Source: Thermus sp. CCB_US3_UF1 (GTDB taxonomy: Bacteria > Deinococcota > Deinococci > Deinococcales > Thermaceae). Taken from it: a stretch of DNA of 64,000 nucleotides. The notes below the pieces were generated by a model. The model was not told where the DNA came from. It did not search any database and saw only the letters and a program-made list of their open reading frames with translations. This document shows, one piece after another, positions 1 through 64,000 of the stretch (within the stretch, counting starts at the first letter, position 1; every line of letters starts with the position of its first letter). Made by a program: the position numbers and the translations under genes. The stretch is from the NCBI RefSeq assembly GCF_000236585.1, contig NC_017278.1, positions 1,984,001-2,048,000 of the forward strand, given 5' to 3'.

Positions 1-621
1 ATCCACCAGGGTCACCTCCCCGGCCCACACCTCCCCCAGGCCCCGCAGGAGGCGCAAGGCGGTGTTTTCCCGCAGGCCCAGGCCCACCAGGTCGGGGTTG
101 TCCGCCACCAGGCGGGATAGGGCCAAAAAACGCCCCCGCTCCTCCACCCTGGGCAGCAGGGCCAGGCCCCGCAGGAGGGCCAGGCCCAGGGCGGCCCGCA
201 CCTCCCCCTCTAGGGGGTAGAAGGCGGCCTCGCCCAAAAGCCCGGCGGCCTCCCCCAGGGCCACCACCCCGCCCCCTTGGCGGTGCACCTCCAAAAGGGC
301 CTGGAGGACCAGGCTTCCCCGGATGAGATCCAGAAACTCCGGCAGGCCCTCGGCGGCCAGGAGGACCAGAGGGCTTGCCGCCACGGACCGGGCCACCTCG
401 GGGTCAAAGGCCTCCTCCCGCCGCCTGAGGTAAAGGAGCCGCCCCTGGCGCAGCCCCAGGCTCCGGTAGGCAAGCCGCCAGGCCTCGGCCAGGTCCCGCA
501 AGGGGTAGGGCACCAGGAAAAGGGCCTGCCCCCTTGCCTCCTCCAGGAGGCGGGCCTCCACCGGGCGCAAAGCCCCCCGCAAGGGGTCTGCGGTGAGCAG
601 AGCGAAAAACCCCTGACGCAT
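1..621 (-). CDS. Cyanophycinase-like (peptidase S51 fold) protein, degenerate; C-terminus beyond window edge
   Basis: At least 207 codons are present; the reading frame runs off the left edge without a stop. The start is the ATG at 619-621, preceded by a good ribosome-binding site (GGAGGCAGGGT). The order of segments resembles cyanophycinase/peptidase E. A glycine-rich stretch (GGGVVALGEAAGL, about residues 117-129) sits where active enzymes have GTSAGA. It is followed by a GLALLP segment, an RGRF segment and a GLGLRENTAL segment that match the family's GLGLL, RGR and GIGIDE-TAL blocks. The nucleophile serine is replaced by alanine and the usual histidine before the RGR block is missing, so hydrolysis of beta-aspartyl-arginine polymer is unlikely. 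A binding or regulatory role is possible. No cyanophycin synthetase gene is in the window. The family call rests on remembered motifs only. Confidence 0.55.
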   Translation of the reverse strand, partial: MRQGFFALLTADPLRGALRPVEARLLEEARGQALFLVPYPLRDLAEAWRLAYRSLGLRQGRLLYLRRREEAFDPEVARSVAASPLVLLAAEGLPEFLDLIRGSLVLQALLEVHRQGGGVVALGEAAGLLGEAAFYPLEGEVRAALGLALLRGLALLPRVEERGRFLALSRLVADNPDLVGLGLRENTALRLLRGLGEVWAGEVTLVD

Positions 622-658
622 ACCCTGCCTCCTATACCTCTAGGGTAGCGCCCTCCTC

Positions 659-687
659 ATGAAAGGGAAAGGGCGGTGTGGTAGACT
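659..687 (+). promoter_or_regulatory. Promoter of tetR-carD (leaderless)
   Basis: A -35-like ATGAAA (659-664), a 17-bp spacer and a -10 TAGACT (682-687) are followed after 7 nt by a GTG (695). This geometry implies a leaderless transcript starting at that GTG, and it places the upstream in-frame ATG (659) inside the -35 element. Confidence 0.5.
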
Positions 688-694
688 TGGGGAC

Positions 695-1264
695 GTGGCC
701 GCGACGGTATCCCCCCCGGGGGCGCTTGCCAAGGACAAAAAGCGGGCCATCCTCCAGGCCACCTTGGCGGTCCTTCGGGAGCGGGGGCTTTCCGGGCTGA
801 AGATGGAGGAGGTGGCCCGGAGGGCCGAGGTGGGCAAGGGCACCATCTACCTCTATTTCCGCGACAAGCGGGACCTCCTGAAGGCCCTGGTGGAGGAGCG
901 CACCAGGGATTTCTACCAGGAAGTGGAGGAGGTGGTGCGCCTGCGGGCGCCCTTTTTTGTGCGCCTCGAGGCCCTTTTACAAAAGCGCCTGGCCTGGGTG
1001 GAGGAGTGGCGGGGCCTCTGGGCGGCGGTAGCCCGGGAAGCGGTGGAGGACCCCACCCCCTGGCTCAAAGGGCTCCACCAACGCTACCTGGACCTGCTGG
1101 AGGAGTTGGTGCAAAGCGGCCAAAAGGAAGGCGCCGTGCGGCCTGAGCTTTCCCCCAAGGCCACCGCCGCGGTGATCGCGGCCTTAGGGTGTAGCCCCTT
1201 GCTGGAGGTGGAAGCCTACGTGGAGCACCTCCTCTTGGTGCTCCGGAAAGGAGTCTCGCCGTGA
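695..1264 (+). CDS. TetR-family transcriptional regulator
   Basis: This is a 189-residue protein if it starts at GTG 695; an in-frame ATG at 659 lies in the predicted -35 and is not favoured. The N-terminal half carries a TetR DNA-binding domain: a KKRAILQATLAVLRERG helix, then GLKMEEVARRAEVGKGTIYLYFRDKRDLL, the typical TetR helix-turn-helix with the YLYF-K signature. The C-terminal half is an alpha-helical ligand/dimer domain with no recognisable ligand. The stop overlaps the start of carD, so the two are translationally coupled. The ligand and target genes cannot be told from sequence. It may regulate the divergent cyanophycinase-like gene or its own operon. Confidence 0.85.
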   Translation: MAATVSPPGALAKDKKRAILQATLAVLRERGLSGLKMEEVARRAEVGKGTIYLYFRDKRDLLKALVEERTRDFYQEVEEVVRLRAPFFVRLEALLQKRLAWVEEWRGLWAAVAREAVEDPTPWLKGLHQRYLDLLEELVQSGQKEGAVRPELSPKATAAVIAALGCSPLLEVEAYVEHLLLVLRKGVSP

Positions 1265-1755
1265 AAGAGTTCCGTCCCGGCGATAAGGTGGTCCTGCCCC
1301 CTTATGGGGTTGGCGTGGTGGCGGGCATAGCCCAGCGAAGCGTGAGCGGGATCAACCGGGCCTACTACCAGGTGGACTTTCCCGGTTCCCGTTCCAAGGC
1401 CTACGTACCCGTGGAGGCCCCCCAAAGCGTGGGGATGCGGCGGGCCCTCTCCCCGGAGGAGGTCCCGGTCATCCTGGACCTCCTGAAAAACGGCCGCATG
1501 CCCCTGCCCAAGCAGTGGGCCGCCCGGCACCGCAAGACCAGCGAGATCCTGGCGGACGGAAACCCTTACCGCATCGCCCAGATGGCGGGGCAGCTCCGGG
1601 CCTGGGAGCTGGAGCGGGGCCTGCCCGACCTGGACCGGCAGGCCCTGCGCCGGGCCATCCACCTCCTGGCCGAGGAGGTGTCCCAGACCTTGGAGGTGAC
1701 CTTCCAGGAGGCCAAGCGCCTCTTTGAGGAAGCCTGGGGCGAGGAACTCAACTGA
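1261..1755 (+). CDS. carD: CarD/CdnL-family RNA polymerase-binding transcription factor
   Basis: This 164-residue protein is the usual length for Thermus CarD. The N-terminal RNAP-interaction domain begins with FRPGDKVVLPPYGVGVVAGIAQRSVSG, the Tudor-like fold that binds the RNAP beta subunit. The basic helical C-terminal domain (about residues 70-164) contacts DNA near the upstream edge of the -10 element. CarD stabilises the open promoter complex, which suits a genome whose promoters often have weak -35 elements. The GTG start (1261) has AAAGGAG 7 nt upstream and overlaps the tetR stop (GTGA). Co-transcription with a TetR regulator is worth noting, because CarD is usually treated as a global factor. 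Confidence 0.92.
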   Translation: MKEFRPGDKVVLPPYGVGVVAGIAQRSVSGINRAYYQVDFPGSRSKAYVPVEAPQSVGMRRALSPEEVPVILDLLKNGRMPLPKQWAARHRKTSEILADGNPYRIAQMAGQLRAWELERGLPDLDRQALRRAIHLLAEEVSQTLEVTFQEAKRLFEEAWGEELN

Positions 1756-1776
1756 GGCCCAAAGCCCTGGGGCCTC
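1754..1776. terminator. Weak hairpin between convergent carD and the tenA-like gene
   Basis: A 7-bp stem GAGGCCC/GGGCCTC with a 9-nt loop fills the short convergent gap. Neither side has a T run, so terminator function is uncertain. Confidence 0.35.
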
Positions 1777-2346
1777 CTAGAGGAGGAGGCTCCAGGCCTT
1801 TTTTTCCATCTCCAGGATCCGGCCCAGGTAGGCCCGGAGGAGCCCTTCGTCCAGCCGGGCCACCTGCCCCAAGGCCATGACCTCCAGGTCAAAGAGGACC
1901 GCCTGGAACTCGGGGGCCGACCAGTGCTCGGCAAGCTCCTGCCAGGGCCCCTCCCCGGCCACGTGGGCGTTCCAGGCCTCGAGGAAAAGCCGGTTCAAAA
2001 AGTAGAAGAGGACCAGGCGGTAGGGGTAGGCCAGGCCCTCCATCTCCCCCAGGAGGGCCACGTACTCCTCCCGCACCGGGTGGGCGGGGGCCTGGGGATC
2101 CGCCCCGTGGGCCAGAAGCCAGTCCAGCTCCTCCACCGTGGCCATGAGGGCCTGGACCAGGGGGGCCCGGTGGGGCTGGGGGGCCTCCCGCAACAGGCCC
2201 ACCTGGTAGCGGTAAAGGGCCTCCACGAAGGGGTAGTCCTGCTGGAGCCAGAAGCGAAAGCGCTCCCTATCCCAGCGGATGGGGAGGCGCTTCACCTCCT
2301 CCAACAGCCCGGGGCAGCAAGCGAAGAGGTCTTCAAGGGAGCGCAT
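1777..2346 (-). CDS. TenA/thiaminase II-like (heme-oxygenase fold) protein
   Basis: This is a 189-residue all-helical protein. The segment FRFWLQQDYPFVEALYRYQ (about residues 31-49) resembles the TenA substrate-pocket motif with its Asp and Tyr, and the C-terminal EMEKKAW segment resembles the conserved Glu-containing helix. TenA proteins hydrolyse aminopyrimidines in thiamin salvage. The only cysteines lie near the N-terminus (CC, residues 10-11), so the catalytic mid-protein Cys of TenA_C enzymes is absent. This could be a TenA_E-type enzyme or a different activity. The start is ATG 2344-2346, inside ispE (14-bp overlap), and it is the last gene of ispD-ispE-tenA-like. The link between isoprenoid and thiamin metabolism (thiamin-dependent Dxs) is suggestive only. 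Confidence 0.6.
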   Translation of the reverse strand: MRSLEDLFACCPGLLEEVKRLPIRWDRERFRFWLQQDYPFVEALYRYQVGLLREAPQPHRAPLVQALMATVEELDWLLAHGADPQAPAHPVREEYVALLGEMEGLAYPYRLVLFYFLNRLFLEAWNAHVAGEGPWQELAEHWSAPEFQAVLFDLEVMALGQVARLDEGLLRAYLGRILEMEKKAWSLLL

Positions 2347-3151
2347 GGCCACCCCCCAGGATACCCCAGCGGGCGTACCCCTGAAGCCTGAGGGTGGCCA
2401 CGGCCTTCCTGGCGTGCTCCTCCCCCTCGGCCAGGCCAAAGAAGGCGCTGCCCGAACCCGACATCAACACCCCCTTAAGGCCCAGGGCCCGGAGGCGGGC
2501 CTTCACCCCCCGGAGCTCGGGGTGGAGGCGGAAGGCCGGGCCCTCCAGGGCGTTCCAGTAGGGGGGCTCCTCTCCTTGGGCTAGGGCGCGGAGGATCTCG
2601 GCCACGGGAAGCTCGGGGCCGAAATCGTGGGGCTTCACCTCCCCATAGACCCGGGGCGTGGCCAGGCGCAGACCCGGGGCGAAGACCACCACGGGCAAGG
2701 GGGGCAGGGCGAGGGGCCTTAGCCTTTCCCCCACCCCCCGGGCCTCCGCCCCGCCCCCCATCAGGAAAAAGGGCACATCCGCCCCCAAGGAAAGGGCCAG
2801 GGCGCCCAGGTCCACTTCCGCCGGGTAGAGCTCCTTAAGGGCCAGGAGCACCTGGGCCGCGTCCGAGCTCCCCCCGCCCAGGCCCGCCCCCTCGGGCAGG
2901 GCCTTTTCCAAGACGATGCGCACCCCCCCGGGCCACCCCGCCCTTTCCAGGTAAGCCTCCGCCGCCCGGTAGGCCAGGTTCCTGCGCCCGTAGCGCCCGC
3001 GGAACTCTATCCCTTCGGGGAGGGGTTCCAGATAGAGGCGGTCGCCAAAGGAAAGGGCGGCGAAAAGGGTGTGGAGCTCGTGGTAGCCGTCGGGCCTCCG
3101 GCCCAGGAGGGAGAGGCCCAGGTTGATCTTGGCCACCGCTACCCGTTCCAT
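2333..3151 (-). CDS. ispE: 4-diphosphocytidyl-2-C-methyl-D-erythritol kinase
   Basis: This 272-residue GHMP kinase phosphorylates CDP-methylerythritol at the 2-OH using ATP in the MEP pathway to isoprenoids. Visible motifs are the N-terminal AKINLGLSLLGRRPDGYHEL (substrate-binding motif 1), the ATP-binding PEGAGLGGGSSDAA loop (about residues 86-99) and the C-terminal MSGSGSAFFGL motif 3. The ATG at 3149-3151 overlaps the ispD stop by 13 bp, and its own stop overlaps the tenA-like start. The tight overlaps imply one mRNA with coupled translation. Confidence 0.96.
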   Translation of the reverse strand: MERVAVAKINLGLSLLGRRPDGYHELHTLFAALSFGDRLYLEPLPEGIEFRGRYGRRNLAYRAAEAYLERAGWPGGVRIVLEKALPEGAGLGGGSSDAAQVLLALKELYPAEVDLGALALSLGADVPFFLMGGGAEARGVGERLRPLALPPLPVVVFAPGLRLATPRVYGEVKPHDFGPELPVAEILRALAQGEEPPYWNALEGPAFRLHPELRGVKARLRALGLKGVLMSGSGSAFFGLAEGEEHARKAVATLRLQGYARWGILGGGHALP

Positions 3152-3780
3152 GTCCGCGCCAGGGCCTCCGCCAGGGGCAGATCTTCGGGATAGGTGATCT
3201 TGAAGGCCGTCCTCTCCCCCGCCACCAGGGCCACGGGGTAGCCCAGGGCCCGCACCAGCTGGGCGTCGTCGGTGGCGGCGATCCCCCGCTGACGGGCGTA
3301 GGCGTGGGCCTCCCGCAGGAGGGCGGTGAAGAACCCCTGGGGGGTCTGGACCAGGCGCAGGGCCTCCCGGGGCACCACCTCCCCGTAGGCCTCCCCCTCA
3401 GGGCGGATCAGGGTGTCGGGGAGGGGCAGGACGGGCACCGCCGCCCCCGTGGCCTGGGCGGCGGCCAGCACCCGTTCCACCAGGCCCCGGCTCACGAAGG
3501 GACGGGCCACGTCGTGCACCAGGACTAGGGGGAGGCTTGCCGCCTCCAGGAGGCGGGCCACGGACTCCTGCCTGGTCTTTCCCCCCTCCAGGAAGACCGC
3601 CCGCAGGCCCCGGGGGGGCTTAAGGCCCGGGGGCAGGGCCACCAGGACCTCCGCCGCCCCCTGGAAAGGGGAAAGGGCCCATTCCAAAAGGGTTCTCCCC
3701 CCCACCCGTAGGAAGGCCTTGGGCCCAAGGCCAAGCCGCTCCCCGTTCCCGGCAGCGGGGATGAGGACGGAAACCTCCAC
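3139..3780 (-). CDS. ispD: 2-C-methyl-D-erythritol 4-phosphate cytidylyltransferase
   Basis: This 213-residue enzyme transfers CMP from CTP to methylerythritol 4-phosphate. It carries the nucleotidyltransferase motif [19 protein letters not shown] near the N-terminus, [10 protein letters not shown] (metal/CTP site) and the ATDDAQLV segment. I choose GTG 3778-3780 (protein starting VEVSVLI), because a -10-like TACCAT (3788-3793) lies exactly 7 nt upstream, making a leaderless mRNA. An ATG at 3787-3789 would overlap that -10. It is the first gene of ispD-ispE-tenA-like, transcribed divergently from uppP across only 24 bp. Confidence 0.95.
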
Positions 3781-3787
3781 GCCCCCC

Positions 3788-3797
3788 ATGGTAGCAT
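3788..3797. promoter_or_regulatory. Overlapping divergent -10 elements for ispD and uppP
   Basis: The leftward -10 TACCAT (3793-3788) and the rightward -10 TAGCAT (3792-3797) overlap by 2 bp. Each is followed after 7 nt by a GTG (3780 leftward, 3805 rightward), so both mRNAs are predicted to be leaderless. Any -35 elements must lie inside the opposite coding region. Confidence 0.5.
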
Positions 3798-3804
3798 GGG
3801 CCGC

Positions 3805-4581
3805 GTGAGCGCTTGGGAAGCCCTTCTCCTGGGGTTCGTGGAGGGCCTTACGGAGTTCCTGCCCGTCTCCTCCACGGGCCACCTGACCCTCCTCTTCCAC
3901 CTTCTCGGCCTGCCGGTGGAAAGCGATGACTTTTTGAAAACCTTTCTCATCGCCATCCAGCTGGGGGCCATCCTGGCCGTCCTGCTCCTCTATGGGCGGC
4001 GCTTTGCCGTGGACCGGGCCCTTTGGCTGCGCCTCGGGGTGGCCTTTTTGCCCACGGCGGCCATGGGCTTCCTCCTCTACCCCTTCATCAAGGGGGTGGT
4101 CCTGGGCCAGGACGGGATCGTGGTCTTCTTCCTCTTTTTCGTGGGCCTGGCCCTCCTCTTCGCCGACCGCCTGGCGGAAAGGGCCCGCTACGGGGACGTA
4201 TTGGAGCTTCCCCTGGCCCGGGTGGCCTGGATCGGGTTCTTCCAGGGCCTGGCCGCCCTTTTCCCCGGCACGAGCCGGAGCGGGGCCACCATCCTGGGGG
4301 GGCTCCTTTTGGGCCTGAAGCGCCGGGCGGCGGCGGAGTTCAGCTTCCTCCTTGCCCTGCCCACCATGCTGGCCGCCGTGGGGTACGACCTCCTGAAAAG
4401 CGCCCCCAGCATCCCCCCCGGGGGATGGAGCCTCCTCCTTCTGGGCTTTGCCTCCGCCCTCCTCACCGCCCTCCTCACGGTGCGGGGCATGCTCTTCCTG
4501 GTGGAGCGCTTGGGCTTCCGGCCCTTCGCCTACTACCGCATGGCCCTGGCCCTGGCCTACGCCTACTTCTTCCTACGCTAG
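3805..4581 (+). CDS. uppP: Undecaprenyl-diphosphate phosphatase
   Basis: This 258-residue polytopic membrane enzyme (BacA/UppP family) recycles undecaprenyl diphosphate to the monophosphate lipid carrier for peptidoglycan and other envelope polymers. Signature motif 1 [14 protein letters not shown] occupies residues 13-26 and motif 2 PGTSRSGAT lies in the middle; both supply active-site residues at the periplasmic face. About seven to eight hydrophobic segments are visible. Start GTG 3805 is preferred to ATG 3796, which overlaps the -10 TAGCAT. Sharing a divergent promoter region with ispD makes biological sense, because ispD feeds synthesis of the same polyprenyl lipid. Confidence 0.95.
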
Positions 4582-5634
4582 GGCCAAGACCCGGTCCAAG
4601 GCCTCCAGGAAACGCCGGTAGGGCTCCTTGCGGGCCGCCTCCCCCATGAGGCCAAGGCGCAGGACCTGGCCCCGGGTGGGGCCGATCCCCCCGGCCACCG
4701 CCACCCCCTCGGCGTAGAGGGCCTTCACCAGGCGGTCCGCCTCCACCCCCTCAGGGGGGCGGACCACCAGGACGGTGGGCAGGGGGCTTTCCTTGGGGAA
4801 GGGGCGGAACCCCCGCTCCCCGAGCTCAGCCAAAAGCCAGGCGTAGACCTCCCGCGCCCTCCGCTCCCGGGCCTCCAGCCCCTCCTCCAGGGCCAGGTCC
4901 AAGGCCTCGAGGAGGGCGTAGTGCAGGAGGACCGGGGTGGTGTGGTGGTACCCGCCCCACTCCCAATGCTCGGCCACCCGGGCCAGGTCCAGGTACCAGC
5001 CCCGCCTTCCCGTAAAGGCCGCCCGGGCCTCGGGGGCCAGGGCAATGGGGGCTAGCCCTGGGGGAGCGGAAAGGCATTTCTGGCTCCCGGTGAAGGCGTA
5101 GGCCACCCCCATCCGCCGCATGGAGAAGGGGAGCATGCCCAAGGTGGTGACCGCATCCAAAAAGAACAGGGCCCCGGCCTCCTGGGCCAGGGCCCCGATG
5201 GCCTCCGCCGGGTTCAGCACCCCGGTGGAGGTCTCCCCGTGGACCAGGGCCACCATGCGGTAGCGTCGTCGCCGAAGGGCCTGGGCCACCCTCTCCGGGT
5301 CCACGGCCTCCCCCGGGGGGAAGTCCAGCACCGTGGGCTCGAGGCCATGGAGGGCGGCCATCTCCGCCACCCGGGCGGAGAAGGCCCCGTTCACCAGGAC
5401 CAGGACCGGCCCTCGGTCCAGGTTGGCCAGCCCCGCCTCCATCCCTAAGCTGCCCGAGCCGGCCAAGGCCGCCACCAAGGCCCCTTCCCCGGGGTCAAAG
5501 AGCCGCCAAAGCCGCTCCTGGATGGCGCGGTTCAGGGCCAGGACCTCGGGGTCCAGGTGCCCCCGCATGGGGCGCAACAGGGCCTTTTGCACGCGTTCGG
5601 GGATGGGGGTGGGTCCAGGGGTGAGAAGCAGCAT
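4573..5634 (-). CDS. Class V aminotransferase (serine-pyruvate / alanine-glyoxylate type)
   Basis: This 353-residue fold-type I PLP enzyme has Asp160 in FFLDAVTT, which contacts the pyridine nitrogen, and Lys186 in [15 protein letters not shown], which forms the Schiff base. The N-terminal [12 protein letters not shown] and the [11 protein letters not shown] stretch are typical of the serine-pyruvate/alanine-glyoxylate group. Related proteins also serve as phosphoserine or phosphonate aminotransferases, so the exact substrate is open. The ATG at 5632-5634 has AGGAGG upstream. A leader of roughly 98 nt precedes it, with a very stable hairpin. The 3' end overlaps convergent uppP by 9 bp. Confidence 0.85.
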
Positions 5635-5733
5635 GGGTGCCTCCTAGAGAAGGAGAGGCCCCCGCGGCCAAGCCGGGGGGGCCCTTCCCGAAGGAAGGGG
5701 CCCCCTACCGGATAGCTCGCAGGAGCCTCATTG
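5635..5733 (-). promoter_or_regulatory. Structured 5' leader of the class V aminotransferase gene
   Basis: The predicted transcript leader contains a 12-bp stem with one bulged base capped by a cUUCGg tetraloop (arms 5677-5688 and 5693-5705). A downstream GGGGGCC in the RNA (5657-5663) could instead pair with the hairpin's 3' arm (GGCCCCC), giving two exclusive folds just before the ribosome-binding site. No known riboswitch class was recognised, and no T run follows the stem. Confidence 0.4.
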
Positions 5734-5739
5734 GCGCCC

Positions 5740-5771
5740 ACTTTAGCCCAAAGCCCCTTCCCTTGTAAAGT
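5740..5771. promoter_or_regulatory. Nested divergent promoters of the aminotransferase gene and dnaJ
   Basis: The leftward promoter has -35 TTTACA (5769-5764), an 18-bp spacer and -10 TAAAGT (5745-5740). The rightward promoter has -35-like TTTAGC (5742-5747), an 18-bp spacer and -10 TAAAGT (5766-5771). Each -35 overlaps the other promoter's -10. The outer ends form an inverted repeat CACTTTA-N20-TAAAGTG. Confidence 0.55.
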
Positions 5772-5780
5772 GCTAGCTGG

Positions 5781-6830
5781 ATGAAGGACTACTACGCCAT
5801 CCTGGGGGTGAGCCGCGAGGCCACCCAGGAGGAGATCAAGCGGGCCTACCGCAAGCTGGCCCTCCAGTACCACCCCGACCGCAACCCCGGGGACAAGGCC
5901 GCCGAGGAGCGCTTCAAGGAGATCAACGAGGCCTACGCCGTCCTCTCCGACCCGGAGAAGCGGGCCCAGTACGACCGGGGGCTTCTGGGTAGCCCCGAGT
6001 TCCGCACCGAGGACCTCTTTGACCTCTTCGCCCAGGTCTTCGGCTTCCGTTCCCCGAGGACCGCCCCCCGGGGGGAGGACCTGGAGGTGGCGGTGGAGGT
6101 GGAGCTCCAGGACCTCCTCCGCGGCAAGGAGGCCGAGGTGGCCTACGCCCGCCTGGTACCCTGCGAGGCCTGCGGGGGCCAGGGGGGGAAACGGGTGGCC
6201 TGCCCCACCTGCGGGGGCCGGGGGGTGGTGGAGAGCTACCGCCAGGGCCTTTTCGGTGCCTTCGTAAGCCGCTCCGCTTGCCCCCACTGCCGGGGCCAGG
6301 GCCACCTCCTGGCCGAGGCCTGCCCGGCCTGTGGGGGCCGGGGCCGGGTGTCCCGGGAGGAGCGGCTTACGGTGCGCATCCCCCCGGGGATGGACGAAAA
6401 CCACCTACTGCGGGTACCGGGCTACGGCAACCTGGGCCCCGGGGGGCCTGGGAACCTCTACGTCCGGCTCCGGGTCCAACCCCATCCCCAGCTGGAACGC
6501 CAGGGGGCGGACCTGGTCTACCGCCTCCGGGTGGGCCTGGCCCAGGCCGCCCTGGGGACCCGGGTGGAGGTGCCCGGCCTGGAGGGCCCCCTGCCCCTGG
6601 ACCTCCCCCCAGGAACCGGGCACGGGGAGGTGTTTGAGCTGCCCGGGGAGGGGCTGCCCCTCCCTGGGGGTCGGGGGCGGGGGGCGTTGCGGGTGGTGGT
6701 GGAGCTAGAGGTGCCCAAGCGGCTTTCCCCAAAGGCGCGGGAGCTCCTTAGGGCCTATGCCGCGGAGGTGGGGGAGGAGGTGGCCCCTGAAGGGCTTTGG
6801 GAAAAGCTCAAGGGGTTCTTCCGCCGCTAG
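5781..6830 (+). CDS. dnaJ: DnaJ co-chaperone with zinc-finger domain
   Basis: This 349-residue Hsp40 stimulates DnaK ATPase and delivers unfolded clients. The J domain is residues 1-66 with HPD at 31-33. The zinc domain has four CxxCxGxG repeats starting at residues 128, 141, 167 and 181. The C-terminal beta-sandwich domains follow. The linker between the J and zinc domains is short and not strongly Gly/Phe-rich. Thermus has a separate DnaJ without zinc finger in its dnaK operon; this standalone gene looks like the second, zinc-containing type. There is no SD; the -10 TAAAGT (5766-5771) lies 9 nt before ATG 5781, so the leader is absent or very short. Confidence 0.95.
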
Positions 6831-6842
6831 GCCCTTCCGTGG

Positions 6843-6945
6843 TATAGTGGGGTATTCCGGGTCGCTTCAGGGTGGCCCCTTGGGTCTAAAGCAACCCCTA
6901 AGTCCCCGGATACGGGCCCCTTGGGCCCGGAAGCGAAGGAGCGGT
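6843..6945 (+). promoter_or_regulatory. Promoter and long leader of the cold-shock gene
   Basis: The -10 TATAGT (6843-6848) is clear; the -35 is weak. The roughly 90-nt leader is exceptional in this window. A 7-bp hairpin CGGGCCC/GGGCCCG (6913-6919/6923-6929) is exclusive with the long-range pairing TTCCGGG/CCCGGAA (6855-6861/6926-6932). CGCTTC (6863-6868) can pair with GAAGCG (6930-6935). The site GAAGGAG lies just before the ATG. Confidence 0.55.
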
Positions 6946-7167
6946 ATGCAGAAGGGTCGGGTCAAGTGGTTCAACGCGGAGAAGGGCTACGGCTTCATTG
7001 AGCGCGAGGGGGACACGGATGTGTTCGTCCACTTCAGCGCCATCAACGCCAAGGGGTTCCGCACCCTGAACGAAGGCGATATCGTCACCTTTGACGTGGA
7101 GCCGGGCAAGAACGGCAAGGGCCCCCAGGCGGTGAACGTCACCGTGGTGGAGCCGGCCCGTAGGTAA
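6946..7167 (+). CDS. Cold-shock protein (CspA family)
   Basis: This 73-residue single cold-shock domain binds single-stranded RNA/DNA through RNP1 (KGYGFIE, about residues 14-20) and RNP2 (VFVHF, about 28-32). It probably acts as an RNA chaperone. The ATG (6946) has GAAGGAGCGGT upstream. It is transcribed alone, between a TATAGT promoter and a perfect 13-bp terminator. The long leader suggests post-transcriptional control, as in other bacterial csp genes. Confidence 0.96.
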
Positions 7168-7177
7168 AGGCCCCAAA

Positions 7178-7216
7178 CCCTGCCCCGGGGTTAGGCCCCG
7201 GGGCAGGGTCTTTCTT
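7178..7216 (+). terminator. Intrinsic terminator of the cold-shock gene
   Basis: A perfect 13-bp stem CCCTGCCCCGGGG / CCCCGGGGCAGGG with a TTAGG loop is followed by TCTTTCTT. Confidence 0.93.
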
Positions 7217-7254
7217 CACCCCTTTCTCAGCTGGCCAAGGGTAGCATGGGGGGG

Positions 7255-7719
7255 ATGCGGACCCTAAGCCTCAGCCTCCGCCGGGTCCTCCCGGAGGATG
7301 CCCCCCTCCTGCACGGCCTCTTTGGGCGAAGCCCCAGCTACTTCGCCCTGATCGGGGCGGAGCCGCCCAGCCTCGAGGACGTGGCCCGCGACCTGGCCAC
7401 CCTGGAAAAAGACCCGCGACGGCGGGCCTTCTTCCTCCTGCTGGACGCGGAGGCCGTGGGCTACCTGGACTACAAGCTCCACTACCCCGAGCCCCAGGAC
7501 GCCACCCTAAGCCTCCTCCTCATTCGCGAGGACCGCCAGGGCCAGGGGCTGGGGCGGCGGGCCTTGGCCCACCTGGTGGCAAACCTGGCCGGGGTGGAGC
7601 GGCTTTACGCCGTGGTCTACGGGCACAACCCCCAGGCCAAGGGGTTTTTCCTCTCCCAGGGCTTCCGCCACGTGAAAGACGGCGGCCCGCCCTTAAGCTG
7701 GTACGTGCGGGAGCTGTAA
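7255..7719 (+). CDS. GNAT-family N-acetyltransferase
   Basis: This 154-residue acyltransferase fold shows the acetyl-CoA pyrophosphate-binding motif as REDRQGQGLGRRAL (about residues 89-102), followed by a helix and a VYGHNPQAKGFFLSQGF segment typical of GNAT motif B. The substrate is unknown. I choose ATG 7255 because TAGCAT (7242-7247) sits exactly 7 nt upstream. ATG 7246 lies within that -10. The GNAT gene is monocistronic, bounded by the csp terminator and a convergent terminator. Confidence 0.85.
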   Translation: MRTLSLSLRRVLPEDAPLLHGLFGRSPSYFALIGAEPPSLEDVARDLATLEKDPRRRAFFLLLDAEAVGYLDYKLHYPEPQDATLSLLLIREDRQGQGLGRRALAHLVANLAGVERLYAVVYGHNPQAKGFFLSQGFRHVKDGGPPLSWYVREL

Positions 7720-7724
7720 AGGGA

Positions 7725-7751
7725 CCGCCAAGGGCCTTTGGCCCTTGGCGG
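7725..7751. terminator. Bidirectional terminator between the GNAT and ferredoxin genes
   Basis: A 12-bp stem CCGCCAAGGGCC / GGCCCTTGGCGG with a TTT loop lies between convergent stops. The rightward side is followed by GGTCTCCTT and the leftward side by TCCCTTT. Confidence 0.8.
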
Positions 7752-7765
7752 GGTCTCCTTCGGGG

Positions 7766-8005
7766 CTACTCCAGGCCCGCCAGCTTGCGGTTTTTCTCAA
7801 TGTAGGACTTCCACTGCTCGGGAACGTCCTCCTCGGGGAAGATGGCGTTCACCGGGCAAGCGGGCACGCAGGCCCCGCAGTCAATGCACTCCTCGGGGTG
7901 GATGTAGAACTGGTCCCCCCCGTCGTAGATGCACTCCACCGGGCAGACCTCCACGCAGGACTGGTCCTTTACGCCGATGCAGGGCTCACAGATCACGTGC
8001 GGCAT
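7766..8005 (-). CDS. Seven-iron ferredoxin
   Basis: This 79-residue electron carrier holds [3Fe-4S] and [4Fe-4S] clusters. By the family pattern, Cys9, Cys17 and Cys50 hold the 3Fe cluster and Cys21, Cys40, Cys43 and Cys46 the 4Fe cluster; Cys6 and Cys25 are extra. It matches the well-known thermostable Thermus ferredoxin. The ATG (8003-8005) is preceded by GGGAGGTGAAGG, one of the strongest ribosome-binding sites in the window. It has its own promoter with a consensus TTGACA and is probably highly expressed. Likely partners are 2-oxoacid:ferredoxin oxidoreductases and ferredoxin-NADP reductase; none is in this window. Confidence 0.97.
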   Translation of the reverse strand: MPHVICEPCIGVKDQSCVEVCPVECIYDGGDQFYIHPEECIDCGACVPACPVNAIFPEEDVPEQWKSYIEKNRKLAGLE

Positions 8006-8035
8006 CCTTCACCTCCCGAGCTACCGCTCCCCCCT

Positions 8036-8062
8036 ATTTTAGGCCAGAAGGCCCCCTGTCAA
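8036..8062 (-). promoter_or_regulatory. Promoter of the ferredoxin gene
   Basis: A perfect -35 TTGACA (8062-8057) and a -10 TAAAAT (8041-8036) are separated by only 15 bp, or 16 if AAAATA is used. The -35 lies just after the stop of the upstream membrane gene. Confidence 0.6.
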
Positions 8063-8066
8063 TGGG

Positions 8067-8606
8067 CTAGACCCCGAGGTAGCGGAAGAAGGCTTCCCGG
8101 GGGATGGCCCCCAGCACCTCCTCCCCCCGCACCACCAGGACCAGGGGCTGGCGGAAGAAAAGGGGGAAAAGCTCGCTGGCCGCCACCTCCCCTTCCACCG
8201 CCGGCACCTCCTCCAGGGGCAGGATGGGCTCAGCAAGGCCCAAAAGCCCCACGGGCTTGCCTTCCTGCACCAGAAGGGCTATCCCCCGGCCCTCGTAGGC
8301 CTCGAGGCCCTCCACCCGGGGCAGGGGCTTGGCCAGGCGGAAGGCCGGGGTGGGGCCGAGGAGGCCGGCGGTGAGCAGGGTGGTGCAGGGCACCCGCACC
8401 GCCTTCTTGGCCAGGTAAAGGGCAAAGGTAAAGGCCAGGAGAAAGCCCACGCCCTCCAAGAGGCCGGCGAAGTTGAAGCTCCCCCACCCCAGCCGCCCCC
8501 CGCTCCCCAGGAGGGTATGGAGGAAATAGGAAAAAAGAAGGCCCAAGACCAAGGCGGCCAAATAGGCGAAAAGCCCGGCCAGGCGAAGCTCCTTCACCGT
8601 ACGCAT
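8067..8606 (-). CDS. Membrane protein with a cytoplasmic/regulatory-looking C-terminal half, unknown function
   Basis: This 179-residue protein has two hydrophobic segments (about residues 10-33 and 45-66) followed by a soluble alpha/beta region. In that region two similar stretches (EGRGIALLVQEGKPVGLLGLAEP and FRQPLVLVVRGEEVLGAIPREA) look like the two halves of a CBS-type or similar repeat. I do not recognise the family firmly. The gene lies 4 bp after the MobA-like gene. A TAAGCT (8618-8613) lies 6 nt before its ATG and could be an internal leaderless promoter. Confidence 0.7.
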   Translation of the reverse strand: MRTVKELRLAGLFAYLAALVLGLLFSYFLHTLLGSGGRLGWGSFNFAGLLEGVGFLLAFTFALYLAKKAVRVPCTTLLTAGLLGPTPAFRLAKPLPRVEGLEAYEGRGIALLVQEGKPVGLLGLAEPILPLEEVPAVEGEVAASELFPLFFRQPLVLVVRGEEVLGAIPREAFFRYLGV

Positions 8607-8610
8607 GGGC

Positions 8611-9303
8611 TTAGCTTACCAGCTCCTCCTCCCGGTCCACGTCCACCCCCACCTCGGGGTAGGGGGTGAGGAGGGCCCGGGCCTCCACCCCCAGGATCCG
8701 GCTGGCCCGGGCCTCCAGCTCCCCCAGAGAAAGCCTTCCCAGAAGAAGCTTCAGGAGGATGTCCCAGCCGATGAGCCGGGCCAGGGCCAAGGGCTTTTTC
8801 CTCAAGGCCACCGCCTGCTTGGCCAAGGGCAAGGCCCGGTAGAAGAGGGTCTTTTCCAGAAGGAGGAGGTTTCCCCCGGTGAAAACGCCCTCCCGCAACC
8901 GGGCATAGGTGCGGCGGGTGTGGGGAAAGCGGGCCTCCACCGCCTCTTTGGGCACGATGGGGTAGACCAAGGCTGCCTGGGGCGCCCTCTCCAGCACAAA
9001 GCGCACCGCCTCCGGGGTCAGGTGGGGCAGGTCGGCGGTGGCCACCAGGACCCGGCCCTCCGCGTGGGCCAAGGCCGCCTCCAGGTTTTCCAGAAGGCTG
9101 CCCCGGTCCGGTAGGGTCAGCCGGGGGGCCGGGGCAAGGCCGGGGTTCTCCCCCACGTAGATGGCGGAAAGCCCCGCCTCCGCCAGGGCGGAAAGCACCC
9201 ACGCCGCCAAGGGTTTTCCCCGGTAAGGCACCAGGGCCTTGCTCCGCACCCCGTACTTCCGGGCCCAGGCCTCCTCGCCGCCCCCTAGGACGATCGCCTC
9301 CAT
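8611..9303 (-). CDS. MobA-like NTP transferase domain protein
   Basis: This 230-residue GT-A-fold nucleotidyltransferase has an N-terminal AIVLGGG loop, RSKALVPYRGKPL with the basic residues that bind the NTP phosphates, and VLVATADLPHLTPE with the metal-binding Asp. The family includes molybdenum-cofactor guanylyl/cytidylyltransferases and sugar-phosphate nucleotidyltransferases; the actual acceptor is unknown. I choose ATG 9301-9303 because TAGCAT (9316-9311) sits 7 nt upstream. An alternative ATG at 9312 overlaps this -10. It is the first gene of a two-gene leftward unit and divergent from the SdpI-like gene. Confidence 0.75.
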   Translation of the reverse strand: MEAIVLGGGEEAWARKYGVRSKALVPYRGKPLAAWVLSALAEAGLSAIYVGENPGLAPAPRLTLPDRGSLLENLEAALAHAEGRVLVATADLPHLTPEAVRFVLERAPQAALVYPIVPKEAVEARFPHTRRTYARLREGVFTGGNLLLLEKTLFYRALPLAKQAVALRKKPLALARLIGWDILLKLLLGRLSLGELEARASRILGVEARALLTPYPEVGVDVDREEELVS

Positions 9304-9310
9304 CCCCCCC

Positions 9311-9328
9311 ATGCTACTGGGGTAGGCT
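9311..9328. promoter_or_regulatory. Divergent -10 elements of the MobA-like and SdpI-like genes
   Basis: The leftward TAGCAT (9316-9311) lies 7 nt before ATG 9303 and the rightward TAGGCT (9323-9328) lies 7 nt before ATG 9336. Both transcripts would be leaderless. Confidence 0.5.
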
Positions 9329-9335
9329 AAAGGGC

Positions 9336-9983
9336 ATGGCCAGATGGCTTGCGCCTTTGGGCCTTTTCCTCCTTTGGGCCTTCACCCTCTTCGCCTACCT
9401 CCGCCTCCCCGAACGGATCCCCGTGCACTGGAACGCCCAGGGGGAGGTGGACCGGTGGGGGAGCCGGCTGGAGGTCTTCCTCCTGCCCTTGTTGCTTACC
9501 CTTTTGGTCTACCCCCTCCTGGCCCTGGCCCCCAGGCTGGACCCCAAGCTAAGGGGGCAGGAACCCGGGGTCTGGCCCTGGCTCACCGCCGGGGTGGTCT
9601 GGACCCTGGCCCTCCTTCAGGGGGTTATCCTTTACGCCACCTGGCAGGAGGTGGCGGGGGAACCCTTTCCCCTGGAAAGGGCCCTTTTCCTGGCCCTGGG
9701 CCTGGTCTTCCTGGTGCTTGGCCTGCTGCTTCCCCGGATACCCCCCAACCACTTTGCCGGGGTGCGCACCCCCTGGACCCTGGAAAGCCCCGAGGCCTGG
9801 GGCAAGACCCAGAAACGCTCGGGGCAGGTGTTCGCCCTTCTCGGCCTGCTGGCCTGGGCCGTGGCCCTTTTGGGGGGCCAGGGGGTGTGGCTTTGGCTCT
9901 GGCTGGCCGCCTGCGCCCTAGGGGTTTTGTACCTGGTCCTCTACTCCTACCTGGTCTGGAGGCTAGGGCCCAAGGGGCCCTAG
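9336..9983 (+). CDS. DUF1648/SdpI-family membrane protein
   Basis: This 215-residue protein has about six transmembrane segments. The first loop has the DUF1648 signature PERIPVHWNAQGEVDRWGS, and the middle has PRIPPNHFAGVRTPWTLESPEAWGKTQK, the SdpI-type loop. SdpI of Bacillus is an immunity and signalling protein against the SDP toxin; no toxin gene is visible nearby, so a toxin-immunity role is not supported here. It is monocistronic with a leaderless-type -10 (TAGGCT, 9323-9328). Confidence 0.8.
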   Translation: MARWLAPLGLFLLWAFTLFAYLRLPERIPVHWNAQGEVDRWGSRLEVFLLPLLLTLLVYPLLALAPRLDPKLRGQEPGVWPWLTAGVVWTLALLQGVILYATWQEVAGEPFPLERALFLALGLVFLVLGLLLPRIPPNHFAGVRTPWTLESPEAWGKTQKRSGQVFALLGLLAWAVALLGGQGVWLWLWLAACALGVLYLVLYSYLVWRLGPKGP

Positions 9984-9995
9984 CCTCCCCCCACC

Positions 9996-11609
9996 TCAGA
10001 GGGGCCTAAGCTCCAGCCGCAGGACCAGGTTGCCGCCCAAGCGCACGGTCTGGACCAGGGTGCGGTAGCCGGGGGCCACCAGGGTGAGCTCGTGCTCCCC
10101 TAAGGGGGCTTCCAGGCGCAGGTACCCACCCCGGGCCAAGCCCACCTCCTGCCCGTTCAGGAAGACCCGGGCCTCGGCGTTCAGGTAAAGCTCCAGCACC
10201 GCCCGAAGGGGAACCAACTCCACAAAGAGGCGGACGCTCTCCCCGGGGCGCACCTCCACCTGGGCCCGGTACTCCGCGTACCCTGGGGCCTGGACCCGCA
10301 CCTCGTGCAGGCCGGCCTCGAGGCTAAGGCGCAAGGGCGCCCGTCCCACCAAGCGGCCATCCACCAAGACCTCCGCCCCTTCAGGCCGGGCTTCCAGAAA
10401 GAGCTCCCCGGTACGCAAGGGGCGCAGGCTGGCGGCAAGCCGGGTTTCCCGCCCCCGCTCCACCCGCACCGTGGCCCCGTAGGGCTCGTAGCCGGGAAGG
10501 CGTAGCTCCACCCGGTAGGTTCCCTCCTCCAGGGTGAGGCGCAAGGGGGTGCGGCCCTGGAGCCGCCCCTCCAGGTAGACCTCGGCCCCGGAAGGGGTGC
10601 TTTCCAGGAGAAGGGTGCCGGTGCGGGGGACGGGGGTGAGGCGCACCTCCAGCCTGGTGGTCTCCCCGCGGCGCACCTGGACCGTGGCCCGGTAGGGCTC
10701 GTAGCCGGAAAGCCGAAGCTCCAGGGCGTAGCGCCCCTCGGGAAGGGAAAGGGCAAGGGGGGTGCGGCCCCGGAAGGTCCCCTCCAGGTAGACCTCGGCC
10801 CCGCTGGGGGTGGAGGCCAGGGCCAGGGTGCCCTGCCGGGGCTCGGGGACCAGGGGGGCAAAGACCTGGACCCGCTCCCCGGGAGCGGGGTTCACCGCCA
10901 CCCGGTAGGGCTGGTAGCCGGAAAGCCTCACCTCCACCTCGTGCCGCCCGGGGTTCACGGAAAGGGTGAGGGGGGTACGCCCCTGCAGGCGGCCATCCAG
11001 GTAGACCTCGGCCCCTTGGGGCCTCGAGTCCACCGCCAGGGTAGCCGTGGCCGGGCTGGGGGGCGAAGAAATCCGGCCCACGTAGTAGCGGGCCACGTCC
11101 GTCACCCAGTCCCGGTCGGGAAGGGGCTCCACCACGATGGAAAGGGCCCGGGCTAGCCCCTCCGCCCCCTGGACCCGCACCCGGTTCCCCTCCACGTCCA
11201 GGATCTCCCCCAGGGAAAGGGGCCTGCGGCTGGCCACCGCCAGGATCCGGTCCTCCCCCTCGGGACCCGTGACCGTGTAGCGGTAGCGGGCCCCCTCGGG
11301 GGGAAAGCGCCGGGTCTCCCCAGCCCGAAGCAGGTTGTCCCGCTCAAAGGCGTTGGGCAGGATGGGGTCGATGCGCCCGTCGGCGTTGACGTTGAAGAGG
11401 TAGACGTAGGCCTCCTGGTTGACGTTCACGTAGATGAAGATGGGCTCACCCACCTGGTAGAGTGCCCCTCCCCGCTTGCTGGGGTCCTTGTCCACCCAGA
11501 CCCTCACCTGGAGATCCGTGGGTACGGGGTTGACCAGGATCCCCTGGGGGCTTACCTGCTGGGCCAAGGCCGCGCCCAGGCCCAAGACCGCCCAAAGCCA
11601 TTTCCGCAT
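9996..11609 (-). CDS. Secreted DUF4384 protein with five tandem PEGA-type repeats
   Basis: This 537-residue protein starts at ATG 11607-11609 with GGAGGTGAGGG upstream. Residues 1-17 are a signal peptide ending ALAQQ. Residues 30-160 resemble DUF4384 (GEPIFIYVNVNQEAYVYLFN). Then come PEGA repeats at about 190-254, 260-325, 331-395 and 401-465, and a diverged fifth at 470-535. Each has an SxPxGAEVYLDGxxxGRTPL core and an LSGYEPYR half, with a 70-71-residue period. PEGA domains are extracytoplasmic and often contact the cell wall or S-layer. The precise partner is unknown. The repeated DNA units suggest growth by tandem duplication. It lies downstream of accA but is separated from it by a terminator. 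Confidence 0.85.
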   Translation of the reverse strand: MRKWLWAVLGLGAALAQQVSPQGILVNPVPTDLQVRVWVDKDPSKRGGALYQVGEPIFIYVNVNQEAYVYLFNVNADGRIDPILPNAFERDNLLRAGETRRFPPEGARYRYTVTGPEGEDRILAVASRRPLSLGEILDVEGNRVRVQGAEGLARALSIVVEPLPDRDWVTDVARYYVGRISSPPSPATATLAVDSRPQGAEVYLDGRLQGRTPLTLSVNPGRHEVEVRLSGYQPYRVAVNPAPGERVQVFAPLVPEPRQGTLALASTPSGAEVYLEGTFRGRTPLALSLPEGRYALELRLSGYEPYRATVQVRRGETTRLEVRLTPVPRTGTLLLESTPSGAEVYLEGRLQGRTPLRLTLEEGTYRVELRLPGYEPYGATVRVERGRETRLAASLRPLRTGELFLEARPEGAEVLVDGRLVGRAPLRLSLEAGLHEVRVQAPGYAEYRAQVEVRPGESVRLFVELVPLRAVLELYLNAEARVFLNGQEVGLARGGYLRLEAPLGEHELTLVAPGYRTLVQTVRLGGNLVLRLELRPL

Positions 11610-11660
11610 ATCCCTCACCTCCAGCCCCAGGCTAAAGGCCAGGTGTGAAAACCCTGAGGG

Positions 11661-11680
11661 AAAAGGCCCAAGGGGCCTTA
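11661..11680 (-). terminator. Intrinsic terminator at the accA stop codon
   Basis: Read leftward, a 7-bp stem AAGGCCC/GGGCCTT with a 3-nt loop ends in TTTT. It overlaps the accA stop (11678-11680) and separates accDA from the PEGA-repeat gene. Confidence 0.65.
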
Positions 11681-12628
11681 AGGCTCCGCGTAGGCCCCAA
11701 GGGCGCGGAAGCGGCGGTAGCGGTCCTGGTAGAGGGCCTCCGGGGAAAGCCCCTTGAGCTCCTCCAGGGTCCTCAGGAGGGCCTCCTTGAGGTGGGCTAT
11801 GGCCCGGGCCGGGTCCTTGTGGGCCCCGCCCTCGGGCTCGGGGACGATGGCGTCCACCACCCCCAGGGCCAGGAGGTCCTGGGCGGTGAGCTTCAGGGCC
11901 TCCGCCGCCTTGGGGGCCTCCTTGGCGTCGCGCCACAGGATGGCGGCGCAGGACTCGGGGCTGATCACCGAGTACCAGGCGTTCTCCAGGATGAGGACCC
12001 GGTTGGCCACCCCGATGGCCAAGGCCCCCCCGCTCCCCCCCTCCCCCAGGATGACGGCGATGGCCGGCACCCGGAGGCGGCCCATGCGCTGCAGGCTTTG
12101 GGCGATGACCCAGGCCTGGCCCCGCTCCTCCGCGGACACCCCGGGGTAGGCCCCCGGGGTGTCGATGAAGCTCAGAAAGGGGTAGCCGAAACGGTCCGCC
12201 AGGTCCATGAGGCGCATGGCCTTGCGGTACCCCTCGGGGTGGGGCATGCCGAAGTTGCGCTGCAGGTTCTCCTTGGTGTCCCGCCCCTTCTGGTGCCCCA
12301 CCACCACCACCTTCTGGCCCTCGAGGTAGGCCAAACCCCCCACGATGGCCGGGTCGTCGGCGAAGGCCCGGTCCCCGTGAAGCTCCAGGAAGTCCTGGAA
12401 AGCCTTCTCCAGGACGTCCAGGGTGGTGGGCCGCCCGGGGGCCCGGGCCAGCTGCACCCGTTGCCAGGGGGTGAGGTGGCCGTAGATCTCCGCCTTGAGC
12501 CGGGCCAGGCGCTCCTCCAGGAGGCGGATCTCCGCCTCCAGGTCCACCCCCGTGGTCTTGGCGGTTTCCTTCAACTCGGCAATGCGCTTTTCCAGCTCCA
12601 GGATGGGCTTTTCAAACTCCAGAGGCAT
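11678..12628 (-). CDS. accA: Acetyl-CoA carboxylase carboxyltransferase subunit alpha
   Basis: This 316-residue crotonase-fold subunit pairs with AccD (alpha2beta2) to transfer the carboxyl group from biotin to acetyl-CoA. Recognisable segments are the N-terminal helical pair ([13 protein letters not shown]), [33 protein letters not shown] and [31 protein letters not shown], the last lining the CoA/biotin site. The start overlaps the accD stop by 17 bp, consistent with coupled equimolar synthesis. The biotin ligase birA is also in this window (54958). Confidence 0.97.
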
Positions 12629-13469
12629 AGGGGACTCCGGGGTGCAGGTGGCGCAGGACCCGGACCACCTCGGCCTTGAGCCTGCGGCGGTCGGTAACCC
12701 GGTCCACCATGCCGTGCTTCAAGAGGAACTCCGCCCGCTGGAAGCCCTCGGGAAGGTCCTGGCGGATGGTCTGCTTGATCACCCGGGGGCCGGCGAAGCC
12801 GATCAGGGCCCCAGGCTCGGCGAAGATCACGTCGGCCAGGGCGGCGAAGCTGGCCGTAACCCCGCCCGTGGTGGGGTCGGTAAGGATGGACACGTAGGGC
12901 AGGCCCTGGGCCCAGAGGCGGTCCAGGCTCATGACCGTTTTGGCCATCTGCATGAGGGAAAGGGCGGCCTCCTGCATCCTAGCCCCCCCGGAGGCGGCCA
13001 CGATCACCAGGGCCCGCCCCTCCTCCGCCGCCCGCTCCACCCCCCGGGCGATCTCCTCTCCCACCACGCTTCCCATGGACCCGCCGGCAAAGGCGTAGTC
13101 CATCACCAGGAGCACCGCCGGGACCCCGCCCACGGCGCAGGTCCCCCCCAGGATGGCGTCCCGGCGGCCCGTCTCCTGCTGGTAGGCCTTGAGGCGCTCG
13201 CCGTAGGGCTTGGTGTCCACGAAGCCCAAGGGGTCCAGGGGGCTTAGGCGGGTGATTTCCTGGAAGGTGCCGGGATCCGCCAGCATCTCCACCCTTTCCT
13301 GGGCGGAGATGCGGTGGTGGTGGCCGCACTTGGGGCAGACGTAGAGGTTTTCCCGGAATTCCTTCTTGTAGATCCCTGCCCCACAGGCCTCGCACTTGGT
13401 CCAAAGCTCGGGGACGTCCCGGTTCTCCCCGCTGGGCCGTTTTCTCCGAAAAAGCCGCTCCAGGGCCAC
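12612..13469 (-). CDS. accD: Acetyl-CoA carboxylase carboxyltransferase subunit beta
   Basis: This 285-residue subunit has an N-terminal four-cysteine zinc ribbon (KCEACG and VCPKCG, about residues 24-47) followed by the crotonase-type carboxyltransferase core with the [10 protein letters not shown] oxyanion segment. It forms the first committed step of fatty-acid synthesis with AccA. GTG start 13467-13469, 1 bp after the bactofilin stop. Order here is bactofilin-accD-accA, so fatty-acid synthesis is transcriptionally joined to a cell-shape/peptidoglycan module. Confidence 0.97.
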
Positions 13470-13470
13470 G

Positions 13471-13845
13471 CTACGCCTCCTTGGGGGCCTCGAGGGCCTT
13501 GGTCTCCCCCGCCAGGGTCTGGCCGATGAAGACCGCCCCCGCCTCCACGTCCAGGGTCTGGGCCCGCACGGTGCCGCTGAAGCGGGCGGTCTTGGAGAGG
13601 GCCACCTTGCCCGCCACCAGGTCGGCCTTCACCTCCCCGTGGATCTGCACCGCCTGGGCCTCGATGCGCTCCCCCTCCACCCGGCCCGTGCGCCCCACCT
13701 CCAGCTCGCCCTCCACGTAGACCGAGCCCCGCACCAGGCCGTCGATGCGCACCTGGCCCTTGGCCTTCAGGTCCCCTAGGATCTCGGTGTCCGGGCCCAG
13801 GTAGGTGAGGGCCCCCCCTTGCTTTCTGCCCAACATCCGCCCCAT
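13471..13845 (-). CDS. Bactofilin
   Basis: This 124-residue protein is a right-handed beta-helix of short repeats ([29 protein letters not shown] and similar) with short disordered ends, the size and form of the Thermus bactofilin known to polymerise into non-polar filaments. Bactofilins scaffold cell-wall enzymes and can bind membranes through the N-terminal tail. The gene starts at ATG 13843-13845, with 1 bp between it and the upstream M23 peptidase gene. That pairing recurs in many bacteria and suggests localisation of the peptidase by the filament. Confidence 0.9.
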
Positions 13846-13846
13846 T

Positions 13847-14746
13847 TTACCGAGAGGCCCAGGAGGGGGAAAGGTAGGGCCTGGGGTCCAAGGGGGCGCC
13901 GTAGCGGTAGACGGAGTAGTGCAGGTGGGGGCCGGTGGAACGCCCGGTGGAGCCCACGTAGCCCAGGACCTGGCCCTTTTCCACCCGCTCCCCCGGACGG
14001 ACCAGGAGGCGGGAGAGGTGGCCGTAGAGGCTCTGGTAGCCCTCGGCATGGTCCAGGAGGACGGCCAGGCCATAGGGCCCCATCCAGCCCGCCCGGGCCA
14101 CCACCCCGCTGCCCGTGGCGTAGACCGGGGCGCCGTAGGGGGCGGAGAAGTCCAGGCCGTCGTGGAACTCGTACCCGGGGCCAAAGGGGTTCCTGCGCAG
14201 GCCAAAGGGGGAGGTAATCCCCTCGTAGGTCCTCAGGGGAAGGCCCAAGGGGCGGCTTCGCTCCACCTCCAGGGTGCGCTCCAGGGCAGGGGCCACCTCG
14301 GCAAGCTGGTTCTTCAGGTCCAGGACCTCGGCCCGCACCGCCGCCCATCCCTCCATGGCCCCACCCCCCTGGCCCCCGGGGCCGTAGCGCACGGGAAGGG
14401 CGTTCAAGGGGGAAAGCCCCGCGCGGCGGCGGAGTTCTTCCAGGGCCTTGCGGATCTGCGCCAGTTCCCTTTGGGTGCGTTCCGCCTCCTGGGAAAGGGC
14501 GCCGTTTTTGGCCCGCTCCGCCTCGAGGGCCAGGGAAAGCCTCCGGGCCTCCTGGGAGAGGGCCTGGAGGCGAAGCTCCAGGGCCCTGGCCTCCCGCCCC
14601 TTGTGCCAGAAGTAGAGGTTGGCCCCCGTCCACAAGGCCAAAAGGCCCAGAAGAAGGGCCAGGGCCCACCCCGGTAGGGAGAGGGCCCGGCTCCCCCCGC
14701 CGCTGCGGGCCAGGAGGAGGGTATACCGGACCGGGCGCCTTTTCAT
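13847..14746 (-). CDS. M23-family peptidoglycan metallopeptidase, membrane-anchored
   Basis: This 299-residue protein has a short cytoplasmic basic N-terminus (residues 1-25), one transmembrane segment (about 26-46), a coiled-coil (about 52-110) and a C-terminal LytM/M23 domain. The zinc site is visible as HDGLD and as HLHYSV, plus the ITSPFGLRRNPF entry motif. The topology fits an anchored cell-wall hydrolase with a periplasmic catalytic domain. The N-terminal cytoplasmic tail could contact bactofilin, as reported for related pairs; that is inference. A -10 TATACT (14760-14755) lies 8 nt before the ATG, inside the end region of the upstream gene. Confidence 0.92.
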   Translation of the reverse strand: MKRRPVRYTLLLARSGGGSRALSLPGWALALLLGLLALWTGANLYFWHKGREARALELRLQALSQEARRLSLALEAERAKNGALSQEAERTQRELAQIRKALEELRRRAGLSPLNALPVRYGPGGQGGGAMEGWAAVRAEVLDLKNQLAEVAPALERTLEVERSRPLGLPLRTYEGITSPFGLRRNPFGPGYEFHDGLDFSAPYGAPVYATGSGVVARAGWMGPYGLAVLLDHAEGYQSLYGHLSRLLVRPGERVEKGQVLGYVGSTGRSTGPHLHYSVYRYGAPLDPRPYLSPSWASR

Positions 14747-14754
14747 CCCCGGGG

Positions 14755-14760
14755 AGTATA
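14755..14760 (-). promoter_or_regulatory. Internal -10 for M23 peptidase-bactofilin-accDA
   Basis: TATACT (a 5/6 match to TATAAT) lies 8 nt upstream of ATG 14746, between the phosphorylase stop and the M23 start, so the downstream genes can be transcribed separately. Confidence 0.5.
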
Positions 14761-14761
14761 C

Positions 14762-16036
14762 CTAACCCACCCTCTCCAGCACCAGGGGGAGGGGACGGGC
14801 TTCCTCCCCCAGGCGGAAGGCAGCCTTGAGTTCGGCCAAGGCCTCCTCCAGGCCCCGGCCCCGGTGGTAGAGGAGGGCCAGGGCTTCCCCTCGGGCCACC
14901 CGGTCCCCTGGCTTCTTGAGGAGGTAGACCCCCACCCCGGGGTCGATGGCCTCCCCCTTCTTCCGCCGCCCGCCCCCCAGGGCCAAGACGGCCAGGCCCA
15001 CCCGGTAGGCGTCCACCTCCTGGACCACCCCCTCGGCCTCGGCCCGGAAGGAAAGCTCCTCCGCCAGGGGGAGGAGGCCGAGGTCCTCCACCACCCGGCC
15101 ATCCCCCCCTTGGGCCTCGAGGAAGGCCCGGAACTTCTCCAGGGCCGCCCCGGTCTCCAAGGCCCTCTGGGCCGCGGCGGGGTCCAAGCCCTCGAGGCTT
15201 AGGGCTTCCTCGGCCAGGCGGAGGGCCACCTCCAGGAGGTCCCCTGGCCCCTCCCCCTTGAGGGCCAGGATGGCCTCCCGCACCTCCAGGGCGTTCCCCA
15301 CCGCCCGGCCCAGGGGGGCCTCCATGGAGGTGAGGAGGGCCCGCACCCGCCTCCCCGCCCCGCGGCCGATCTCCACCATGGTCTGGGCCAGAAGCCGGGC
15401 CTCCTCGATGGTCTTCATGAAGGCCCCCTTGCCCACCTTTACGTCCAGGACGATGCTCCTGGCCCCAGCGGCAAGTTTCTTGCTCATGATGGAACTGGCG
15501 ATGAGGGGAAGGCTTTCCACGGTGGCGGTCACGTCCCGGAGGGCGTAGAGCTTGCCGTCCAGGGGGGCCAGGTCCGGGCTTTGGGCGGCGATGACCAGGC
15601 CCACCCGCCGGGCCCGCTCCAGGAACTCTGCCTCCGTCATCTCCCCCCGCCAGCCCGGCACCGACTCCAGCTTGTCGATGGTCCCCCCGGTGTGGGCCAG
15701 GCCGCGGCCGGACATCTTGGCGAAGGTGCACCCCGAGGCCGCCAGGATGGGGCCCACCAGGAGGCTCACCTTGTCCCCCACGCCCCCGGAGGAGTGCTTG
15801 TCCACCGGATGGGGAAGCCCGGAGAGGTCCAAAACCCGCCCCGAGTAGGCCATGACCTCGGTGAGCCAGAGGGTTTCCTCCTGGTCCAGGCCCCGGAGGA
15901 AGGCGGCCATGAGCCAGGCCGCCACCTGGTAATCGGGCACCTCTTCCCTAAGGTAGGCCTGGAGGAAGGCCTCTAGGTCCTCCTTGCGGTGCTTGAGGCC
16001 CTCCCGCTTCTCGCGGATGAAGCGCACGGGGTTCAT
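14762..16036 (-). CDS. Pyrimidine-nucleoside / thymidine phosphorylase
   Basis: This 424-residue homodimeric enzyme cleaves thymidine or uridine with phosphate to base and (deoxy)ribose 1-phosphate. Signature motifs are [14 protein letters not shown] (about residues 79-92, phosphate site), [16 protein letters not shown] (about 109-124) and [11 protein letters not shown]. The C-terminal alpha/beta domain is complete. The length and sequence fit Pdp/DeoA; which pyrimidines are used cannot be read off. The ATG (16034-16036) has TAGCAT 6 nt upstream, so the message is probably leaderless. Confidence 0.93.
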
Positions 16037-16042
16037 GGGCCC

Positions 16043-16076
16043 ATGCTACAGGGGGTGCCGCCTGGGGGGCACCCCC
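16043..16076 (-). promoter_or_regulatory. Leaderless promoter of the phosphorylase gene and a preceding hairpin
   Basis: The -10 TAGCAT (16048-16043) sits 6 nt before ATG 16036. Just upstream, a 9-bp stem GGGGGTGCC/GGCACCCCC (16051-16059/16068-16076) could end transcripts from the upstream aldolase gene, but there is no T tract. Confidence 0.45.
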
Positions 16077-16089
16077 TCAGGCCTTGGCC

Positions 16090-17010
16090 CTAAAGGGCCT
16101 TGCCCACGGAGCCGAAAAGCTCCATCCGGCTTTTCACCACCTCCTTCACCGCCTCCCGGGCCGGGCCCAGGTACTTCCGGGGGTCAAACTCCTTGGGGTT
16201 TTTCAGGAGGCCCTCCCGGATGAGGGCGGTGAAGGCCAGGCGCAGGTCGGTGTCGGTGTTGATCTTGGCGATCCCCAGGGCGATGGCCTTCTTTATGTCC
16301 TCAGGGTGGATGCCCGCCGCCTCCCCGATCTCGCCCCCCGAGTCCCGGAAGCGCTGGATGAGCTCCTGGGGCACGGAGCTGGCCCCGTGGAGGACCAAGG
16401 GCGCGGGGACCAAGGAGGCGATCCGCTCCAGGCGGGGATGGTCGATGAAGGGGCGGCCTTTGCCCTTGTAGGCCCCGTGGCTGGTGCCGATGGCCACCGC
16501 CAGGTAATCGGCCCCGGTGCGCTCCATGAAGACCCTAGCCTCCTCGGGGTTGGTGAGGAGGGCGTCCTTCTCGTCCACGGCCACGTGCTCCTCAATCCCC
16601 GCCAGGCGGCCCAGCTCCGCCTCCACCGTCACCCCCACGGCGTGGGCCGCCTCCACCACCCGCCGGGTCTCCCGCACGTTGGTCTCAAAGTCCTCGTGGG
16701 ACTTATCGATCATGACGCTGGTGAAGCCCTCCCGCAAGGCCTTGAGGACGCTCTCGTAGCTGGAGCCGTGGTCCAGGTGGATGGCCACGGGCACCCGGGC
16801 CTCCTGGGCCAGGGCCACCACCATCCGGGTCAGGGCCCGCCCCCCGTACTTCATGGCCCCCTCGGAAAGGGCCAGGATCACCGGGCTTTTGAGCTCCTCG
16901 GCGGCCTCGAGGATGGCCTGGGTGAGCTCCATGTTGTTGGTGTTGAAGGCCCCCACCCCGTAGCCTTCGGCCCGCGCCTTCTTCAGGATCTCCAAACCGG
17001 TCACCAGCAT
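16090..17010 (-). CDS. fba: Class II fructose-1,6-bisphosphate aldolase
   Basis: This 306-residue zinc enzyme of glycolysis/gluconeogenesis is nearly identical in motif order to the characterised Thermus aquaticus enzyme. The zinc ligands are in HLDHGSSYE and GIHPED / VLHGASSVP, with the Asp and Glu of EAELGRLAG and the KINTDTDLR phosphate motif. I choose ATG 17008-17010, because GGAGGCGGTT directly upstream is its ribosome-binding site. A further upstream ATG (17022) is part of that site. It has its own promoter with a consensus TATAAT. Confidence 0.97.
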   Translation of the reverse strand: MLVTGLEILKKARAEGYGVGAFNTNNMELTQAILEAAEELKSPVILALSEGAMKYGGRALTRMVVALAQEARVPVAIHLDHGSSYESVLKALREGFTSVMIDKSHEDFETNVRETRRVVEAAHAVGVTVEAELGRLAGIEEHVAVDEKDALLTNPEEARVFMERTGADYLAVAIGTSHGAYKGKGRPFIDHPRLERIASLVPAPLVLHGASSVPQELIQRFRDSGGEIGEAAGIHPEDIKKAIALGIAKINTDTDLRLAFTALIREGLLKNPKEFDPRKYLGPAREAVKEVVKSRMELFGSVGKAL

Positions 17011-17027
17011 AACCGCCTCCACCGGGG

Positions 17028-17058
17028 ATTATACCCTTCCCCTTTGGAAGCGTGGAAA
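17028..17058 (-). promoter_or_regulatory. Promoter of the aldolase gene
   Basis: A perfect -10 TATAAT (17033-17028) has a weak -35 TTTCCA (17058-17053) 19 bp upstream. A short leader of about 10 nt carries the SD. Confidence 0.65.
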
Positions 17059-17065
17059 CCACCCC

Positions 17066-18175
17066 TCAGTAGGCCTGCCCTGTGGCCTTGGTGAGGAGGA
17101 GGCGGAACTCGTGGGGACTGGTGGCGGCGGAGAGGGCATCCTCCAGGGAGATGAGCCCTTCGGTGTAGAGGCTCACCAGGTGCTGGTCAAAGGTGCGCAT
17201 CCCGTGGAGGGAGCCCTCCATCATGGCCTCCTTGATCTGCGGGGTCTTCTCCTCGTCCTTGATGAGCTCCCGCACGTAGGGGGTGGCGATGAGGACCTCC
17301 AGGGCCAGGACCCGGCCCTGCCCGTCCGCCCGGGGCAGGAGGCGTTGGGAGAGGATGCCCAGCAAGGACTCGGCCAGGAGGATGCGCACCTGCTGGTGCT
17401 CATGCAAGGGGAAGAACTCGATGATGCGGTTGATGGTGCGCCAGGCGTCCAGGGTGTGCAGGGTGGAGAGGACCAGGTGCCCGGTCTGGGCGGCCATGAG
17501 GGCGGCCTCCACCGTCTCCTTGTCCCGCATCTCCCCGATGAGGATCACGTCGGGGTCCTGGCGCATGGCGTACTTCACCCCGGAGTAGAAGCTATCCGTG
17601 TCCAGGCCCACCTCCCGCTGCACCACCAGGCTCTTCTTGTGCCGGTGCAAAAACTCTATGGGGTCCTCAATGGTGATGATGTTCTTGGCGTAGTGGAGGT
17701 TGATGTGGTCGATGAGGGCGGCCAGGGTGGTGCTCTTGCCGCTTCCCGTGGGCCCGGTGACCAGGATGAGCCCCCGCTCCTTGGCCGCCAGGCCCTCCAT
17801 CACCTCCCGGGGCAAGCCCAGGGCCTCAAAGCTGGGGATCACCTCGGCCACCACCCGCATGACCAGGCCGAAGCTGCCCCGTTGGCGCAGGAGGTTGCAG
17901 CGGAAGCGGGCCACCCCGGGGATGGTGTAGGCGAAGTCCATCTCCTTGCGGTACTCCAGCTCCTCTTGCTGCTCGGGGGTAAGGAGGGCGCGGACGATGG
18001 CCTCGGTGTCCTTGGGGGTAAGGGGGCGGTTGCCGAAAGGGCGCAGGCGGCCATCCACCCGGATCACCGGCGGGGCCCCCGCCTGCAGGTGGATGTCCGA
18101 GGCCCGGGCCTGGACCATGGCCTTGAGCATCTCCAAGAGGCTTCCCTTTCCCTCCTGGACAAAGGCTTCGCTCAT
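17066..18175 (-). CDS. pilT: Type IV pilus retraction ATPase PilT
   Basis: This 369-residue hexameric secretion ATPase has an N-terminal PAS-like domain, Walker A GPTGSGKST at residues 141-149, the Asp box ITIEDPIEF, Walker B DPDVILIGEMRD, and the His box TGHLVLSTLHT. It depolymerises type IV pili for twitching motility and, in Thermus, is linked to natural transformation. The AIRNLIRE-like C-terminal motif is replaced by QIKEAMMEGSLHGMRTFDQHL. The ATG overlaps the panC stop (ATGA), so pantothenate synthesis and pilus retraction share an mRNA. Confidence 0.94.
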   Translation of the reverse strand: MSEAFVQEGKGSLLEMLKAMVQARASDIHLQAGAPPVIRVDGRLRPFGNRPLTPKDTEAIVRALLTPEQQEELEYRKEMDFAYTIPGVARFRCNLLRQRGSFGLVMRVVAEVIPSFEALGLPREVMEGLAAKERGLILVTGPTGSGKSTTLAALIDHINLHYAKNIITIEDPIEFLHRHKKSLVVQREVGLDTDSFYSGVKYAMRQDPDVILIGEMRDKETVEAALMAAQTGHLVLSTLHTLDAWRTINRIIEFFPLHEHQQVRILLAESLLGILSQRLLPRADGQGRVLALEVLIATPYVRELIKDEEKTPQIKEAMMEGSLHGMRTFDQHLVSLYTEGLISLEDALSAATSPHEFRLLLTKATGQAY

Positions 18176-19002
18176 GGGTGGACCTCCAGGTTATCGATGA
18201 GGCGCACCTCGGGAAAGCGCCCGGCCACGAGGCCCCTGGCCCCCGGCACCCAGTGGGAAAGGGGCAGGAGGGTCTCGGGGTGGACGATGGCCAGGTAGTC
18301 CTTGCGGAACTCCGGCACCTGGGCCAGGGTCTCCTCCCCCGCCCGCAAGGCCTGGGCCACGCTCCCCCCCTTTGCCGCCACCTCCCGCATGGCCCAAAGG
18401 GCCCGGTAGAGAATGGAGGCCTTGGCGCGGGTTTCCGGGGAGAGGTACACGTTCCGGCTGGAAAGGGCCAATCCGTCCTCCTCCCGCACCGTGGGCACCC
18501 CCACCACCTCCAGGGGGAAGCCCAGGTCCCGCACCATCTGGCGCACCACCCGAAGCTGCTGGTAGTCCTTCTCCCCGAAGTAGGCCCGCGCGGGGCGGAG
18601 GAGGAGGAAGAGCCGGGCCACCACCGTGGCCACCCCCTGGAAGTGGCCGGGACGGACCTGCCCCTCCCAGAGGGCCGTAAGGGGTCCCTCCACGGACACC
18701 CGGGTGGCGAAGCCCGGGGGGTAAACCTCCTCTACCCCAGGGGCGAAGAGGAGGTCCACCCCCGCGGCCTCCAGAAGGGCCCGGTCCCGCTCCAGGTCCC
18801 GGGGGTAACGGTGGTAGTCCTCCCCTGGGCCGAACTGCAGGGGGTTGACGAAGATGGAGACCGCCACGAAGGGGTTTTCCCGCCGGGCCCGCTCCACCAG
18901 GGCCAGGTGCCCGCGGTGCAGGTAGCCCATGGTGGGGACAAACCCCACCCCTTCCCGGGGCAGGAGAGCCCGGAGTTCCGCCGCGGTGCGGACCACGTTC
19001 AC
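18172..19002 (-). CDS. panC: Pantoate-beta-alanine ligase
   Basis: This 276-residue enzyme joins pantoate and beta-alanine with ATP, the last step to pantothenate (CoA precursor). Motifs are FVPTMGYLHRGHLALVERAR (HIGH-like), FVNPLQFGPGEDYHRYPR, FGEKDYQQL and LALSSRNVYLS. GTG 19000-19002 is taken as start because TATACT (19015-19010) is 7 nt upstream, giving a leaderless mRNA. It is divergent from a small membrane protein gene with which it shares the symmetric -10. Confidence 0.96.
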   Translation of the reverse strand: MNVVRTAAELRALLPREGVGFVPTMGYLHRGHLALVERARRENPFVAVSIFVNPLQFGPGEDYHRYPRDLERDRALLEAAGVDLLFAPGVEEVYPPGFATRVSVEGPLTALWEGQVRPGHFQGVATVVARLFLLLRPARAYFGEKDYQQLRVVRQMVRDLGFPLEVVGVPTVREEDGLALSSRNVYLSPETRAKASILYRALWAMREVAAKGGSVAQALRAGEETLAQVPEFRKDYLAIVHPETLLPLSHWVPGARGLVAGRFPEVRLIDNLEVHP

Positions 19003-19009
19003 GGGGCTC

Positions 19010-19017
19010 AGTATACT
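19010..19017. promoter_or_regulatory. Palindromic bidirectional -10 element (panC / small membrane protein)
   Basis: The octamer AGTATACT reads as TATACT on both strands (19015-19010 leftward; 19012-19017 rightward). Start codons lie 7 nt to the left (GTG 19002) and 6 nt to the right (GTG 19024). The whole intergenic region is 21 bp. Confidence 0.6.
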
Positions 19018-19023
19018 TTCCCT

Positions 19024-19305
19024 GTGGGGAAGAAGAGGCGGGAGGAAAAGCTGAAGAAAAAGGCCCTAAAGGAGTGGGAGGAGCGCCGCCCCAAGACCTT
19101 CCGGGAGGCCCTCCGGTACTTCCCCGGGGTCTTCCTGCGCACCACCTTGGTGATGATGGGGGCCGTGGCCCTGATCCTCCTGGCCGGCGCCCTGGGCCTG
19201 GGAGTGGCCCAGAGCTTCTGGTTCCAGCTTTTGGTCTACCTGGGCTTCTACCTGGCCTTCCAGCGCTTCATCATGGGGCCCCTGGCCCCTCCGCGGGTGA
19301 AGTAG
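19024..19305 (+). CDS. Small two-helix membrane protein, unknown function
   Basis: This 93-residue protein starts at GTG 19024. It has a strongly basic N-terminus (GKKRREEKLKKKALKEWEERR, residues 2-22) and two hydrophobic segments (about 40-58 and 66-82). The basic tail predicts a cytoplasmic N-terminus. I do not recognise a family. It is transcribed from the symmetric promoter shared with panC, and its TAG abuts the rsfS stop (TAGCTA), so it is a self-contained one-gene unit. Confidence 0.75.
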   Translation: MGKKRREEKLKKKALKEWEERRPKTFREALRYFPGVFLRTTLVMMGAVALILLAGALGLGVAQSFWFQLLVYLGFYLAFQRFIMGPLAPPRVK

Positions 19306-19647
19306 CTAGACCCGCTCGGCGTCAGCCCAGAAGCCCTCGAGGTCGTAGTACTCCCGGGCCTCGGGGGTCATGAGGTGGACCACCACCTCGCCGTAGTCCA
19401 GGACCACCCAGCGGGGGCTCTGCCCCTCGGTGGGCCTGGGCCTTAGGCCTTCCTCCTCCAGCTTTTCCTGCAGGTGGCGCTCCAGGGCCTGCAGGTGGGG
19501 GGTGCTGGTGGCGCTGGCCACCACGAAGTAGTCCAGGCTCTGGGAAACGGCCCTGAGGTCCAGGGCCACCACCCGCTCCGCCTTCTTTTCCCAAAGGAGA
19601 TCCTTGATCCGGCCGATGAGCTCCACCGCCTCCTTGGTCTTCACCAT
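19306..19647 (-). CDS. rsfS: Ribosome silencing factor RsfS
   Basis: This 113-residue DUF143 protein binds ribosomal protein uL14 and blocks subunit joining when nutrients are short. Motifs are VALDLRAVSQSLDYFVVASATS and WVVLDYGEVVVHLMTPEAREYYDLEGFW. It is the last gene of the leftward block rplU-rpmA-obgE-nadD-yqeK-LCP-rsfS, an arrangement kept in many phyla. It follows the LCP gene by 6 bp. Confidence 0.95.
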   Translation of the reverse strand: MVKTKEAVELIGRIKDLLWEKKAERVVALDLRAVSQSLDYFVVASATSTPHLQALERHLQEKLEEEGLRPRPTEGQSPRWVVLDYGEVVVHLMTPEAREYYDLEGFWADAERV

Positions 19648-19653
19648 CTGCCC

Positions 19654-20763
19654 TCAGTGTAGCAGGTCCTGGCCCAGCTCCACCACCACGCCCTCCACAG
19701 GCCCGTGGGGGCTCAAGAGGGGCAGGTGGAAAAGGTCGGCGAAGTAGGCCCCGGCCTCGAGGTCCTTGGCGTAGACGGCGCTGCGCACCACCTCCGCCTC
19801 CTCCAGGCTCGGCTCCGCCCCCACCCGGCGCAAAAGGACCTGGGCCCAAAGGAGGAGGGACCGCTCCCCCCGGAGCCTCAAGGGGACCTCCGGCAGGGAG
19901 GCGCTGGGGGAGGCGCCAAAGAGGGCGGCCAGGACCCGGGCCCGGGCCTCCTCGTCCACGTAGAGGAAGGTGCCCGGCCCCTCCCGGGTGGGCAGGGTCA
20001 CCAGGGAAAGCCTCAGCCCCCGCACCGCGGGCAGCCCGCCCAGGACCTCCTCCAGGCTGAGATCGGTGTCCAGCTCCCGCCAGGCCTCCCGCAAGGCCAG
20101 GGTGAGGGCGGGCCAGGTACGGGGGTCCTGGGCCTTCCGCAGCACCTGGCCCAGCACCCCCTTGATCCGGTCCAGGCGGGCGTAGTCCCCCAGGGCCTCG
20201 TGGCGGAAGCGCATGTACTTCACCGCATCCTCCCCGTTGAGGTGGAGCCGGCCCGCGGGGAAGTCGATGAAGAGCCGGGCCGCCCGGTCGGTGTAGCGCA
20301 TGGGCCGCTCCAGGTAGACCTCCACCCCCCCCACGGCGTCCACCACCCGGGCCACGCTTCCCAGGGTGAGGATCAGGTGCCGCTCCGCCACCATCCCCGT
20401 GGCCTCGGCCACCGCCCGCTTCAGGAGCTCCGCCCCCCCGCGGCCGTAGGCGGCGTTGATCTTCCCCCCCACCACAGGGCTATAGAGGTCCCGGGGGAGG
20501 GCCACCGCCTTGACCTCCTGCCCCTGGAGGCGCAGGTAAAAGATGGTGTCCGTGCGGCTTCCCGGGCCACAAGGGGTGTGGTAGCCGCAGTACTCAATGT
20601 CCCGGGCGGCCACCACCACCCCCATCTCTGGCAAGGCGCCCAGGCGCTGGGGCCGCACCGCCTCCTCCTTGGGGGGTCGGGGCCAGGAAAGGGCCAGGGC
20701 CAGGAGGAAAAGGGCCAGGGCCAGGAGGAGGAAGGAGGTCCTAGGGCGCACCCTGAAGGCCAC
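19654..20763 (-). CDS. LytR-CpsA-Psr (LCP) family protein
   Basis: This 369-residue protein has an N-terminal signal anchor (about residues 9-27) and an extracytoplasmic LCP domain with RTDTIFYLRL, ALPRDLYSPVVGGKINAAYGRGG, GGVEVYLERPMRYTDRAARLFIDFPAGRLHLNGEDAVKYMRFRH and the Arg/Asp residues that bind polyprenyl pyrophosphate. LCP enzymes transfer glycopolymers from lipid carrier to peptidoglycan. In Thermus the acceptor polymer would be secondary cell-wall polysaccharide (inference). GTG start 20761-20763 lies inside yqeK (23-bp overlap). Both uppP and an RmlA-like gene elsewhere in the window could feed the same pathway. Confidence 0.88.
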   Translation of the reverse strand: MAFRVRPRTSFLLLALALFLLALALSWPRPPKEEAVRPQRLGALPEMGVVVAARDIEYCGYHTPCGPGSRTDTIFYLRLQGQEVKAVALPRDLYSPVVGGKINAAYGRGGAELLKRAVAEATGMVAERHLILTLGSVARVVDAVGGVEVYLERPMRYTDRAARLFIDFPAGRLHLNGEDAVKYMRFRHEALGDYARLDRIKGVLGQVLRKAQDPRTWPALTLALREAWRELDTDLSLEEVLGGLPAVRGLRLSLVTLPTREGPGTFLYVDEEARARVLAALFGASPSASLPEVPLRLRGERSLLLWAQVLLRRVGAEPSLEEAEVVRSAVYAKDLEAGAYFADLFHLPLLSPHGPVEGVVVELGQDLLH

Positions 20764-21298
20764 GGTACACCTCGAGGGTCTTGGGGTGGATGGGGATCCC
20801 CTTGCCCTGGAGGTAGGCCACCTTGTTCCCCACCGCCTGACGGTAGGCCTCCAGAAGCCTTCCGGAAAGGGCCAAGGCCCGGATCTCCCCGTTGACCCCC
20901 CGGCCGGGCTCGGAGATGTCGGCGATGTACAGGGCCATGCCCAGGCCGTTTTGGGGGTCTACCCCGTAGACGTGCCCCTCGATGGCCTCCAGCACCTCCC
21001 GGTCCGCCACCCCCCAGGCCTCGGCCAGCCTGCGGGCGGCCCGGCCGTGGAGGGCCAAGGGATGGGCCTCCTCCACGGGGTTTTCCGGTGGGGCCAGGCG
21101 CAGGAGCTCCTCCATGGGAAGGTCGCGGGCGGCATCGTGCAAGAGGCCCGCCAGGTAGGCCCGCTCCCCATCCAGGCCGTTTTTCTCGGCGATCTCCCGG
21201 GAAAGCTCGGCCACCCGCAGGATATGGGCCAGCCTTTCGGGACGCACCAGGGCCTTCACCTTCTCCAGGAGTTCAACGGTAGAGTCCGTGCTTCTCAA
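20741..21298 (-). CDS. yqeK: YqeK-type HD-domain diadenosine tetraphosphate hydrolase
   Basis: This 185-residue HD-domain protein has AHILRV (first His), LAGLLHDAARD (HD motif), HALAL-like HPLALHG and EGHVYG motifs that bind two metals. YqeK enzymes hydrolyse Ap4A symmetrically. I choose TTG 21296-21298, because GGAGGTG lies 6 nt upstream and the length then matches the family. It overlaps nadD by 26 bp. A GTG further in is possible but would remove much of helix 1. Neighbouring nadD and rsfS fit the usual cluster. Confidence 0.85.
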   Translation of the reverse strand: MRSTDSTVELLEKVKALVRPERLAHILRVAELSREIAEKNGLDGERAYLAGLLHDAARDLPMEELLRLAPPENPVEEAHPLALHGRAARRLAEAWGVADREVLEAIEGHVYGVDPQNGLGMALYIADISEPGRGVNGEIRALALSGRLLEAYRQAVGNKVAYLQGKGIPIHPKTLEVYRGLQGAP

Positions 21299-21833
21299 GG
21301 TACACCTCCACCGGGCGGGGAACCCAGTAACGCACGCTCTTCCCCTCGCGAAGCCGCCGCCGGATCTCCGTGCTGGAGATGCCCACCTCGGGCACCGGGA
21401 GGGGGATGACCGGGACCGGCACCCCCTCCAAGGGGTAGCCGGGCCGGGCCACCGCCACCAGGGTGGCCAGTTGGGGCAGCTTCTCCCCTTCCTTCCAGGT
21501 GAGGACATCCCGGTAGGCGTCGGCCCCGGTGATGAAGAAAAGCTCGTCCTCGGGGAAGAGGCGCCGGGCCTCCCGCAGGGTATCCACGGTGTAGCTGGGG
21601 CCTGGCCGGTCCAGCTCCAGCCTCGAGGCGGCAAACCGCCGGTCCTCCGCCGTGGCCAGGAGGACCATCTCGTACCGGGCCTCCGGGGGGGCTACCGGGG
21701 TCTTGTGGGGCGGACGGGCGGCCACCACGAAGAGGACCCGGTCCAGCCCCAAGGCGGCCGCCGCCTCGCTGGCGGCCAGGAGGTGCCCCAGGTGGATGGG
21801 GTCAAAGCTGCCGCCGTAGAGCCCGATGCGCAT
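21273..21833 (-). CDS. nadD: Nicotinate-nucleotide adenylyltransferase
   Basis: This 186-residue enzyme makes deamido-NAD from nicotinate mononucleotide and ATP. Motifs are LYGGSFDPIHLGHLLAA (HxGH nucleotidyltransferase site), ARPPHKT, ITGADAY and the ISSTEIRRRLREGKSVRYWVP C-terminal motif. The start is ATG 21831-21833, sharing TGATG with the obgE stop; the preceding GTG is an alternative. Confidence 0.95.
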   Translation of the reverse strand: MRIGLYGGSFDPIHLGHLLAASEAAAALGLDRVLFVVAARPPHKTPVAPPEARYEMVLLATAEDRRFAASRLELDRPGPSYTVDTLREARRLFPEDELFFITGADAYRDVLTWKEGEKLPQLATLVAVARPGYPLEGVPVPVIPLPVPEVGISSTEIRRRLREGKSVRYWVPRPVEVYLEKHGLYR

Positions 21834-23083
21834 CACACCTCCGGGATGTACTCAAACTCCAGCCCCCCCAGGCGCACCACGTCCCCGGCCCGCACCCCCT
21901 TGGCCTTGAGGGCCGCCTCCACCCCATGGCGCTTGAAGACCTCCTGCAGGTAGCCGGCGGCCTCCTGGAGATCCCCCTTGAGCCGCTTGAGGTAGCCCTC
22001 CACCCCGGGGGCCCGTACCTCGTAGACCCCTTCCTCCAGGGGCACCACCTCCACGCCGGCCGGCACCGCCCCCACCGGGGCGGGCTTGGGGAGCTCAGGG
22101 GCCGGGGTGGCCTGGACCAGGCCCCATAGGGCCTCCTTCAGCCCGGGCAAGCCCTCCCCGGTCAGGGCGCTCACCGGGAGGACGGGCAGACCCTCCCGGG
22201 CCAGGGCCGCCACCTGGGCCGCCACCGCCTCCGGGGGAAGCAGGTCCACCTTGTTGAGGGCGATGAGGCTCGGGCGGCGCAGGAGGCTTGGGTCGTAGGC
22301 CGCCACCTCCTGGCGCAGGGTGGCCAGGGCCCTAAGGGGCTCGTCCGCGGCGTCCAGGACGTAGAGCAAAACCCGGGTGCGGGCGATGTGCCTAAGGAAC
22401 TCCAGCCCCAGGCCCCTACCCTGGCTGGCCCCCTCGATGATCCCGGGGATGTCCGCCAGGGTAAAGCGGGCCCCTTCGGCCAGCTCCACCACCCCCAGGT
22501 TGGGGCTCAGGGTGGTGAAGGGGTAGGGGGCGATCTTGGGGTGGGCGTGGGTGGTGGCGGCCAAGAGGCTGGACTTCCCCGCGTTGGGGTAGCCCACCAG
22601 GCCCACATCGGCGATGAGCATGAGCTCGAGGCGGAGCCTCCGCCGCTCCCCCTCCTCCCCCGCCTCGGCGAAACGGGGGGCCTGGCGGGTAGGGGTGGCG
22701 AAGTGGGCGTTGCCCCGCCCCCCCGAGCCCCCCCGGGCCACCAGCAAGGTGGCCCCTTCCTCGGTCAAGTCCCCCAGGAGCTCCCCGGTGTCCGCGTCAA
22801 ACACCCGGGTCCCCCGGGGGACCTCAATGTAGAGGTCCCGCCCGGAGCGGCCGTGCTGGCCGCTTCCCTTGCCGTGCTCCCCATCCTCGGCCTTGTAGGT
22901 GCGCTTGGAAAGCTCGGAAAGGGAGTCGATGCTGCCCCGGGCCCGCAAGTAGACGCTTCCGCCCCGGCCCCCATCCCCCCCGTCCGGCCCCCCCTTGGGC
23001 ACGAACTTCTCCCGACGGAAGGAAATGGCGCCGTCGCCGCCCCGGCCGGCGGCGACGGTGATCTGGAGAACGTCTTGGAACAC
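21833..23083 (-). CDS. obgE: Obg family GTPase
   Basis: This 416-residue ribosome-assembly GTPase has the glycine-rich Obg fold (residues 1-158), the G domain with GYPNAGKSS (164-172), [10 protein letters not shown] and NKVD, and a C-terminal OCT domain (about 340-416), the three-domain form known from Thermus. It associates with the 50S subunit and ppGpp signalling. GTG start 23081-23083. It sits between rpmA and nadD in the conserved ribosomal block. Confidence 0.97.
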
Positions 23084-23087
23084 CGAC

Positions 23088-23345
<258 letters not shown>

Positions 23346-23348
23346 GGC

Positions 23349-23654
23349 TCACCCCTGGATCTCCTTGATGAGGAGCTCGGTGTAGGGCTGGCGGTGCCCC
23401 TTCTTCCTGCGGTACTGCACCTTGGCCTTGAAGCGGGAGATGGTGATCTTCTTCCCCCGACCGTGGCCCAACACCTCGGCCACCACCTTGGCCCCCTCCA
23501 CCACCGGAGCCCCCACCCGGGTCTCCTCCCCGCCGAGGAGGAGGACGGGGAGCTCCACCTGGCTCCCGGGCTCCGCTTCCAGCTTTTCCACCCGGAGCTT
23601 CAGGCCAGGCTCCACCCGGTACTGTTTGCCACCCGTCTTGACGATCGCGAACAT
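23349..23654 (-). CDS. rplU: 50S ribosomal protein L21
   Basis: This 101-residue bL21 starts [17 protein letters not shown] and ends with the [22 protein letters not shown] family motif. It is the first gene of a seven-gene leftward block. A clear promoter and a leader of about 38 nt containing a 14-bp GGCCCCGCGGGGCC palindrome (23673-23686) precede it. The palindrome could be a regulatory RNA hairpin (inference). Confidence 0.98.
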
Positions 23655-23698
23655 GGCCTTCCCCTTCCTAAGGGCCCCGCGGGGCCTACCGGTCTTCT

Positions 23699-23727
23699 AC
23701 TATACCCAAGCCCGGGGCTTCCCGCAA
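23699..23727 (-). promoter_or_regulatory. Promoter of the rplU-rsfS block
   Basis: -35 TTGCGG (23727-23722), a 17-bp spacer and -10 TATAGT (23704-23699). Confidence 0.75.
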
Positions 23728-23730
23728 GCC

Positions 23731-23754
23731 AAAGCCCCCCTTTCGGGGGGCTTT
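23731..23754 (-). terminator. Intrinsic terminator after tRNA-Ala
   Basis: A perfect 10-bp stem AAAGCCCCCC/GGGGGGCTTT with a GAAA loop (in the RNA sense) starts 3 nt after the encoded CCA end of the tRNA and just ahead of the rplU promoter. Confidence 0.85.
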
Positions 23755-23756
23755 CC

Positions 23757-23832
23757 TGGTGGAGCCGAGGGGATTCGAACCCCTGACCTCCTCAATGCCA
23801 TTGAGGCGCGCTCCCAACTGCGCCACGGCCCC
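23757..23832 (-). tRNA. tRNA-Ala, anticodon GGC
   Basis: A 76-nt cloverleaf is visible on the minus strand. The acceptor stem is GGGGCCG/CGGCTCC with one G-T pair. The D-arm is GCGC-AGTTGGGA-GCGC. The anticodon arm is CCTCA-ATGGCAT-TGAGG with GGC at positions 34-36, and the T-arm is AGGGG-TTCGAAT-CCCCT. The 3' CCA is encoded. It lies 36 bp after secG with no intervening promoter seen, so it is probably cut from the secG transcript. Confidence 0.96.
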
Positions 23833-23868
23833 AGGCAACGCCTATGGTACCCAGGGGGCGGCTTCTTG

Positions 23869-24096
23869 TCAACGGGGCCACAGACCTATGAGGAGGGCCA
23901 AGGCGGCGAAGACCACCCCCAGGATGATGGTGAGGCGGTAAAGCCCGCCCGTAACCCCCCGGGCGGAAAAGAGGTCCGCGGAAGCGCCCATCAGGTCCCC
24001 GGCGCCCTGCTTGGGCTCTTGCACCAACACCAGGTACACAAGAAGGCCGGCCACGCCCAGGTAGAGGAGGATGACCAAGGTGTAGAGCAGGTCCAT
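23869..24096 (-). CDS. secG: Preprotein translocase subunit SecG
   Basis: This 75-residue protein has two transmembrane helices (about residues 4-24 and 50-71) joined by a VLVQEPKQGAGDLMGASADLFSARG loop, the SecG family motif. It stimulates SecYE/SecA translocation. It has a consensus-like promoter with a very short leader carrying GGGAGGGG, and precedes tRNA-Ala. Confidence 0.95.
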   Translation of the reverse strand: MDLLYTLVILLYLGVAGLLVYLVLVQEPKQGAGDLMGASADLFSARGVTGGLYRLTIILGVVFAALALLIGLWPR

Positions 24097-24105
24097 ACCC
24101 CTCCC

Positions 24106-24134
24106 ACTCTAGCGCCGGGGGCCTTGCGTGTCCA
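24106..24134 (-). promoter_or_regulatory. Promoter of secG-tRNA-Ala
   Basis: -35 TGGACA (24134-24129), a 17-bp spacer and -10 TAGAGT (24111-24106), 9 nt before the secG ATG. Confidence 0.6.
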
Positions 24135-24154
24135 CCCTGGGGCAAGATGGGGGC

Positions 24155-25087
24155 ATGGACCTGGCGGAAATCTACGCCGCCCTGAGGCGCATCGCCCCCT
24201 ACACCCACCGCACCCCCCTCCTCACCTCCCATCTCCTGGACGAGCTTTTGGGAAAACGCCTCCTCCTCAAGGCCGAGCACCTGCAAAAAACCGGGAGCTT
24301 CAAGGCCCGGGGGGCCCTTTCCAAGGCCCTGACCCTCGAGGACCCCAAGGGGCTTTTGGCCGTGTCCAGCGGCAACCACGCCCAGGGGGTGGCCTACGCC
24401 GCCCGGGTGCTTGGGGTAAAGGCCCTCATCGTCATGCCCGAGGACGCAAGCCCCCTCAAGAAGGCGGCGGCCCGGGCCTACGGGGCCGAGGTCTACGACC
24501 AAGGGGTCACGGTGGCCAACCGGGAGGCCGTGGCCCGGGCCCTCCAGGAGGAAACGGGGTACGCCTTCCTCCACCCCTTTGACGACCCCTTGGTGGTGGC
24601 CGGGCAGGGCACCTTGGGGCTGGAACTCCTGGCCCAGGCAAGCCGGCAGGGGAGCTTCCCGGAGGCGGTGCTGGTGCCCGTGGGGGGCGGGGGGCTGGCG
24701 GCGGGGGTGGCCACGGCGGTGAAGGCCCTTGCCCCCACCACCCTGGTCCTGGGGGTGGAGCCGGAAGGGGCGGACGACGCCCGGCGGAGCCTCGAGGCGG
24801 GCCGGATCCTGCGCCTGGCCGAGGCCCCCAGGACCCGGGCGGACGGGGTGCGGACCCTGAGCCTGGGGGCGTATACCTTCCCCATCCTCAAGGCCAAGGT
24901 GGACGGGATCCTGCCGGTGAGCGAGGAGGCCATCCTGGAGGCAGAGCGCCTCCTCCACACCCGCACCAAGCAGGTGGTGGAGCCCACCGGGGCCCTCCCC
25001 CTGGCCGCGGTGCTGGAACATGGGGCCAGGCTGCCCCAGACCCTGGCCCTGGTCCTCTCCGGGGGCAACCGGGACTTCTCTCCCTAG
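24155..25087 (+). CDS. Threonine/serine dehydratase, short type (fold-type II PLP)
   Basis: This 310-residue enzyme binds PLP through the Lys in KTGSFKARGA (about residue 51). It also has SSGNHAQGVAYAAR, PVGGGGLAAGVA (phosphate loop) and the C-terminal LSGGN. It lacks the ACT regulatory domains of biosynthetic IlvA, so it is a catabolic or allosterically simple threonine/serine ammonia-lyase. Serine racemase and hydroxyaspartate ammonia-lyase are close alternatives. ATG 24155 follows CAAGATGGGGGC; a weak leaderless arrangement is possible. Next to a one-carbon gene (fhs), serine use is plausible. Confidence 0.85.
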   Translation: MDLAEIYAALRRIAPYTHRTPLLTSHLLDELLGKRLLLKAEHLQKTGSFKARGALSKALTLEDPKGLLAVSSGNHAQGVAYAARVLGVKALIVMPEDASPLKKAAARAYGAEVYDQGVTVANREAVARALQEETGYAFLHPFDDPLVVAGQGTLGLELLAQASRQGSFPEAVLVPVGGGGLAAGVATAVKALAPTTLVLGVEPEGADDARRSLEAGRILRLAEAPRTRADGVRTLSLGAYTFPILKAKVDGILPVSEEAILEAERLLHTRTKQVVEPTGALPLAAVLEHGARLPQTLALVLSGGNRDFSP

Positions 25088-25097
25088 GGGGAAGGGG

Positions 25098-25103
25098 TAA
25101 GCT
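25098..25103 (+). promoter_or_regulatory. -10 element of fhs (leaderless)
   Basis: TAAGCT lies 6 nt before GTG 25110 in the 22-bp gap after the dehydratase gene, and no Shine-Dalgarno site is present. Confidence 0.45.
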
Positions 25104-25109
25104 CATCCC

Positions 25110-26741
25110 GTGATCGTCAAGGAAACCCTTCTACCCATAGAGGAGGTGGCGGCCAAGCTGGGCTTGGGCCGGGAGCGGCTTTACCCCTACGGCCCCCACA
25201 TGGCCAAGGTGCTGGGCGAGCCCCCCAAGCCCAAGGGGAAACTGATCCTGGTCACGGCCATCACCCCTACCCCGGCGGGGGAGGGGAAGACCACCACGGC
25301 CATCGGCCTGGCCGACGCCCTTTGGCGGCTGGGCAAACGGGCCGCCCTGGCCCTGAGGGAGCCCTCCTTGGGCCCGGTCTTCGGGGTCAAGGGGGGAGCC
25401 ACGGGCGGGGGCCGGGCCCGGGTGGAGCCCCGGCACGAGATCAACCTCCACTTCACCGGGGACTTCCACGCGGTGACCAGCGCGGTGAACCTGCTCAACG
25501 CCCTTCTGGACAACCACCTGCACCAGGGGAACGAGCTGGGGATTGACCCCCGGCGCATTGAGCTCAAGCGGGCCATAGACATGAACGACCGGGCCCTGCG
25601 CCACGTCGTCTTGGGCCTGGGGGGCAAGGCCCACGGGGTGCCCCGGGAAGGGGGCTTTGAGCTCACCGTGGCCAGCGAGGTCATGGCCCTCATGAGCCTG
25701 GCCCGGGACTTCAAGGACCTAAAGAGGCGCTTAGGCCAGATCCGCGTGGGCTTCACCTACGAGGGGAAGCCCGTCTACGCCCAGGACCTGGGGGCGGTGG
25801 GGGCCATGGCCGCCCTTTTGCGGCAGGCCTTCCTCCCCAACCTGGTGCAGACCGCGGAGGGCAACCCCGCCTTCGTCCACATGGGGCCCTTCGGCAACAT
25901 CGCCCACGGGACCAACTCCGTGCGGGCCAGCGCCTTCGCCCTGGGCCTGGCGGACTACGTGGTGCAGGAAGCCGGCTTCGCCACCGACCTGGGGATGGAG
26001 AAGTTCATGAACCTGGTGGCCCGCACCGCCGGCCTGGTGCCGGAGGCCGTGGTCCTGGTGGCCACCCTGCGGGCCCTGCGCTACCACGGGGGGCAGGACG
26101 CCTACGAGATGCCCGACCTCCAGGCGGTGCGCAAGGGGCTGGCCAACCTGGAAAAGCACGTGGAAAACGTGGAGCTCTTCGGCTACAAGCCGGTGATCGC
26201 CCTGAACCGCTTTCCCACCGACGCCGAGGAGGAGGTGGCCCTGGTGCGGGACTTTGCCCGGGAACGGGGCTTACCCTTCGCCGAGAGCGAGGTCTACGCC
26301 AAGGGCGGGGAAGGGGGGCTAGCCCTGGCGGAGGCGGTCCTCTCCGCCCTGGCCCTTCCCCATGCCTACCGCCCCCTCTACCCCCTCGAGGCTCCCCTGG
26401 AGGAAAAGGTGGCCACCATCGCGCAAAAGGTCTACGGGGCCCAAGGGGTGGAGTGGAGCGAGGAGGCCCAGAAGGCCCTCAAGGCAGCGAAGAAGGAAGG
26501 CTGCACCGGCCTGCCCGTGGTCATGGCCAAGGCGGCCACCTCCCTTTCCGACAACCCCAAGCTCAGGGGCCGCCCCCAGGGCTTCAGCGTGCGGGTGACC
26601 GACCTCCGCTGCCGCCTGGGGGCGGGGTTTGTGGTGGTCTACATGGGGGGGATTGAAACCCTCCCCGGCCTGCCCAAGGTGCCCCAGGCCTTGCGGATCG
26701 ACGTGGACGAGGAGGGGAACATCCGGGGCATGGACTACTAA
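25110..26741 (+). CDS. fhs: Formate-tetrahydrofolate ligase
   Basis: This 543-residue enzyme makes 10-formyl-THF from formate, THF and ATP for one-carbon metabolism. The P-loop-like [12 protein letters not shown] is at residues 53-63, followed by [19 protein letters not shown] and the folate-site segments [13 protein letters not shown] and [10 protein letters not shown]. The length is slightly below the usual 555-560. Its stop overlaps the carA stop tail-to-tail by 4 bp. Confidence 0.96.
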
Positions 26742-27913
26742 ATCCCGTTTTGGTCGGCCCGCTGCTTCTCCACCGGCAGGCCCGTGGCCCCGTGGAAGGC
26801 CTCCACCTCCTCCAGGAAGCGGCGGAAGAGGTAAAGGGCGTCGTGGGGGCCAGGGGCGGCCTCAGGGTGGTACTGGACGGAGAAGACGGGGTAGCGGGCA
26901 TGGGCCATGCCCTCGAGGGTCCCGTCGTTGAGGTTGATGTGGGTGGGCCGGAACTCCCTTAGGGAGTCAATGTCCACCGCGTAGCCGTGGTTCTGGCTGG
27001 TGATCTCAATCTTGCCGGTGAGGAGGTTCTTCACCGGGTGGTTGGCCCCCCGGTGGCCGAACTTCATCTTGTAGGTGCGCCCGCCCGCCGCCAGGGCCAG
27101 GAGCTGGTGCCCTAGGCAGATGCCGAAGGTGGGCAACAGGCCCATGAGCTTCCAGATGGTTTCGTGGGCGTAGCGGGGCATGGAGGGGTCCCCGGGGCCG
27201 TTGCTGATCAGAAGCCCATGGGGCTCCAGGGCCATGATCTGGCTGGCCGGGGTCTTGCCGGGCACCACCAGGATCTCAAAGCCCTGGGCCGCCAGGTTCT
27301 CCACGATGGCGTGCTTGATGCCGAAGTCCATGACCACGATGCGCCGCCCCGAGCGCAGGGTGGGCCAGGCGTAGGGCAGGGGGGTGGAGACCTCGGGGGT
27401 CATGTCCCGGCCGTCAATGTCCGTCCAGGCCCTGGCCTCCTGGCGCAGGGCCTCCAGCTCCTCCGCGGTGAAGGCGTGGTGCGGGTCCCCGTAGAGGCTG
27501 GCGTGGGCAATGGTCCCCTTCAGGACCCCGCCTTCCCGGATCTTGCGCACCAGGGCCCGGGTATCGATCCCCTCAATGCCCACCACCCCGTAGAACTCCA
27601 TGAACTCGCCGATGGTCTGCTGGGCCCGGGGGTTGGAGGCCACGCGGCTGAACTCCTTGGCCACAAAGCCCCGCACCCAGGGGCGGTTGGACTGCATATC
27701 GTAGACGTTGACCCCGTAGTTGCCCTGGTGGGGGTAGGTCATGACCACGATCTGCCCATGGTAGCTGGGGTCGGTCATGATCTCCTGGTAACCGGTCTGG
27801 GCGGTGTTGAAGACCACCTCCCCCACCGTCTTCCCCCGGGCCCCAAAGGCGTAGCCGTGGTACACGGTGCCGTCTTCCAGCACCAAAACCGCCCGCTCCT
27901 TCACTCCCGCCAT
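26738..27913 (-). CDS. carA: Carbamoyl-phosphate synthase small (glutaminase) subunit
   Basis: This 391-residue subunit hydrolyses glutamine and channels ammonia to CarB. The C-terminal class I amidotransferase domain shows ISNGPGDP, the nucleophile Cys in FGICLGHQ and the His/Glu of [11 protein letters not shown]. The start is ATG 27911-27913 with GGAGGAAGG upstream; an earlier ATG at 27925 is less likely. It ends the argG-argH-NAGS-carA group, tying carbamoyl phosphate to arginine. CarB is not in the window. Confidence 0.96.
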
Positions 27914-27940
27914 CCTTCCTCCCAACCCATCCCGTCCATT

Positions 27941-28474
27941 CTAGCCGCCAAAGGAGGCCGGGGAAAGGTACTTGATGACGGCGATCTCCCGGCAGTTCTC
28001 GTAGAAGGGGCAGGCGTTGCACTCGCTCCAGACCTTGGGGGGTAGGGCCTCCCGGGTGGTCACTTGGTAGCCCAGGGCGCGGAAGAAACCCACCTGGAGG
28101 GTCCAGGCGAAGACCCGGGGAAGCCCCAGGTCCCGGGCCTCCCGCTCCGCCCCCAGGACCAGCCAGCGCCCCAAACCCTCCCCCTGCCGCGCGGGGTGGA
28201 CGGCCAGGCCCCGGATCTCCGCCAGGTCCCGCCAGAGGACGTGGAGGGCCACGGTGCCCACGATCTGCCCGTCCTCGTCCTCCAGGACCTGGAAGTCACG
28301 GATGTTCTCGTAGAGGTGGCTGTGGCTGCGGACCAGCATCAGGCCCTTCTCCGCCCAGTAGCGGATGAGCCAGTAGATGGCGTCCACGTCGGCGAGCCGG
28401 GCCTTGCGAAGCTCCACGGCCCGGCCTGGGCGCACCTCGGGCAGGGCCACGGTGGGAACCATCCTCTCAAGCAA
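27941..28474 (-). CDS. Short-type N-acetylglutamate synthase (GNAT) with C-terminal cysteine cluster
   Basis: This 177-residue GNAT protein resembles the short ArgA/NAGS enzymes that acetylate glutamate to begin arginine synthesis. It has [26 protein letters not shown] and the acetyl-CoA loop [14 protein letters not shown]. The C-terminus carries [10 protein letters not shown] (C-x2-C-x5-C), which may bind a metal. I choose TTG 28472-28474 because AAGGAGGTG lies 6 nt upstream. ATG 28462 is the alternative but is 18 nt from that site. It overlaps argH by 8 bp. Position between argH and carA strongly supports an arginine role. Confidence 0.85.
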
Positions 28475-29855
28475 GGCCCACCTCCTTCTTGGCCTCAAGA
28501 AGCCTCTCCCGCACCGCTTGGGGCGCCGTACCCCCGAAGGACTGGCGGCGGCCAAGGGCGGTTTCCAGGCGCAGGAGGGGCAGGGCGTCCTCGGCGAAGA
28601 GGGGGTGGTGGGCCTGGAGTTCCTCCAGGGTCAGGTCCTTGAGGGGCCTCCCCTCCTCTACAAGCCGCCGCACCAGCCGCCCCACCACGTGGTGGGCCTC
28701 GCGGAAGGGGAGGCCTTTTTCCGCCAGGTAATCGGCCAGTTCCGTGGCCAGGGCGTACCCCTCCTCCGCTGCCCGCCACATGCGCTCCCGCCGCCACCGG
28801 AGGCCAGGGAGCAGGGCGGTGAGGAGGCGGAGGCTATCCCGGTAGGTGGCGAGGGCGTCCAGGAGGGGCTCCTTGTCCTCCTGCAGGTCCTTGTTGTAGG
28901 CCAAAGGAAGGCCCTTCACCACCGTGGAAAGGCCCACCAAGGCCCCCAGCACCCTCCCCGATTTGGCCCGGATGAGTTCCAGGATGTCCGGGTTCTTCTT
29001 CTGGGGCATGATGGAAGAGCCGGTGGCAAAGGCGTCCGGCACCTCCACGAAGCCAAACTCTTCCGTGCTGTAGAGGATGAGCTCCTCAGCCAGGCGGGAG
29101 AGGTGGAGCATGCCGATGTTGAGGGCGGAGAGGACCTCGAGGGCGAAGTCCCTCGAGGCCACCGCGTCCAGGGAGTTGCGCATGGGGGCCCGGAAGCCCA
29201 GCTCCCTGGCGGTGTAGTGCCGATCGATGGGGAAACCCGTTCCCGCCAGGGCCGCCGCCCCCAAGGGGCTTTCGTTCAGGCGCTCCTTGGCGTCCAAAAG
29301 CCTTCCCCCATCCCGGGAGAGCATCTCGTAGTAGGCCAAGAACCAGTGGGAAAGGAGGATAGGCTGGGCCCGCTGCAGGTGGGTGTAGCCGGGGAGGACG
29401 AAGGGAGGGTCCAGGTGCTTCTCGGCCTCCGCCACCAAGACCCGCCTGAGCCCGAGGAGAAGGGAAAGGAGCTCCTCCAAAGCCCCCCGAAGGTGAAGGC
29501 GCAGGTCGGTGGCCACCTGGTCGTTGCGGCTCCGAGCGGTGTGGAGCTTGCCCCCAGGGGGGCCCACGAGCTCGGTGAGGCGGGCCTCGAGGTTCATGTG
29601 CACGTCCTCCAGCTCCTCCCGCCAGGGGAAGGTGCCGGATAGGATCTCCGCCTCAATCCGGTCCAGGCCCTGGAGGATGGCCTCGAGTTCTTCCCGGGTG
29701 AGGAGGCCCACCCGGTGGAGCATCCGGGCGTGGACCCGGTTCTGCCACAGGTCCTCCCGCCAAAGGGCCCGGTCAAAGGCCAGGGAGGCGTTGAAGCGGG
29801 CGGCAAGGGCATCGGGCCCCTCCTCAAAACGCCCCCCCCAGGTCCTATGCCCCAT
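28467..29855 (-). CDS. argH: Argininosuccinate lyase
   Basis: This 462-residue fumarase/aspartase-family enzyme releases arginine and fumarate. Motifs are [45 protein letters not shown] and the signature [12 protein letters not shown] with the catalytic Ser. The ATG (29853-29855) lies 11 bp inside argG, a coupled overlap. Its stop overlaps the NAGS start. Confidence 0.97.
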
Positions 29856-31047
29856 GCCTTCCCCCTTGGACCATGGCCCGCACCCGGAGGCGGAGGGCCT
29901 GGATCTTGATGAAGCCCTCGGCGTCCTTCTGGTCGTACCCCCCGAGCTCGTCAAAGGAAACCAGATCCTTGCGGTAGAGGCTCCCTTCCGCCTTCCGCCC
30001 CACCACGTAGACGTTCCCCTTGTAGAGCTTGAGCCGGGCCACCCCGGTCACCGCCTGGGCCACGTGGTCAAAGTAGGCCTGCAGGGCCTCCCTCTCCGGG
30101 GCGTACCAGAAGCCGTAGTAGACCAGCTCGGCGTACTTGGGGGAGAGGGCGTCCCGCTGGTGCAGGACCTCCCGGTCCAGGGTAAGGCTCTCCACCGCCC
30201 GCCGGGCGTGGTAGAGGATGGTTCCCCCCGGGGTCTCGTACACCCCGCGGGACTTCATCCCCACGAAGCGGTTTTCCACCAGGTCCACCCGGCCCACCCC
30301 GTGCCGCCCCCCGATCTCGTTGAGCCTCTGGAGGAGGGCCGCCGGGGAAAGGGACTCCCCGTTCACCGCCACCGGATCCCCCCGGTGGAAGGCCACCTCC
30401 ACGTACTCGGGGGCGTCGGGGGCCGCCTCGGGGTCCACCGTCATGCGGAACATCCCCTGGGGCGGCTCGGCCCAAGGGTCCTCCAACACCCCTCCCTCGT
30501 AGGAAATATGCAGGAGGTTGGCGTCCATGGAGTAGGGCTTCTCCTGGGTCACGGGCACGGGGATGCCGTGGGCCTCGGCGTAGGCGATCATCTCCTGCCG
30601 CCCCTTGAAATTCCACTCCCGCCAGGGAGCGATGACCCGGATGTCCGGCTTCAGGGCGTAGGCGGTAAGCTCAAAGCGCACCTGGTCGTTCCCTTTCCCC
30701 GTGGCCCCGTGGGCGATGGCCTCTGCGCCTTCCTCCTCGGCAATCTTCACCAGGTACTTGGCGATGAGGGGCCGGGCGATGGAGGTACCCAGGAGGTAGT
30801 AGCCCTCGTAAAGGGCCCCCGCGCGGAACATGGGGAAGACGAAGTCCCGCACGAACTCCTCCTTGAGGTCTAAGGCGATGGCCTTGGCGGCCCCGGTCCT
30901 TAGGGCCTTCTGCCTGGCCTCCTCCACCTCTTCCCCTTGGCCGATGTCCGCGGTAAAGGCGATGACCTCGGCCCCGTAGGTTTCCTTGAGCCACTTGAGG
31001 ATGATGCTGGTGTCCAGCCCGCCGGAGTATGCCAAGACGATCTTCAT
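29845..31047 (-). CDS. argG: Argininosuccinate synthase
   Basis: This 400-residue N-type ATP pyrophosphatase condenses citrulline and aspartate. The PP-loop is AYSGGLDTS at the N-terminus, with [15 protein letters not shown] and the C-terminal multimerisation helix. The start is ATG 31045-31047. It is the first gene of the leftward arginine group. Two candidate -10s exist: TATACT (31089-31084), and TAGACT (31063-31058), which lies 10 nt before the ATG. Confidence 0.97.
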
Positions 31048-31083
31048 GCCAACCCCTAGTCTACCCCCAAAGGGGCATGCATA

Positions 31084-31089
31084 AGTATA
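31084..31089 (-). promoter_or_regulatory. Candidate promoter of the arginine operon
   Basis: The -10 TATACT would give a leader of about 30 nt. No convincing -35 is visible at 16-18 bp. A second -10 TAGACT at 31063-31058 is nearer the start codon. A binding site for ArgR was not recognised. Confidence 0.45.
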
Positions 31090-31103
31090 CGCTCCAAAGG
31101 GGA

Positions 31104-31133
31104 TTGACGTGAAGATGGGATGAGAATTATAGT
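31104..31133 (+). promoter_or_regulatory. Strong sigma-A promoter of the lipoprotein-protease unit
   Basis: -35 TTGACG (31104-31109), an 18-bp spacer and -10 TATAGT (31128-31133) form the best full promoter in the window. It lies back-to-back with the argG promoter in an AT-richer intergenic region. Confidence 0.8.
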
Positions 31134-31180
31134 TTTCACCGAAAGCGCAGTTTCTTTGAAAGGAAGGTGAAGAAGGTCTT

Positions 31181-31237
31181 ATGATGAAAAAGTGGCCCAT
31201 GGAAAGGAAAAAGAAGGTTTTGGGAGGGAGCTTATGA
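31181..31237 (+). CDS. Short leader ORF (18 codons) overlapping the lipoprotein start
   Basis: ATG 31181 opens an 18-codon frame ([18 protein letters not shown]) whose TGA overlaps the lipoprotein ATG as ATGA (31234-31237). GAAGG lies 4 nt upstream of the first ATG. The peptide is basic. The geometry suggests translational coupling to the lipoprotein gene. No attenuation hairpin or runs of one amino acid were seen, so the role is unknown and translation is unproven. Confidence 0.4.
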
Positions 31238-33249
31238 GAATGGTCCGAAATCTGCTTTTCGCCTTGGGGACCCTAGGGTTTCTGCTCGCAGGCTGTACGC
31301 CTGCCCAGCCCGACACCACCCCGCCCACCGTCACCATCTCCCAGCCCCAGGACGGCACCACCCTTAACACCAACCAAACCACCATCCAAGGTTCCGCCCA
31401 GGATAACGTCCGCGTAACCCGCATCACCTACCAGCTCAACGGAAGCAGCGAACAAAACCTCACCATCACCCCCGGCCCCACCGTCAACTTCTCCTTCCAA
31501 GTCACCCTCCAACAAGGCAACAACACCCTCACCGTCAACGCCTACGACGAAGCAGGCAACAAGGGGTCCAAAACCATTACCCTCACCTACGACCCTACAG
31601 CGGTCCACACCTTGAGGGGAACCGTGGTCCAGGAATACGCGGGAAGCCCCGTGCGTGGGGGTACGGTAAGGCTCTACAGGGGAACCGTGCTGGTCGCCTC
31701 AGCTACCACGGATACTGACGGAAACTTTGTGTTTTCCACTCTGCCTCCAGGAACTTATCGCCTCGAGGCCCAAAAATCCGGCATGGCAGGCAGCGTGATG
31801 GAGGGCATCCGGGTGCCCGAGATGAGCTCGGTTAGCCTCATCCAGAAGCCCGCCTTTGACGCCAGCCTGACCACCACACCCCCCACCTTGCGTATTACCC
31901 AAGACGGAAACCAACCCCTGGAAGGCCAGACCTTCACCGACGCCATTCCCTTCCGTATCCAGGTGGACACGGGCCAGGATTACGTCCGTCCCATGCGCTA
32001 CATCTATGTGGCCCTTGGCCGTACCCCAGGCTCGGCTTTCATCGCCAACAGCGCCACCTGGACCCGGCGCATCTTCAGTGACACCGAAGATACGGGTAAC
32101 CAAACCCTTTCTGGGAGCAACGTGGCTGGCTTCGGCAGCGCCGCCGGGGAAACGGTGTACCTGGAGGTGGTGGCCTACGACTTCAACCAAAACCGCAGCC
32201 ACTATCTGGTCCCCCTGACCTTCAAGAACACCTCCCCCACCCAAAACAACGCCGTGAGCGCCCCCACGGGGGTGGCGGCTACCGCCATCACCCTCACCCA
32301 GGCCGTAGGCTTCTACGAAGCCAAAGCGCCCGCTGCCTTTAGGGTTCCCGTGGCCAAAGGGGAGATGGGCGAACTCACCCTGGATCCCCAGGCGGTTCCT
32401 GACGGGAGCAACCTCTACGTGGAGGTGCGTTGGTGCTACACTGCCAGCGCCGTACCCTTCGCCTTTGACATCGAGCGGTCCACGGACGGCACCAACTGGC
32501 AGAAGGTGGGCACGGTGGGAGGTGCGCGAAGCTCTAGTTGCCCCAGCGCGCCCCTGAACCGCCCCTTCTTCTTCCGGGATGCCTCCCCCGACCTGACCCC
32601 CGGCCAGACCTACTACTACCGGGTGGTGGCCCGTGGAACCAACGCCGTTCCCAGCGCCTCCAGCTCCACCACGCCCCTTCCCCCCTTCTTTGCTCCCCTG
32701 CTGAGTCCAGCCGACGAAAGCCGAGGGATTGGCCTGAGGCCCGATTTCATGGTTGGGCACCCCCAGCTGGCGGCTGGAGCCGACGGGGCGGCTTACAACA
32801 TGGTCCTTTGGGACACCCTCACCGGGGATGCCGTGGCCTGGCAAACCCCGGCCGGCTACACCCTCCAGGTGGAGTTCGGCACGCCCGATAACGGCATCCC
32901 CAGCGGCGAGGCCCTGGTTTATGGCTTTGACCCCACAGCCAACAGAGTGGTGGTCTTCACCGACACCGCTGGGATCCAGGACCCCACCAAGCCCAACCGC
33001 GTACCCGTCAACGTGGCCCAGGGTACCGTGACCTTGCCCTATAACTTCGACGGCCTGGCCCAGCTTCCCGCCCTCCAGACCCTTCGCACCTACGCCTGGC
33101 AGCTTTACGTGAGCTACGCCTACAAATACAACCCGGCAGAGGGCTACCGTATCTCGGCCTACAGCGTGCAGACCTGGCCCAGCTCCACCTCGTTTATCCG
33201 CATCAGCCGGCCCGGCACCCAGGTCTTTGAGTTCACCACGGGGCAGTAA
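31234..33249 (+). CDS. Secreted lipoprotein with Ig-like, carboxypeptidase-regulatory-like and FN3-like domains
   Basis: This 671-residue protein starts at ATG 31234 with GGGAGGGAG upstream. The signal peptide ends in lipobox LLAGC (Cys21). Domains in order are an Ig-like domain (about 28-123, [12 protein letters not shown]), a carboxypeptidase-regulatory-like domain (about 127-190, [22 protein letters not shown]), then beta-rich regions including an FN3-like stretch (about 390-490). It is rich in Thr, Asn, Gln and Ser, and its codons are less GC-extreme than those of its neighbours. It is co-transcribed with a lipoprotein protease (gap 9 bp), suggesting a cell-surface adhesion/degradation module. 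No enzyme motif was found. Confidence 0.85.
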
Positions 33250-33258
33250 GGAGGAACC

Positions 33259-35319
33259 ATGAAGACCCTTCGTCTCTTCGCCCTTGGTTTCATGGCCCTG
33301 CTGGCCGCCTGCTCCCAGGCCCCCCAAAGGACGAACCAGCCCCCCCACCCCGGGGTCACGGTTACCTCCGAAGGGGTCCGCCACTTCCAGGGGCAGGTGG
33401 TGGTGGGTTACCAGGACGAAGCCGCCCTGCAGGAAGCCCTGCGCAAGCTGGGCGGACGGGAAATCGCCCGGATACCCGAGCTAAAAGCGGCCCTTCTCCA
33501 AGTGCCGGGGGATGCCCTAAAGGCCAGCCGTAGCCTAAAGGGCCTGCCCGGCCTTCGCTACGCAGAACCCCACCTGGCCCAGCCCACCCCTCCTTCCCAA
33601 GACCCCGTGGAGCAACCTGGGCGCAGTGGAGCCCTTGGGCCTTTGGGCAATCCCCCCGACCAGATCCTAGACGCCCTGCCCCAATACGCCTTGGATCCCC
33701 GGCACCTGAACGCCAAGCGGGCCTGGGACCTGGGCTTTGAGGGCGCGGGGGTCACCGTGGCCATCATTGACGACGCCGCCGACGTCACCCACCCCGACCT
33801 GGCCCCCAATTGGGCCGGCAAGGCCTACGATCCGGTCACCGACACCACCTACACCAGCCCTAGCGCCTGGTTGGGTTTCATCAACAGCAACCCCAACATT
33901 TACCACGGCACCTTTGTGGCCTCCACGGTGAGCGCAGCCCGCGACGGCCAAGGCATCGCTGGCCTTGCCCCCAAGACCAGGTTCCTGCCCGTAGCCATCT
34001 TCCAGCCCAACTACGTCGGGGACTTTTACGTGGCCCGAGGTATCGTCTGGGCCGTGAACAACGGGGCCCAGGTGCTGAACAACTCCTGGGGTGGCCTTGG
34101 GTACGGAAACCTGGTCAAGGAAGCCTTTGACTACGCCCTAGCCAACGGGGTGGTGGTGGTGGCCAGCGCAGGGAACTCTTACAAGGATGAGGTGCGTACC
34201 CCCGCAGGCTACCCCGGGATCATCGCCTCCGTGGCCGCTGACGGCAATAGAAACAAAGCCGACTTCTCCACCTTTGGCCGCCACGTCTCCAGCGCTGCCC
34301 CCGGGGTGGATGTCCTGTTGGCCAACCCCACCTGGCGGGGAGGTGGCTACGGCCTTATCTCCGGCACTTCCTTCTCTGGCCCCTACACCGCCGCAGCGGC
34401 GGCCCTGGTCAAGGCCGCCTGCCCCGAGGCCACCCCCTACCAGGTGCGCCGGGCCCTGGAAACCACCACTTGGGAGGGGACCTTCTCCCGGCAAAAGGGG
34501 TGGGGCCACCTCAACGCCGGCAACCTGGCCGACCTCCTGCGGCAGGGCTGTGCAGCCCTGCCCCCAAAAGGCTCCGTGGTGCGGGTCAAGGTGGAGTACT
34601 TTAACGAAAATGGCCTCTTCCCTGGCCTCCTAGCCGACGTGACCCTCCGGGGACGGGGGCTTCGTCCAGGGGACCCCAATGACCCCACCCCCATTTACTG
34701 GGCTCGTACGGACGCTAGCGGCGAGGCCTGGTTCTACGAGATCGCCCCTGGCACCTACGACATCTACGTGGCTGGGGCGGACCTGGCCCTTACGGGCGGC
34801 TTCCCCGAGGAGCGGGGGACCTTCGTGGGCACCCTGGTAGCCACGCCAGGTTCCCACGCGGGCAACCCCGACTTCAAGCTGGTCCGCCTGAACGCCAGCG
34901 AGGTGAACCTCAACCCCACGGACCCCTACGAGCCCAACGACAACCCGGCCCAGGCCAAGCCCATCCCCTACAACACCACCACCCAGATGGCCTACATCTT
35001 CGGCCAACCGCGGGACTTGGACTACTTCGCCTTCACGGGAACCGCTGGGGACCAGATCCGGGCCCGGGTCTATGCCCGCTCCAGCCTGGGAGGCACCCTG
35101 GACTCCTACCTTTACCTGCTGGACGCAAACGGCAACGTCCTGGCTCAAAACGACGACATCGTCTCCGGCCAGGTCACCGACTCGGAAATCACCTTCACCC
35201 TATCCACAACCGGTACCTACTACCTGGTGGTGACCAGCTTCACCATCGCCTCCAACCCCAACGCCGCCGACGATAGCCCCTTCAACAAGTACCGCCTCGA
35301 GCTCAGGAAGACCAACTAG
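33259..35319 (+). CDS. Subtilisin-like (S8) serine protease lipoprotein with PPC domain
   Basis: This 686-residue protein has lipobox LLAAC (Cys18), a pro-region (about 35-115), and an S8 catalytic domain with Asp171 in AIIDDAADVTHPDL, His216 in YHGTFVAS and Ser371 in SGTSFSGPY. After the catalytic domain come a beta-domain (about 435-550) and a C-terminal bacterial pre-peptidase (PPC) domain (about 560-686, DPYEPNDNPAQA). All three catalytic residues are present, so it should be active at the outer surface. AGGAGG lies 5 nt before the ATG. A perfect terminator follows. Confidence 0.93.
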   Translation: MKTLRLFALGFMALLAACSQAPQRTNQPPHPGVTVTSEGVRHFQGQVVVGYQDEAALQEALRKLGGREIARIPELKAALLQVPGDALKASRSLKGLPGLRYAEPHLAQPTPPSQDPVEQPGRSGALGPLGNPPDQILDALPQYALDPRHLNAKRAWDLGFEGAGVTVAIIDDAADVTHPDLAPNWAGKAYDPVTDTTYTSPSAWLGFINSNPNIYHGTFVASTVSAARDGQGIAGLAPKTRFLPVAIFQPNYVGDFYVARGIVWAVNNGAQVLNNSWGGLGYGNLVKEAFDYALANGVVVVASAGNSYKDEVRTPAGYPGIIASVAADGNRNKADFSTFGRHVSSAAPGVDVLLANPTWRGGGYGLISGTSFSGPYTAAAAALVKAACPEATPYQVRRALETTTWEGTFSRQKGWGHLNAGNLADLLRQGCAALPPKGSVVRVKVEYFNENGLFPGLLADVTLRGRGLRPGDPNDPTPIYWARTDASGEAWFYEIAPGTYDIYVAGADLALTGGFPEERGTFVGTLVATPGSHAGNPDFKLVRLNASEVNLNPTDPYEPNDNPAQAKPIPYNTTTQMAYIFGQPRDLDYFAFTGTAGDQIRARVYARSSLGGTLDSYLYLLDANGNVLAQNDDIVSGQVTDSEITFTLSTTGTYYLVVTSFTIASNPNAADDSPFNKYRLELRKTN

Positions 35320-35331
35320 CCCCACAACCTA

Positions 35332-35362
35332 CCCCCGGCCAGGCAATCCTGGCCGGGGGTTT
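35332..35362 (+). terminator. Intrinsic terminator of the protease gene
   Basis: A perfect 12-bp stem CCCCCGGCCAGG/CCTGGCCGGGGG with a CAAT loop is followed by TTT. Confidence 0.85.
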
Positions 35363-35371
35363 CCCCGTCCC

Positions 35372-36742
35372 CTAGAGGTGGATGGGTTTTTCCCAAGCCC
35401 CTAGGGCCGCCTCCTTCAGGATCTCGGACAGGGAGGGGTGGGCGTGGGGGGCGCGGGCCACGTCCTCGGCGCTGGCCTTGAAGAAGATGGCCAAGGCGGC
35501 CTCCGCCAGCACATCCCCCACCCGGGCGCCGATCCCGTGCACCCCCAGGATGCGGTCGGTCTGGGCGTGGGCCAGGACCTTGACGAAGCCCTCCGTCTCC
35601 CCCATGGCCCGGGCGCGCCCGTTGGCCGAGTAGGGAAAGCGCCCCACCTTGTAGGGGATGCCCTTGGCCTTGAGCTCCTCCTCCGTATACCCCACCCCCG
35701 CCACCTCGGGGTGGGTGTAAACCACGCTGGGAATGGCCTGGTAGTCCACGTGGCCTAGGCCTTGGGCCATGTGCTCCACCGCGGCGAGGCCCTCCTCGCT
35801 GGCCTTGTGGGCCAGCATGGGCCCCCGGATCACATCCCCGATGGCGTAGATGTGGGGGATGCGGGTGCGCAGGTGCTCGTCCACGGGGATCCGGCCCCGT
35901 TCGTCTGTGGCCAGGCCCGCCTTCTCCAGGTCCAGGCCCTCGGTGTAGGGCCTGCGGCCCACGGCCAGGAGGACCCGGTCGGCCTCGAAGACCTCCCCCC
36001 CTTCCAGCTCCACCCGGGCCCCCCGGCCCGCGGGCCGCACCGAGGCCACCCGCACGCCGGTGCGGATGGCAAGCCCTTCCTTCTTGAAGACCTTTTCCGC
36101 CGCCCGGGAAAGCTCGGCGTCCATGGTGGGCAGGATCCGGTCCAGGTACTCCAGGACCACCACCTCCGCCCCCAGGCGGTGCCAGACCACCCCGAGCTCC
36201 AGGCCGATCACCCCACCCCCCACCACCACCAGGCGGGAAGGGACCTCGGGGAAGGAGAGGGCCTCGGTGGAGGTCACCACCCGCTCATGGTCCACCTCCG
36301 CCCAGGGGGGGATCAGGGGGGCGCTCCCGGTGGCCACCAGGATGTAGCGGGCCGAGATCTCTTCCCCCGTCTCCTCCACCCGAACCTTCCTTTCGGAAAG
36401 GAAGCGCGCCCGCCCCTGGTGGCGGGCAATGCCGTTTTTCTTGAAGAGGAAGGCGATGCCCTGGGTGTTGGCCTGGACCACCTTGTCCTTGTGGGCCATG
36501 AGGCCAGGGAGGTCCAGCTCCAGGCCCTTGACCCTGGCCCCCGGGAGACCCTTTTTCACCTCGTAGATGCGCTCGGTGGTCTCCAGAAGGGCCTTGGAGG
36601 GGATGCACCCCACCCGCAGGCAGGTCCCCCCAAGGGCCGCCTCCTTCTCCACCACCCCCACCTTCATCCCCAGCTGGGCCGCGCGGATGGCGGCCACATA
36701 CCCCCCGGGGCCCGCCCCGATGACCAGGAGATCGTAGTCCAC
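35372..36742 (-). CDS. Dihydrolipoyl dehydrogenase (E3), 2-oxoglutarate dehydrogenase operon
   Basis: This 456-residue flavoprotein has an N-terminal FAD motif (VIGAGPGGYVAAIRAAQLG), redox disulfide Cys in GGTCLRVGCIPSKALL, an NAD motif (VVGGGVIGLELG) and the C-terminal HAHPSLSE catalytic His-Glu. It reoxidises dihydrolipoyl E2. It lies 1 bp after the E2 gene. A second E3 gene is present at 60699, so each complex has its own. Confidence 0.95.
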   Translation of the reverse strand: MDYDLLVIGAGPGGYVAAIRAAQLGMKVGVVEKEAALGGTCLRVGCIPSKALLETTERIYEVKKGLPGARVKGLELDLPGLMAHKDKVVQANTQGIAFLFKKNGIARHQGRARFLSERKVRVEETGEEISARYILVATGSAPLIPPWAEVDHERVVTSTEALSFPEVPSRLVVVGGGVIGLELGVVWHRLGAEVVVLEYLDRILPTMDAELSRAAEKVFKKEGLAIRTGVRVASVRPAGRGARVELEGGEVFEADRVLLAVGRRPYTEGLDLEKAGLATDERGRIPVDEHLRTRIPHIYAIGDVIRGPMLAHKASEEGLAAVEHMAQGLGHVDYQAIPSVVYTHPEVAGVGYTEEELKAKGIPYKVGRFPYSANGRARAMGETEGFVKVLAHAQTDRILGVHGIGARVGDVLAEAALAIFFKASAEDVARAPHAHPSLSEILKEAALGAWEKPIHL

Positions 36743-36743
36743 C

Positions 36744-37940
36744 TCAGACCTCCAGGAGAAGCCGCACCGGGTTCTCGATGAGCTCCTTCACCCGCCGCAG
36801 GAAGGTCACCGCCTCCCGCCCGTCCACGATGCGGTGGTCGTAGGAGAGGGCCAGGTACATCATGGGCCGGATCACCACCTGGCCCTCCCGGGCCACGGGC
36901 CGCTCCTGGATGGCGTGCATGCCCAGGATCCCCACCTGGGGCGGGTTGAGGAGGGGGGTGGAGTTCAAGGAGCCGTAAATCCCCCCGTTGGTGATGGTGA
37001 AGGTGCCCCCCATGAGCTCCTCGGGCTTGAGCTTCTTGCTGCGGGCCCGCTCGGCGAAGTCGGCGATCTGCCGCTCGATCTCGGCGAAGGAAAGGCGGTC
37101 AGCATCGCGGAGGACCGGGACCACCAGCCCCTCCCCGCCGCCCACGGCGATGCCGATGTCGTAGTAGCGGTGGTAGACGATGGTGTTGTCGCGGATCTCG
37201 GCGTTGAGCTCGGGGATCTCCTTCAGGGCCTGGACCACGGCCTTGACGAAGAAGCTCATGAAGCCCAGCTTCACCCCGTGCTTCTTCTGGAAAGCCTCCC
37301 CGAGTTCCTTCCTAAGGGCCATGACCGCGGACATATCGGCCTCGTTGAAGGTGGTGAGCATGGCCGTGGTCTGCCGGGCCAGGAGGAGGCGCTCGGCGAT
37401 GCGGCGGCGCAGGGGGGTCATGGGGACGGCCTCGCTCACCCGCCAGGGCTTGTCCGGGGAGGCTGGCGCCGGGGCCGGGGGCGGGGCGTAGGCCGGAGGC
37501 TCAGGGACCTGGCGGGCTTCCAGGTGGCGGGCCACGTCCTCCTTGAGGATCCGCCCTCCCAGGCCCGTGCCCTGGACCTCCGTCGGGGAAACCCCCTTCT
37601 CCCGCATGAGCCGTTCGGCGGCAGGCATGGCCAAAGGACCCTCCGGGGCTGGGGCCGCCTCCGCCGCCTCCACGGGGGGCTTGGGGGCGGGGGCAGCCGC
37701 CGCCACCCCCGCCTCGAGGAGGGCGATGGCCTCCCCCACCCGGGCCGTTTCCCCGGTGCGCTTCAGGATCTGCTTTAGGGTACCGGCGAAGGGGGCGGGG
37801 AGCTCCAGGGTAGCCTTGTCGGTGATGAGCTCCACCAGGGGCTCGTCCTGGGCGAAGGCCTCCCCCTCCCGCTTCAGCCAGGCGCCGATCTCCACTTCCA
37901 CGATGCTCTCGCCCACGGAGGGCACGCTGAGTTCCTGCAC
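36744..37940 (-). CDS. sucB: Dihydrolipoyl succinyltransferase (E2 of 2-oxoglutarate dehydrogenase)
   Basis: This 398-residue protein has one lipoyl domain with the modified Lys42 ([10 protein letters not shown]), a peripheral-subunit-binding domain (about 103-137), and the catalytic domain with [12 protein letters not shown]. The linkers are Ala/Pro-rich. It forms the core of the TCA-cycle complex with SucA and the following E3. The lipoyl synthase lipA at the right edge of the window would supply the cofactor. Confidence 0.94.
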
Positions 37941-37952
37941 CTTCTACCTCCC

Positions 37953-40637
37953 TTACTTAAGGGCCTCTTCCAAAAGCGCTTCCTGCTCCAGCTTGTGCAC
38001 CTTGGAGGAACCCACGGCGGGGCTTGGGGACTCGGGCCGGGCCACCACGGAGAAGGGGTGGCCGTAGATCTCCCCGCAGAAGCGGGCGGAGAGGTACCAC
38101 CAGGCCCCCTGGTTCACGGGCTCCTCCTGGACGAAGACCACCGGGGTCTTCTTGGGGTAGGGGCTTAGGGCCTCCTGAAGCTCCGCCTCGGGGAAGGGGT
38201 AGAGGAGTTCCAGCCGCAGGAGGGCCACGTCCTCCGCCCTGAGCTCCCGCCGTTTCTGCAACAGGTCGTAGTAGACCTTGCCCGAGGTGAGGAGGACCTT
38301 CCTGGCCCCCTTGACCCGCTCGGGGATCACCTTATGGAAGCGGCCCTTGGCCAACTCCTCCAGGCTGGAGACCACCTCGGGGTGGCGGAGGAGGCTTTTG
38401 GGGGTCATGACGATGAGGGGCTTGCGGATGGGCCTTTTGACCTGGCGGCGCAGGAGGTGGAAGAACTGGGCGGGGGTGGTGGGGTAGGCCACCTGGAGGT
38501 TGTCCCGGGCCGCGAGCTGCAGGAAGCGCTCCAGCCGGGCCGAGGAGTGCTCGGGACCCTGGCCCTCGAGGCCGTGGGGCAGGAGGAGGACCAGGCCGGA
38601 AAGCCGGTTCCACTTGGCCTCGGCGCTGGCCAGGAACTGGTCAATGTAGACCTGGGCCACGTTGACGAAGTCCCCGAACTGGGCCTCCCAAAGGACGAGG
38701 CCCTCGGGGTAGTCCAGGCTGTAGCCGTACTCAAAGCCCAGGACCCCGGCCTCGGAGAGGGGGGAGTTGTGGATCTCCACCTCCGCCTGCCCCTCGGCCA
38801 GGTGCTGCAGGGGGATGTAGGGCTTACCCGTCTGGTAATCGTACAGGGCGGCGTGGCGCTGGGTAAAGGTGCCCCGCAGGGCATCCTGGCCCGTGAGGCG
38901 CACCCGGTGCCCCTCCGCCGCCAGGGTGGCGAAGGCCAGGGCCTCGGCGGTGGCCCAGTCCACGGGGCGCTTCTCCTCGGCCATCTCCAGGCGGGCCTCG
39001 AGGAAGCGCTTGAGCTTGGGGTGGACCTGGAAGCCCTCGGGAACCGAACTAAGCCGTACCAGAAGCCCCTTGAGGGCCTCCTTGGCTACCCCGGTCTCCG
39101 CCTCGGGCACCTGGTGGTCCGCCCCCCCCACGTACCCCTGCCAGAGGCCGGAAAGCCCGTGGGGCACCACAGGGCCGGGCTCGGCCTTGACCCGGGCGAA
39201 CTCGCTCTCCAGGCGCTCCAGGTAGGCCCCCTCCAGGGCCTTGAGCTCCTCCTCGGCCACCACCCCTTCCGCCAGAAGCCTTTCCGCGTAGACCTTCCAG
39301 GGCTCGGGCTTCTTGGCGATGAGGGCGTACATGGGGGCCTGGGTGAAGGTGGGCTCGTCGGTCTCGTTGTGGCCGCGGCGGCGGTAGCCCACCAGGTCAA
39401 GGACCACGTCCTTGCCGTAGCGGCTGCGGTAGGCCAGGGCCAGGCCCAGGGCGAAGAGGAGCTCGTCCAGGGCCTCGGCGTTGACGTGGAAGACCGGGGC
39501 CCCCACCATCTTGGCGATGTCCGTGGGGTAGCGGCAGGAGGTGTACTCCTCGGGGTTGGTGGTGAAGCCCAGCTGGTTGTTGGCCACCACGTGGAGGGTG
39601 CCCCCCACCCGGTAGCCGGGGAGTTGGGAAAGGTTCAGGGTTTCCTGGACGATCCCCTCCCCGATGAAGGCCGAGTCCCCGTGGACCAGGATGGCCAGGC
39701 CCCGCTTCCTCTCCCGGTCGCCGAAGCGGTCCTGCTTGGCGCGAAGCCGCCCCAGGGTCACGGGGTTGACGAACTCCAGGTGGCTGGGGTTGAAGTTCAG
39801 GGACACGTGCACCGGGCCATAGGGGGTTTCCAGGTCCCGGGAGAAGCCCAGGTGGTACTTCACGTCCCCGGCGTAGCCCTCGGGGAAGATCTCCTCAAAC
39901 TCGCGGAAGATGCGCTCAAAGGGCTTGCCCACCACGTTGGCCAAGACGTTCAGCCGGCCCCGGTGGGCCATGCCCAGGACCACCTCCCTAACCCCCAGCC
40001 GGGCCGCCTCCACCACCGCCTCCTTGAGGAGGGGGATGAGGCTTTCCAGCCCTTCGGCGCTGAAGGTCTTGGCCCCCAGGTACTTCCGCTGCAGGAAGGC
40101 CTCAAAGAGGCTGGCCTGCATGAGGGCCTCCAGGACGCGGCGGCGCACCTCAGGGGCGGGCTTGGACCAGGGGGCCTCGATCTGGGCCAAAAGCCAGGCC
40201 CGCTCCTCGGGGGCCACATGGGCCACCTCAAACCCCACCGGGCCCAGGTAGACCCTTTCCAGGCGCTCCACCAAGGCCCCCAGGGTGGGGGCGCCGAAGA
40301 GGGGGGGGAGGGGCCGGGGGAGGTCGTTCGGGGAAAGGCCGTGGGCCTCGAGGGAAAGGGCCTGGGGCCTGGGCCGGGGGCGGCCTAAGGGGTCTATGGC
40401 CGCCGCCAGGTGTCCCAGCTCCCGGTAGGCCTGGACCAGGCGCTCCACCTTGAGGAGGAAGGCCAGGTCCACCGCCTCGGCTGCGGGAAGGCTGGGGGCG
40501 GGGCGTTCTCGTCGCCCATCCTCCAGGGTGAGGGCGGAGAAGTAGCGCCGCCACTCCTCTGGCAGGGCAAAGGGATCCTCCAGGTAAGCCCGGTAGAGGG
40601 CCTCCAGGTAACCTTGGCTTTCCAGCGTGAGCTCCAT
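37953..40637 (-). CDS. sucA: 2-oxoglutarate dehydrogenase E1 component
   Basis: This 894-residue thiamin-diphosphate enzyme starts at ATG 40635-40637 with GGAGGCAGG upstream. The N-terminus (LTLESQGYLEALYRAYLEDP) matches the SucA E2-binding arm. Later come GMAHRGRLNVLANVVGKP, HGDSAFIGEGIVQETLNLSQLPGYRVGGTLHVVANNQLGFTT (ThDP motif) and YNRRGHNE-like GYRRRGHNETDEP. It catalyses oxidative decarboxylation of 2-oxoglutarate. First gene of sucA-sucB-lpd, divergent from paaG. Confidence 0.96.
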   Translation of the reverse strand: MELTLESQGYLEALYRAYLEDPFALPEEWRRYFSALTLEDGRRERPAPSLPAAEAVDLAFLLKVERLVQAYRELGHLAAAIDPLGRPRPRPQALSLEAHGLSPNDLPRPLPPLFGAPTLGALVERLERVYLGPVGFEVAHVAPEERAWLLAQIEAPWSKPAPEVRRRVLEALMQASLFEAFLQRKYLGAKTFSAEGLESLIPLLKEAVVEAARLGVREVVLGMAHRGRLNVLANVVGKPFERIFREFEEIFPEGYAGDVKYHLGFSRDLETPYGPVHVSLNFNPSHLEFVNPVTLGRLRAKQDRFGDRERKRGLAILVHGDSAFIGEGIVQETLNLSQLPGYRVGGTLHVVANNQLGFTTNPEEYTSCRYPTDIAKMVGAPVFHVNAEALDELLFALGLALAYRSRYGKDVVLDLVGYRRRGHNETDEPTFTQAPMYALIAKKPEPWKVYAERLLAEGVVAEEELKALEGAYLERLESEFARVKAEPGPVVPHGLSGLWQGYVGGADHQVPEAETGVAKEALKGLLVRLSSVPEGFQVHPKLKRFLEARLEMAEEKRPVDWATAEALAFATLAAEGHRVRLTGQDALRGTFTQRHAALYDYQTGKPYIPLQHLAEGQAEVEIHNSPLSEAGVLGFEYGYSLDYPEGLVLWEAQFGDFVNVAQVYIDQFLASAEAKWNRLSGLVLLLPHGLEGQGPEHSSARLERFLQLAARDNLQVAYPTTPAQFFHLLRRQVKRPIRKPLIVMTPKSLLRHPEVVSSLEELAKGRFHKVIPERVKGARKVLLTSGKVYYDLLQKRRELRAEDVALLRLELLYPFPEAELQEALSPYPKKTPVVFVQEEPVNQGAWWYLSARFCGEIYGHPFSVVARPESPSPAVGSSKVHKLEQEALLEEALK

Positions 40638-40652
40638 CCTGCCTCCCGGGGG

Positions 40653-40712
40653 CGTATACCCCCTACCTACCCTACACCAAAATCCGGTGTAGGTGTCCCG
40701 GTCCTTTACAAT
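40653..40712. promoter_or_regulatory. Divergent sucA / paaG promoters with central palindrome
   Basis: The leftward -10 TATACG (40658-40653) serves sucA. The rightward -10 TACAAT (40707-40712) lies 6 nt before the paaG ATG. Between them a perfect 8-bp inverted repeat CCTACACC-N7-GGTGTAGG (40671-40693) covers the -35 region of both promoters, a good place for a repressor or activator. Confidence 0.55.
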
Positions 40713-40718
40713 GGGGCC

Positions 40719-41483
40719 ATGGTGCAGAAGGAGCGCCAAGGAGGGGTCCTCCTCCTCACCCTGAACCGACCCGAAAGGCTCAACGCCCTCACCGGGGAGG
40801 TCCTGGAGGAACTCTGGGCCGCCCTCCAGGAGGCCAACCAGGACCAAGAGGTGCGGGCCGTCCTCCTCACGGGGGCGGGGCGGGCTTTTTCCGCGGGGCA
40901 GGACCTCACGGAGTTCGGGGAGGAAAAGCCCGATTACGAGGCCCACCTCCGCCGCTACAACCGGGTGGTGGAGGCCTTGAGCCGGCTGGAAAAGCCCCTG
41001 GTGGTAGCGGTGAACGGGCCCGCGGCGGGGGCGGGGATGAGCCTGGCCCTTTGGGGGGACTACCGGATGGCCGCGGACGGCGCCAGCTTCAGCACCGCCT
41101 TCGTGCGCATCGGCCTGGTGCCGGACTCCGGCATGAGCTTTCTTCTCCCCCGCCTGGTGGGCCTGGCCAAGGCCCAGGAACTCCTCCTCCTCTCCCCCAG
41201 GCTCTCGGCGGAGGAGGCGCTGGCCCTGGGCCTGGTGCACAGGGTGGTGCCGGCGGAAAAGCTTTTGGAGGAGGCCCTGGCCGTGGCCCAGGAGCTGGCC
41301 CAGGGGCCTACCCGGGCCTACGTGCTCACGCGCAGGCTCCTCCTGGAAAGCCACCGGCTCTCCCTCCCCGAGGCCTTGGCCCTTGAGGCCGTCCTCCAGG
41401 GGGAGGCCGGGCGCACCCTGGACCACGAGGAAGGGGTGAGGGCTTTCCGGGAAAAGCGCCCGCCCCGCTTCCAGGGCCGCTAG
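40719..41483 (+). CDS. paaG: Enoyl-CoA hydratase/isomerase family protein (PaaG-like)
   Basis: This 254-residue crotonase-fold protein closely matches the Thermus PaaG sequence: GAGRAFSAGQDLTEFG, NGPAAGAGMSLAL and the C-terminal REKRPPRFQGR. PaaG isomerises ring-epoxidised phenylacetyl-CoA to oxepin-CoA. Other paa genes are absent here, so a role in general fatty-acid or other CoA metabolism is possible. The ATG (40719) has no SD and lies 6 nt after the -10, so it is leaderless. The stop is immediately followed by the ruvA ATG. Confidence 0.88.
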   Translation: MVQKERQGGVLLLTLNRPERLNALTGEVLEELWAALQEANQDQEVRAVLLTGAGRAFSAGQDLTEFGEEKPDYEAHLRRYNRVVEALSRLEKPLVVAVNGPAAGAGMSLALWGDYRMAADGASFSTAFVRIGLVPDSGMSFLLPRLVGLAKAQELLLLSPRLSAEEALALGLVHRVVPAEKLLEEALAVAQELAQGPTRAYVLTRRLLLESHRLSLPEALALEAVLQGEAGRTLDHEEGVRAFREKRPPRFQGR

Positions 41484-42059
41484 ATGGTCCGCTACCTCAA
41501 GGGCGTGGTCCTGCGCAAGGGGGAAGGGAGCTTCCTCCTCCTGGTGGGGGGGGTGGGGTTCCAGGTGCAGGCCCCCCCTTCCTTCGTCCAGGGCCTGCGG
41601 GAAGGGGAAGAGGTGGCGGTCCACACCCACCTCCAGCTCAAGGAGGAGGGCTTGGCCCTCTATGGCTTCCCCGAGGAGGAAAGCTTAAGCCTCTTTGAAC
41701 TCCTCCTCTCCGTGAACGGGGTGGGGCCCAAGGCCGCCCTTTCCCTCCTCTCCGCCCTTCCCCCCAGGCTTCTGGCCCAGGCCCTGGCGGAAGGGGACGT
41801 AAGGCTCCTCACCTCAGCCAGCGGGGTGGGAAGGAAGCTGGCGGAAAGGATCGCCCTGGAGCTCAAGGGCAAGGTGCCGCCCCACCTGGCCATTGGGGCA
41901 AAGGTGGAAAGCGCCGCCGCCGAGGAGGCCGTCTTGGCCCTGGCCGCCTTGGGCTTCAAGGAGGGCCAGGCCCGGGCCGTGGTCCTGGACCTCCTGGCCC
42001 AAAACCCAGGGGCCAAGGCCCAGGAGCTCATCAAGGAGGCCCTGAAGCGCCTGCGCTAG
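41484..42059 (+). CDS. ruvA: Holliday junction branch-migration protein RuvA
   Basis: This 191-residue protein has an OB-fold domain (1-63), two helix-hairpin-helix motifs (LLSVNGVGPKAALSLL and LTSASGVGRKLAERIALELKGK) and domain III (about 145-191), which contacts RuvB. It binds four-way junctions as a tetramer or octamer. Its ATG directly follows the paaG stop. The 3' end overlaps the convergent histidine kinase gene by 29 bp. Confidence 0.96.
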   Translation: MVRYLKGVVLRKGEGSFLLLVGGVGFQVQAPPSFVQGLREGEEVAVHTHLQLKEEGLALYGFPEEESLSLFELLLSVNGVGPKAALSLLSALPPRLLAQALAEGDVRLLTSASGVGRKLAERIALELKGKVPPHLAIGAKVESAAAEEAVLALAALGFKEGQARAVVLDLLAQNPGAKAQELIKEALKRLR

Positions 42060-43263
42060 GGGCGTTGAGGGGCAGGCGCAGGCGGGCCACCAGGCCGGAC
42101 GGGCTCCCTGGGAGGAGGAAAAGCTGTCCCCCGTGGGCCTCGGCCACCTTTTTGGCCACGGAGAGGCCAAGCCCCTCCCCCGGCTTGCGGGAGGTGCGGA
42201 AGAAGGGCCGGCCCGCCTCCTTGAGGGCCGCCTCCGGCATGCCGGGCCCCTGGTCCCTCACCTCCAAGACCGCCTCGCCGCCTTCCGTCCAAAGCCCCAC
42301 CTCCACCCCCCGGCCCTCCCCGTGCAGGAAGGCGTTGTGCAAGAGGTTCCTCAGGGCTTGGGCGAGGAGAAGGGGGTCCCCCAGGAAGGGCAGGGCCTCC
42401 GGGCCCCGGTAGGGGACCCCGAAGGCCCTGGCCTCCTCCTGGGCCAGGGCCGCCAGGTCCAGGGCCACCCGCTCCACCCGTCCCTCCCGGGCCAGGACCA
42501 GGAGGGCCTCCACCAGGCGCTTCATGCGCAAAAGCTCCTCCTTGGCCGCGGCCAGGGCCTCCTCCCGGGAAAGGTAGCCTGCCTCCGCCGCTTCCAGCTG
42601 GGCCAGGGCCGCGGCCACCGGGGTCCTGAGCTCGTGGGCCGCGTCCCGGGTGAAGCGGCGCTCCCGCTCCAAAAAGGCCCCAAGCCGCTCCAGCATGTGG
42701 TTGAAGCTCTCCGCCAAGGCCTTGAGCTCCCCCCCGCCCTCCGGGGCCACCCGGTGGGACAGGTCCCCCGAGTCCGCCACCCGCCGGGCCACCTCGGTGA
42801 GGCGGGCCAGGGGCCTCAGGGCCACCCCCGCCAGGCTCGAGGCCAAGAGGGCGAAAAGGAGGGTAAGGACCCCCCCCACCCCCAGGAGGGCCAGGCGGAA
42901 GTTGCGCAGGGCCGCCGCGGCCCCCGGATCGTACCGGGCCACGGTGAGGGTCCCCCCCGGGACCTCCAGGGCCAGGACCCGCCACCCCTCCCGCCAGTAG
43001 GCCCCGGGGGGGAGGTCGGGCAGGGGGGGGAAGTTGGCGCTTTCCTGCCGCTCCTCCCCCTGGACCAGGCGGAAGGCGAACTCCCCCCTGGGGGGCCTCC
43101 GCCCCTCGGAAAGGGCGTGGACGTAGAGGAAGAGGGACTGGTCCAGATCGGCCTCCACCAGGCGCCTAAAGGCCAGGTAGCTGAGCCCGCCCTGGAAGAG
43201 GAGGGCTAGCCCCACGGCCAAGGCCAGGAAGAGGGCCAGCCGGGTCCTAAGGCTCATGCCCAA
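42031..43263 (-). CDS. Sensor histidine kinase
   Basis: This 410-residue kinase has TM1 (about 7-27), a periplasmic sensor region (about 30-120), TM2 (about 123-150), HAMP (about 150-200), an H-box with the phospho-His in RRFTRDAAHELRTPVAAA, an N-box NLLHNAFLHG, a G1 DQGPGMP and a G2 GEGLGLSVAKKVAEAHGG. The start overlaps the response-regulator stop by 17 bp. Together they form a two-component system divergent from the apbE operon, which it probably controls. The signal is unknown. Confidence 0.94.
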   Translation of the reverse strand: MGMSLRTRLALFLALAVGLALLFQGGLSYLAFRRLVEADLDQSLFLYVHALSEGRRPPRGEFAFRLVQGEERQESANFPPLPDLPPGAYWREGWRVLALEVPGGTLTVARYDPGAAAALRNFRLALLGVGGVLTLLFALLASSLAGVALRPLARLTEVARRVADSGDLSHRVAPEGGGELKALAESFNHMLERLGAFLERERRFTRDAAHELRTPVAAALAQLEAAEAGYLSREEALAAAKEELLRMKRLVEALLVLAREGRVERVALDLAALAQEEARAFGVPYRGPEALPFLGDPLLLAQALRNLLHNAFLHGEGRGVEVGLWTEGGEAVLEVRDQGPGMPEAALKEAGRPFFRTSRKPGEGLGLSVAKKVAEAHGGQLFLLPGSPSGLVARLRLPLNAPSAGASGPP

Positions 43264-43906
43264 GCCGGTACCCCCCGGGGACGGTGCGCACCACCTCGGG
43301 ATGGAGCTTCTGCCGCAGGTAATGGACGTAGACCTTCACCGCCCCCACCTTCTCCCCATCCCCGAAAACCCGCTCCGCCAGCTCCTCCGGGGAAAAAACC
43401 CGCCCCGGGTGCAGGAGGAAGACCTCCAGCAGGGCGAACTCCCTCAGGGAAAGGTCCACCCGCCGTCCGGCCAGGTAGACCGCCCGGCCCGCCAGGTCGG
43501 CCTCCAAAGGCCCCAGGCGCACCCGGCTTTCCTTCACCTCGGCCACCCGGCGCAACAGGGCCCGCACCCGGGCCAGGAGCTCCTCCAGGTGGAAGGGCTT
43601 CACCAGGTAGTCGTCCCCCCCCAGGTCCAGGCCCTGCACCCGGTCCTCCAGGGCATCCCGGGCGGTGAGGAAGAGGATGGGGCCCTTGTAGCCCGCCTGC
43701 CGCGCCTCCTGGGCCAGGCGGAACCCCCCATCGGGATCCTCGGGCAGGCGGACGTCCAGGACCAAAAGGTCGGGCTCCAGCTCGCAAAAGGCCTCCCGGG
43801 CCTCCTCGAGGCCCTTGGCCCAGCGCACCCCGTAGCCCTGGGCCCGCAAGGCCCCCTCCACCGCCCGGCCCAGGTGGGGCTCGTCCTCCAAAAGGAGCAT
43901 CTGCAC
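43247..43906 (-). CDS. OmpR/PhoB-family response regulator
   Basis: This 219-residue protein has a receiver domain with the acidic pair at Glu7/Asp8, phospho-acceptor Asp51 (LLVLDVRLPE), and Lys in YLVKPFH. The C-terminal winged helix ends KVYVHYLRQKL and RTVPGGYRLG. GTG 43904-43906 is preferred as start because CATACT (43918-43913) lies 6 nt upstream (leaderless). The DNA-binding family recognises direct repeats at about 11-bp spacing, exactly the pattern seen in its upstream region. Confidence 0.94.
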   Translation of the reverse strand: MQMLLLEDEPHLGRAVEGALRAQGYGVRWAKGLEEAREAFCELEPDLLVLDVRLPEDPDGGFRLAQEARQAGYKGPILFLTARDALEDRVQGLDLGGDDYLVKPFHLEELLARVRALLRRVAEVKESRVRLGPLEADLAGRAVYLAGRRVDLSLREFALLEVFLLHPGRVFSPEELAERVFGDGEKVGAVKVYVHYLRQKLHPEVVRTVPGGYRLGHEP

Positions 43907-43912
43907 GCTTCC

Positions 43913-43984
43913 AGTATGCCCCCCTCGGGTTAGGCCGGGGTTACCGCCCCCCCTAACCCTTCCCTAACCGCCTTCCCCTACCCT
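43913..43984. promoter_or_regulatory. Two-component operator: mirrored TAACCC direct-repeat pairs between divergent leaderless promoters
   Basis: The leftward promoter has -10 CATACT (43918-43913) and the rightward promoter has -10 TACCCT (43979-43984), each 6-7 nt before its start codon. On the minus strand TAACCC occurs at 43943-43938 and 43932-43927. On the plus strand TAACCC occurs at 43954-43959 and TAACCG at 43965-43970. Both pairs have an 11-bp period. The near copy ends 21-22 nt upstream of each predicted start, so both pairs occupy the -35 region. Confidence 0.7.
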
Positions 43985-43991
43985 TGGGGGC

Positions 43992-44765
43992 ATGGGCAGG
44001 TACGGGGCCAGATGGGAAGGCGTCCTGGGAAGCTTCCTGGAGGTCCAGCTCCTGGCCCCTCCTTGGCGCAAGGGGATGGCCTTCCGGTCGGTGGTGGCGG
44101 AGATAGAGCGTCTGGAAGGCCTCTTCAGCCGCTACCGGGAAAGCGAGCTCACCCGCCTGGTGCGCCAGGGCGGGGGGAGGCCAAGCCCCGAACTCCGGGA
44201 GGTCCTGGCCTGGGCCCTGAGGCTTCAGGAGGCCACGGGCGGGGCCTTCCACCCCGCCCCCCGGCACGGGGGGGAGGCCCTCCGCTTTCACGGGGAGGAG
44301 GTGGAGGTCCTGGCCCCCTTGGACCTGGACGGCCTGGCCAAGGGGTACATGGCCGACCGGGCCGCGGAGGCCGCCCTGAGGGCCGGGGCCCGGGCGGCCC
44401 TGGTAAACCTGGGGGGGGACCTGGCCCGCAAGGGACCGGGCTGGGCGGCGGTGGGGGTGGAGGCCCCCAGAGGCCCGGACAACGCCCCCCCGGCCCTGAT
44501 CCTGAAGCTGGGGGAAGGAGGGGTGGCCACCAGCGGGGTGCGCCACCGGGGAGCCCACCTCCTGGACCCCCGCACGGGGAAGCCCGCCCCTGGCCTCCAG
44601 GCCACGGTCCAAGCCCCCAGCGCCCTCCTGGCCGACGGCCTGGCCAAGGCCCTCTTCGTCCTGGGGCGGGAGGCGGGGGCGGTCCTAAAGGGGTTTGGCG
44701 CCCAAGGGTACCTCTTCGGCCCCCAAGGCCCCGTGCCCTGCCCAGAGGGAGGGAAGGATGCTTAG
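43992..44765 (+). CDS. apbE: ApbE-type FAD:protein FMN transferase, no signal peptide
   Basis: This 257-residue protein has the ApbE motifs ATGGAFHPAPR, LDLDGLAKGYMADRA, ALVNLGGDLA and GGVATSGVRHRGAHLLDPRTGKPAPG, with the metal and FAD-binding residues. ApbE links FMN to Ser/Thr of target proteins through a phosphoester bond. Most ApbE proteins are exported; here no signal peptide or lipobox is visible, so it is predicted cytosolic. It is the first gene of apbE-DUF2271-PepSY. ATG 43992 lies 7 nt after TACCCT, so the message is leaderless. Confidence 0.9.
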   Translation: MGRYGARWEGVLGSFLEVQLLAPPWRKGMAFRSVVAEIERLEGLFSRYRESELTRLVRQGGGRPSPELREVLAWALRLQEATGGAFHPAPRHGGEALRFHGEEVEVLAPLDLDGLAKGYMADRAAEAALRAGARAALVNLGGDLARKGPGWAAVGVEAPRGPDNAPPALILKLGEGGVATSGVRHRGAHLLDPRTGKPAPGLQATVQAPSALLADGLAKALFVLGREAGAVLKGFGAQGYLFGPQGPVPCPEGGKDA

Positions 44766-45297
44766 GCGCTACTACAGCCGGAGGAGCTTCTTCAGGCGGG
44801 TCCTGGGAGGGGTCTTGGCCCTGGGCCTGGTCCGGGCCCAGGGGAAGCCCTGGCCCCCGGGGATGGAGCTCAGGGTCAGCTTCGCCTACGGGGGCGGGGG
44901 GCTGCGCTACCGCGCCCCCTACCTGGCCGTCTACGTGGAGGACGAGCGGGGCCACCTGGTGCGGACCCTGGCCCTCTTCCTCATGCCGGGGAAGGGGGAG
45001 CGGTGGTGGAACGAGCTCCGGCGCTACTTCAGCCTGGGCAGCCTGGAAGCCATGCGCACCCTCTCCGGCCCCACCCGGCCCCCAGGCCGGTACACCGTGG
45101 CCTGGGACGGGAAGGACGAACGGGGCCAGGCCGTGGCCCAGGGCAACTATTACCTCTGCGTGGAGTACGCCCGGGAACATGGCCCCTACGAGCTTTTCCG
45201 GGAGAAGGTGGAGCTGGGCGAGAAGGCCTTTCAGAAGAGCTACTCCCTGAGGGGGGAGCTGGTGGAGGTGGCCCTTGACTACGGCAAGAAGGCCTAA
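44758..45297 (+). CDS. DUF2271 protein with Tat signal, candidate flavinylated subunit
   Basis: This 179-residue protein begins with a twin-arginine motif SRRSFFRR (residues 7-14) and a hydrophobic stretch ending near VRAQG (about residue 29), then a beta-rich DUF2271 domain. The segment LSGPTRPPGRYTVAWDGKD (102-120) corresponds to the family segment often written SGATRxPG; Thr106 is a candidate FMN acceptor for the adjacent ApbE. Start ATG 44758 overlaps apbE by 8 bp. Tat export of folded, cofactor-loaded proteins fits a cytosolic ApbE. The family assignment is from memory of motifs. Confidence 0.8.
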   Translation: MLRRYYSRRSFFRRVLGGVLALGLVRAQGKPWPPGMELRVSFAYGGGGLRYRAPYLAVYVEDERGHLVRTLALFLMPGKGERWWNELRRYFSLGSLEAMRTLSGPTRPPGRYTVAWDGKDERGQAVAQGNYYLCVEYAREHGPYELFREKVELGEKAFQKSYSLRGELVEVALDYGKKA

Positions 45298-45889
45298 GCT
45301 GGGGGCCAGCCCTTGGCGGACCCGGCTCTACACCTGGGCCCGGGGCCTGCACCTTTACCTTTCCATGTTTTCCCTCCTGGCCATGCTCTTCTTCGCCCTC
45401 ACCGGCCTCACCCTGAACCACCCGGAGTGGTTTGGGGAGGGAAGGGTGCGGAAGCTTTCCGGCACCTTGCCCCATGCGCCCTACCTGGAAGGGGAGAAGG
45501 TGGCCTGGCTGGCCCTGGCGGAGGACCTGCGGAGCCTCGGCCTCCGGGGGCGGGTGGCCGAGCACGGGGAAAGCGGCGGGACGGCCTGGCTTTCCTTCCG
45601 GGCCCCCGGGTATGGGGCGGATGTCCAGGTGGACCCCAGGACGGGGGCCTACACCCTGACCCTCAGCGAGGCCGGGCTGGTGGCCGCCCTCAACGACCTG
45701 CACAAGGGCCGGGACACGCCGGGGGCCTGGAGATGGGTTTTGGACCTTTCCGCTTCCCTCCTGGCCCTCCTCAGCCTCACCGGGCTGCTATTGGGCCTTT
45801 TCCTGCGCAAGACCCGGCGGGTAGCCCTCTTGACCCTCCTCCTGGGCCTTGGGCTCTTCGGCGGCGTGGCCCTTTGGGCCGCAGGCTAA
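45275..45889 (+). CDS. PepSY-associated transmembrane protein, likely heme/redox membrane partner
   Basis: This 204-residue protein starts at TTG 45275, which has GGAGGTG 6 nt upstream inside the DUF2271 gene (23-bp overlap). It has TM1 (about 26-46), an extracytoplasmic PepSY-like region (about 50-140), TM2 (about 153-174) and TM3 (about 180-200). Histidines at His26, His49 and His143 (LNDLHKG) fall where PepSY-TM proteins carry heme or metal ligands. Together with ApbE and the DUF2271 protein it suggests a membrane electron-transfer unit; partner and substrate are unknown. Confidence 0.75.
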   Translation: MTTARRPKLGASPWRTRLYTWARGLHLYLSMFSLLAMLFFALTGLTLNHPEWFGEGRVRKLSGTLPHAPYLEGEKVAWLALAEDLRSLGLRGRVAEHGESGGTAWLSFRAPGYGADVQVDPRTGAYTLTLSEAGLVAALNDLHKGRDTPGAWRWVLDLSASLLALLSLTGLLLGLFLRKTRRVALLTLLLGLGLFGGVALWAAG

Positions 45890-46371
45890 AGCTCGTCCAG
45901 GGCCTCCCTGGGGGTCCTGTACGCCCCCAGGTGGCCGCCTTGGCGCAAGGCCAAGGGGAAGAGGGGCTCCGGAGGCCCTTCCAGGGCCAGGAGGTTCTCC
46001 CCGCGGAAGACCCTAACCCCCTCCGGGGGATCCCCCTCCAGGCCAAAGGGGAAGAGGGCCAAAAACCCCGGTCCGGGCTTCCCTTCCCCTCGGTCCAGGT
46101 AAAGGGCCACGGGCTCCAGGTATCCCAGGAGGCGGGTGCGGTGCATCTCCCGGCGCAAGGCCTGGAAGGCCCGCAGGTCCGCGGCTCCCTGCCAGAGGAG
46201 GAGGTCCGCCTCGGCGGAAAGCCCCACCAGGCTGTAGAGGGCCAGGAAACCCCCCTTGGCCTGCCAGCGGGCGAAAAGCCCTGATAGCTCCTCCTTCAGG
46301 TGCTCCTGGACTTCCGCCTCGAGGCGGCGGAACTCCGGCAGGAGGCGGAAGAGGCTAAAGGCCCAAAGCAT
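45886..46371 (-). CDS. Truncated chlorite-dismutase-family paralogue downstream of hemQ
   Basis: This 161-residue protein shows the segment GFLALYSLVGLSAEADLLLW followed by LLGYLEPVALYL. It aligns by eye with GVYQVVTQKADLLFLNL and FARYLRPAYGFYSVV of the adjacent HemQ. It corresponds mainly to the N-terminal half of the fold; the C-terminal half with the heme-pocket residues appears shortened. It begins 3 bp after the hemQ stop, so the two are co-transcribed. It may dimerise with HemQ or act as a non-catalytic partner (inference). Confidence 0.6.
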   Translation of the reverse strand: MLWAFSLFRLLPEFRRLEAEVQEHLKEELSGLFARWQAKGGFLALYSLVGLSAEADLLLWQGAADLRAFQALRREMHRTRLLGYLEPVALYLDRGEGKPGPGFLALFPFGLEGDPPEGVRVFRGENLLALEGPPEPLFPLALRQGGHLGAYRTPREALDEL

Positions 46372-46374
46372 GCC

Positions 46375-47127
46375 TCAGTCTACCCCCAGGAAGCGGGCCA
46401 AAGCCTCCTCGGAGAGGTAGCGGCCCACGTAGAAGGGGCCGAACTCGCCAAAGCGGGCGGACACCTCGTCAAAGCGCATCTCGTAGACGATCTTCTTGAA
46501 CTGGAGGGGGTCTTCGCTGAAGAGGTCCACCCCCCATTCCCAGTCGTCCAGCCCCTGGGCGCCGCTAATCACCTGCAAGACCTTCCCCTGGTACTTCCGC
46601 CCCGTCTCCCCGTGGGCCTTCATCAGGGCTGCCCGCTCCCGGGCGGGGAGCATGTACCAGTTGTCCTGCCCCTCCCGGCGCTTGTTCATGGGGTAGAAGC
46701 AGACGTAGCCCGACTTGGGCACCTTGGGGGTCAGGCGGGGCTTCACATAGGGGGCCTCGGGGTCCAGGGGTCCGGTCTGGCTCCCCAGCTCCACCACGGA
46801 ATAGAAGCCGTAGGCCGGGCGCAGGTAACGGGCAAAGCGGCTTTTGTTGAGGCCTTCCTCCACCCCCAACAGGGCCTCCAGGTCGGGGCGGAGGTTGAGG
46901 AAGAGGAGGTCCGCCTTCTGGGTGACCACCTGGTAGACCCCAAAAGAGCCCTTCCCCTCCGCCTCCACCTCCCGCCAGGCGGCGAGGAGGGCCCGTACCT
47001 CCTCCCAGGCCGCCCGCCGCTCCGCCAAGGGGGCCTGCTGCCAGGCGGGGTAGTCCAGGTGGCGGAAATCGTGGAGGATGTGCCAGCCCTCGAGGGTAAA
47101 GGTGGGCTCGGGTACGTGCCCTTCCAT
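46375..47127 (-). CDS. hemQ: Coproheme decarboxylase (HemQ, chlorite-dismutase family)
   Basis: This 250-residue protein catalyses the last step of the coproporphyrin-dependent heme pathway, converting coproheme to heme b. The second half holds the conserved SGYVCFYPMNKRREGQDNWYMLP block with the catalytic Tyr, MKAHGETGRKY with the proximal His, and VISGAQGLDDWEWGVDLF. ATG 47125-47127 is chosen because TATAGT (47140-47135) lies 7 nt upstream. An earlier GTG (47136) is inside that -10. It is divergent from mscS. Confidence 0.93.
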   Translation of the reverse strand: MEGHVPEPTFTLEGWHILHDFRHLDYPAWQQAPLAERRAAWEEVRALLAAWREVEAEGKGSFGVYQVVTQKADLLFLNLRPDLEALLGVEEGLNKSRFARYLRPAYGFYSVVELGSQTGPLDPEAPYVKPRLTPKVPKSGYVCFYPMNKRREGQDNWYMLPARERAALMKAHGETGRKYQGKVLQVISGAQGLDDWEWGVDLFSEDPLQFKKIVYEMRFDEVSARFGEFGPFYVGRYLSEEALARFLGVD

Positions 47128-47134
47128 GGCCTTC

Positions 47135-47162
47135 ACTATACGGGGAAACCCCTTTGTATATT
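47135..47162. promoter_or_regulatory. Divergent leaderless promoters of hemQ and mscS
   Basis: The leftward -10 TATAGT (47140-47135) lies 7 nt before the hemQ ATG; the rightward -10 TATATT (47157-47162) lies 6 nt before the mscS ATG. The gap between the genes is 41 bp, so their promoters must be interleaved. Confidence 0.55.
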
Positions 47163-47168
47163 CACCCC

Positions 47169-48227
47169 ATGGCGACCCTGCTCCAGCTTGCCCTCACCCT
47201 CCTCCTGGCCCTGGTCCTGGGACGGTACGGGGCCCGGGCCCTGAACTTGTTGGGCCGCCTCACCCCCACGGCGCGGGACAACCGCTTGTTCCAGCTCCTA
47301 GGCTACGGGTGGTGGGGGATGGTCCTTCTGGCCGCCCTCAGCTACCTGGCCCACGCCCTGGGCCTTCCTCACGAGCCCTTCGCCTCCTGGGGGAAGGCCC
47401 TCACCCTATGGCTGGGGGCCCGGGGGCTTGCCGTCTTGGCGGTCTTGGGCCTGACCTTTCTGGCCTACCGCCTCATCCCCCTCCTCCTGGCCCGCCTCCC
47501 CGAGCCCGAGGAGGCCCTCACCCGGGAGGCGGTGCGGCGGCGTACCCTGCGGGCGGTTTCCGAATCCGTCCTCAAGGGCACGGTCCTGGTCCTGGGTGGG
47601 CTTCTCCTCCTCTCCAACCTGGGCCTCAACGTCACCGCCCTCCTGGCGGGGGCAGGGGTGGCGGGGCTCGCCCTGAGCTTTGCCGCCCAGAACCTAATCC
47701 GGGACTTCCTCAACGGCTTCTTCATCCTGCTGGAGGACCAGTACGGGGTGGGGGACATCGTGCAGATCGGCAACGTGGGCGGCCAGGTGGAGCGCTTCAC
47801 CCTGAGGCTCACGGTGCTGCGCGACCTGGAGGGCCGGGTCCACTTCCTCCCCAACTCCGAGGTGCGCCAGGTGACCGTCCTCACCCAGGAGTGGAGCCGG
47901 GCGGTGGTGGACGTGAGCGTGGCCTACAAGGAGGACCTGGACCGGGTCCTGGCGGTGCTCCGGGACGAGGTGGAGCGCTTCCATGGGGACCCCGAGTGGC
48001 GGGAGCGCTTCACCGAGGCCCCTGAGGTCCTGGGGGTCCAGGCCCTAGGGGAAAGCGGGGTGGTCCTCCGGGTGCTCTTCAGCACCAAGCCCGCCCAGCA
48101 GTGGCCGGTGGCCCGGGAGTTCCGCCGCCGCATCAAAAACCGCCTGGACCGGGAGGGGATTGAGATCCCTTACCCCCACCAGAAGGTCTACTTCGGCGAA
48201 CCCCTAAGGCTGGAAAAGGGGGTGTAG
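47169..48227 (+). CDS. MscS-type mechanosensitive channel
   Basis: This 352-residue protein has four hydrophobic segments before residue 190, a pore-lining TM3 with small residues (LLAGAGVAGLALSFAAQNLIRDFLNGFFIL), the beta-domain start DQYGVGDIVQIGNVGGQVE, LPNSEV, and the C-terminal alpha/beta vestibule. It releases solutes on osmotic down-shock. Start ATG 47169. Two genes (coiled-coil protein, rel) follow in the same direction. Confidence 0.93.
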   Translation: MATLLQLALTLLLALVLGRYGARALNLLGRLTPTARDNRLFQLLGYGWWGMVLLAALSYLAHALGLPHEPFASWGKALTLWLGARGLAVLAVLGLTFLAYRLIPLLLARLPEPEEALTREAVRRRTLRAVSESVLKGTVLVLGGLLLLSNLGLNVTALLAGAGVAGLALSFAAQNLIRDFLNGFFILLEDQYGVGDIVQIGNVGGQVERFTLRLTVLRDLEGRVHFLPNSEVRQVTVLTQEWSRAVVDVSVAYKEDLDRVLAVLRDEVERFHGDPEWRERFTEAPEVLGVQALGESGVVLRVLFSTKPAQQWPVAREFRRRIKNRLDREGIEIPYPHQKVYFGEPLRLEKGV

Positions 48228-48230
48228 GCT
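48225..48230 (+). promoter_or_regulatory. -10 element of the coiled-coil gene overlapping the mscS stop
   Basis: TAGGCT begins with the mscS TAG and ends 7 nt before ATG 48238 (spacer AAAGGGG). It may be a leaderless internal promoter, though AAAGGGG could also act as a ribosome-binding site. Confidence 0.4.
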
Positions 48231-48237
48231 AAAGGGG

Positions 48238-50493
48238 ATGCCGGACGTCCACGGGGAGATCCTGGAGGCCCTCCGCCCCCACCTGGGGCCGAGGGCGGAG
48301 GCGGTGCTGGAAGAGGGGCTAAAGCGGCTAGGGAAGCGGCCTGCCGAGCTCACCCCCAAGGACGGGGCCTTTTTGCTCAAGGGCCTGGTCTTCCGCGAAC
48401 TCCAGGCCCGTATGCGCCCCGAGGAGGCCCGGCGGGTGGTGGAGGGGGTACTGGCCCGCTTGGAGGGCCAAGGGGGCTCCTTGGAGGAGCTGGAAGGGGG
48501 CCTGAAGCGCTTCGGCCTCTACGTGGACTGGCCGGAGGTGGCCCGGCTCAGGGCCCTGGTGAACCGGCTGCGCCAGGGGGAGGACCCCAGGCTTATGGCC
48601 GAGGGGCAGGCGCTCTTGGAGGCCCTGGAGGAGAAACTGGAGGAGGCCCTCCTGCGCCAGGCCAAGGACCTGGCCCACCTGGAGGAGTCCTTGGAGCGGG
48701 TGCGCCACCTGGGGGGGCCCAAGGTAAGGCGGCTGGAGAACCTGGTGGAAACCGTGCGCCAGGCCCACGCCGAAGGCCTTCTGGCCCAGGCGGAGGTGGA
48801 GCGGGCCCGGAGCCTGGCCCTGGAGCTGCGCAAGCTCCTGGAGTCCAGCGCGGTGCGCTCCCCCACCCTGCCGGAGATCGTCTTCGAAACCCAGGAGGTG
48901 GAGGAGGGGCCCAAGCACCCCACGGACGTCTTCGTCACCGTGGAAGAGGCCGCGGAGCTGGAGGGGGAGCTGGTGGTGGACCTGGAGGCCCTGCCCGAGG
49001 AGGCCAGCCAGCGCATCCAGGCCCTGGAGGTGGAGGAGGAAAGGCGGAAGCTGGAAGAGCTCCTGGCCCGGTACGGCCAGCTCCTGGGGCGGGCCACGGT
49101 GAGCCCCCTCCTGGCCGAGGTGGAGGCCCTCCTCGAGGCCGGCACCCCTGCAGGGGAGAAGCTTCGGGAGCTGGAGGCGGCCCTGCAGGAGGCCGAGCGC
49201 AACCTGCGAGCGGAGAGGCGGGCCCGGCTTATCCAGCTCCAGGAGGCCCTGCGCACCCTCCCCCTTCCCCAGAAGGCCAAGGTCCCCCTGGAGGGGGCCT
49301 TGCGCCTGGCCGAGGAAACCCTGGCCGAAGGGGGTTACCCCGACCTCCTCCCCCTGGAGGAGGAGCTGCGGCGCCTGGAGGAAGAGGCCCGCCGCCAGGC
49401 CCAGGAGGAAAGGCGGCTGGAGGAAGCCCGGGAGGGGCTCCTCAGGGAACTGACGGGAAAGGGGGAGGCCTTCCGCCCCCTGGCCGAGGAACTTAGGGCC
49501 CTGGCCAAAGAGGCCTTGGCCGAGGGGCTTGCCCGGATCCAGGCCCGCTACGCCGAGCTCCTCAAGGCCCAAGGGGAGGAGGCCGCCCTAAGGGCCAAGC
49601 TGGCGGAGGCGGGAAGCCGCCTCAAGGCCCTCCGCCTCGAGGCCGAGGCCCTGGGCCTAGGGGCCGAGGTGGAGGCCGCCGAGGCCCGCCTGGCCCAAGG
49701 GGAACTTCCCGACCTGGAGGGGCTGGAAGCCCGCCTGGCCGAGGCCCGGGCCCGCCGGCGGCAGGAGGCCTTGGAGGAGCTTTCCCGGCTCCAGGCCCTG
49801 GCGGAGCGCTTCCGCGGCTTTGGCGGGGAGGGGGTGCTCCGGGCCCTGGAGGAGGAAAAGGGCAAGCCCCTGCCCGACCCGGCCCCCATCGCCCGGGCCC
49901 TCCAGGCCCTGAAGCGCCGCCTGGAGGCCAAACGGGAAGAGCTCTTCACCCGCCTCACCGCCTTCTTCCAGGCCGAGGCCCGCCTCCAGGGCTTTCAAAG
50001 CGAAACCGCCCGCCGCCTCAGGCCCCTGCGGGAGGTGTTAAGAAGCGCCCAGGAGAAGCTACCCCGCCTGGGCCCCCAGGGCCTTCTCCAGGTGGAAAAG
50101 ACCCTGGGCCAGGCGGAGGAGCTGCTACGGGAGCTGGAAAAGGAGCAGGAGGCCGCCAAGAGCGTGCTGAAGGAGATCCGGGGAGCGGACCTCGAGGCCC
50201 TCCTGGGGGTGTTTGACCAGGGGGAAAAACCCCAGGACCTATCTCCCCTGCGCCTCCCGGGGGTGGAGGTCCTGGGCTTCTTGGACGAGGCCCTTCCCCT
50301 GCCCAAGGAAGCCCTGGAAAACTTCCGCCGGGCCCTGGACCGCCTGAACGAGGCCCTGGGCGGGGGACGGGGCCCGGCGGTGGTCCTCATGGGGGAGCGG
50401 GCCCTGATCCTGGCTCCCTGGAAGGGGAAGGGCCTGGTGGCCCTCACGGAGCGAAGCGCCCTTTCCGCCTTCCTGCAGGAGCTTTCCCGCTAG
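48238..50493 (+). CDS. Large coiled-coil protein of unknown function
   Basis: This 751-residue protein is extremely rich in Leu, Glu, Arg and Ala. A helical N-terminal part (1-202) is followed by a proline- and acid-containing hinge (about 203-260) and a long second coiled-coil (about 260-645). A compact C-terminal region (about 660-751) follows, in which PAVVLMGERALILAPWKGKGLVALTE looks like a small alpha/beta (perhaps roadblock-like) domain. There are no Walker motifs, so it is not an SMC ATPase. There is no signal peptide or TM segment, so it is cytosolic. Neighbours are mscS and rel. The function is unknown; a scaffold is the simplest idea. Confidence 0.8.
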   Translation: MPDVHGEILEALRPHLGPRAEAVLEEGLKRLGKRPAELTPKDGAFLLKGLVFRELQARMRPEEARRVVEGVLARLEGQGGSLEELEGGLKRFGLYVDWPEVARLRALVNRLRQGEDPRLMAEGQALLEALEEKLEEALLRQAKDLAHLEESLERVRHLGGPKVRRLENLVETVRQAHAEGLLAQAEVERARSLALELRKLLESSAVRSPTLPEIVFETQEVEEGPKHPTDVFVTVEEAAELEGELVVDLEALPEEASQRIQALEVEEERRKLEELLARYGQLLGRATVSPLLAEVEALLEAGTPAGEKLRELEAALQEAERNLRAERRARLIQLQEALRTLPLPQKAKVPLEGALRLAEETLAEGGYPDLLPLEEELRRLEEEARRQAQEERRLEEAREGLLRELTGKGEAFRPLAEELRALAKEALAEGLARIQARYAELLKAQGEEAALRAKLAEAGSRLKALRLEAEALGLGAEVEAAEARLAQGELPDLEGLEARLAEARARRRQEALEELSRLQALAERFRGFGGEGVLRALEEEKGKPLPDPAPIARALQALKRRLEAKREELFTRLTAFFQAEARLQGFQSETARRLRPLREVLRSAQEKLPRLGPQGLLQVEKTLGQAEELLRELEKEQEAAKSVLKEIRGADLEALLGVFDQGEKPQDLSPLRLPGVEVLGFLDEALPLPKEALENFRRALDRLNEALGGGRGPAVVLMGERALILAPWKGKGLVALTERSALSAFLQELSR

Positions 50494-50496
50494 TGC

Positions 50497-50502
50497 TACA
50501 CT
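50497..50502 (+). promoter_or_regulatory. Extended -10 of rel
   Basis: TGCTACACT contains the extended TGn motif plus TACACT, 8 nt before GTG 50511, with no Shine-Dalgarno site; the rel mRNA is probably leaderless. Confidence 0.55.
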
Positions 50503-50510
50503 AAAGGGTA

Positions 50511-52691
50511 GTGGTAAGCGCCTTGACCCTTTGGGAACGCCTGGAACCCCAGCTCGCCTACCTATCCCCCGCGGAGCGGGAAGGGGTGAAGGCGGCCTAC
50601 CTCTTCGCCGAGGAGGCCCACCGGGGGCAGCTGCGCAAAAGCGGGGAGCCCTACATCACCCACCCCGTGGCGGTGGCGGAGATCCTGGCCTCCTTGCGCA
50701 TGGACGCGGAAACCGTGGCCGCCGGCCTCCTGCACGATACCGTGGAGGACTGCGGCGTGGCCCCGGAGGAGCTGGAGCGGCGCTTTGGCCCCGGGGTGCG
50801 CCGCATCGTGGAGGGGGAGACCAAGGTCAGCAAGCTCTACAAGCTGGCCAACCTGGAAGGGGAGGAGAAGCGGGCCGAGGACCTCCGCCAGATGTTCATC
50901 GCCATGGCGGAGGACGTGCGCATCATCATCGTGAAGCTGGCCGACCGCCTGCACAACCTCCGCACCCTGGAGCACATGCCCCCCCACAAGCAAAGGCGCA
51001 TCGCCCAGGAAACCCTGGAGATCTATGCCCCCCTGGCCCACCGCCTGGGCATCGGCCAGCTCAAGTGGGAGCTGGAGGACCTCTCCTTCCGCTACCTCCA
51101 CCCCGAGGCCTACCACGCCCTCCTCTCCCGCATCCAGGAAACCCAGGAGGCGCGGGAGCGGGTGATCCACAGGGCCATGGCCATCCTGGAGGAAGCCCTG
51201 AGGAAGGACGAGCTCCTCCAGGCCCAGCTCCAGGGCTTTGAGGTCACGGGCCGCCCCAAGCACCTCTACTCCATCTGGAAGAAGATGGAGCGGGAGGGCA
51301 AGGCCCTGGAGCAGATCTACGACCTCCTGGCGGTACGGGTCATCCTGGACCCCAAGCCCGCCCCCACGGAGGAGGGCCAGGCCCTTCGGGAAAAGCAGGT
51401 CTGCTACCACGTCCTGGGCCTGGTCCACGCCCTCTGGCAGCCCATTCCTGGGCGGGTCAAGGACTACATCGCCGTGCCCAAGCCCAACGGCTACCAGAGC
51501 CTGCACACCACGGTGATCGCCCTGGAGGGCCTGCCCCTGGAGGTGCAGATCCGCACCCGGGAGATGCACCGAGTGGCGGAGTACGGCATCGCCGCCCACT
51601 GGCTTTACAAGGAGGGGCTTACCGACCCCGAGGAGGTGAAGCGGCGCATCTCCTGGCTCCGCAGCATCCAGGAGTGGCAGCAGGAGTTCTCCAGCTCCCG
51701 GGAGTTCGTGGAGGCGGTTACCCGGGACCTCCTGGGGGGACGGGTCTTCGTCTTCACCCCCAAGGGGCGGATCATCAACCTGCCCAAGGGGGCCACCCCG
51801 GTGGACTTCGCCTACCACATCCACACCGAGGTGGGCCACCACATGGTGGGGGCCAAGGTCAATGGCCGCATCGTCCCCCTCTCCTACGAGCTGCAAAACG
51901 GCGAGATCGTGGAGATCCTCACCGCCAAAAACGCCCACCCCTCCAAGGGCTGGCTGGAGTTCGCCAAGACCCGGAGCGCCAAGAGCAAGATCCGCCAGTA
52001 CTTCCGCGCCCAGGAGCGCCAGGAAACCCTGGAAAGGGGCCAGGGCCTCCTGGAGCGCTACCTGAAGCGGAAGGGCCTGCCTAAACCCACGGACAGCCAG
52101 CTGGAGGAGGCGGCCAAGAGGCTTGGCCTCCCCCCTTCCCCGGAGGAGCTTTACCTGGCCTTGGCCCTGAACCGCCTCACCCCCAAGCAGGTGGCGGAGA
52201 AGCTCTACCCCAAGGCCCTCCTCAAGCCGGAAAAACCCAAGCCCCCGCCCAAGAACCAGTGGGGCATCCGCTTGGAGCAGGACCTGCAGGCCCCCATCCG
52301 CCTGGCCTCCTGCTGCGAGCCCGCCAAGGGCGACGCCATCCTGGGCTTCGTCACCCGGGGGCGGGGGGTCACGGTGCACCGGGCCGACTGCCCCAACCTG
52401 CGGCGCATCCTCCAGGGCCCGGAGGCCGACCGGGTGATGGGGGCCTACTGGGAAGGGGTAGGGGGGAAGGTGGCCACCCTCGAGGTCCTGGCCCAGGACC
52501 GGGCCGGACTCCTCCGGGACGTGATGCAGGTGGTGGCCGAGGCGGGCAAGAGCGCCTTGGGCTCGGAAACCCGCATCCTAGGCCCCCTGGCCCGCATCCG
52601 CCTCCGCCTCACGGTGCAGGACGGGGAGCGGGAAAGCCTGGTCCAGGCCCTCAAGGGGGTGCGGAGCGTGGAGGAGGTGCGCTGGGTCTAG
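50511..52691 (+). CDS. rel: Bifunctional (p)ppGpp synthetase/hydrolase Rel
   Basis: This 726-residue RSH enzyme matches Thermus Rel. The HD hydrolase domain (about 25-180) shows YITHPVAVA, LLHDTVED and VKLADRLHNLRTL. The synthetase domain (about 220-370) shows RPKHLYSIWKKM, RVKDYIAVPKPNGYQSLHTTV and VQIRTREMH. Then come TGS (about 405-465), helical and zinc-finger-like regions (ASCCEP...CPNLRRI), and a C-terminal ACT domain (about 645-726). Both activities appear intact. GTG start 50511. The stop shares CTAG with the convergent yjbQ stop. Confidence 0.97.
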   Translation: MVSALTLWERLEPQLAYLSPAEREGVKAAYLFAEEAHRGQLRKSGEPYITHPVAVAEILASLRMDAETVAAGLLHDTVEDCGVAPEELERRFGPGVRRIVEGETKVSKLYKLANLEGEEKRAEDLRQMFIAMAEDVRIIIVKLADRLHNLRTLEHMPPHKQRRIAQETLEIYAPLAHRLGIGQLKWELEDLSFRYLHPEAYHALLSRIQETQEARERVIHRAMAILEEALRKDELLQAQLQGFEVTGRPKHLYSIWKKMEREGKALEQIYDLLAVRVILDPKPAPTEEGQALREKQVCYHVLGLVHALWQPIPGRVKDYIAVPKPNGYQSLHTTVIALEGLPLEVQIRTREMHRVAEYGIAAHWLYKEGLTDPEEVKRRISWLRSIQEWQQEFSSSREFVEAVTRDLLGGRVFVFTPKGRIINLPKGATPVDFAYHIHTEVGHHMVGAKVNGRIVPLSYELQNGEIVEILTAKNAHPSKGWLEFAKTRSAKSKIRQYFRAQERQETLERGQGLLERYLKRKGLPKPTDSQLEEAAKRLGLPPSPEELYLALALNRLTPKQVAEKLYPKALLKPEKPKPPPKNQWGIRLEQDLQAPIRLASCCEPAKGDAILGFVTRGRGVTVHRADCPNLRRILQGPEADRVMGAYWEGVGGKVATLEVLAQDRAGLLRDVMQVVAEAGKSALGSETRILGPLARIRLRLTVQDGERESLVQALKGVRSVEEVRWV

Positions 52692-53068
52692 AGGAGGCGG
52701 ACCCAGACCTCCCGCTCCCGCGGCCCATCAAACTCCGCCAAGAAGACCTGTTGCCAGCGGCCTAGCCTAAGCCGGCCTCCCTCGGCGGGGAGGAGGAGGT
52801 GGACCCCGGTGAGGAGGCTTTTCAGGTGGGCGTGGGTGTTGCCCTCCGCGTGGCGGTCCTTGGGGTGGAAGCGGGGGGCGAGCTCCGCCAGGCGCTCCAG
52901 GAGGTCGTGGGCCACCTGGGGGTCCGCTCCCTCCTGGACCAAGAGGCCGCAGGTGGTGTGGGGGACGAAGAGGTAAACCAGGCCGGTATGCCCCTCCAGG
53001 GCCTCCTCCACCGCCCGCGTGACGTTCACAAAGCCCTCCTGGGGCGTGCGGAAGCGAAGCCGCTTCAT
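52688..53068 (-). CDS. yjbQ: YjbQ/UPF0047 family protein
   Basis: This 126-residue beta-sandwich protein has VPHTTCGLLVQEGADPQV, EGNTHAHLKSLLTG and the C-terminal LGRWQQVFLAEFDGPRER motif with conserved His, Asp and Arg. Family members complement thiamin-phosphate synthase defects and the role is still debated. ATG 53066-53068 has TAGCCT (53081-53076) 7 nt upstream, so it is probably leaderless. It is a single-gene unit. Confidence 0.9.
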   Translation of the reverse strand: MKRLRFRTPQEGFVNVTRAVEEALEGHTGLVYLFVPHTTCGLLVQEGADPQVAHDLLERLAELAPRFHPKDRHAEGNTHAHLKSLLTGVHLLLPAEGGRLRLGRWQQVFLAEFDGPREREVWVRLL

Positions 53069-53084
53069 GCCCTATAGGCTACCC

Positions 53085-53876
53085 CTAGCCCAGGCGGGAG
53101 GTGCGCAGGTGGAAACTCTTGGCCACGGGGAAGGTGCGGTCCAAGGGGCCCAAGGCCTCCTCGGCCCAGGCCTTGAGCCGGGGCATGACCCGCCTGTGGA
53201 CCTCCGGGGGCACCCCTTGGGTGAAGGAGTAAAGCCGCTCCTCCAGGGCCTCCAGGGCCTCCCTTAGGGAGCGTTCCTCCCGCCAGGCCACCACCTGGCG
53301 GGCCTTGGGCCTTAGGCCCAGGCGCCGCAGGGCCTCCTCCACCTCCGCCAGGCGCCTTCGGTGCAGGCCCCGCTCCACCCGGATCCCTTCCGCCTCCACC
53401 AGGGCCCGCCAGCGTTCCTGCAGGGCCCACTCCTCCTCGGCCTCCACCTGGTCCCACCCTTCCAGGAGCACCCCCCCGGGCCTCAGAACCCTCAAGGCCT
53501 CGGCCAGGGCCCGGGGCCAGTCGGGGAGGAGGTGCCAGAAGTGGACCACGATGACCCCGTGCACGCTCTCGTCGGGCAGGGGGATGGCCCGGGCGTCCGC
53601 CTCCAGGAGCTGGACCTTCCGGGCCGCCCCCGCGATCTTCTGCCGCAGGACCTCCAGCATGGCGGGGTCCTTGTCCAGGGCCAGGTAGCGGTACCCCCGG
53701 GCGATGAGGGGAAGGGCGATGCGCCCCGTACCCACCCCCAGTTCCAGGAGTACGGGGTCTTCCCCCTTCCCCTGAAGGGCCGCGGCCAGGGCAGTGGCGA
53801 TGCGGCCTGCCACCTCCGGCGGGTAGGCCCGGAGGCGGTCGTAGGCGTAGGCCACCCGGGTAAGGGCGTTGGACAT
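53085..53876 (-). CDS. Class I SAM-dependent methyltransferase
   Basis: This 263-residue Rossmann-fold methyltransferase has motif I LLELGVGTGRIALPL (about 43-57), the acidic YLALDKDPAMLE end of strand 2, motif II ADARAIPLP and motif III LRPGGVLLEGWD. The N-terminal VAYAYDRLRAYPPE resembles ubiquinone/menaquinone-type (Methyltransf_11) enzymes. The substrate is unknown. The -10 TACAAT (53892-53887) precedes ATG 53876 by 10 nt. It is divergent from the RmlA-like gene. Confidence 0.85.
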   Translation of the reverse strand: MSNALTRVAYAYDRLRAYPPEVAGRIATALAAALQGKGEDPVLLELGVGTGRIALPLIARGYRYLALDKDPAMLEVLRQKIAGAARKVQLLEADARAIPLPDESVHGVIVVHFWHLLPDWPRALAEALRVLRPGGVLLEGWDQVEAEEEWALQERWRALVEAEGIRVERGLHRRRLAEVEEALRRLGLRPKARQVVAWREERSLREALEALEERLYSFTQGVPPEVHRRVMPRLKAWAEEALGPLDRTFPVAKSFHLRTSRLG

Positions 53877-53886
53877 GTCCCCCCTT

Positions 53887-53904
53887 ATTGTACTTGGGTA
53901 TACT
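53887..53904. promoter_or_regulatory. Divergent promoters of the methyltransferase and RmlA-like genes
   Basis: The leftward -10 TACAAT (53892-53887) and the rightward -10 TATACT (53899-53904) lie in a 35-bp gap. The rightward element is 7 nt before ATG 53912, a leaderless arrangement. Confidence 0.5.
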
Positions 53905-53911
53905 TCCCCCC

Positions 53912-54958
53912 ATGAAGGGCCTGATCCTGGCCGCAGGGCGGGGCACCCGCCTCCGCCCCCTCACCCACACCCGTCCCAAGCCCGTGATCCGGGTGGCGGG
54001 GCGGCCCATCATCCACTACGCGGTGGAAAACCTCCTGGAAGCCGGGGTGGAGGAGATCGGGGTGGTGGTCTCCCCGGAGACGGGAAAAGACATCCAAGAA
54101 GCCCTGGCCGGCTACCCCGTGCGCTACGTCCTCCAGGAGGAGCCCCAGGGCCTGGCCCATGCGGTGGCCGTGGCCCGAGGGTTCCTGGGGGATAGCCCCT
54201 TCGTCCTCTACCTGGGGGACAACCTCTTCCAAAAGGGGATCCGTCCCTTCCTCGAGGCCTTCCGCCAAGGGGTGAGCGCGGTCATCGCCCTGGTGCGGGT
54301 GGAAGACCCCAGGCAGTTCGGGGTGGCGGTGCTGGAAGGGAAGCGGATCGTGCGCCTTCTGGAAAAGCCCAAGGACCCCCCCTCGGACCTGGCCGTGGCC
54401 GGGGTCTACGTCTTCACCCCGGAGGTCCTCGAGGTCATCCAGGACCTCAAGCCCTCGGCCCGGGGGGAGTACGAGATCACCGACGCCATCCAGGGCCTTA
54501 TCGACCGGGGCCTAGAGGTGGTGGGGGTGGAGGTGGAGGGCTGGTGGAAGGATACGGGCCGGCCCAGGGACCTCCTGGACGCCAACCGCCTCCTCCTGGA
54601 GGAGCTCCTGCCCAAAGTGGAGGGCGAGGTGGAAGGGAGCGCCCTTACCGGGCGGGTGGTGGTGGCCCCAGGGGCCCGGGTGGTGGGGAGCACGGTCATC
54701 GGGCCGGCCTTCATCGGGGAGGGGGCGGTGGTGGAAGGCGCCTACATCGGCCCCTTTACCTCCTTGGGACCCGGGGCCAGGGTGATGCGCTCGGAGGTGG
54801 AGTACTCCATCCTGGAGGACTACGCCGTGTTGGAGGACGTGGCCTTGCGCCTGCAGGAGAGCATCCTGGGGGTAGGGGCGAAGGTCCAAAGCCGCCACGG
54901 CCTCCCCCGGGCCCACCGCCTCATCCTGGGGGACCTCTCCCAGGTGGAACTGGCCTGA
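53912..54958 (+). CDS. Glucose-1-phosphate thymidylyltransferase-like (long RmlA/StrD type)
   Basis: This 348-residue protein has an N-terminal nucleotidyltransferase domain (LILAAGRGTRLRPLTHTRPKPV, VLYLGDNLF with the metal Asp, EKPKDPPSDLAVAGVYVF, GWWKDTGRP) and a C-terminal left-handed beta-helix (about 255-320) built of hexapeptide repeats. This long form occurs in antibiotic-type and archaeal sugar nucleotide pathways and may have dual nucleotidyl/acyltransferase-like use. It probably makes dTDP-glucose for surface polysaccharide. Its TGA overlaps the birA ATG (TGATG). Confidence 0.87.
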   Translation: MKGLILAAGRGTRLRPLTHTRPKPVIRVAGRPIIHYAVENLLEAGVEEIGVVVSPETGKDIQEALAGYPVRYVLQEEPQGLAHAVAVARGFLGDSPFVLYLGDNLFQKGIRPFLEAFRQGVSAVIALVRVEDPRQFGVAVLEGKRIVRLLEKPKDPPSDLAVAGVYVFTPEVLEVIQDLKPSARGEYEITDAIQGLIDRGLEVVGVEVEGWWKDTGRPRDLLDANRLLLEELLPKVEGEVEGSALTGRVVVAPGARVVGSTVIGPAFIGEGAVVEGAYIGPFTSLGPGARVMRSEVEYSILEDYAVLEDVALRLQESILGVGAKVQSRHGLPRAHRLILGDLSQVELA

Positions 54959-55845
54959 TGGCCGGCCTCCTCCCCCTCCTCACCGAGGCCTACCAAAGCG
55001 GCGAGGCCCTGGGTAAGCGGCTCGGGGTAAGCCGAGCCGCGGTGGCCAAGGAGGCCAAGGCCCTAAAGGCGGAGGGCTTCCCCGTGGAGGTGGGCCGCAA
55101 GGGGTACCGCATCCAGCCCGGCACCCCCCTCCCCCACCTCTTCCACCCCCGGGGCAGGCTGGGAACCCCTTACCGCTACCTGGGCCGGGTGGGCAGCACC
55201 CAGGACGTCCTCCGGGCCTGGGCGGAGGAGGGGGCCCCCGAAGGCGCCCTGGTCCTGGCCGAGGTGCAGGAACGGGGCCGGGGGCGGCAAGGGAGGCCCT
55301 GGGAGAGCCGCCCCGGGGCAAGCCTCACCTTCTCCCTCCTCCTGCGGCCCAGGCTGCCCCTCCCTGCCTTGGGGCTTCTCCCCCTTCTCGCGGGCCTGGC
55401 CCTTTGGGAAGCCCTGGGCGTGGGGGGGCTCAAGTGGCCCAACGACCTCCTGGCCCCCGACGGTCGCAAGCTGGCGGGGATCCTCCTGGAGGCCAAGGCC
55501 GAGGGGGAGGAGGTGGCCTACGCCCTCCTGGGAGTGGGGATAAACGCAGCCTGGGCCCCTGCGGGGGCTGCGGCCCTGGCCGAGTTCTCCCCCTTCTCCC
55601 GGAGGGAGGCCCTGGAGGCCTTTCTGGAGCGGCTGGAAGCCCTCCTCCCCCTCTTGGAGGAGCCGGAAGCCCTCCTCCAGCGCTACCGAAGGGCCTCCTA
55701 CACCCTGGGGCGGAGGGTGCGGGTCCACACCCCCAGGGGCCCCGTGGAGGGCGTGGCCGAGGACCTCCTCCCCGACGGGAGCCTCCGCGTGGGGGGGGTC
55801 CGGGTGGGGGCAGGGGAGGTGGAGCTCCTCCGCCCCCAGGATTGA
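54958..55845 (+). CDS. birA: Biotin-[acetyl-CoA-carboxylase] ligase with N-terminal HTH
   Basis: This 295-residue enzyme has an N-terminal winged helix (about 1-60, SGEALGKRLGVSRAAVAKEAKALKAEG), the catalytic domain with GSTQDVL, ERGRGRQGRPWES (biotinyl-AMP loop), KWPNDLL and KLAGILLEA, and a C-terminal SH3-like domain. The HTH suggests it may also repress biotin genes, though none is nearby. It biotinylates AccB, which serves the accDA-encoded enzyme at 11678-13469. Confidence 0.95.
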   Translation: MAGLLPLLTEAYQSGEALGKRLGVSRAAVAKEAKALKAEGFPVEVGRKGYRIQPGTPLPHLFHPRGRLGTPYRYLGRVGSTQDVLRAWAEEGAPEGALVLAEVQERGRGRQGRPWESRPGASLTFSLLLRPRLPLPALGLLPLLAGLALWEALGVGGLKWPNDLLAPDGRKLAGILLEAKAEGEEVAYALLGVGINAAWAPAGAAALAEFSPFSRREALEAFLERLEALLPLLEEPEALLQRYRRASYTLGRRVRVHTPRGPVEGVAEDLLPDGSLRVGGVRVGAGEVELLRPQD

Positions 55846-55856
55846 GTGCCCCAGGC

Positions 55857-55886
55857 TTAGATTTCCCTCATCCTCTGTGCTAGGAT
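55857..55886 (+). promoter_or_regulatory. Promoter of the DUF2203 gene
   Basis: -35-like TTAGAT (55857-55862), an 18-bp spacer and an extended -10 TGCTAGGAT (TAGGAT at 55881-55886), 10 nt before ATG 55897. Confidence 0.5.
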
Positions 55887-55896
55887 AGGGTCAGGT

Positions 55897-56325
55897 ATGT
55901 TGGCCCGCATCTTCACCAAGGAAGAGGCCGATGCCCTCCTCCCCGAGCTGCGGCGGGTCCTCTCCCAGATGCGGCAGGCCCAGGAAGGGCTAAGGGAAGT
56001 ACAAAGAAGGCTTCCCGAGGCCCGGGGCCTGGAGCGGCGGGCCCTGGAGGAGGAGGCCCGCTTCCTCCTCGGCTCCCTGGAGGCGGATGCCCGGTACCTG
56101 GCCTCCTTGGGGGTCTTCCTCAAAGACCTGGAACGGGGCCTGGTGGACTTCCCTGCCCGGCTGGGGGGGGAGGTGGTCTTCCTCTGCTGGCAGGAGGGGG
56201 AGCCGGAGGTGGCCCACTACCACCCCCTCTCCGGGGGGTTCGCCCAGCGCCGCCCCCTGGGGGAAGCCCCTAGCGGCCTCCCCCTTCCCCCTGCCCACCC
56301 CGGCGAAAAGCGTCCAGGCGCCTAA
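55897..56325 (+). CDS. DUF2203 family protein
   Basis: This 142-residue protein begins RIFTKEEADALLPELRRVLSQMR, the DUF2203 start, then a helical hairpin and a beta segment (LKDLERGLVDFPARLGGEVVFLCWQEGEPEVAHYHPL). The family is widespread and has no known function. The C-terminus is Pro/Gly-rich. The last 56 bp overlap the convergent zincin gene, so the two may interfere at the RNA level. Confidence 0.82.
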   Translation: MLARIFTKEEADALLPELRRVLSQMRQAQEGLREVQRRLPEARGLERRALEEEARFLLGSLEADARYLASLGVFLKDLERGLVDFPARLGGEVVFLCWQEGEPEVAHYHPLSGGFAQRRPLGEAPSGLPLPPAHPGEKRPGA

Positions 56326-56668
56326 GGTCCTCCCGCACTAGCTCGTCCCGGCCCGCCAGGGACTCCAGGTGGTGGCGAAGCTCGTGCAACAGGGTCTCCC
56401 ACACCTCCCCTTCCCAGTCAAAACCAGGGCCGGCCACCTGGTGGAAGGAGCCGTAGTAGAGGGCGATGTGCCGCCCCAAGCCCTCAAACCCCCCCAGGGC
56501 CGAAGGGGGCCCGGGGTCCAGGTACTCCCCAAGCCGCCATACCCCTTCCAGGCCCGGCTCCCCCTTGGCCTGGGGCAGGACGTGCACCCCCTGCACCCCC
56601 CGCTTGAAGGCCTTGGGGATCTCGTCCCAAAGCCGGGCCACCAACTCCAGGAAGGCCTCGTAGGTCAT
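56270..56668 (-). CDS. Zincin-like metallopeptidase family protein (PF06262-type)
   Basis: This 132-residue protein begins MTYEAFLELVARLWDEIPKAFKRGVQGVHV, typical of the minimal zincin family. It carries HELRHHLE (about residues 95-102), an HExxH-like zinc motif in which the position after the first His is Glu, plus RHIALYYGSF. The activity is unproven in the family. It is encoded 9 bp after rlmH and overlaps DUF2203 by 56 bp at its 3' end. Confidence 0.75.
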   Translation of the reverse strand: MTYEAFLELVARLWDEIPKAFKRGVQGVHVLPQAKGEPGLEGVWRLGEYLDPGPPSALGGFEGLGRHIALYYGSFHQVAGPGFDWEGEVWETLLHELRHHLESLAGRDELVREDLRRLDAFRRGGQGEGGGR

Positions 56669-56677
56669 ACCGCCCCC

Positions 56678-58325
<1,648 letters not shown>

Positions 58326-58334
58326 GAGGTAGCC

Positions 58335-59309
58335 ATGGCCCTCATGACCATGGTGCAGGCCCTGAACCGGGCCCTGGACGAGGAGATGGCCCAAGACCCC
58401 CGGGTGGTGGTCCTGGGGGAGGACGTGGGCAAGCGGGGTGGGGTCTTCCTGGTGACGGAGGGCCTCTTACAGAAGTACGGCCCCGACCGGGTCATGGACA
58501 CCCCCCTTTCCGAGGCGGCCATCGTGGGGGCGGCCCTGGGCATGGCCGCCCACGGCCTGAGGCCCGTGGCGGAGATCCAGTTCGCCGACTACATCTTCCC
58601 CGGCTTTGACCAGCTGGTGAGCCAGGCGGCCAAGCTCCGCTACCGCTCCGGGGGACAGTTCACCGCCCCCATGGTGGTGCGCATGCCCTCCGGGGGTGGG
58701 GTCAGGGGCGGGCACCACCACTCGCAAAGCCCCGAGGCCCACTTCGTCCACACCGCCGGGCTCAAGGTGGTGGCCGTCTCTACCCCCTACGACGCCAAGG
58801 GACTTCTCAAGGCCGCCATCCGGGACGAGGACCCCGTCGTCTTCCTGGAGCCCAAGCGCCTCTACCGCTCGCTCAAGGAGGAGGTACCCGAGGAGGACTA
58901 CGTCCTGCCCCTGGGCCAGGCGGCCCTGAGGCGGGAGGGGAAGGACATTACCCTGATCGGCTACGGCGCGGTGATGCCCGAGGTCTTGCAGGCGGCGGAG
59001 GAGCTGGCCAAAGCGGGGGTTTCCGCCGAGGTCCTGGACCTCAGGACCCTCATGCCCTGGGACCATGGGGCGGTGATGGAGTCCGTGGCCAAGACGGGGC
59101 GGGTGGTCCTGGTCTCCGATGCCCCCCGCCACGCTAGTTTCATCAGCGAGGTGGCCGCCACCATCGCCGAGGACATCCTGGACCTCCTCCTCGCCCCCCC
59201 CATCCGGGTGGCGGGCTTTGACACCCCCTACCCCTACGCCCAGGACAAGCTCTACCTGCCCACCGTCACCCGCATCCTGAACGCGGCCAAGCGGGCGTTA
59301 GACTACTGA
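58335..59309 (+). CDS. bkdB: Branched-chain 2-oxoacid dehydrogenase E1 beta subunit
   Basis: This 324-residue partner forms alpha2beta2 with the preceding subunit. Motifs are [39 protein letters not shown] and [33 protein letters not shown], which includes the Glu that activates ThDP. The SD GGAGGTAGCC precedes ATG 58335. Confidence 0.95.
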
Positions 59310-59327
59310 CGTGCCCTAAGGAGGCCT

Positions 59328-60689
59328 ATGCCCAAGGAAATCCTCATGCCCGAACTCGCCGAAAGCGTGGTGGAAGGCGAGATCCTCAAGTGGCTGGTGG
59401 CGGAAGGGGACTACCTCAAGAAGGACCAACCCTTCGTGGAGGTGATGACGGACAAGGTGACGGTGGAGCTCCCCTCCCCCTACGAAGGGGTGCTGGTGAA
59501 AAAGCTGGCGAGGGAGGGGGAGGTGGTCAAGGTCCACGCCCCTATCGCCCTCCTCGCCGAGCCGGGGGAAGGGGTGGAACCCCCTGTGCAGGCCCGGGAG
59601 GAGCGCTCCATCGTGGAGCCGGGGTTGCCCGCCAAGGAGGAAAAGGAGGACCTCTCCCTCTTCAAGCCCGACCCCACCCAGGTGGCGGTGAAAAACCCCT
59701 TCCTCTCCACCCCCCCTACCCCCGAAGCGCCTAAGGGTCCCGGGGGGCGGGTCCTGGCCGTCCCCGCCGCCCGCAAGCTGGCCCGGGAGCTAGGGATCCC
59801 CATAGAGGCCGTGCCCGGCTCCGGGCCCTTAGGAAGGGTGCGGGTGGAGGACGTGCGGGCTTACGCCGCCAAGCAGGGGGCCTCGAGGCCAGCCCCACCC
59901 CCCCAGGAAGCCCCCAAGGAGGCCCCCAGCCTCCCTCCAGGCTTCCCTCCCCCGCCCCGGTACACCCCCCCCAAGGGGTACGAGGGGCTGGAGGAGCGCG
60001 TCCCCCTAAGGGGAATCCGCCGCACCATCGCCCATGGCCTCTGGCAAAGCCACCTCTACACCGTGCGCACCCTCAACGTGGACGAGGCCGACCTCACGGA
60101 GCTGGTGGCCCTGCGGGAGCGCCTGAAGCCCGAGGCCGAGCGCCAGGGGGTAAGGCTCACCTACCTGCCCTTCATCGCCAAGGCGGTGGTGCGGGCCCTG
60201 AAGAAGTTCCCCATGCTCAACGCCAGCCTGGACGAGGAGCGGCAGGAGATCGTCTACAAGCGCTACTACCACCTGGGCCTAGCCGTGGCCACGGAACGGG
60301 GGCTCATCGTCCCCGTGTTGCGGGATGCGGACCGGAAAAGCATCCTGGAACTCGCCCAGGAGATCACCGAGCTCTCGGCCAAGGCCCGGGAGGGGCGGCT
60401 TTCCCCTGAGGAGGTGACGGGCTCCACCTTCACCATTACCAACATCGGCTCCGTGGGGGCCACCCTGAGCTTCCCCATCATCAACCTTCCCGAGGCCGCC
60501 ATCCTGGGGGTGCACTCCATCCGCAAGCGCCCCTGGGTCATGCCCGATGGCTCCATCCAGGCCCGGGACATCATGTACCTCTCCCTTTCCTTTGACCACC
60601 GCCTGGTGGACGGGGCCGAGGCGGCCAGGTTCACCCGGGAGGTGATCCGGCTTTTGGAGAACCCCGAGGTTCTCCTCCTGGAAATGTAG
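59328..60689 (+). CDS. bkdC: Dihydrolipoyl acyltransferase (E2) of the branched-chain complex
   Basis: This 453-residue E2 has one lipoyl domain with Lys43 (MTDKVTVELP), a Pro/Ala linker, a peripheral-subunit-binding domain (about 140-185, VPAARKLARELGIPIEAVPGSGPLGRVRVEDV) and a catalytic core with LSFDHRLVDGAEAARFT. It passes the branched acyl group to CoA. It is similar in plan to SucB at 36744, but longer and clearly a separate paralogue. Confidence 0.93.
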   Translation: MPKEILMPELAESVVEGEILKWLVAEGDYLKKDQPFVEVMTDKVTVELPSPYEGVLVKKLAREGEVVKVHAPIALLAEPGEGVEPPVQAREERSIVEPGLPAKEEKEDLSLFKPDPTQVAVKNPFLSTPPTPEAPKGPGGRVLAVPAARKLARELGIPIEAVPGSGPLGRVRVEDVRAYAAKQGASRPAPPPQEAPKEAPSLPPGFPPPPRYTPPKGYEGLEERVPLRGIRRTIAHGLWQSHLYTVRTLNVDEADLTELVALRERLKPEAERQGVRLTYLPFIAKAVVRALKKFPMLNASLDEERQEIVYKRYYHLGLAVATERGLIVPVLRDADRKSILELAQEITELSAKAREGRLSPEEVTGSTFTITNIGSVGATLSFPIINLPEAAILGVHSIRKRPWVMPDGSIQARDIMYLSLSFDHRLVDGAEAARFTREVIRLLENPEVLLLEM

Positions 60690-60698
60690 GAGGACGCC

Positions 60699-62084
60699 AT
60701 GAAAACCTACGACCTGATCGTGATCGGCACCGGACCCGGCGGGTACCACGCGGCCATCCGGGGGGCCCAGCTGGGGCTTAGGGTCTTGGCGGTGGAGGCC
60801 GCCGAGGTGGGCGGGGTGTGCCTCAACGTGGGGTGCATCCCCACCAAAGCCCTCCTGCATGCGGCGGAAACCCTGCACCACCTGAAGGTGGCGGAGGGCT
60901 TCGGGGTCAAGGCCAAGCCCGAGGTGGACCTGGATCGGCTTGGCGGCTGGCGGGAAAGCGTGGTGAAGCGGCTCACCGGGGGGGTGGCCGGCCTTCTCAA
61001 GGGGAACAAGGTGGAGCTGGTGCGGGGCTTCGCCCGCCTCACGGGCCCCAAAGAGGTGGAGGTGAACGGGGAGCGCTACGGGGCCAAAAGCCTCATTCTG
61101 GCCACGGGGAGCGAGCCCGCTCCCCTTCCGGGCTTCCCCTTCGGGGAGGAGGTCTGGGACTCCACCCGGGCCCTCAGGGTGGAAGAAGGCCTCCCCAAGC
61201 GCCTCCTGGTGATCGGGGGCGGGGCGGTGGGGCTGGAGTTCGGCCAGATCTACCGCCGCCTGGGGAGCGAGGTCACCCTCATTGAGTACATGCCGGAAAT
61301 CCTCCCCGCCGGCGAGGGGGAAACCGCGGCCCTGTTGCGCAAGGCCCTGGAGAAGGAGGGCCTACGGGTGCGCACCGGGACCAAGGCCACCGGCTACGAG
61401 CGGCGGGCGGATGGCCTCCACGTCCGCCTCCAGCCCGCCCAAGGGGGGGAGGAGGAAACGCTGGTGGTGGACCGGATCCTGGTGGCCGTGGGCCGGAGGC
61501 CCCGCACCCAGGGCCTGGGCCTGGAGGCCTTGGGGATCGCCCTGGACGAGCGGGGCTTCGTCCGGGTGAACGGCCGGATGGAAACCTCCGTGCCCGGGGT
61601 CTACGCCATCGGCGACGTGGCCGGCCCCCCCCTCCTGGCCCACAAGGCCATGAAGGAGGGGATCGTGGCCGCGGAAAACGCCGCTGGGAAGAACGCCTTC
61701 TTTGACTACCAGATCCCCAGCGTGGTCTATACCTCCCCCGAGTGGGCCGGGGTAGGCCTCACGGAGGAGGCGGCGAAGCGGGCCGGGTACAAGGTCAAGG
61801 TGGGGCGGTTTCCCCTCTCCGCTTCTGGTCGGGCCCTTACCCTGGGGGGGGCGGAAGGGCTCATCAAGGTGGTGGGGGACGAGGAGAGCGACCTCTTGCT
61901 GGGGGTCTTCATCGTGGGGCCCCAGGCGGGGGAGCTCATCGCCGAGGCCACCCTGGCCCTGGAAATGGGAGCCACGGTGGCGGACCTGGCCCTCACCGTC
62001 CACGCCCACCCTACCCTCTCCGAGGGGCTCATGGAGGCGGCGGAGGCCCTGCACAAGCAGGCGGTCCACATCCTGAACCGCTAG
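60699..62084 (+). CDS. lpdA: Dihydrolipoyl dehydrogenase (E3) of the branched-chain complex
   Basis: This 461-residue flavoprotein has [17 protein letters not shown] (FAD), [18 protein letters not shown] (redox disulfide), [13 protein letters not shown] (NAD) and [10 protein letters not shown] (catalytic His-Glu). It differs from the E3 at 35372 throughout, so the two complexes do not share E3. The AGGAGG lies 5 nt before the ATG. Its stop shares CTAG with the convergent dehydrogenase gene. Confidence 0.95.
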
Positions 62085-62950
62085 CGGATCTCCCGTCCGC
62101 CCCAGCGCTCCAAAAGCTTCAGGGCCTCCACGTGGTCGGCCTCGGGACCCAGTTCCCGCTTGGCCGCCTCGTAAAGTTCCCGGGTCAGGCGGAGGAGGGG
62201 GCTCGGGTCCTTGGCCCCCTCCAGCACCCCCATGGCGATGCCCAGGTCCTTGACCAGAAGGCCCAGGGCGAAGGTCTTGGGGAAGGCCCGGGTCAGGACC
62301 CGCTCGGGGATGAGGTTTTCCGTGGCGTTGGAGCGGCCCGAGGAGGCGTTGATGACCTCGAGGGCCTTCTCGGCGGAAACCCCCTGGCCCACCAGGGCCA
62401 AAAGCCCCTCCCCCGCGGCCCAGAGGTTCACCGCCAGGAGGGCGTTGTTGATGGCCTTGACCGCATGCCCCGCCCCCACGGGCCCCACGTGGACCACCTT
62501 GCCGGCGTAGGCCAGGTAAGGCCTCACCCGCTCCACCGCCTCCTCGGGACCCCCTAGCATCACCGTAAGGGTGCCCCGGGCCGCCCCCAGGGTCCCGCCG
62601 GAAACGGGGGCGTCCAGGTAGGTAACCCCCTGGGCCCCAAGGCGCTCCGCCAGCCTGCGGCTGGCCTCGGGCTCGCCGCTGGTGGCGTCCACCCAGTAGG
62701 TTCCGGGCCGCAGGTGGGGCAGGAGGGCCTCGGCCACCTCCACCACCTCCTTGGTGGTGGGCAGGCAGGTGAAGATCACCCCCGCCTCGGCCACCCGCTC
62801 CAAGGGCACGGCCTGGGAGCCGAACTCCTCCTGGTGCCTGAGGGCCTTGGCGAAGGTCCGGTTCCAGACCAGGGTGGGGAAACGCCGCGCCAGGTGCCCG
62901 GCCATGGGGTAGCCCATGGCCCCCAGTCCGAGGAAGGCCACCTTTTCCAT
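62081..62950 (-). CDS. mmsB: 3-hydroxyisobutyrate dehydrogenase
   Basis: This 289-residue protein closely matches the structurally known Thermus enzyme. It has the N-terminal [21 protein letters not shown](P) loop, [22 protein letters not shown] (substrate motif), catalytic Lys in [15 protein letters not shown] and [10 protein letters not shown]. It oxidises 3-hydroxyisobutyrate in valine breakdown, downstream of the branched-chain dehydrogenase encoded next to it. It follows the DUF3054 gene by 9 bp; TAAAAA lies 6 nt before its ATG. Confidence 0.92.
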
Positions 62951-62959
62951 GCCCCCTTT

Positions 62960-63331
62960 TTACCAGAGGCGCAGGAGCTTGGCGAGGCCCCTCAAGCCCA
63001 GGAGGAAAAGAAGGCTAAAGCCCATGGCCACCCCCAGGAAGACGAAGAACCCGGGGCCAAAACTGCCCCCAAGGACCATCTGCCGCAGCCAAAGCCCCGC
63101 GGGCAGGGCAAGGAGCCAGGAGAGGAGGAGGTTGGCCCAGGTGGGCCTGCGGTAGGTGCCGAGGAAGGGGGCCAGGAGGAGCCAGACGAAGAGCACGGGG
63201 AGGACGTTGCGGGCAAGCCCCGCCAGGGTGAGGGCCTGGCCGTGGGAGGCGAGGCCCGTCCCGGCGAAGAGGAGGAGGGCCAGGAGGTCCAGGAGGAAGA
63301 GGGATGGGAAGGACCTGCGCTCCCTGGTCAT
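62960..63331 (-). CDS. DUF3054 family membrane protein
   Basis: This 123-residue protein has four hydrophobic segments and the family-like start [21 protein letters not shown] with one His. The function of the family is unknown. The ATG overlaps the lipA stop (ATGA), so it is co-translated with lipoyl synthase. Confidence 0.82.
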
Positions 63332-64000
63332 GGCCCCATTTTAGGCCCTGGGTGGGCGGTGGCCTCGAGGAAGACCCGGTCCGCCCGGTAGGAGCTCCGC
63401 ACCAAGGGCCCGGAAAAGACCTCCCGGAAGCCCAGCCCATACCCCCAGGCCTCGTACCTCTTGAAGTCCTCGGGGGGCACATAGCGTTCCACGGGCAGGT
63501 GGGCCGGGGTGGGCCGCAGGTACTGGCCCAGGGTGAGGATGTCCACCCCCGCGGCCCTCAGGTCCCGCATGGCCTCCAGGATCTCCTCCTCCGTTTCCCC
63601 AAGGCCCAGCATGAGGCTGCTCTTGGTGAGGACCCCGGGACGGTACCGCTTGGCGTGGGCCAGGACCCGTAGGGTCTGCTCGTACCCCGCCCGCGGGTCC
63701 CGCACCTTGGGGGTGAGGCGGCGCACGGTTTCCAGGTTCTGGGCATAGACCTCTGGGGAAGCGTCCAGGACGGTTTCCACCGCCTTGAGGTCCCCCTGGA
63801 AGTCGGGGGTGAGGGCCTCCACCAGGACCCCTGGGGCCTTTTCCTTGATGGCGCGGATGGTGGCGGCAAACTGGGCGGCCCCTCCGTCGGGCAGGTCATC
63901 CCGGTCCACGCTGGTGAGGACCACGTAGCGGATGCCCAGGCGGGCGATGGCCTCCGCCACCCGAAGGGGCTCCTCGAGGTCCACGAGGCCTTTGGGGTTC
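63328..64000 (-). CDS. lipA: Lipoyl synthase, N-terminus beyond window edge
   Basis: At least 224 codons of the C-terminal part are present, and the frame continues past the right edge. The sequence RNPKGL-like [79 protein letters not shown] and [20 protein letters not shown] are LipA signatures. The radical-SAM and auxiliary cluster cysteines lie outside the window. LipA inserts sulfur into octanoyl groups on the lipoyl domains of both E2 proteins encoded here. Confidence 0.96.

Follow-up and report, generated by a model that had tools for sequence, protein, structure and literature searches.

The intergenic region between a response-regulator gene and apbE in Thermus sp. CCB_US3_UF1 was analysed as part of a 64,000-nucleotide stretch of the genome, here called the window. 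The region contains two direct-repeat boxes in opposite orientations, and this twin-box arrangement is well supported as real, deeply conserved and of a known kind of system. The sequence from 43913 to 43992 was interpreted as two back-to-back activator-dependent promoters, each of which would consist of a TAACC-N6-TAACC box, 8 bp, a -10 hexamer and, 6–7 nt further on, the start of a leaderless gene. The regulator, when phosphorylated by its kinase, would occupy each box as a tandem dimer at the -35 position and, standing in for the missing -35 element, would recruit RNA polymerase (class-II-like activation). Both operons, its own regulator-kinase operon and apbE-DUF2271-PepSY, would be activated in this way. 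The full mechanism, in which one OmpR/PhoB-family regulator activates both operons via the two boxes, was given a probability of roughly 0.78. An earlier note on this DNA had proposed autoregulation and control of apbE by one regulator, with a mirrored operator; the conservation of the boxes and of their spacing supports the shared control, but the boxes are not one symmetric operator.

Table 1. Features of the regulator–apbE region, with positions in the window
Feature	Position	Strand	Remarks
Sensor histidine kinase	42031..43263	minus	HAMP, HisKA, HATPase_c; same operon as regulator
OmpR/PhoB-family response regulator	43247..43906	minus	Start GTG 43906; Pfam Response_reg and Trans_reg_C
Putative -10 hexamer CATACT, regulator promoter	43913..43918	minus	8 bp from box, 6 nt from GTG 43906
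Leftward regulator box TAACCCCGGCCTAACCC	43927..43943	minus	Two half-sites, 11-bp period; putative autoregulatory module
Gap between the two boxes	43944..43953		10 bp; length not conserved among species
Rightward regulator box TAACCCTTCCCTAACCG	43954..43970	plus	11-bp period; apbE module
Putative -10 hexamer TACCCT, apbE promoter	43979..43984	plus	8 bp from box, 7 nt from ATG 43992
apbE, FAD:protein FMN transferase family	43992..44765	plus	Pfam ApbE, 2.8e-37
DUF2271 protein	44758..45297	plus	Pfam DUF2271, 4.9e-28; Tat-like start SRRSFFRR; SGPT at expected flavinylation site
PepSY_TM-like membrane protein	45275..45889	plus	Pfam PepSY_TM_like_2, 7.3e-33; last gene of predicted operon

The same layout was found on both sides, with the box followed by 8 bp, the -10, 6 or 7 nt and the start codon. 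The ends of the interval, 43913 and 43984, are the outer edges of the two putative -10 hexamers, and the boxes cover approximately -38 to -22. The two pairs of TAACC(C/G) direct repeats reported in the earlier note, with an 11-bp period and in opposite orientations, were confirmed base for base. The distances to the start codons reported with them are true as coordinate differences, both for the proximal repeats (43927-43906 = 21 and 43992-43970 = 22) and for the distal repeats (32 and 33); the bases intervening between the proximal repeat and the start codon number 20 leftward and 21 rightward.

Leaderless transcription in Deinococcus-Thermus is driven by a TANNNT motif located a few bp ahead of the ORF, and it is stronger when a -35 is added at the right distance (PMC12340547). 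Such a motif, ending approximately 6–7 nt before the start codon, was likewise present on the apbE side (TACCCT-N7-ATG). The regulator side (CATACT-N6-GTG) departs from TANNNT at the first base, which is C and not T in most species. A further difference from the known leaderless promoters is that the activator box here occupies the -35 region; no good -35 was recognised by eye beside the -10 of either window promoter. Leaderless starts at GTG 43906 and ATG 43992 are supported by the sequence layout.

The genome was searched for further boxes using patterns with mismatches. TAACCS-N5-TAACCS gave two matches in the whole 2.26 Mb genome, both at the regulator/apbE intergenic locus, and the reversed-pattern control gave none genome-wide. 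The box pair is not a chance occurrence. The looser TAAC-N7-TAAC was matched ten times genome-wide; the other copy in the window, at 31404, lies within a coding ORF and was taken as chance. None of the plasmid records matched the region.

Among 27 Thermus genomes searched, an orthologous regulator with at least 79% identity was found in 18, the window included; that of G020 is divided between two frames. The regulator-side box is kept in all 18 (the window and 17 others), and the distance from the end of its module to the start codon is 20 nt in 17 of them and 21 nt in G016. On the apbE side, the box and -10 are intact in 17/18, with the module invariably ending 21 nt before the start codon, and the sole exception is G017, which has lost apbE. 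The gene order HK-RR<>apbE-DUF2271-PepSY is common to the Thermus genomes with an intact operon, and the regulator orthologs share the start position, the start codon being GTG or ATG. Loss of the repeats where this gene order is kept had been named in advance as evidence against the earlier reading; repeats and spacing persist in every such Thermus locus and also in another genus.

The spacing within the box was similarly constrained. Within 100 nt upstream of the regulator gene, the pattern TAAC-Nk-TAAC occurred with k = 7 in 18/18 Thermus genomes and with any other k from 0 to 25 in at most one of the 18, compared to a mean of 0.04 in dinucleotide-shuffled regulator upstreams. When 17 left and 16 right modules from Thermus were aligned, the invariant blocks of the left modules (n = 17) were TAACC, CTAACC, the -10 ATACT and the TG of the start codon, and those of the right modules (n = 16) were TAAC, CTAACC, the -10 TA-CCT and the same TG. 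The third base of the right -10 deviated in one module of the 16, and most spacer columns were variable on both sides. No such box was found upstream of the 55–60% identical paralogous regulators that were examined.

In three species the apbE operon is broken and the regulator and its own box are retained. The apbE gene is frameshifted in G024 (L174) and fused to PepSY through a deletion in G010 (L175). In G017 (L173), apbE and DUF2271 are gone and PepSY is truncated; the left module is intact and the right box remains without a -10. The loss of this -10 along with apbE and DUF2271 was counted in favour of the proposed mechanism.

Outside Thermus, the same gene order was found in another genus of the same family (G071, L229:8020-8090), accompanied by a single box, GGTTAACCCCGCGTTAACC, composed of palindromic GTTAAC half-sites. 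As GTTAAC is its own reverse complement, either strand of the box shows direct repeats, and the spacing is correct for both divergent promoters, with 8 bp to the -10 on each side (TACCCT-N7-ATG and CATACT-N6-GTG). In genus g4 and its relatives, the regulator has 64–68% identity and apbE is no longer directly adjacent. The regulator promoter there typically reads TAACCC-N5-TAACCC, 8 bp, a CAnnnT hexamer and N6-ATG. A strict box was present in 21 of 27 loci outside Thermus, ending exactly 20 nt from the start in 17 of the 21; the six loci that lacked it all belong to family f4. That the regulator-side module is kept in other genera even without an adjacent apbE fits autoregulation.

Fourteen of the g4/g2 loci, and also G029, have a second box facing the other way. 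In g4/g2 the gene downstream of it mostly encodes a secreted DUF2680-like protein and is followed in several loci by a SHOCT gene; in G029 the box precedes a YbhB-like gene. These boxes have the 8-bp spacing to a CAnACT-type hexamer (AATACT in G029), and the hexamer is followed by a leader with, in most cases, an apparent Shine-Dalgarno sequence. Since the 8-bp spacing holds despite the leader, the box-to--10 spacing is the constraint, and the equal distances to the start codons in Thermus would be due to the starts being leaderless. The matched distances to the start codons to which the earlier note drew attention are real, but the constraint falls on the 8 bp between box and -10.

Adjacency and co-occurrence point to the neighbouring response regulator as the protein that would bind the boxes. 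Both its receiver (PF00072) and its winged helix (PF00486) scored above the Pfam cut-offs. In the alignment, the residues for phosphorylation (acidic pocket, Asp, Thr and Lys) were present in LEDE, LVLDVRLP, FLTARD and LVKPF, and the receiver is predicted to be phosphorylatable. Three Thermus orthologs and G071 share an identical recognition helix, GAVKVYVHYLRQKL, which is slightly changed in g4 and differs from that of a second regulator (RR2, see below) and from those of three other regulators of the window genome. The nearest curated model was PmrA (NF007928), with 153.2 bits against a cut-off of 330, and the nearest solved chains were PhoP of M. tuberculosis and BasR/PmrA. PmrA/BasR also binds tandem half-sites, but the minor-groove arginine of its wing is apparently missing in the Thermus regulator (PMC4660055), in which the wing is one residue shorter and lacks the arginine of the other aligned regulators (TVPG-GYR versus TVRGxGYR). 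A literature search on this two-component system of Thermus found no paper.

A third box with 8-bp spacing was observed at the end of the kinase gene in G007, G011, G012, G021, G023 and G026, preceding an outer-membrane efflux protein gene that starts 4–9 nt after the hexamer. By Pfam, the efflux operon of G021 continues with a second efflux protein, a HlyD-type adaptor, an ABC ATPase and MacB; the operons of G011 and G026 look like it, and in G008 and G010 such a box precedes other efflux-type genes. In some relatives, a MacAB-TolC-like operon is probably a further target of activation by the regulator. No efflux operon is present beside the kinase in the window genome, where the kinase abuts ruvA.

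Same-type boxes were also found before yceI-like genes and before a SHOCT gene that is followed in some species by RR2. In the window genome, the one-mismatch box TAATC-N5-CTAACC precedes an htrA-like protease gene (G000:C2:671630-671660), and look-alikes are listed in most Thermus genomes. A different TAAC-N7-TAAC box, followed by 8 bp, a TAnCCT-type hexamer and N8-ATG, was seen in several Thermus genomes (L183-L186, L190). It precedes a gene resembling ACP synthase III, across from a large gene for an ATPase-like regulator (with a SARP-like start in G008), and possibly represents the same promoter geometry with another winged-helix activator.

Boxes of this type raise the alternative that those in the window are real operators of another OmpR-family Thermus regulator, such as a regulator present in all 27 genomes or the one linked to SHOCT, or are shared by several. 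Some of the boxes before yceI-like, SHOCT and htrA-like genes sit in genomes without the present regulator, and more than one regulator may therefore read the box. Against this, strict boxes cluster at the present two-component locus and are approximately ten times commoner per genome where the locus exists; of those with a -10, 57 lie in the 18 genomes that encode the regulator and 3 in the 9 that do not, a difference that may partly be phylogeny, reflecting descent rather than cause. The regulator's own promoter also keeps the box across genera, and its recognition helix is conserved with it, unlike those of the other regulators aligned. The involvement of another regulator was considered rather improbable.

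It is also conceivable that the present regulator binds the boxes and represses, blocking polymerase at the -35 region of both promoters. The position of the boxes would allow this, and negative autoregulation is common among regulators in general. A repressor, however, needs no invariant 8-bp spacing, yet this spacing holds at the promoters of the regulator, apbE and efflux genes and at the g4 divergent promoters, whether or not a leader follows, and by eye no good -35 was recognised beside the -10 hexamers of the window. Repression was judged unlikely. Activation is preferred because the box-to--10 spacing is rigid, and the box stands at this fixed distance over or in place of the -35, as in class-II activation. 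The 11-bp period of the direct repeat is that of an OmpR/PhoB-type operator.

The mirrored symmetry pointed out in the earlier note holds for the matched promoter layouts but not for a single operator, since the distance between the boxes is free. In the window, the boxes are mirror-placed and 10 bp apart, and a higher-order complex bound to both together could couple the two promoters. Across species, however, they are separated by 6, 7, 8, 10, 11, 21, 25, 51 or 719 bp, and fixed helical phasing was rejected as the separations were scattered modulo 10.5. The boxes of G010 are separated by other sequence, with an MscS-like reading frame in it, and each keeps its own spacing. The 7-nt inner spacers shared 4.35 identities within a genome and 4.34 between genomes. 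The variable separation, with inner spacers that resemble each other no more within a genome than between genomes, argues against one symmetric operator, which was considered very unlikely, and against a hairpin. The opposite orientation does make the TAACC cores mutually complementary, but a nucleic-acid hairpin (terminator, cruciform or RNA structure) in place of a protein operator was rejected as highly implausible, as the boxes lie anywhere from 6 to 719 bp apart, their arms show no co-adaptation and the third-module loci have single boxes. The two boxes are two independent promoter modules.

The proposed activation at these modules has parallels in known systems. OmpR/PhoB-family regulators bind direct repeats as tandem dimers, the PhoP repeat being strictly 7 + 4 bp (PMC4832192). 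BqsR of P. aeruginosa, an activator of this family, binds TTAAG-N6-TTAAG, likewise two pentamers with an 11-bp period, and the proximal copy overlaps the -35 at a dissected promoter (PMC4682146). The half-site here is instead TAACC/CTAAC, and the promoters belong to a divergent regulator-target pair with predicted leaderless starts. The architecture I promoters of Salmonella PhoP (phoP, mgtA and others) also have a single directly oriented two-repeat box at a fixed distance from the -10, and PhoP activates its own promoter among them (PMC3335776). The box-to--10 distance is 12 nt there compared to 8 bp here, a count that depends on the half-site end chosen, and the half-sites are (T/G)GTTTA (PMC3335776).

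For the Thermus two-component system, the modules provide a predicted operator with testable base positions. In the leaderless promoters, the box, -10 and start codon would form one rigid unit, a model for activator action at such promoters. The separate, near and overlapping boxes, swapped targets and broken operons offer a natural series for the evolution of divergent regulator-target promoters. More tentatively, a cassette (TAACC-N6-TAACC, 8 bp, -10) may be kept beside one regulator across genera with its partner operon swapped between flavin electron transfer, DUF2680-SHOCT and the YbhB-like gene. The two copies of this cassette may have arisen from a single GTTAAC box driving both directions as in G071, or may merge into one, and several regulators may share the cassette as an envelope-stress code.

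The apbE-DUF2271-PepSY genes are predicted to form a flavin electron-transfer operon, which would tie flavinylation-type electron transfer to a sensor kinase. In other bacteria, ApbE flavinylates DUF2271, and PepSY-like proteins have been proposed to carry electrons across the membrane in flavinylation clusters (PMC8238504). As in the PepSY-like clusters (PMC8238504), the three families are encoded together in one operon, here in conserved order. Unlike in those clusters, there was no DUF4198 gene among the operon genes scanned, and SGPT was found in place of [S/T]GA[S/T] in all 15 Thermus DUF2271 sequences aligned. A further difference lies in the protein starts. The ApbE reading frame has no export signal and, in the aligned N-termini, apparently starts at the domain itself, whereas the Thermus DUF2271 proteins have a twin-arginine-like start (SRRSFFRR or close). 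These starts suggest that DUF2271 may be flavinylated in the cytoplasm before export by the Tat pathway. Convergent with the PepSY gene are two genes within 45886-47136, namely 45886-46371 and 46375-47136; the product of the first had a weak chlorite-dismutase/HemQ-type match.
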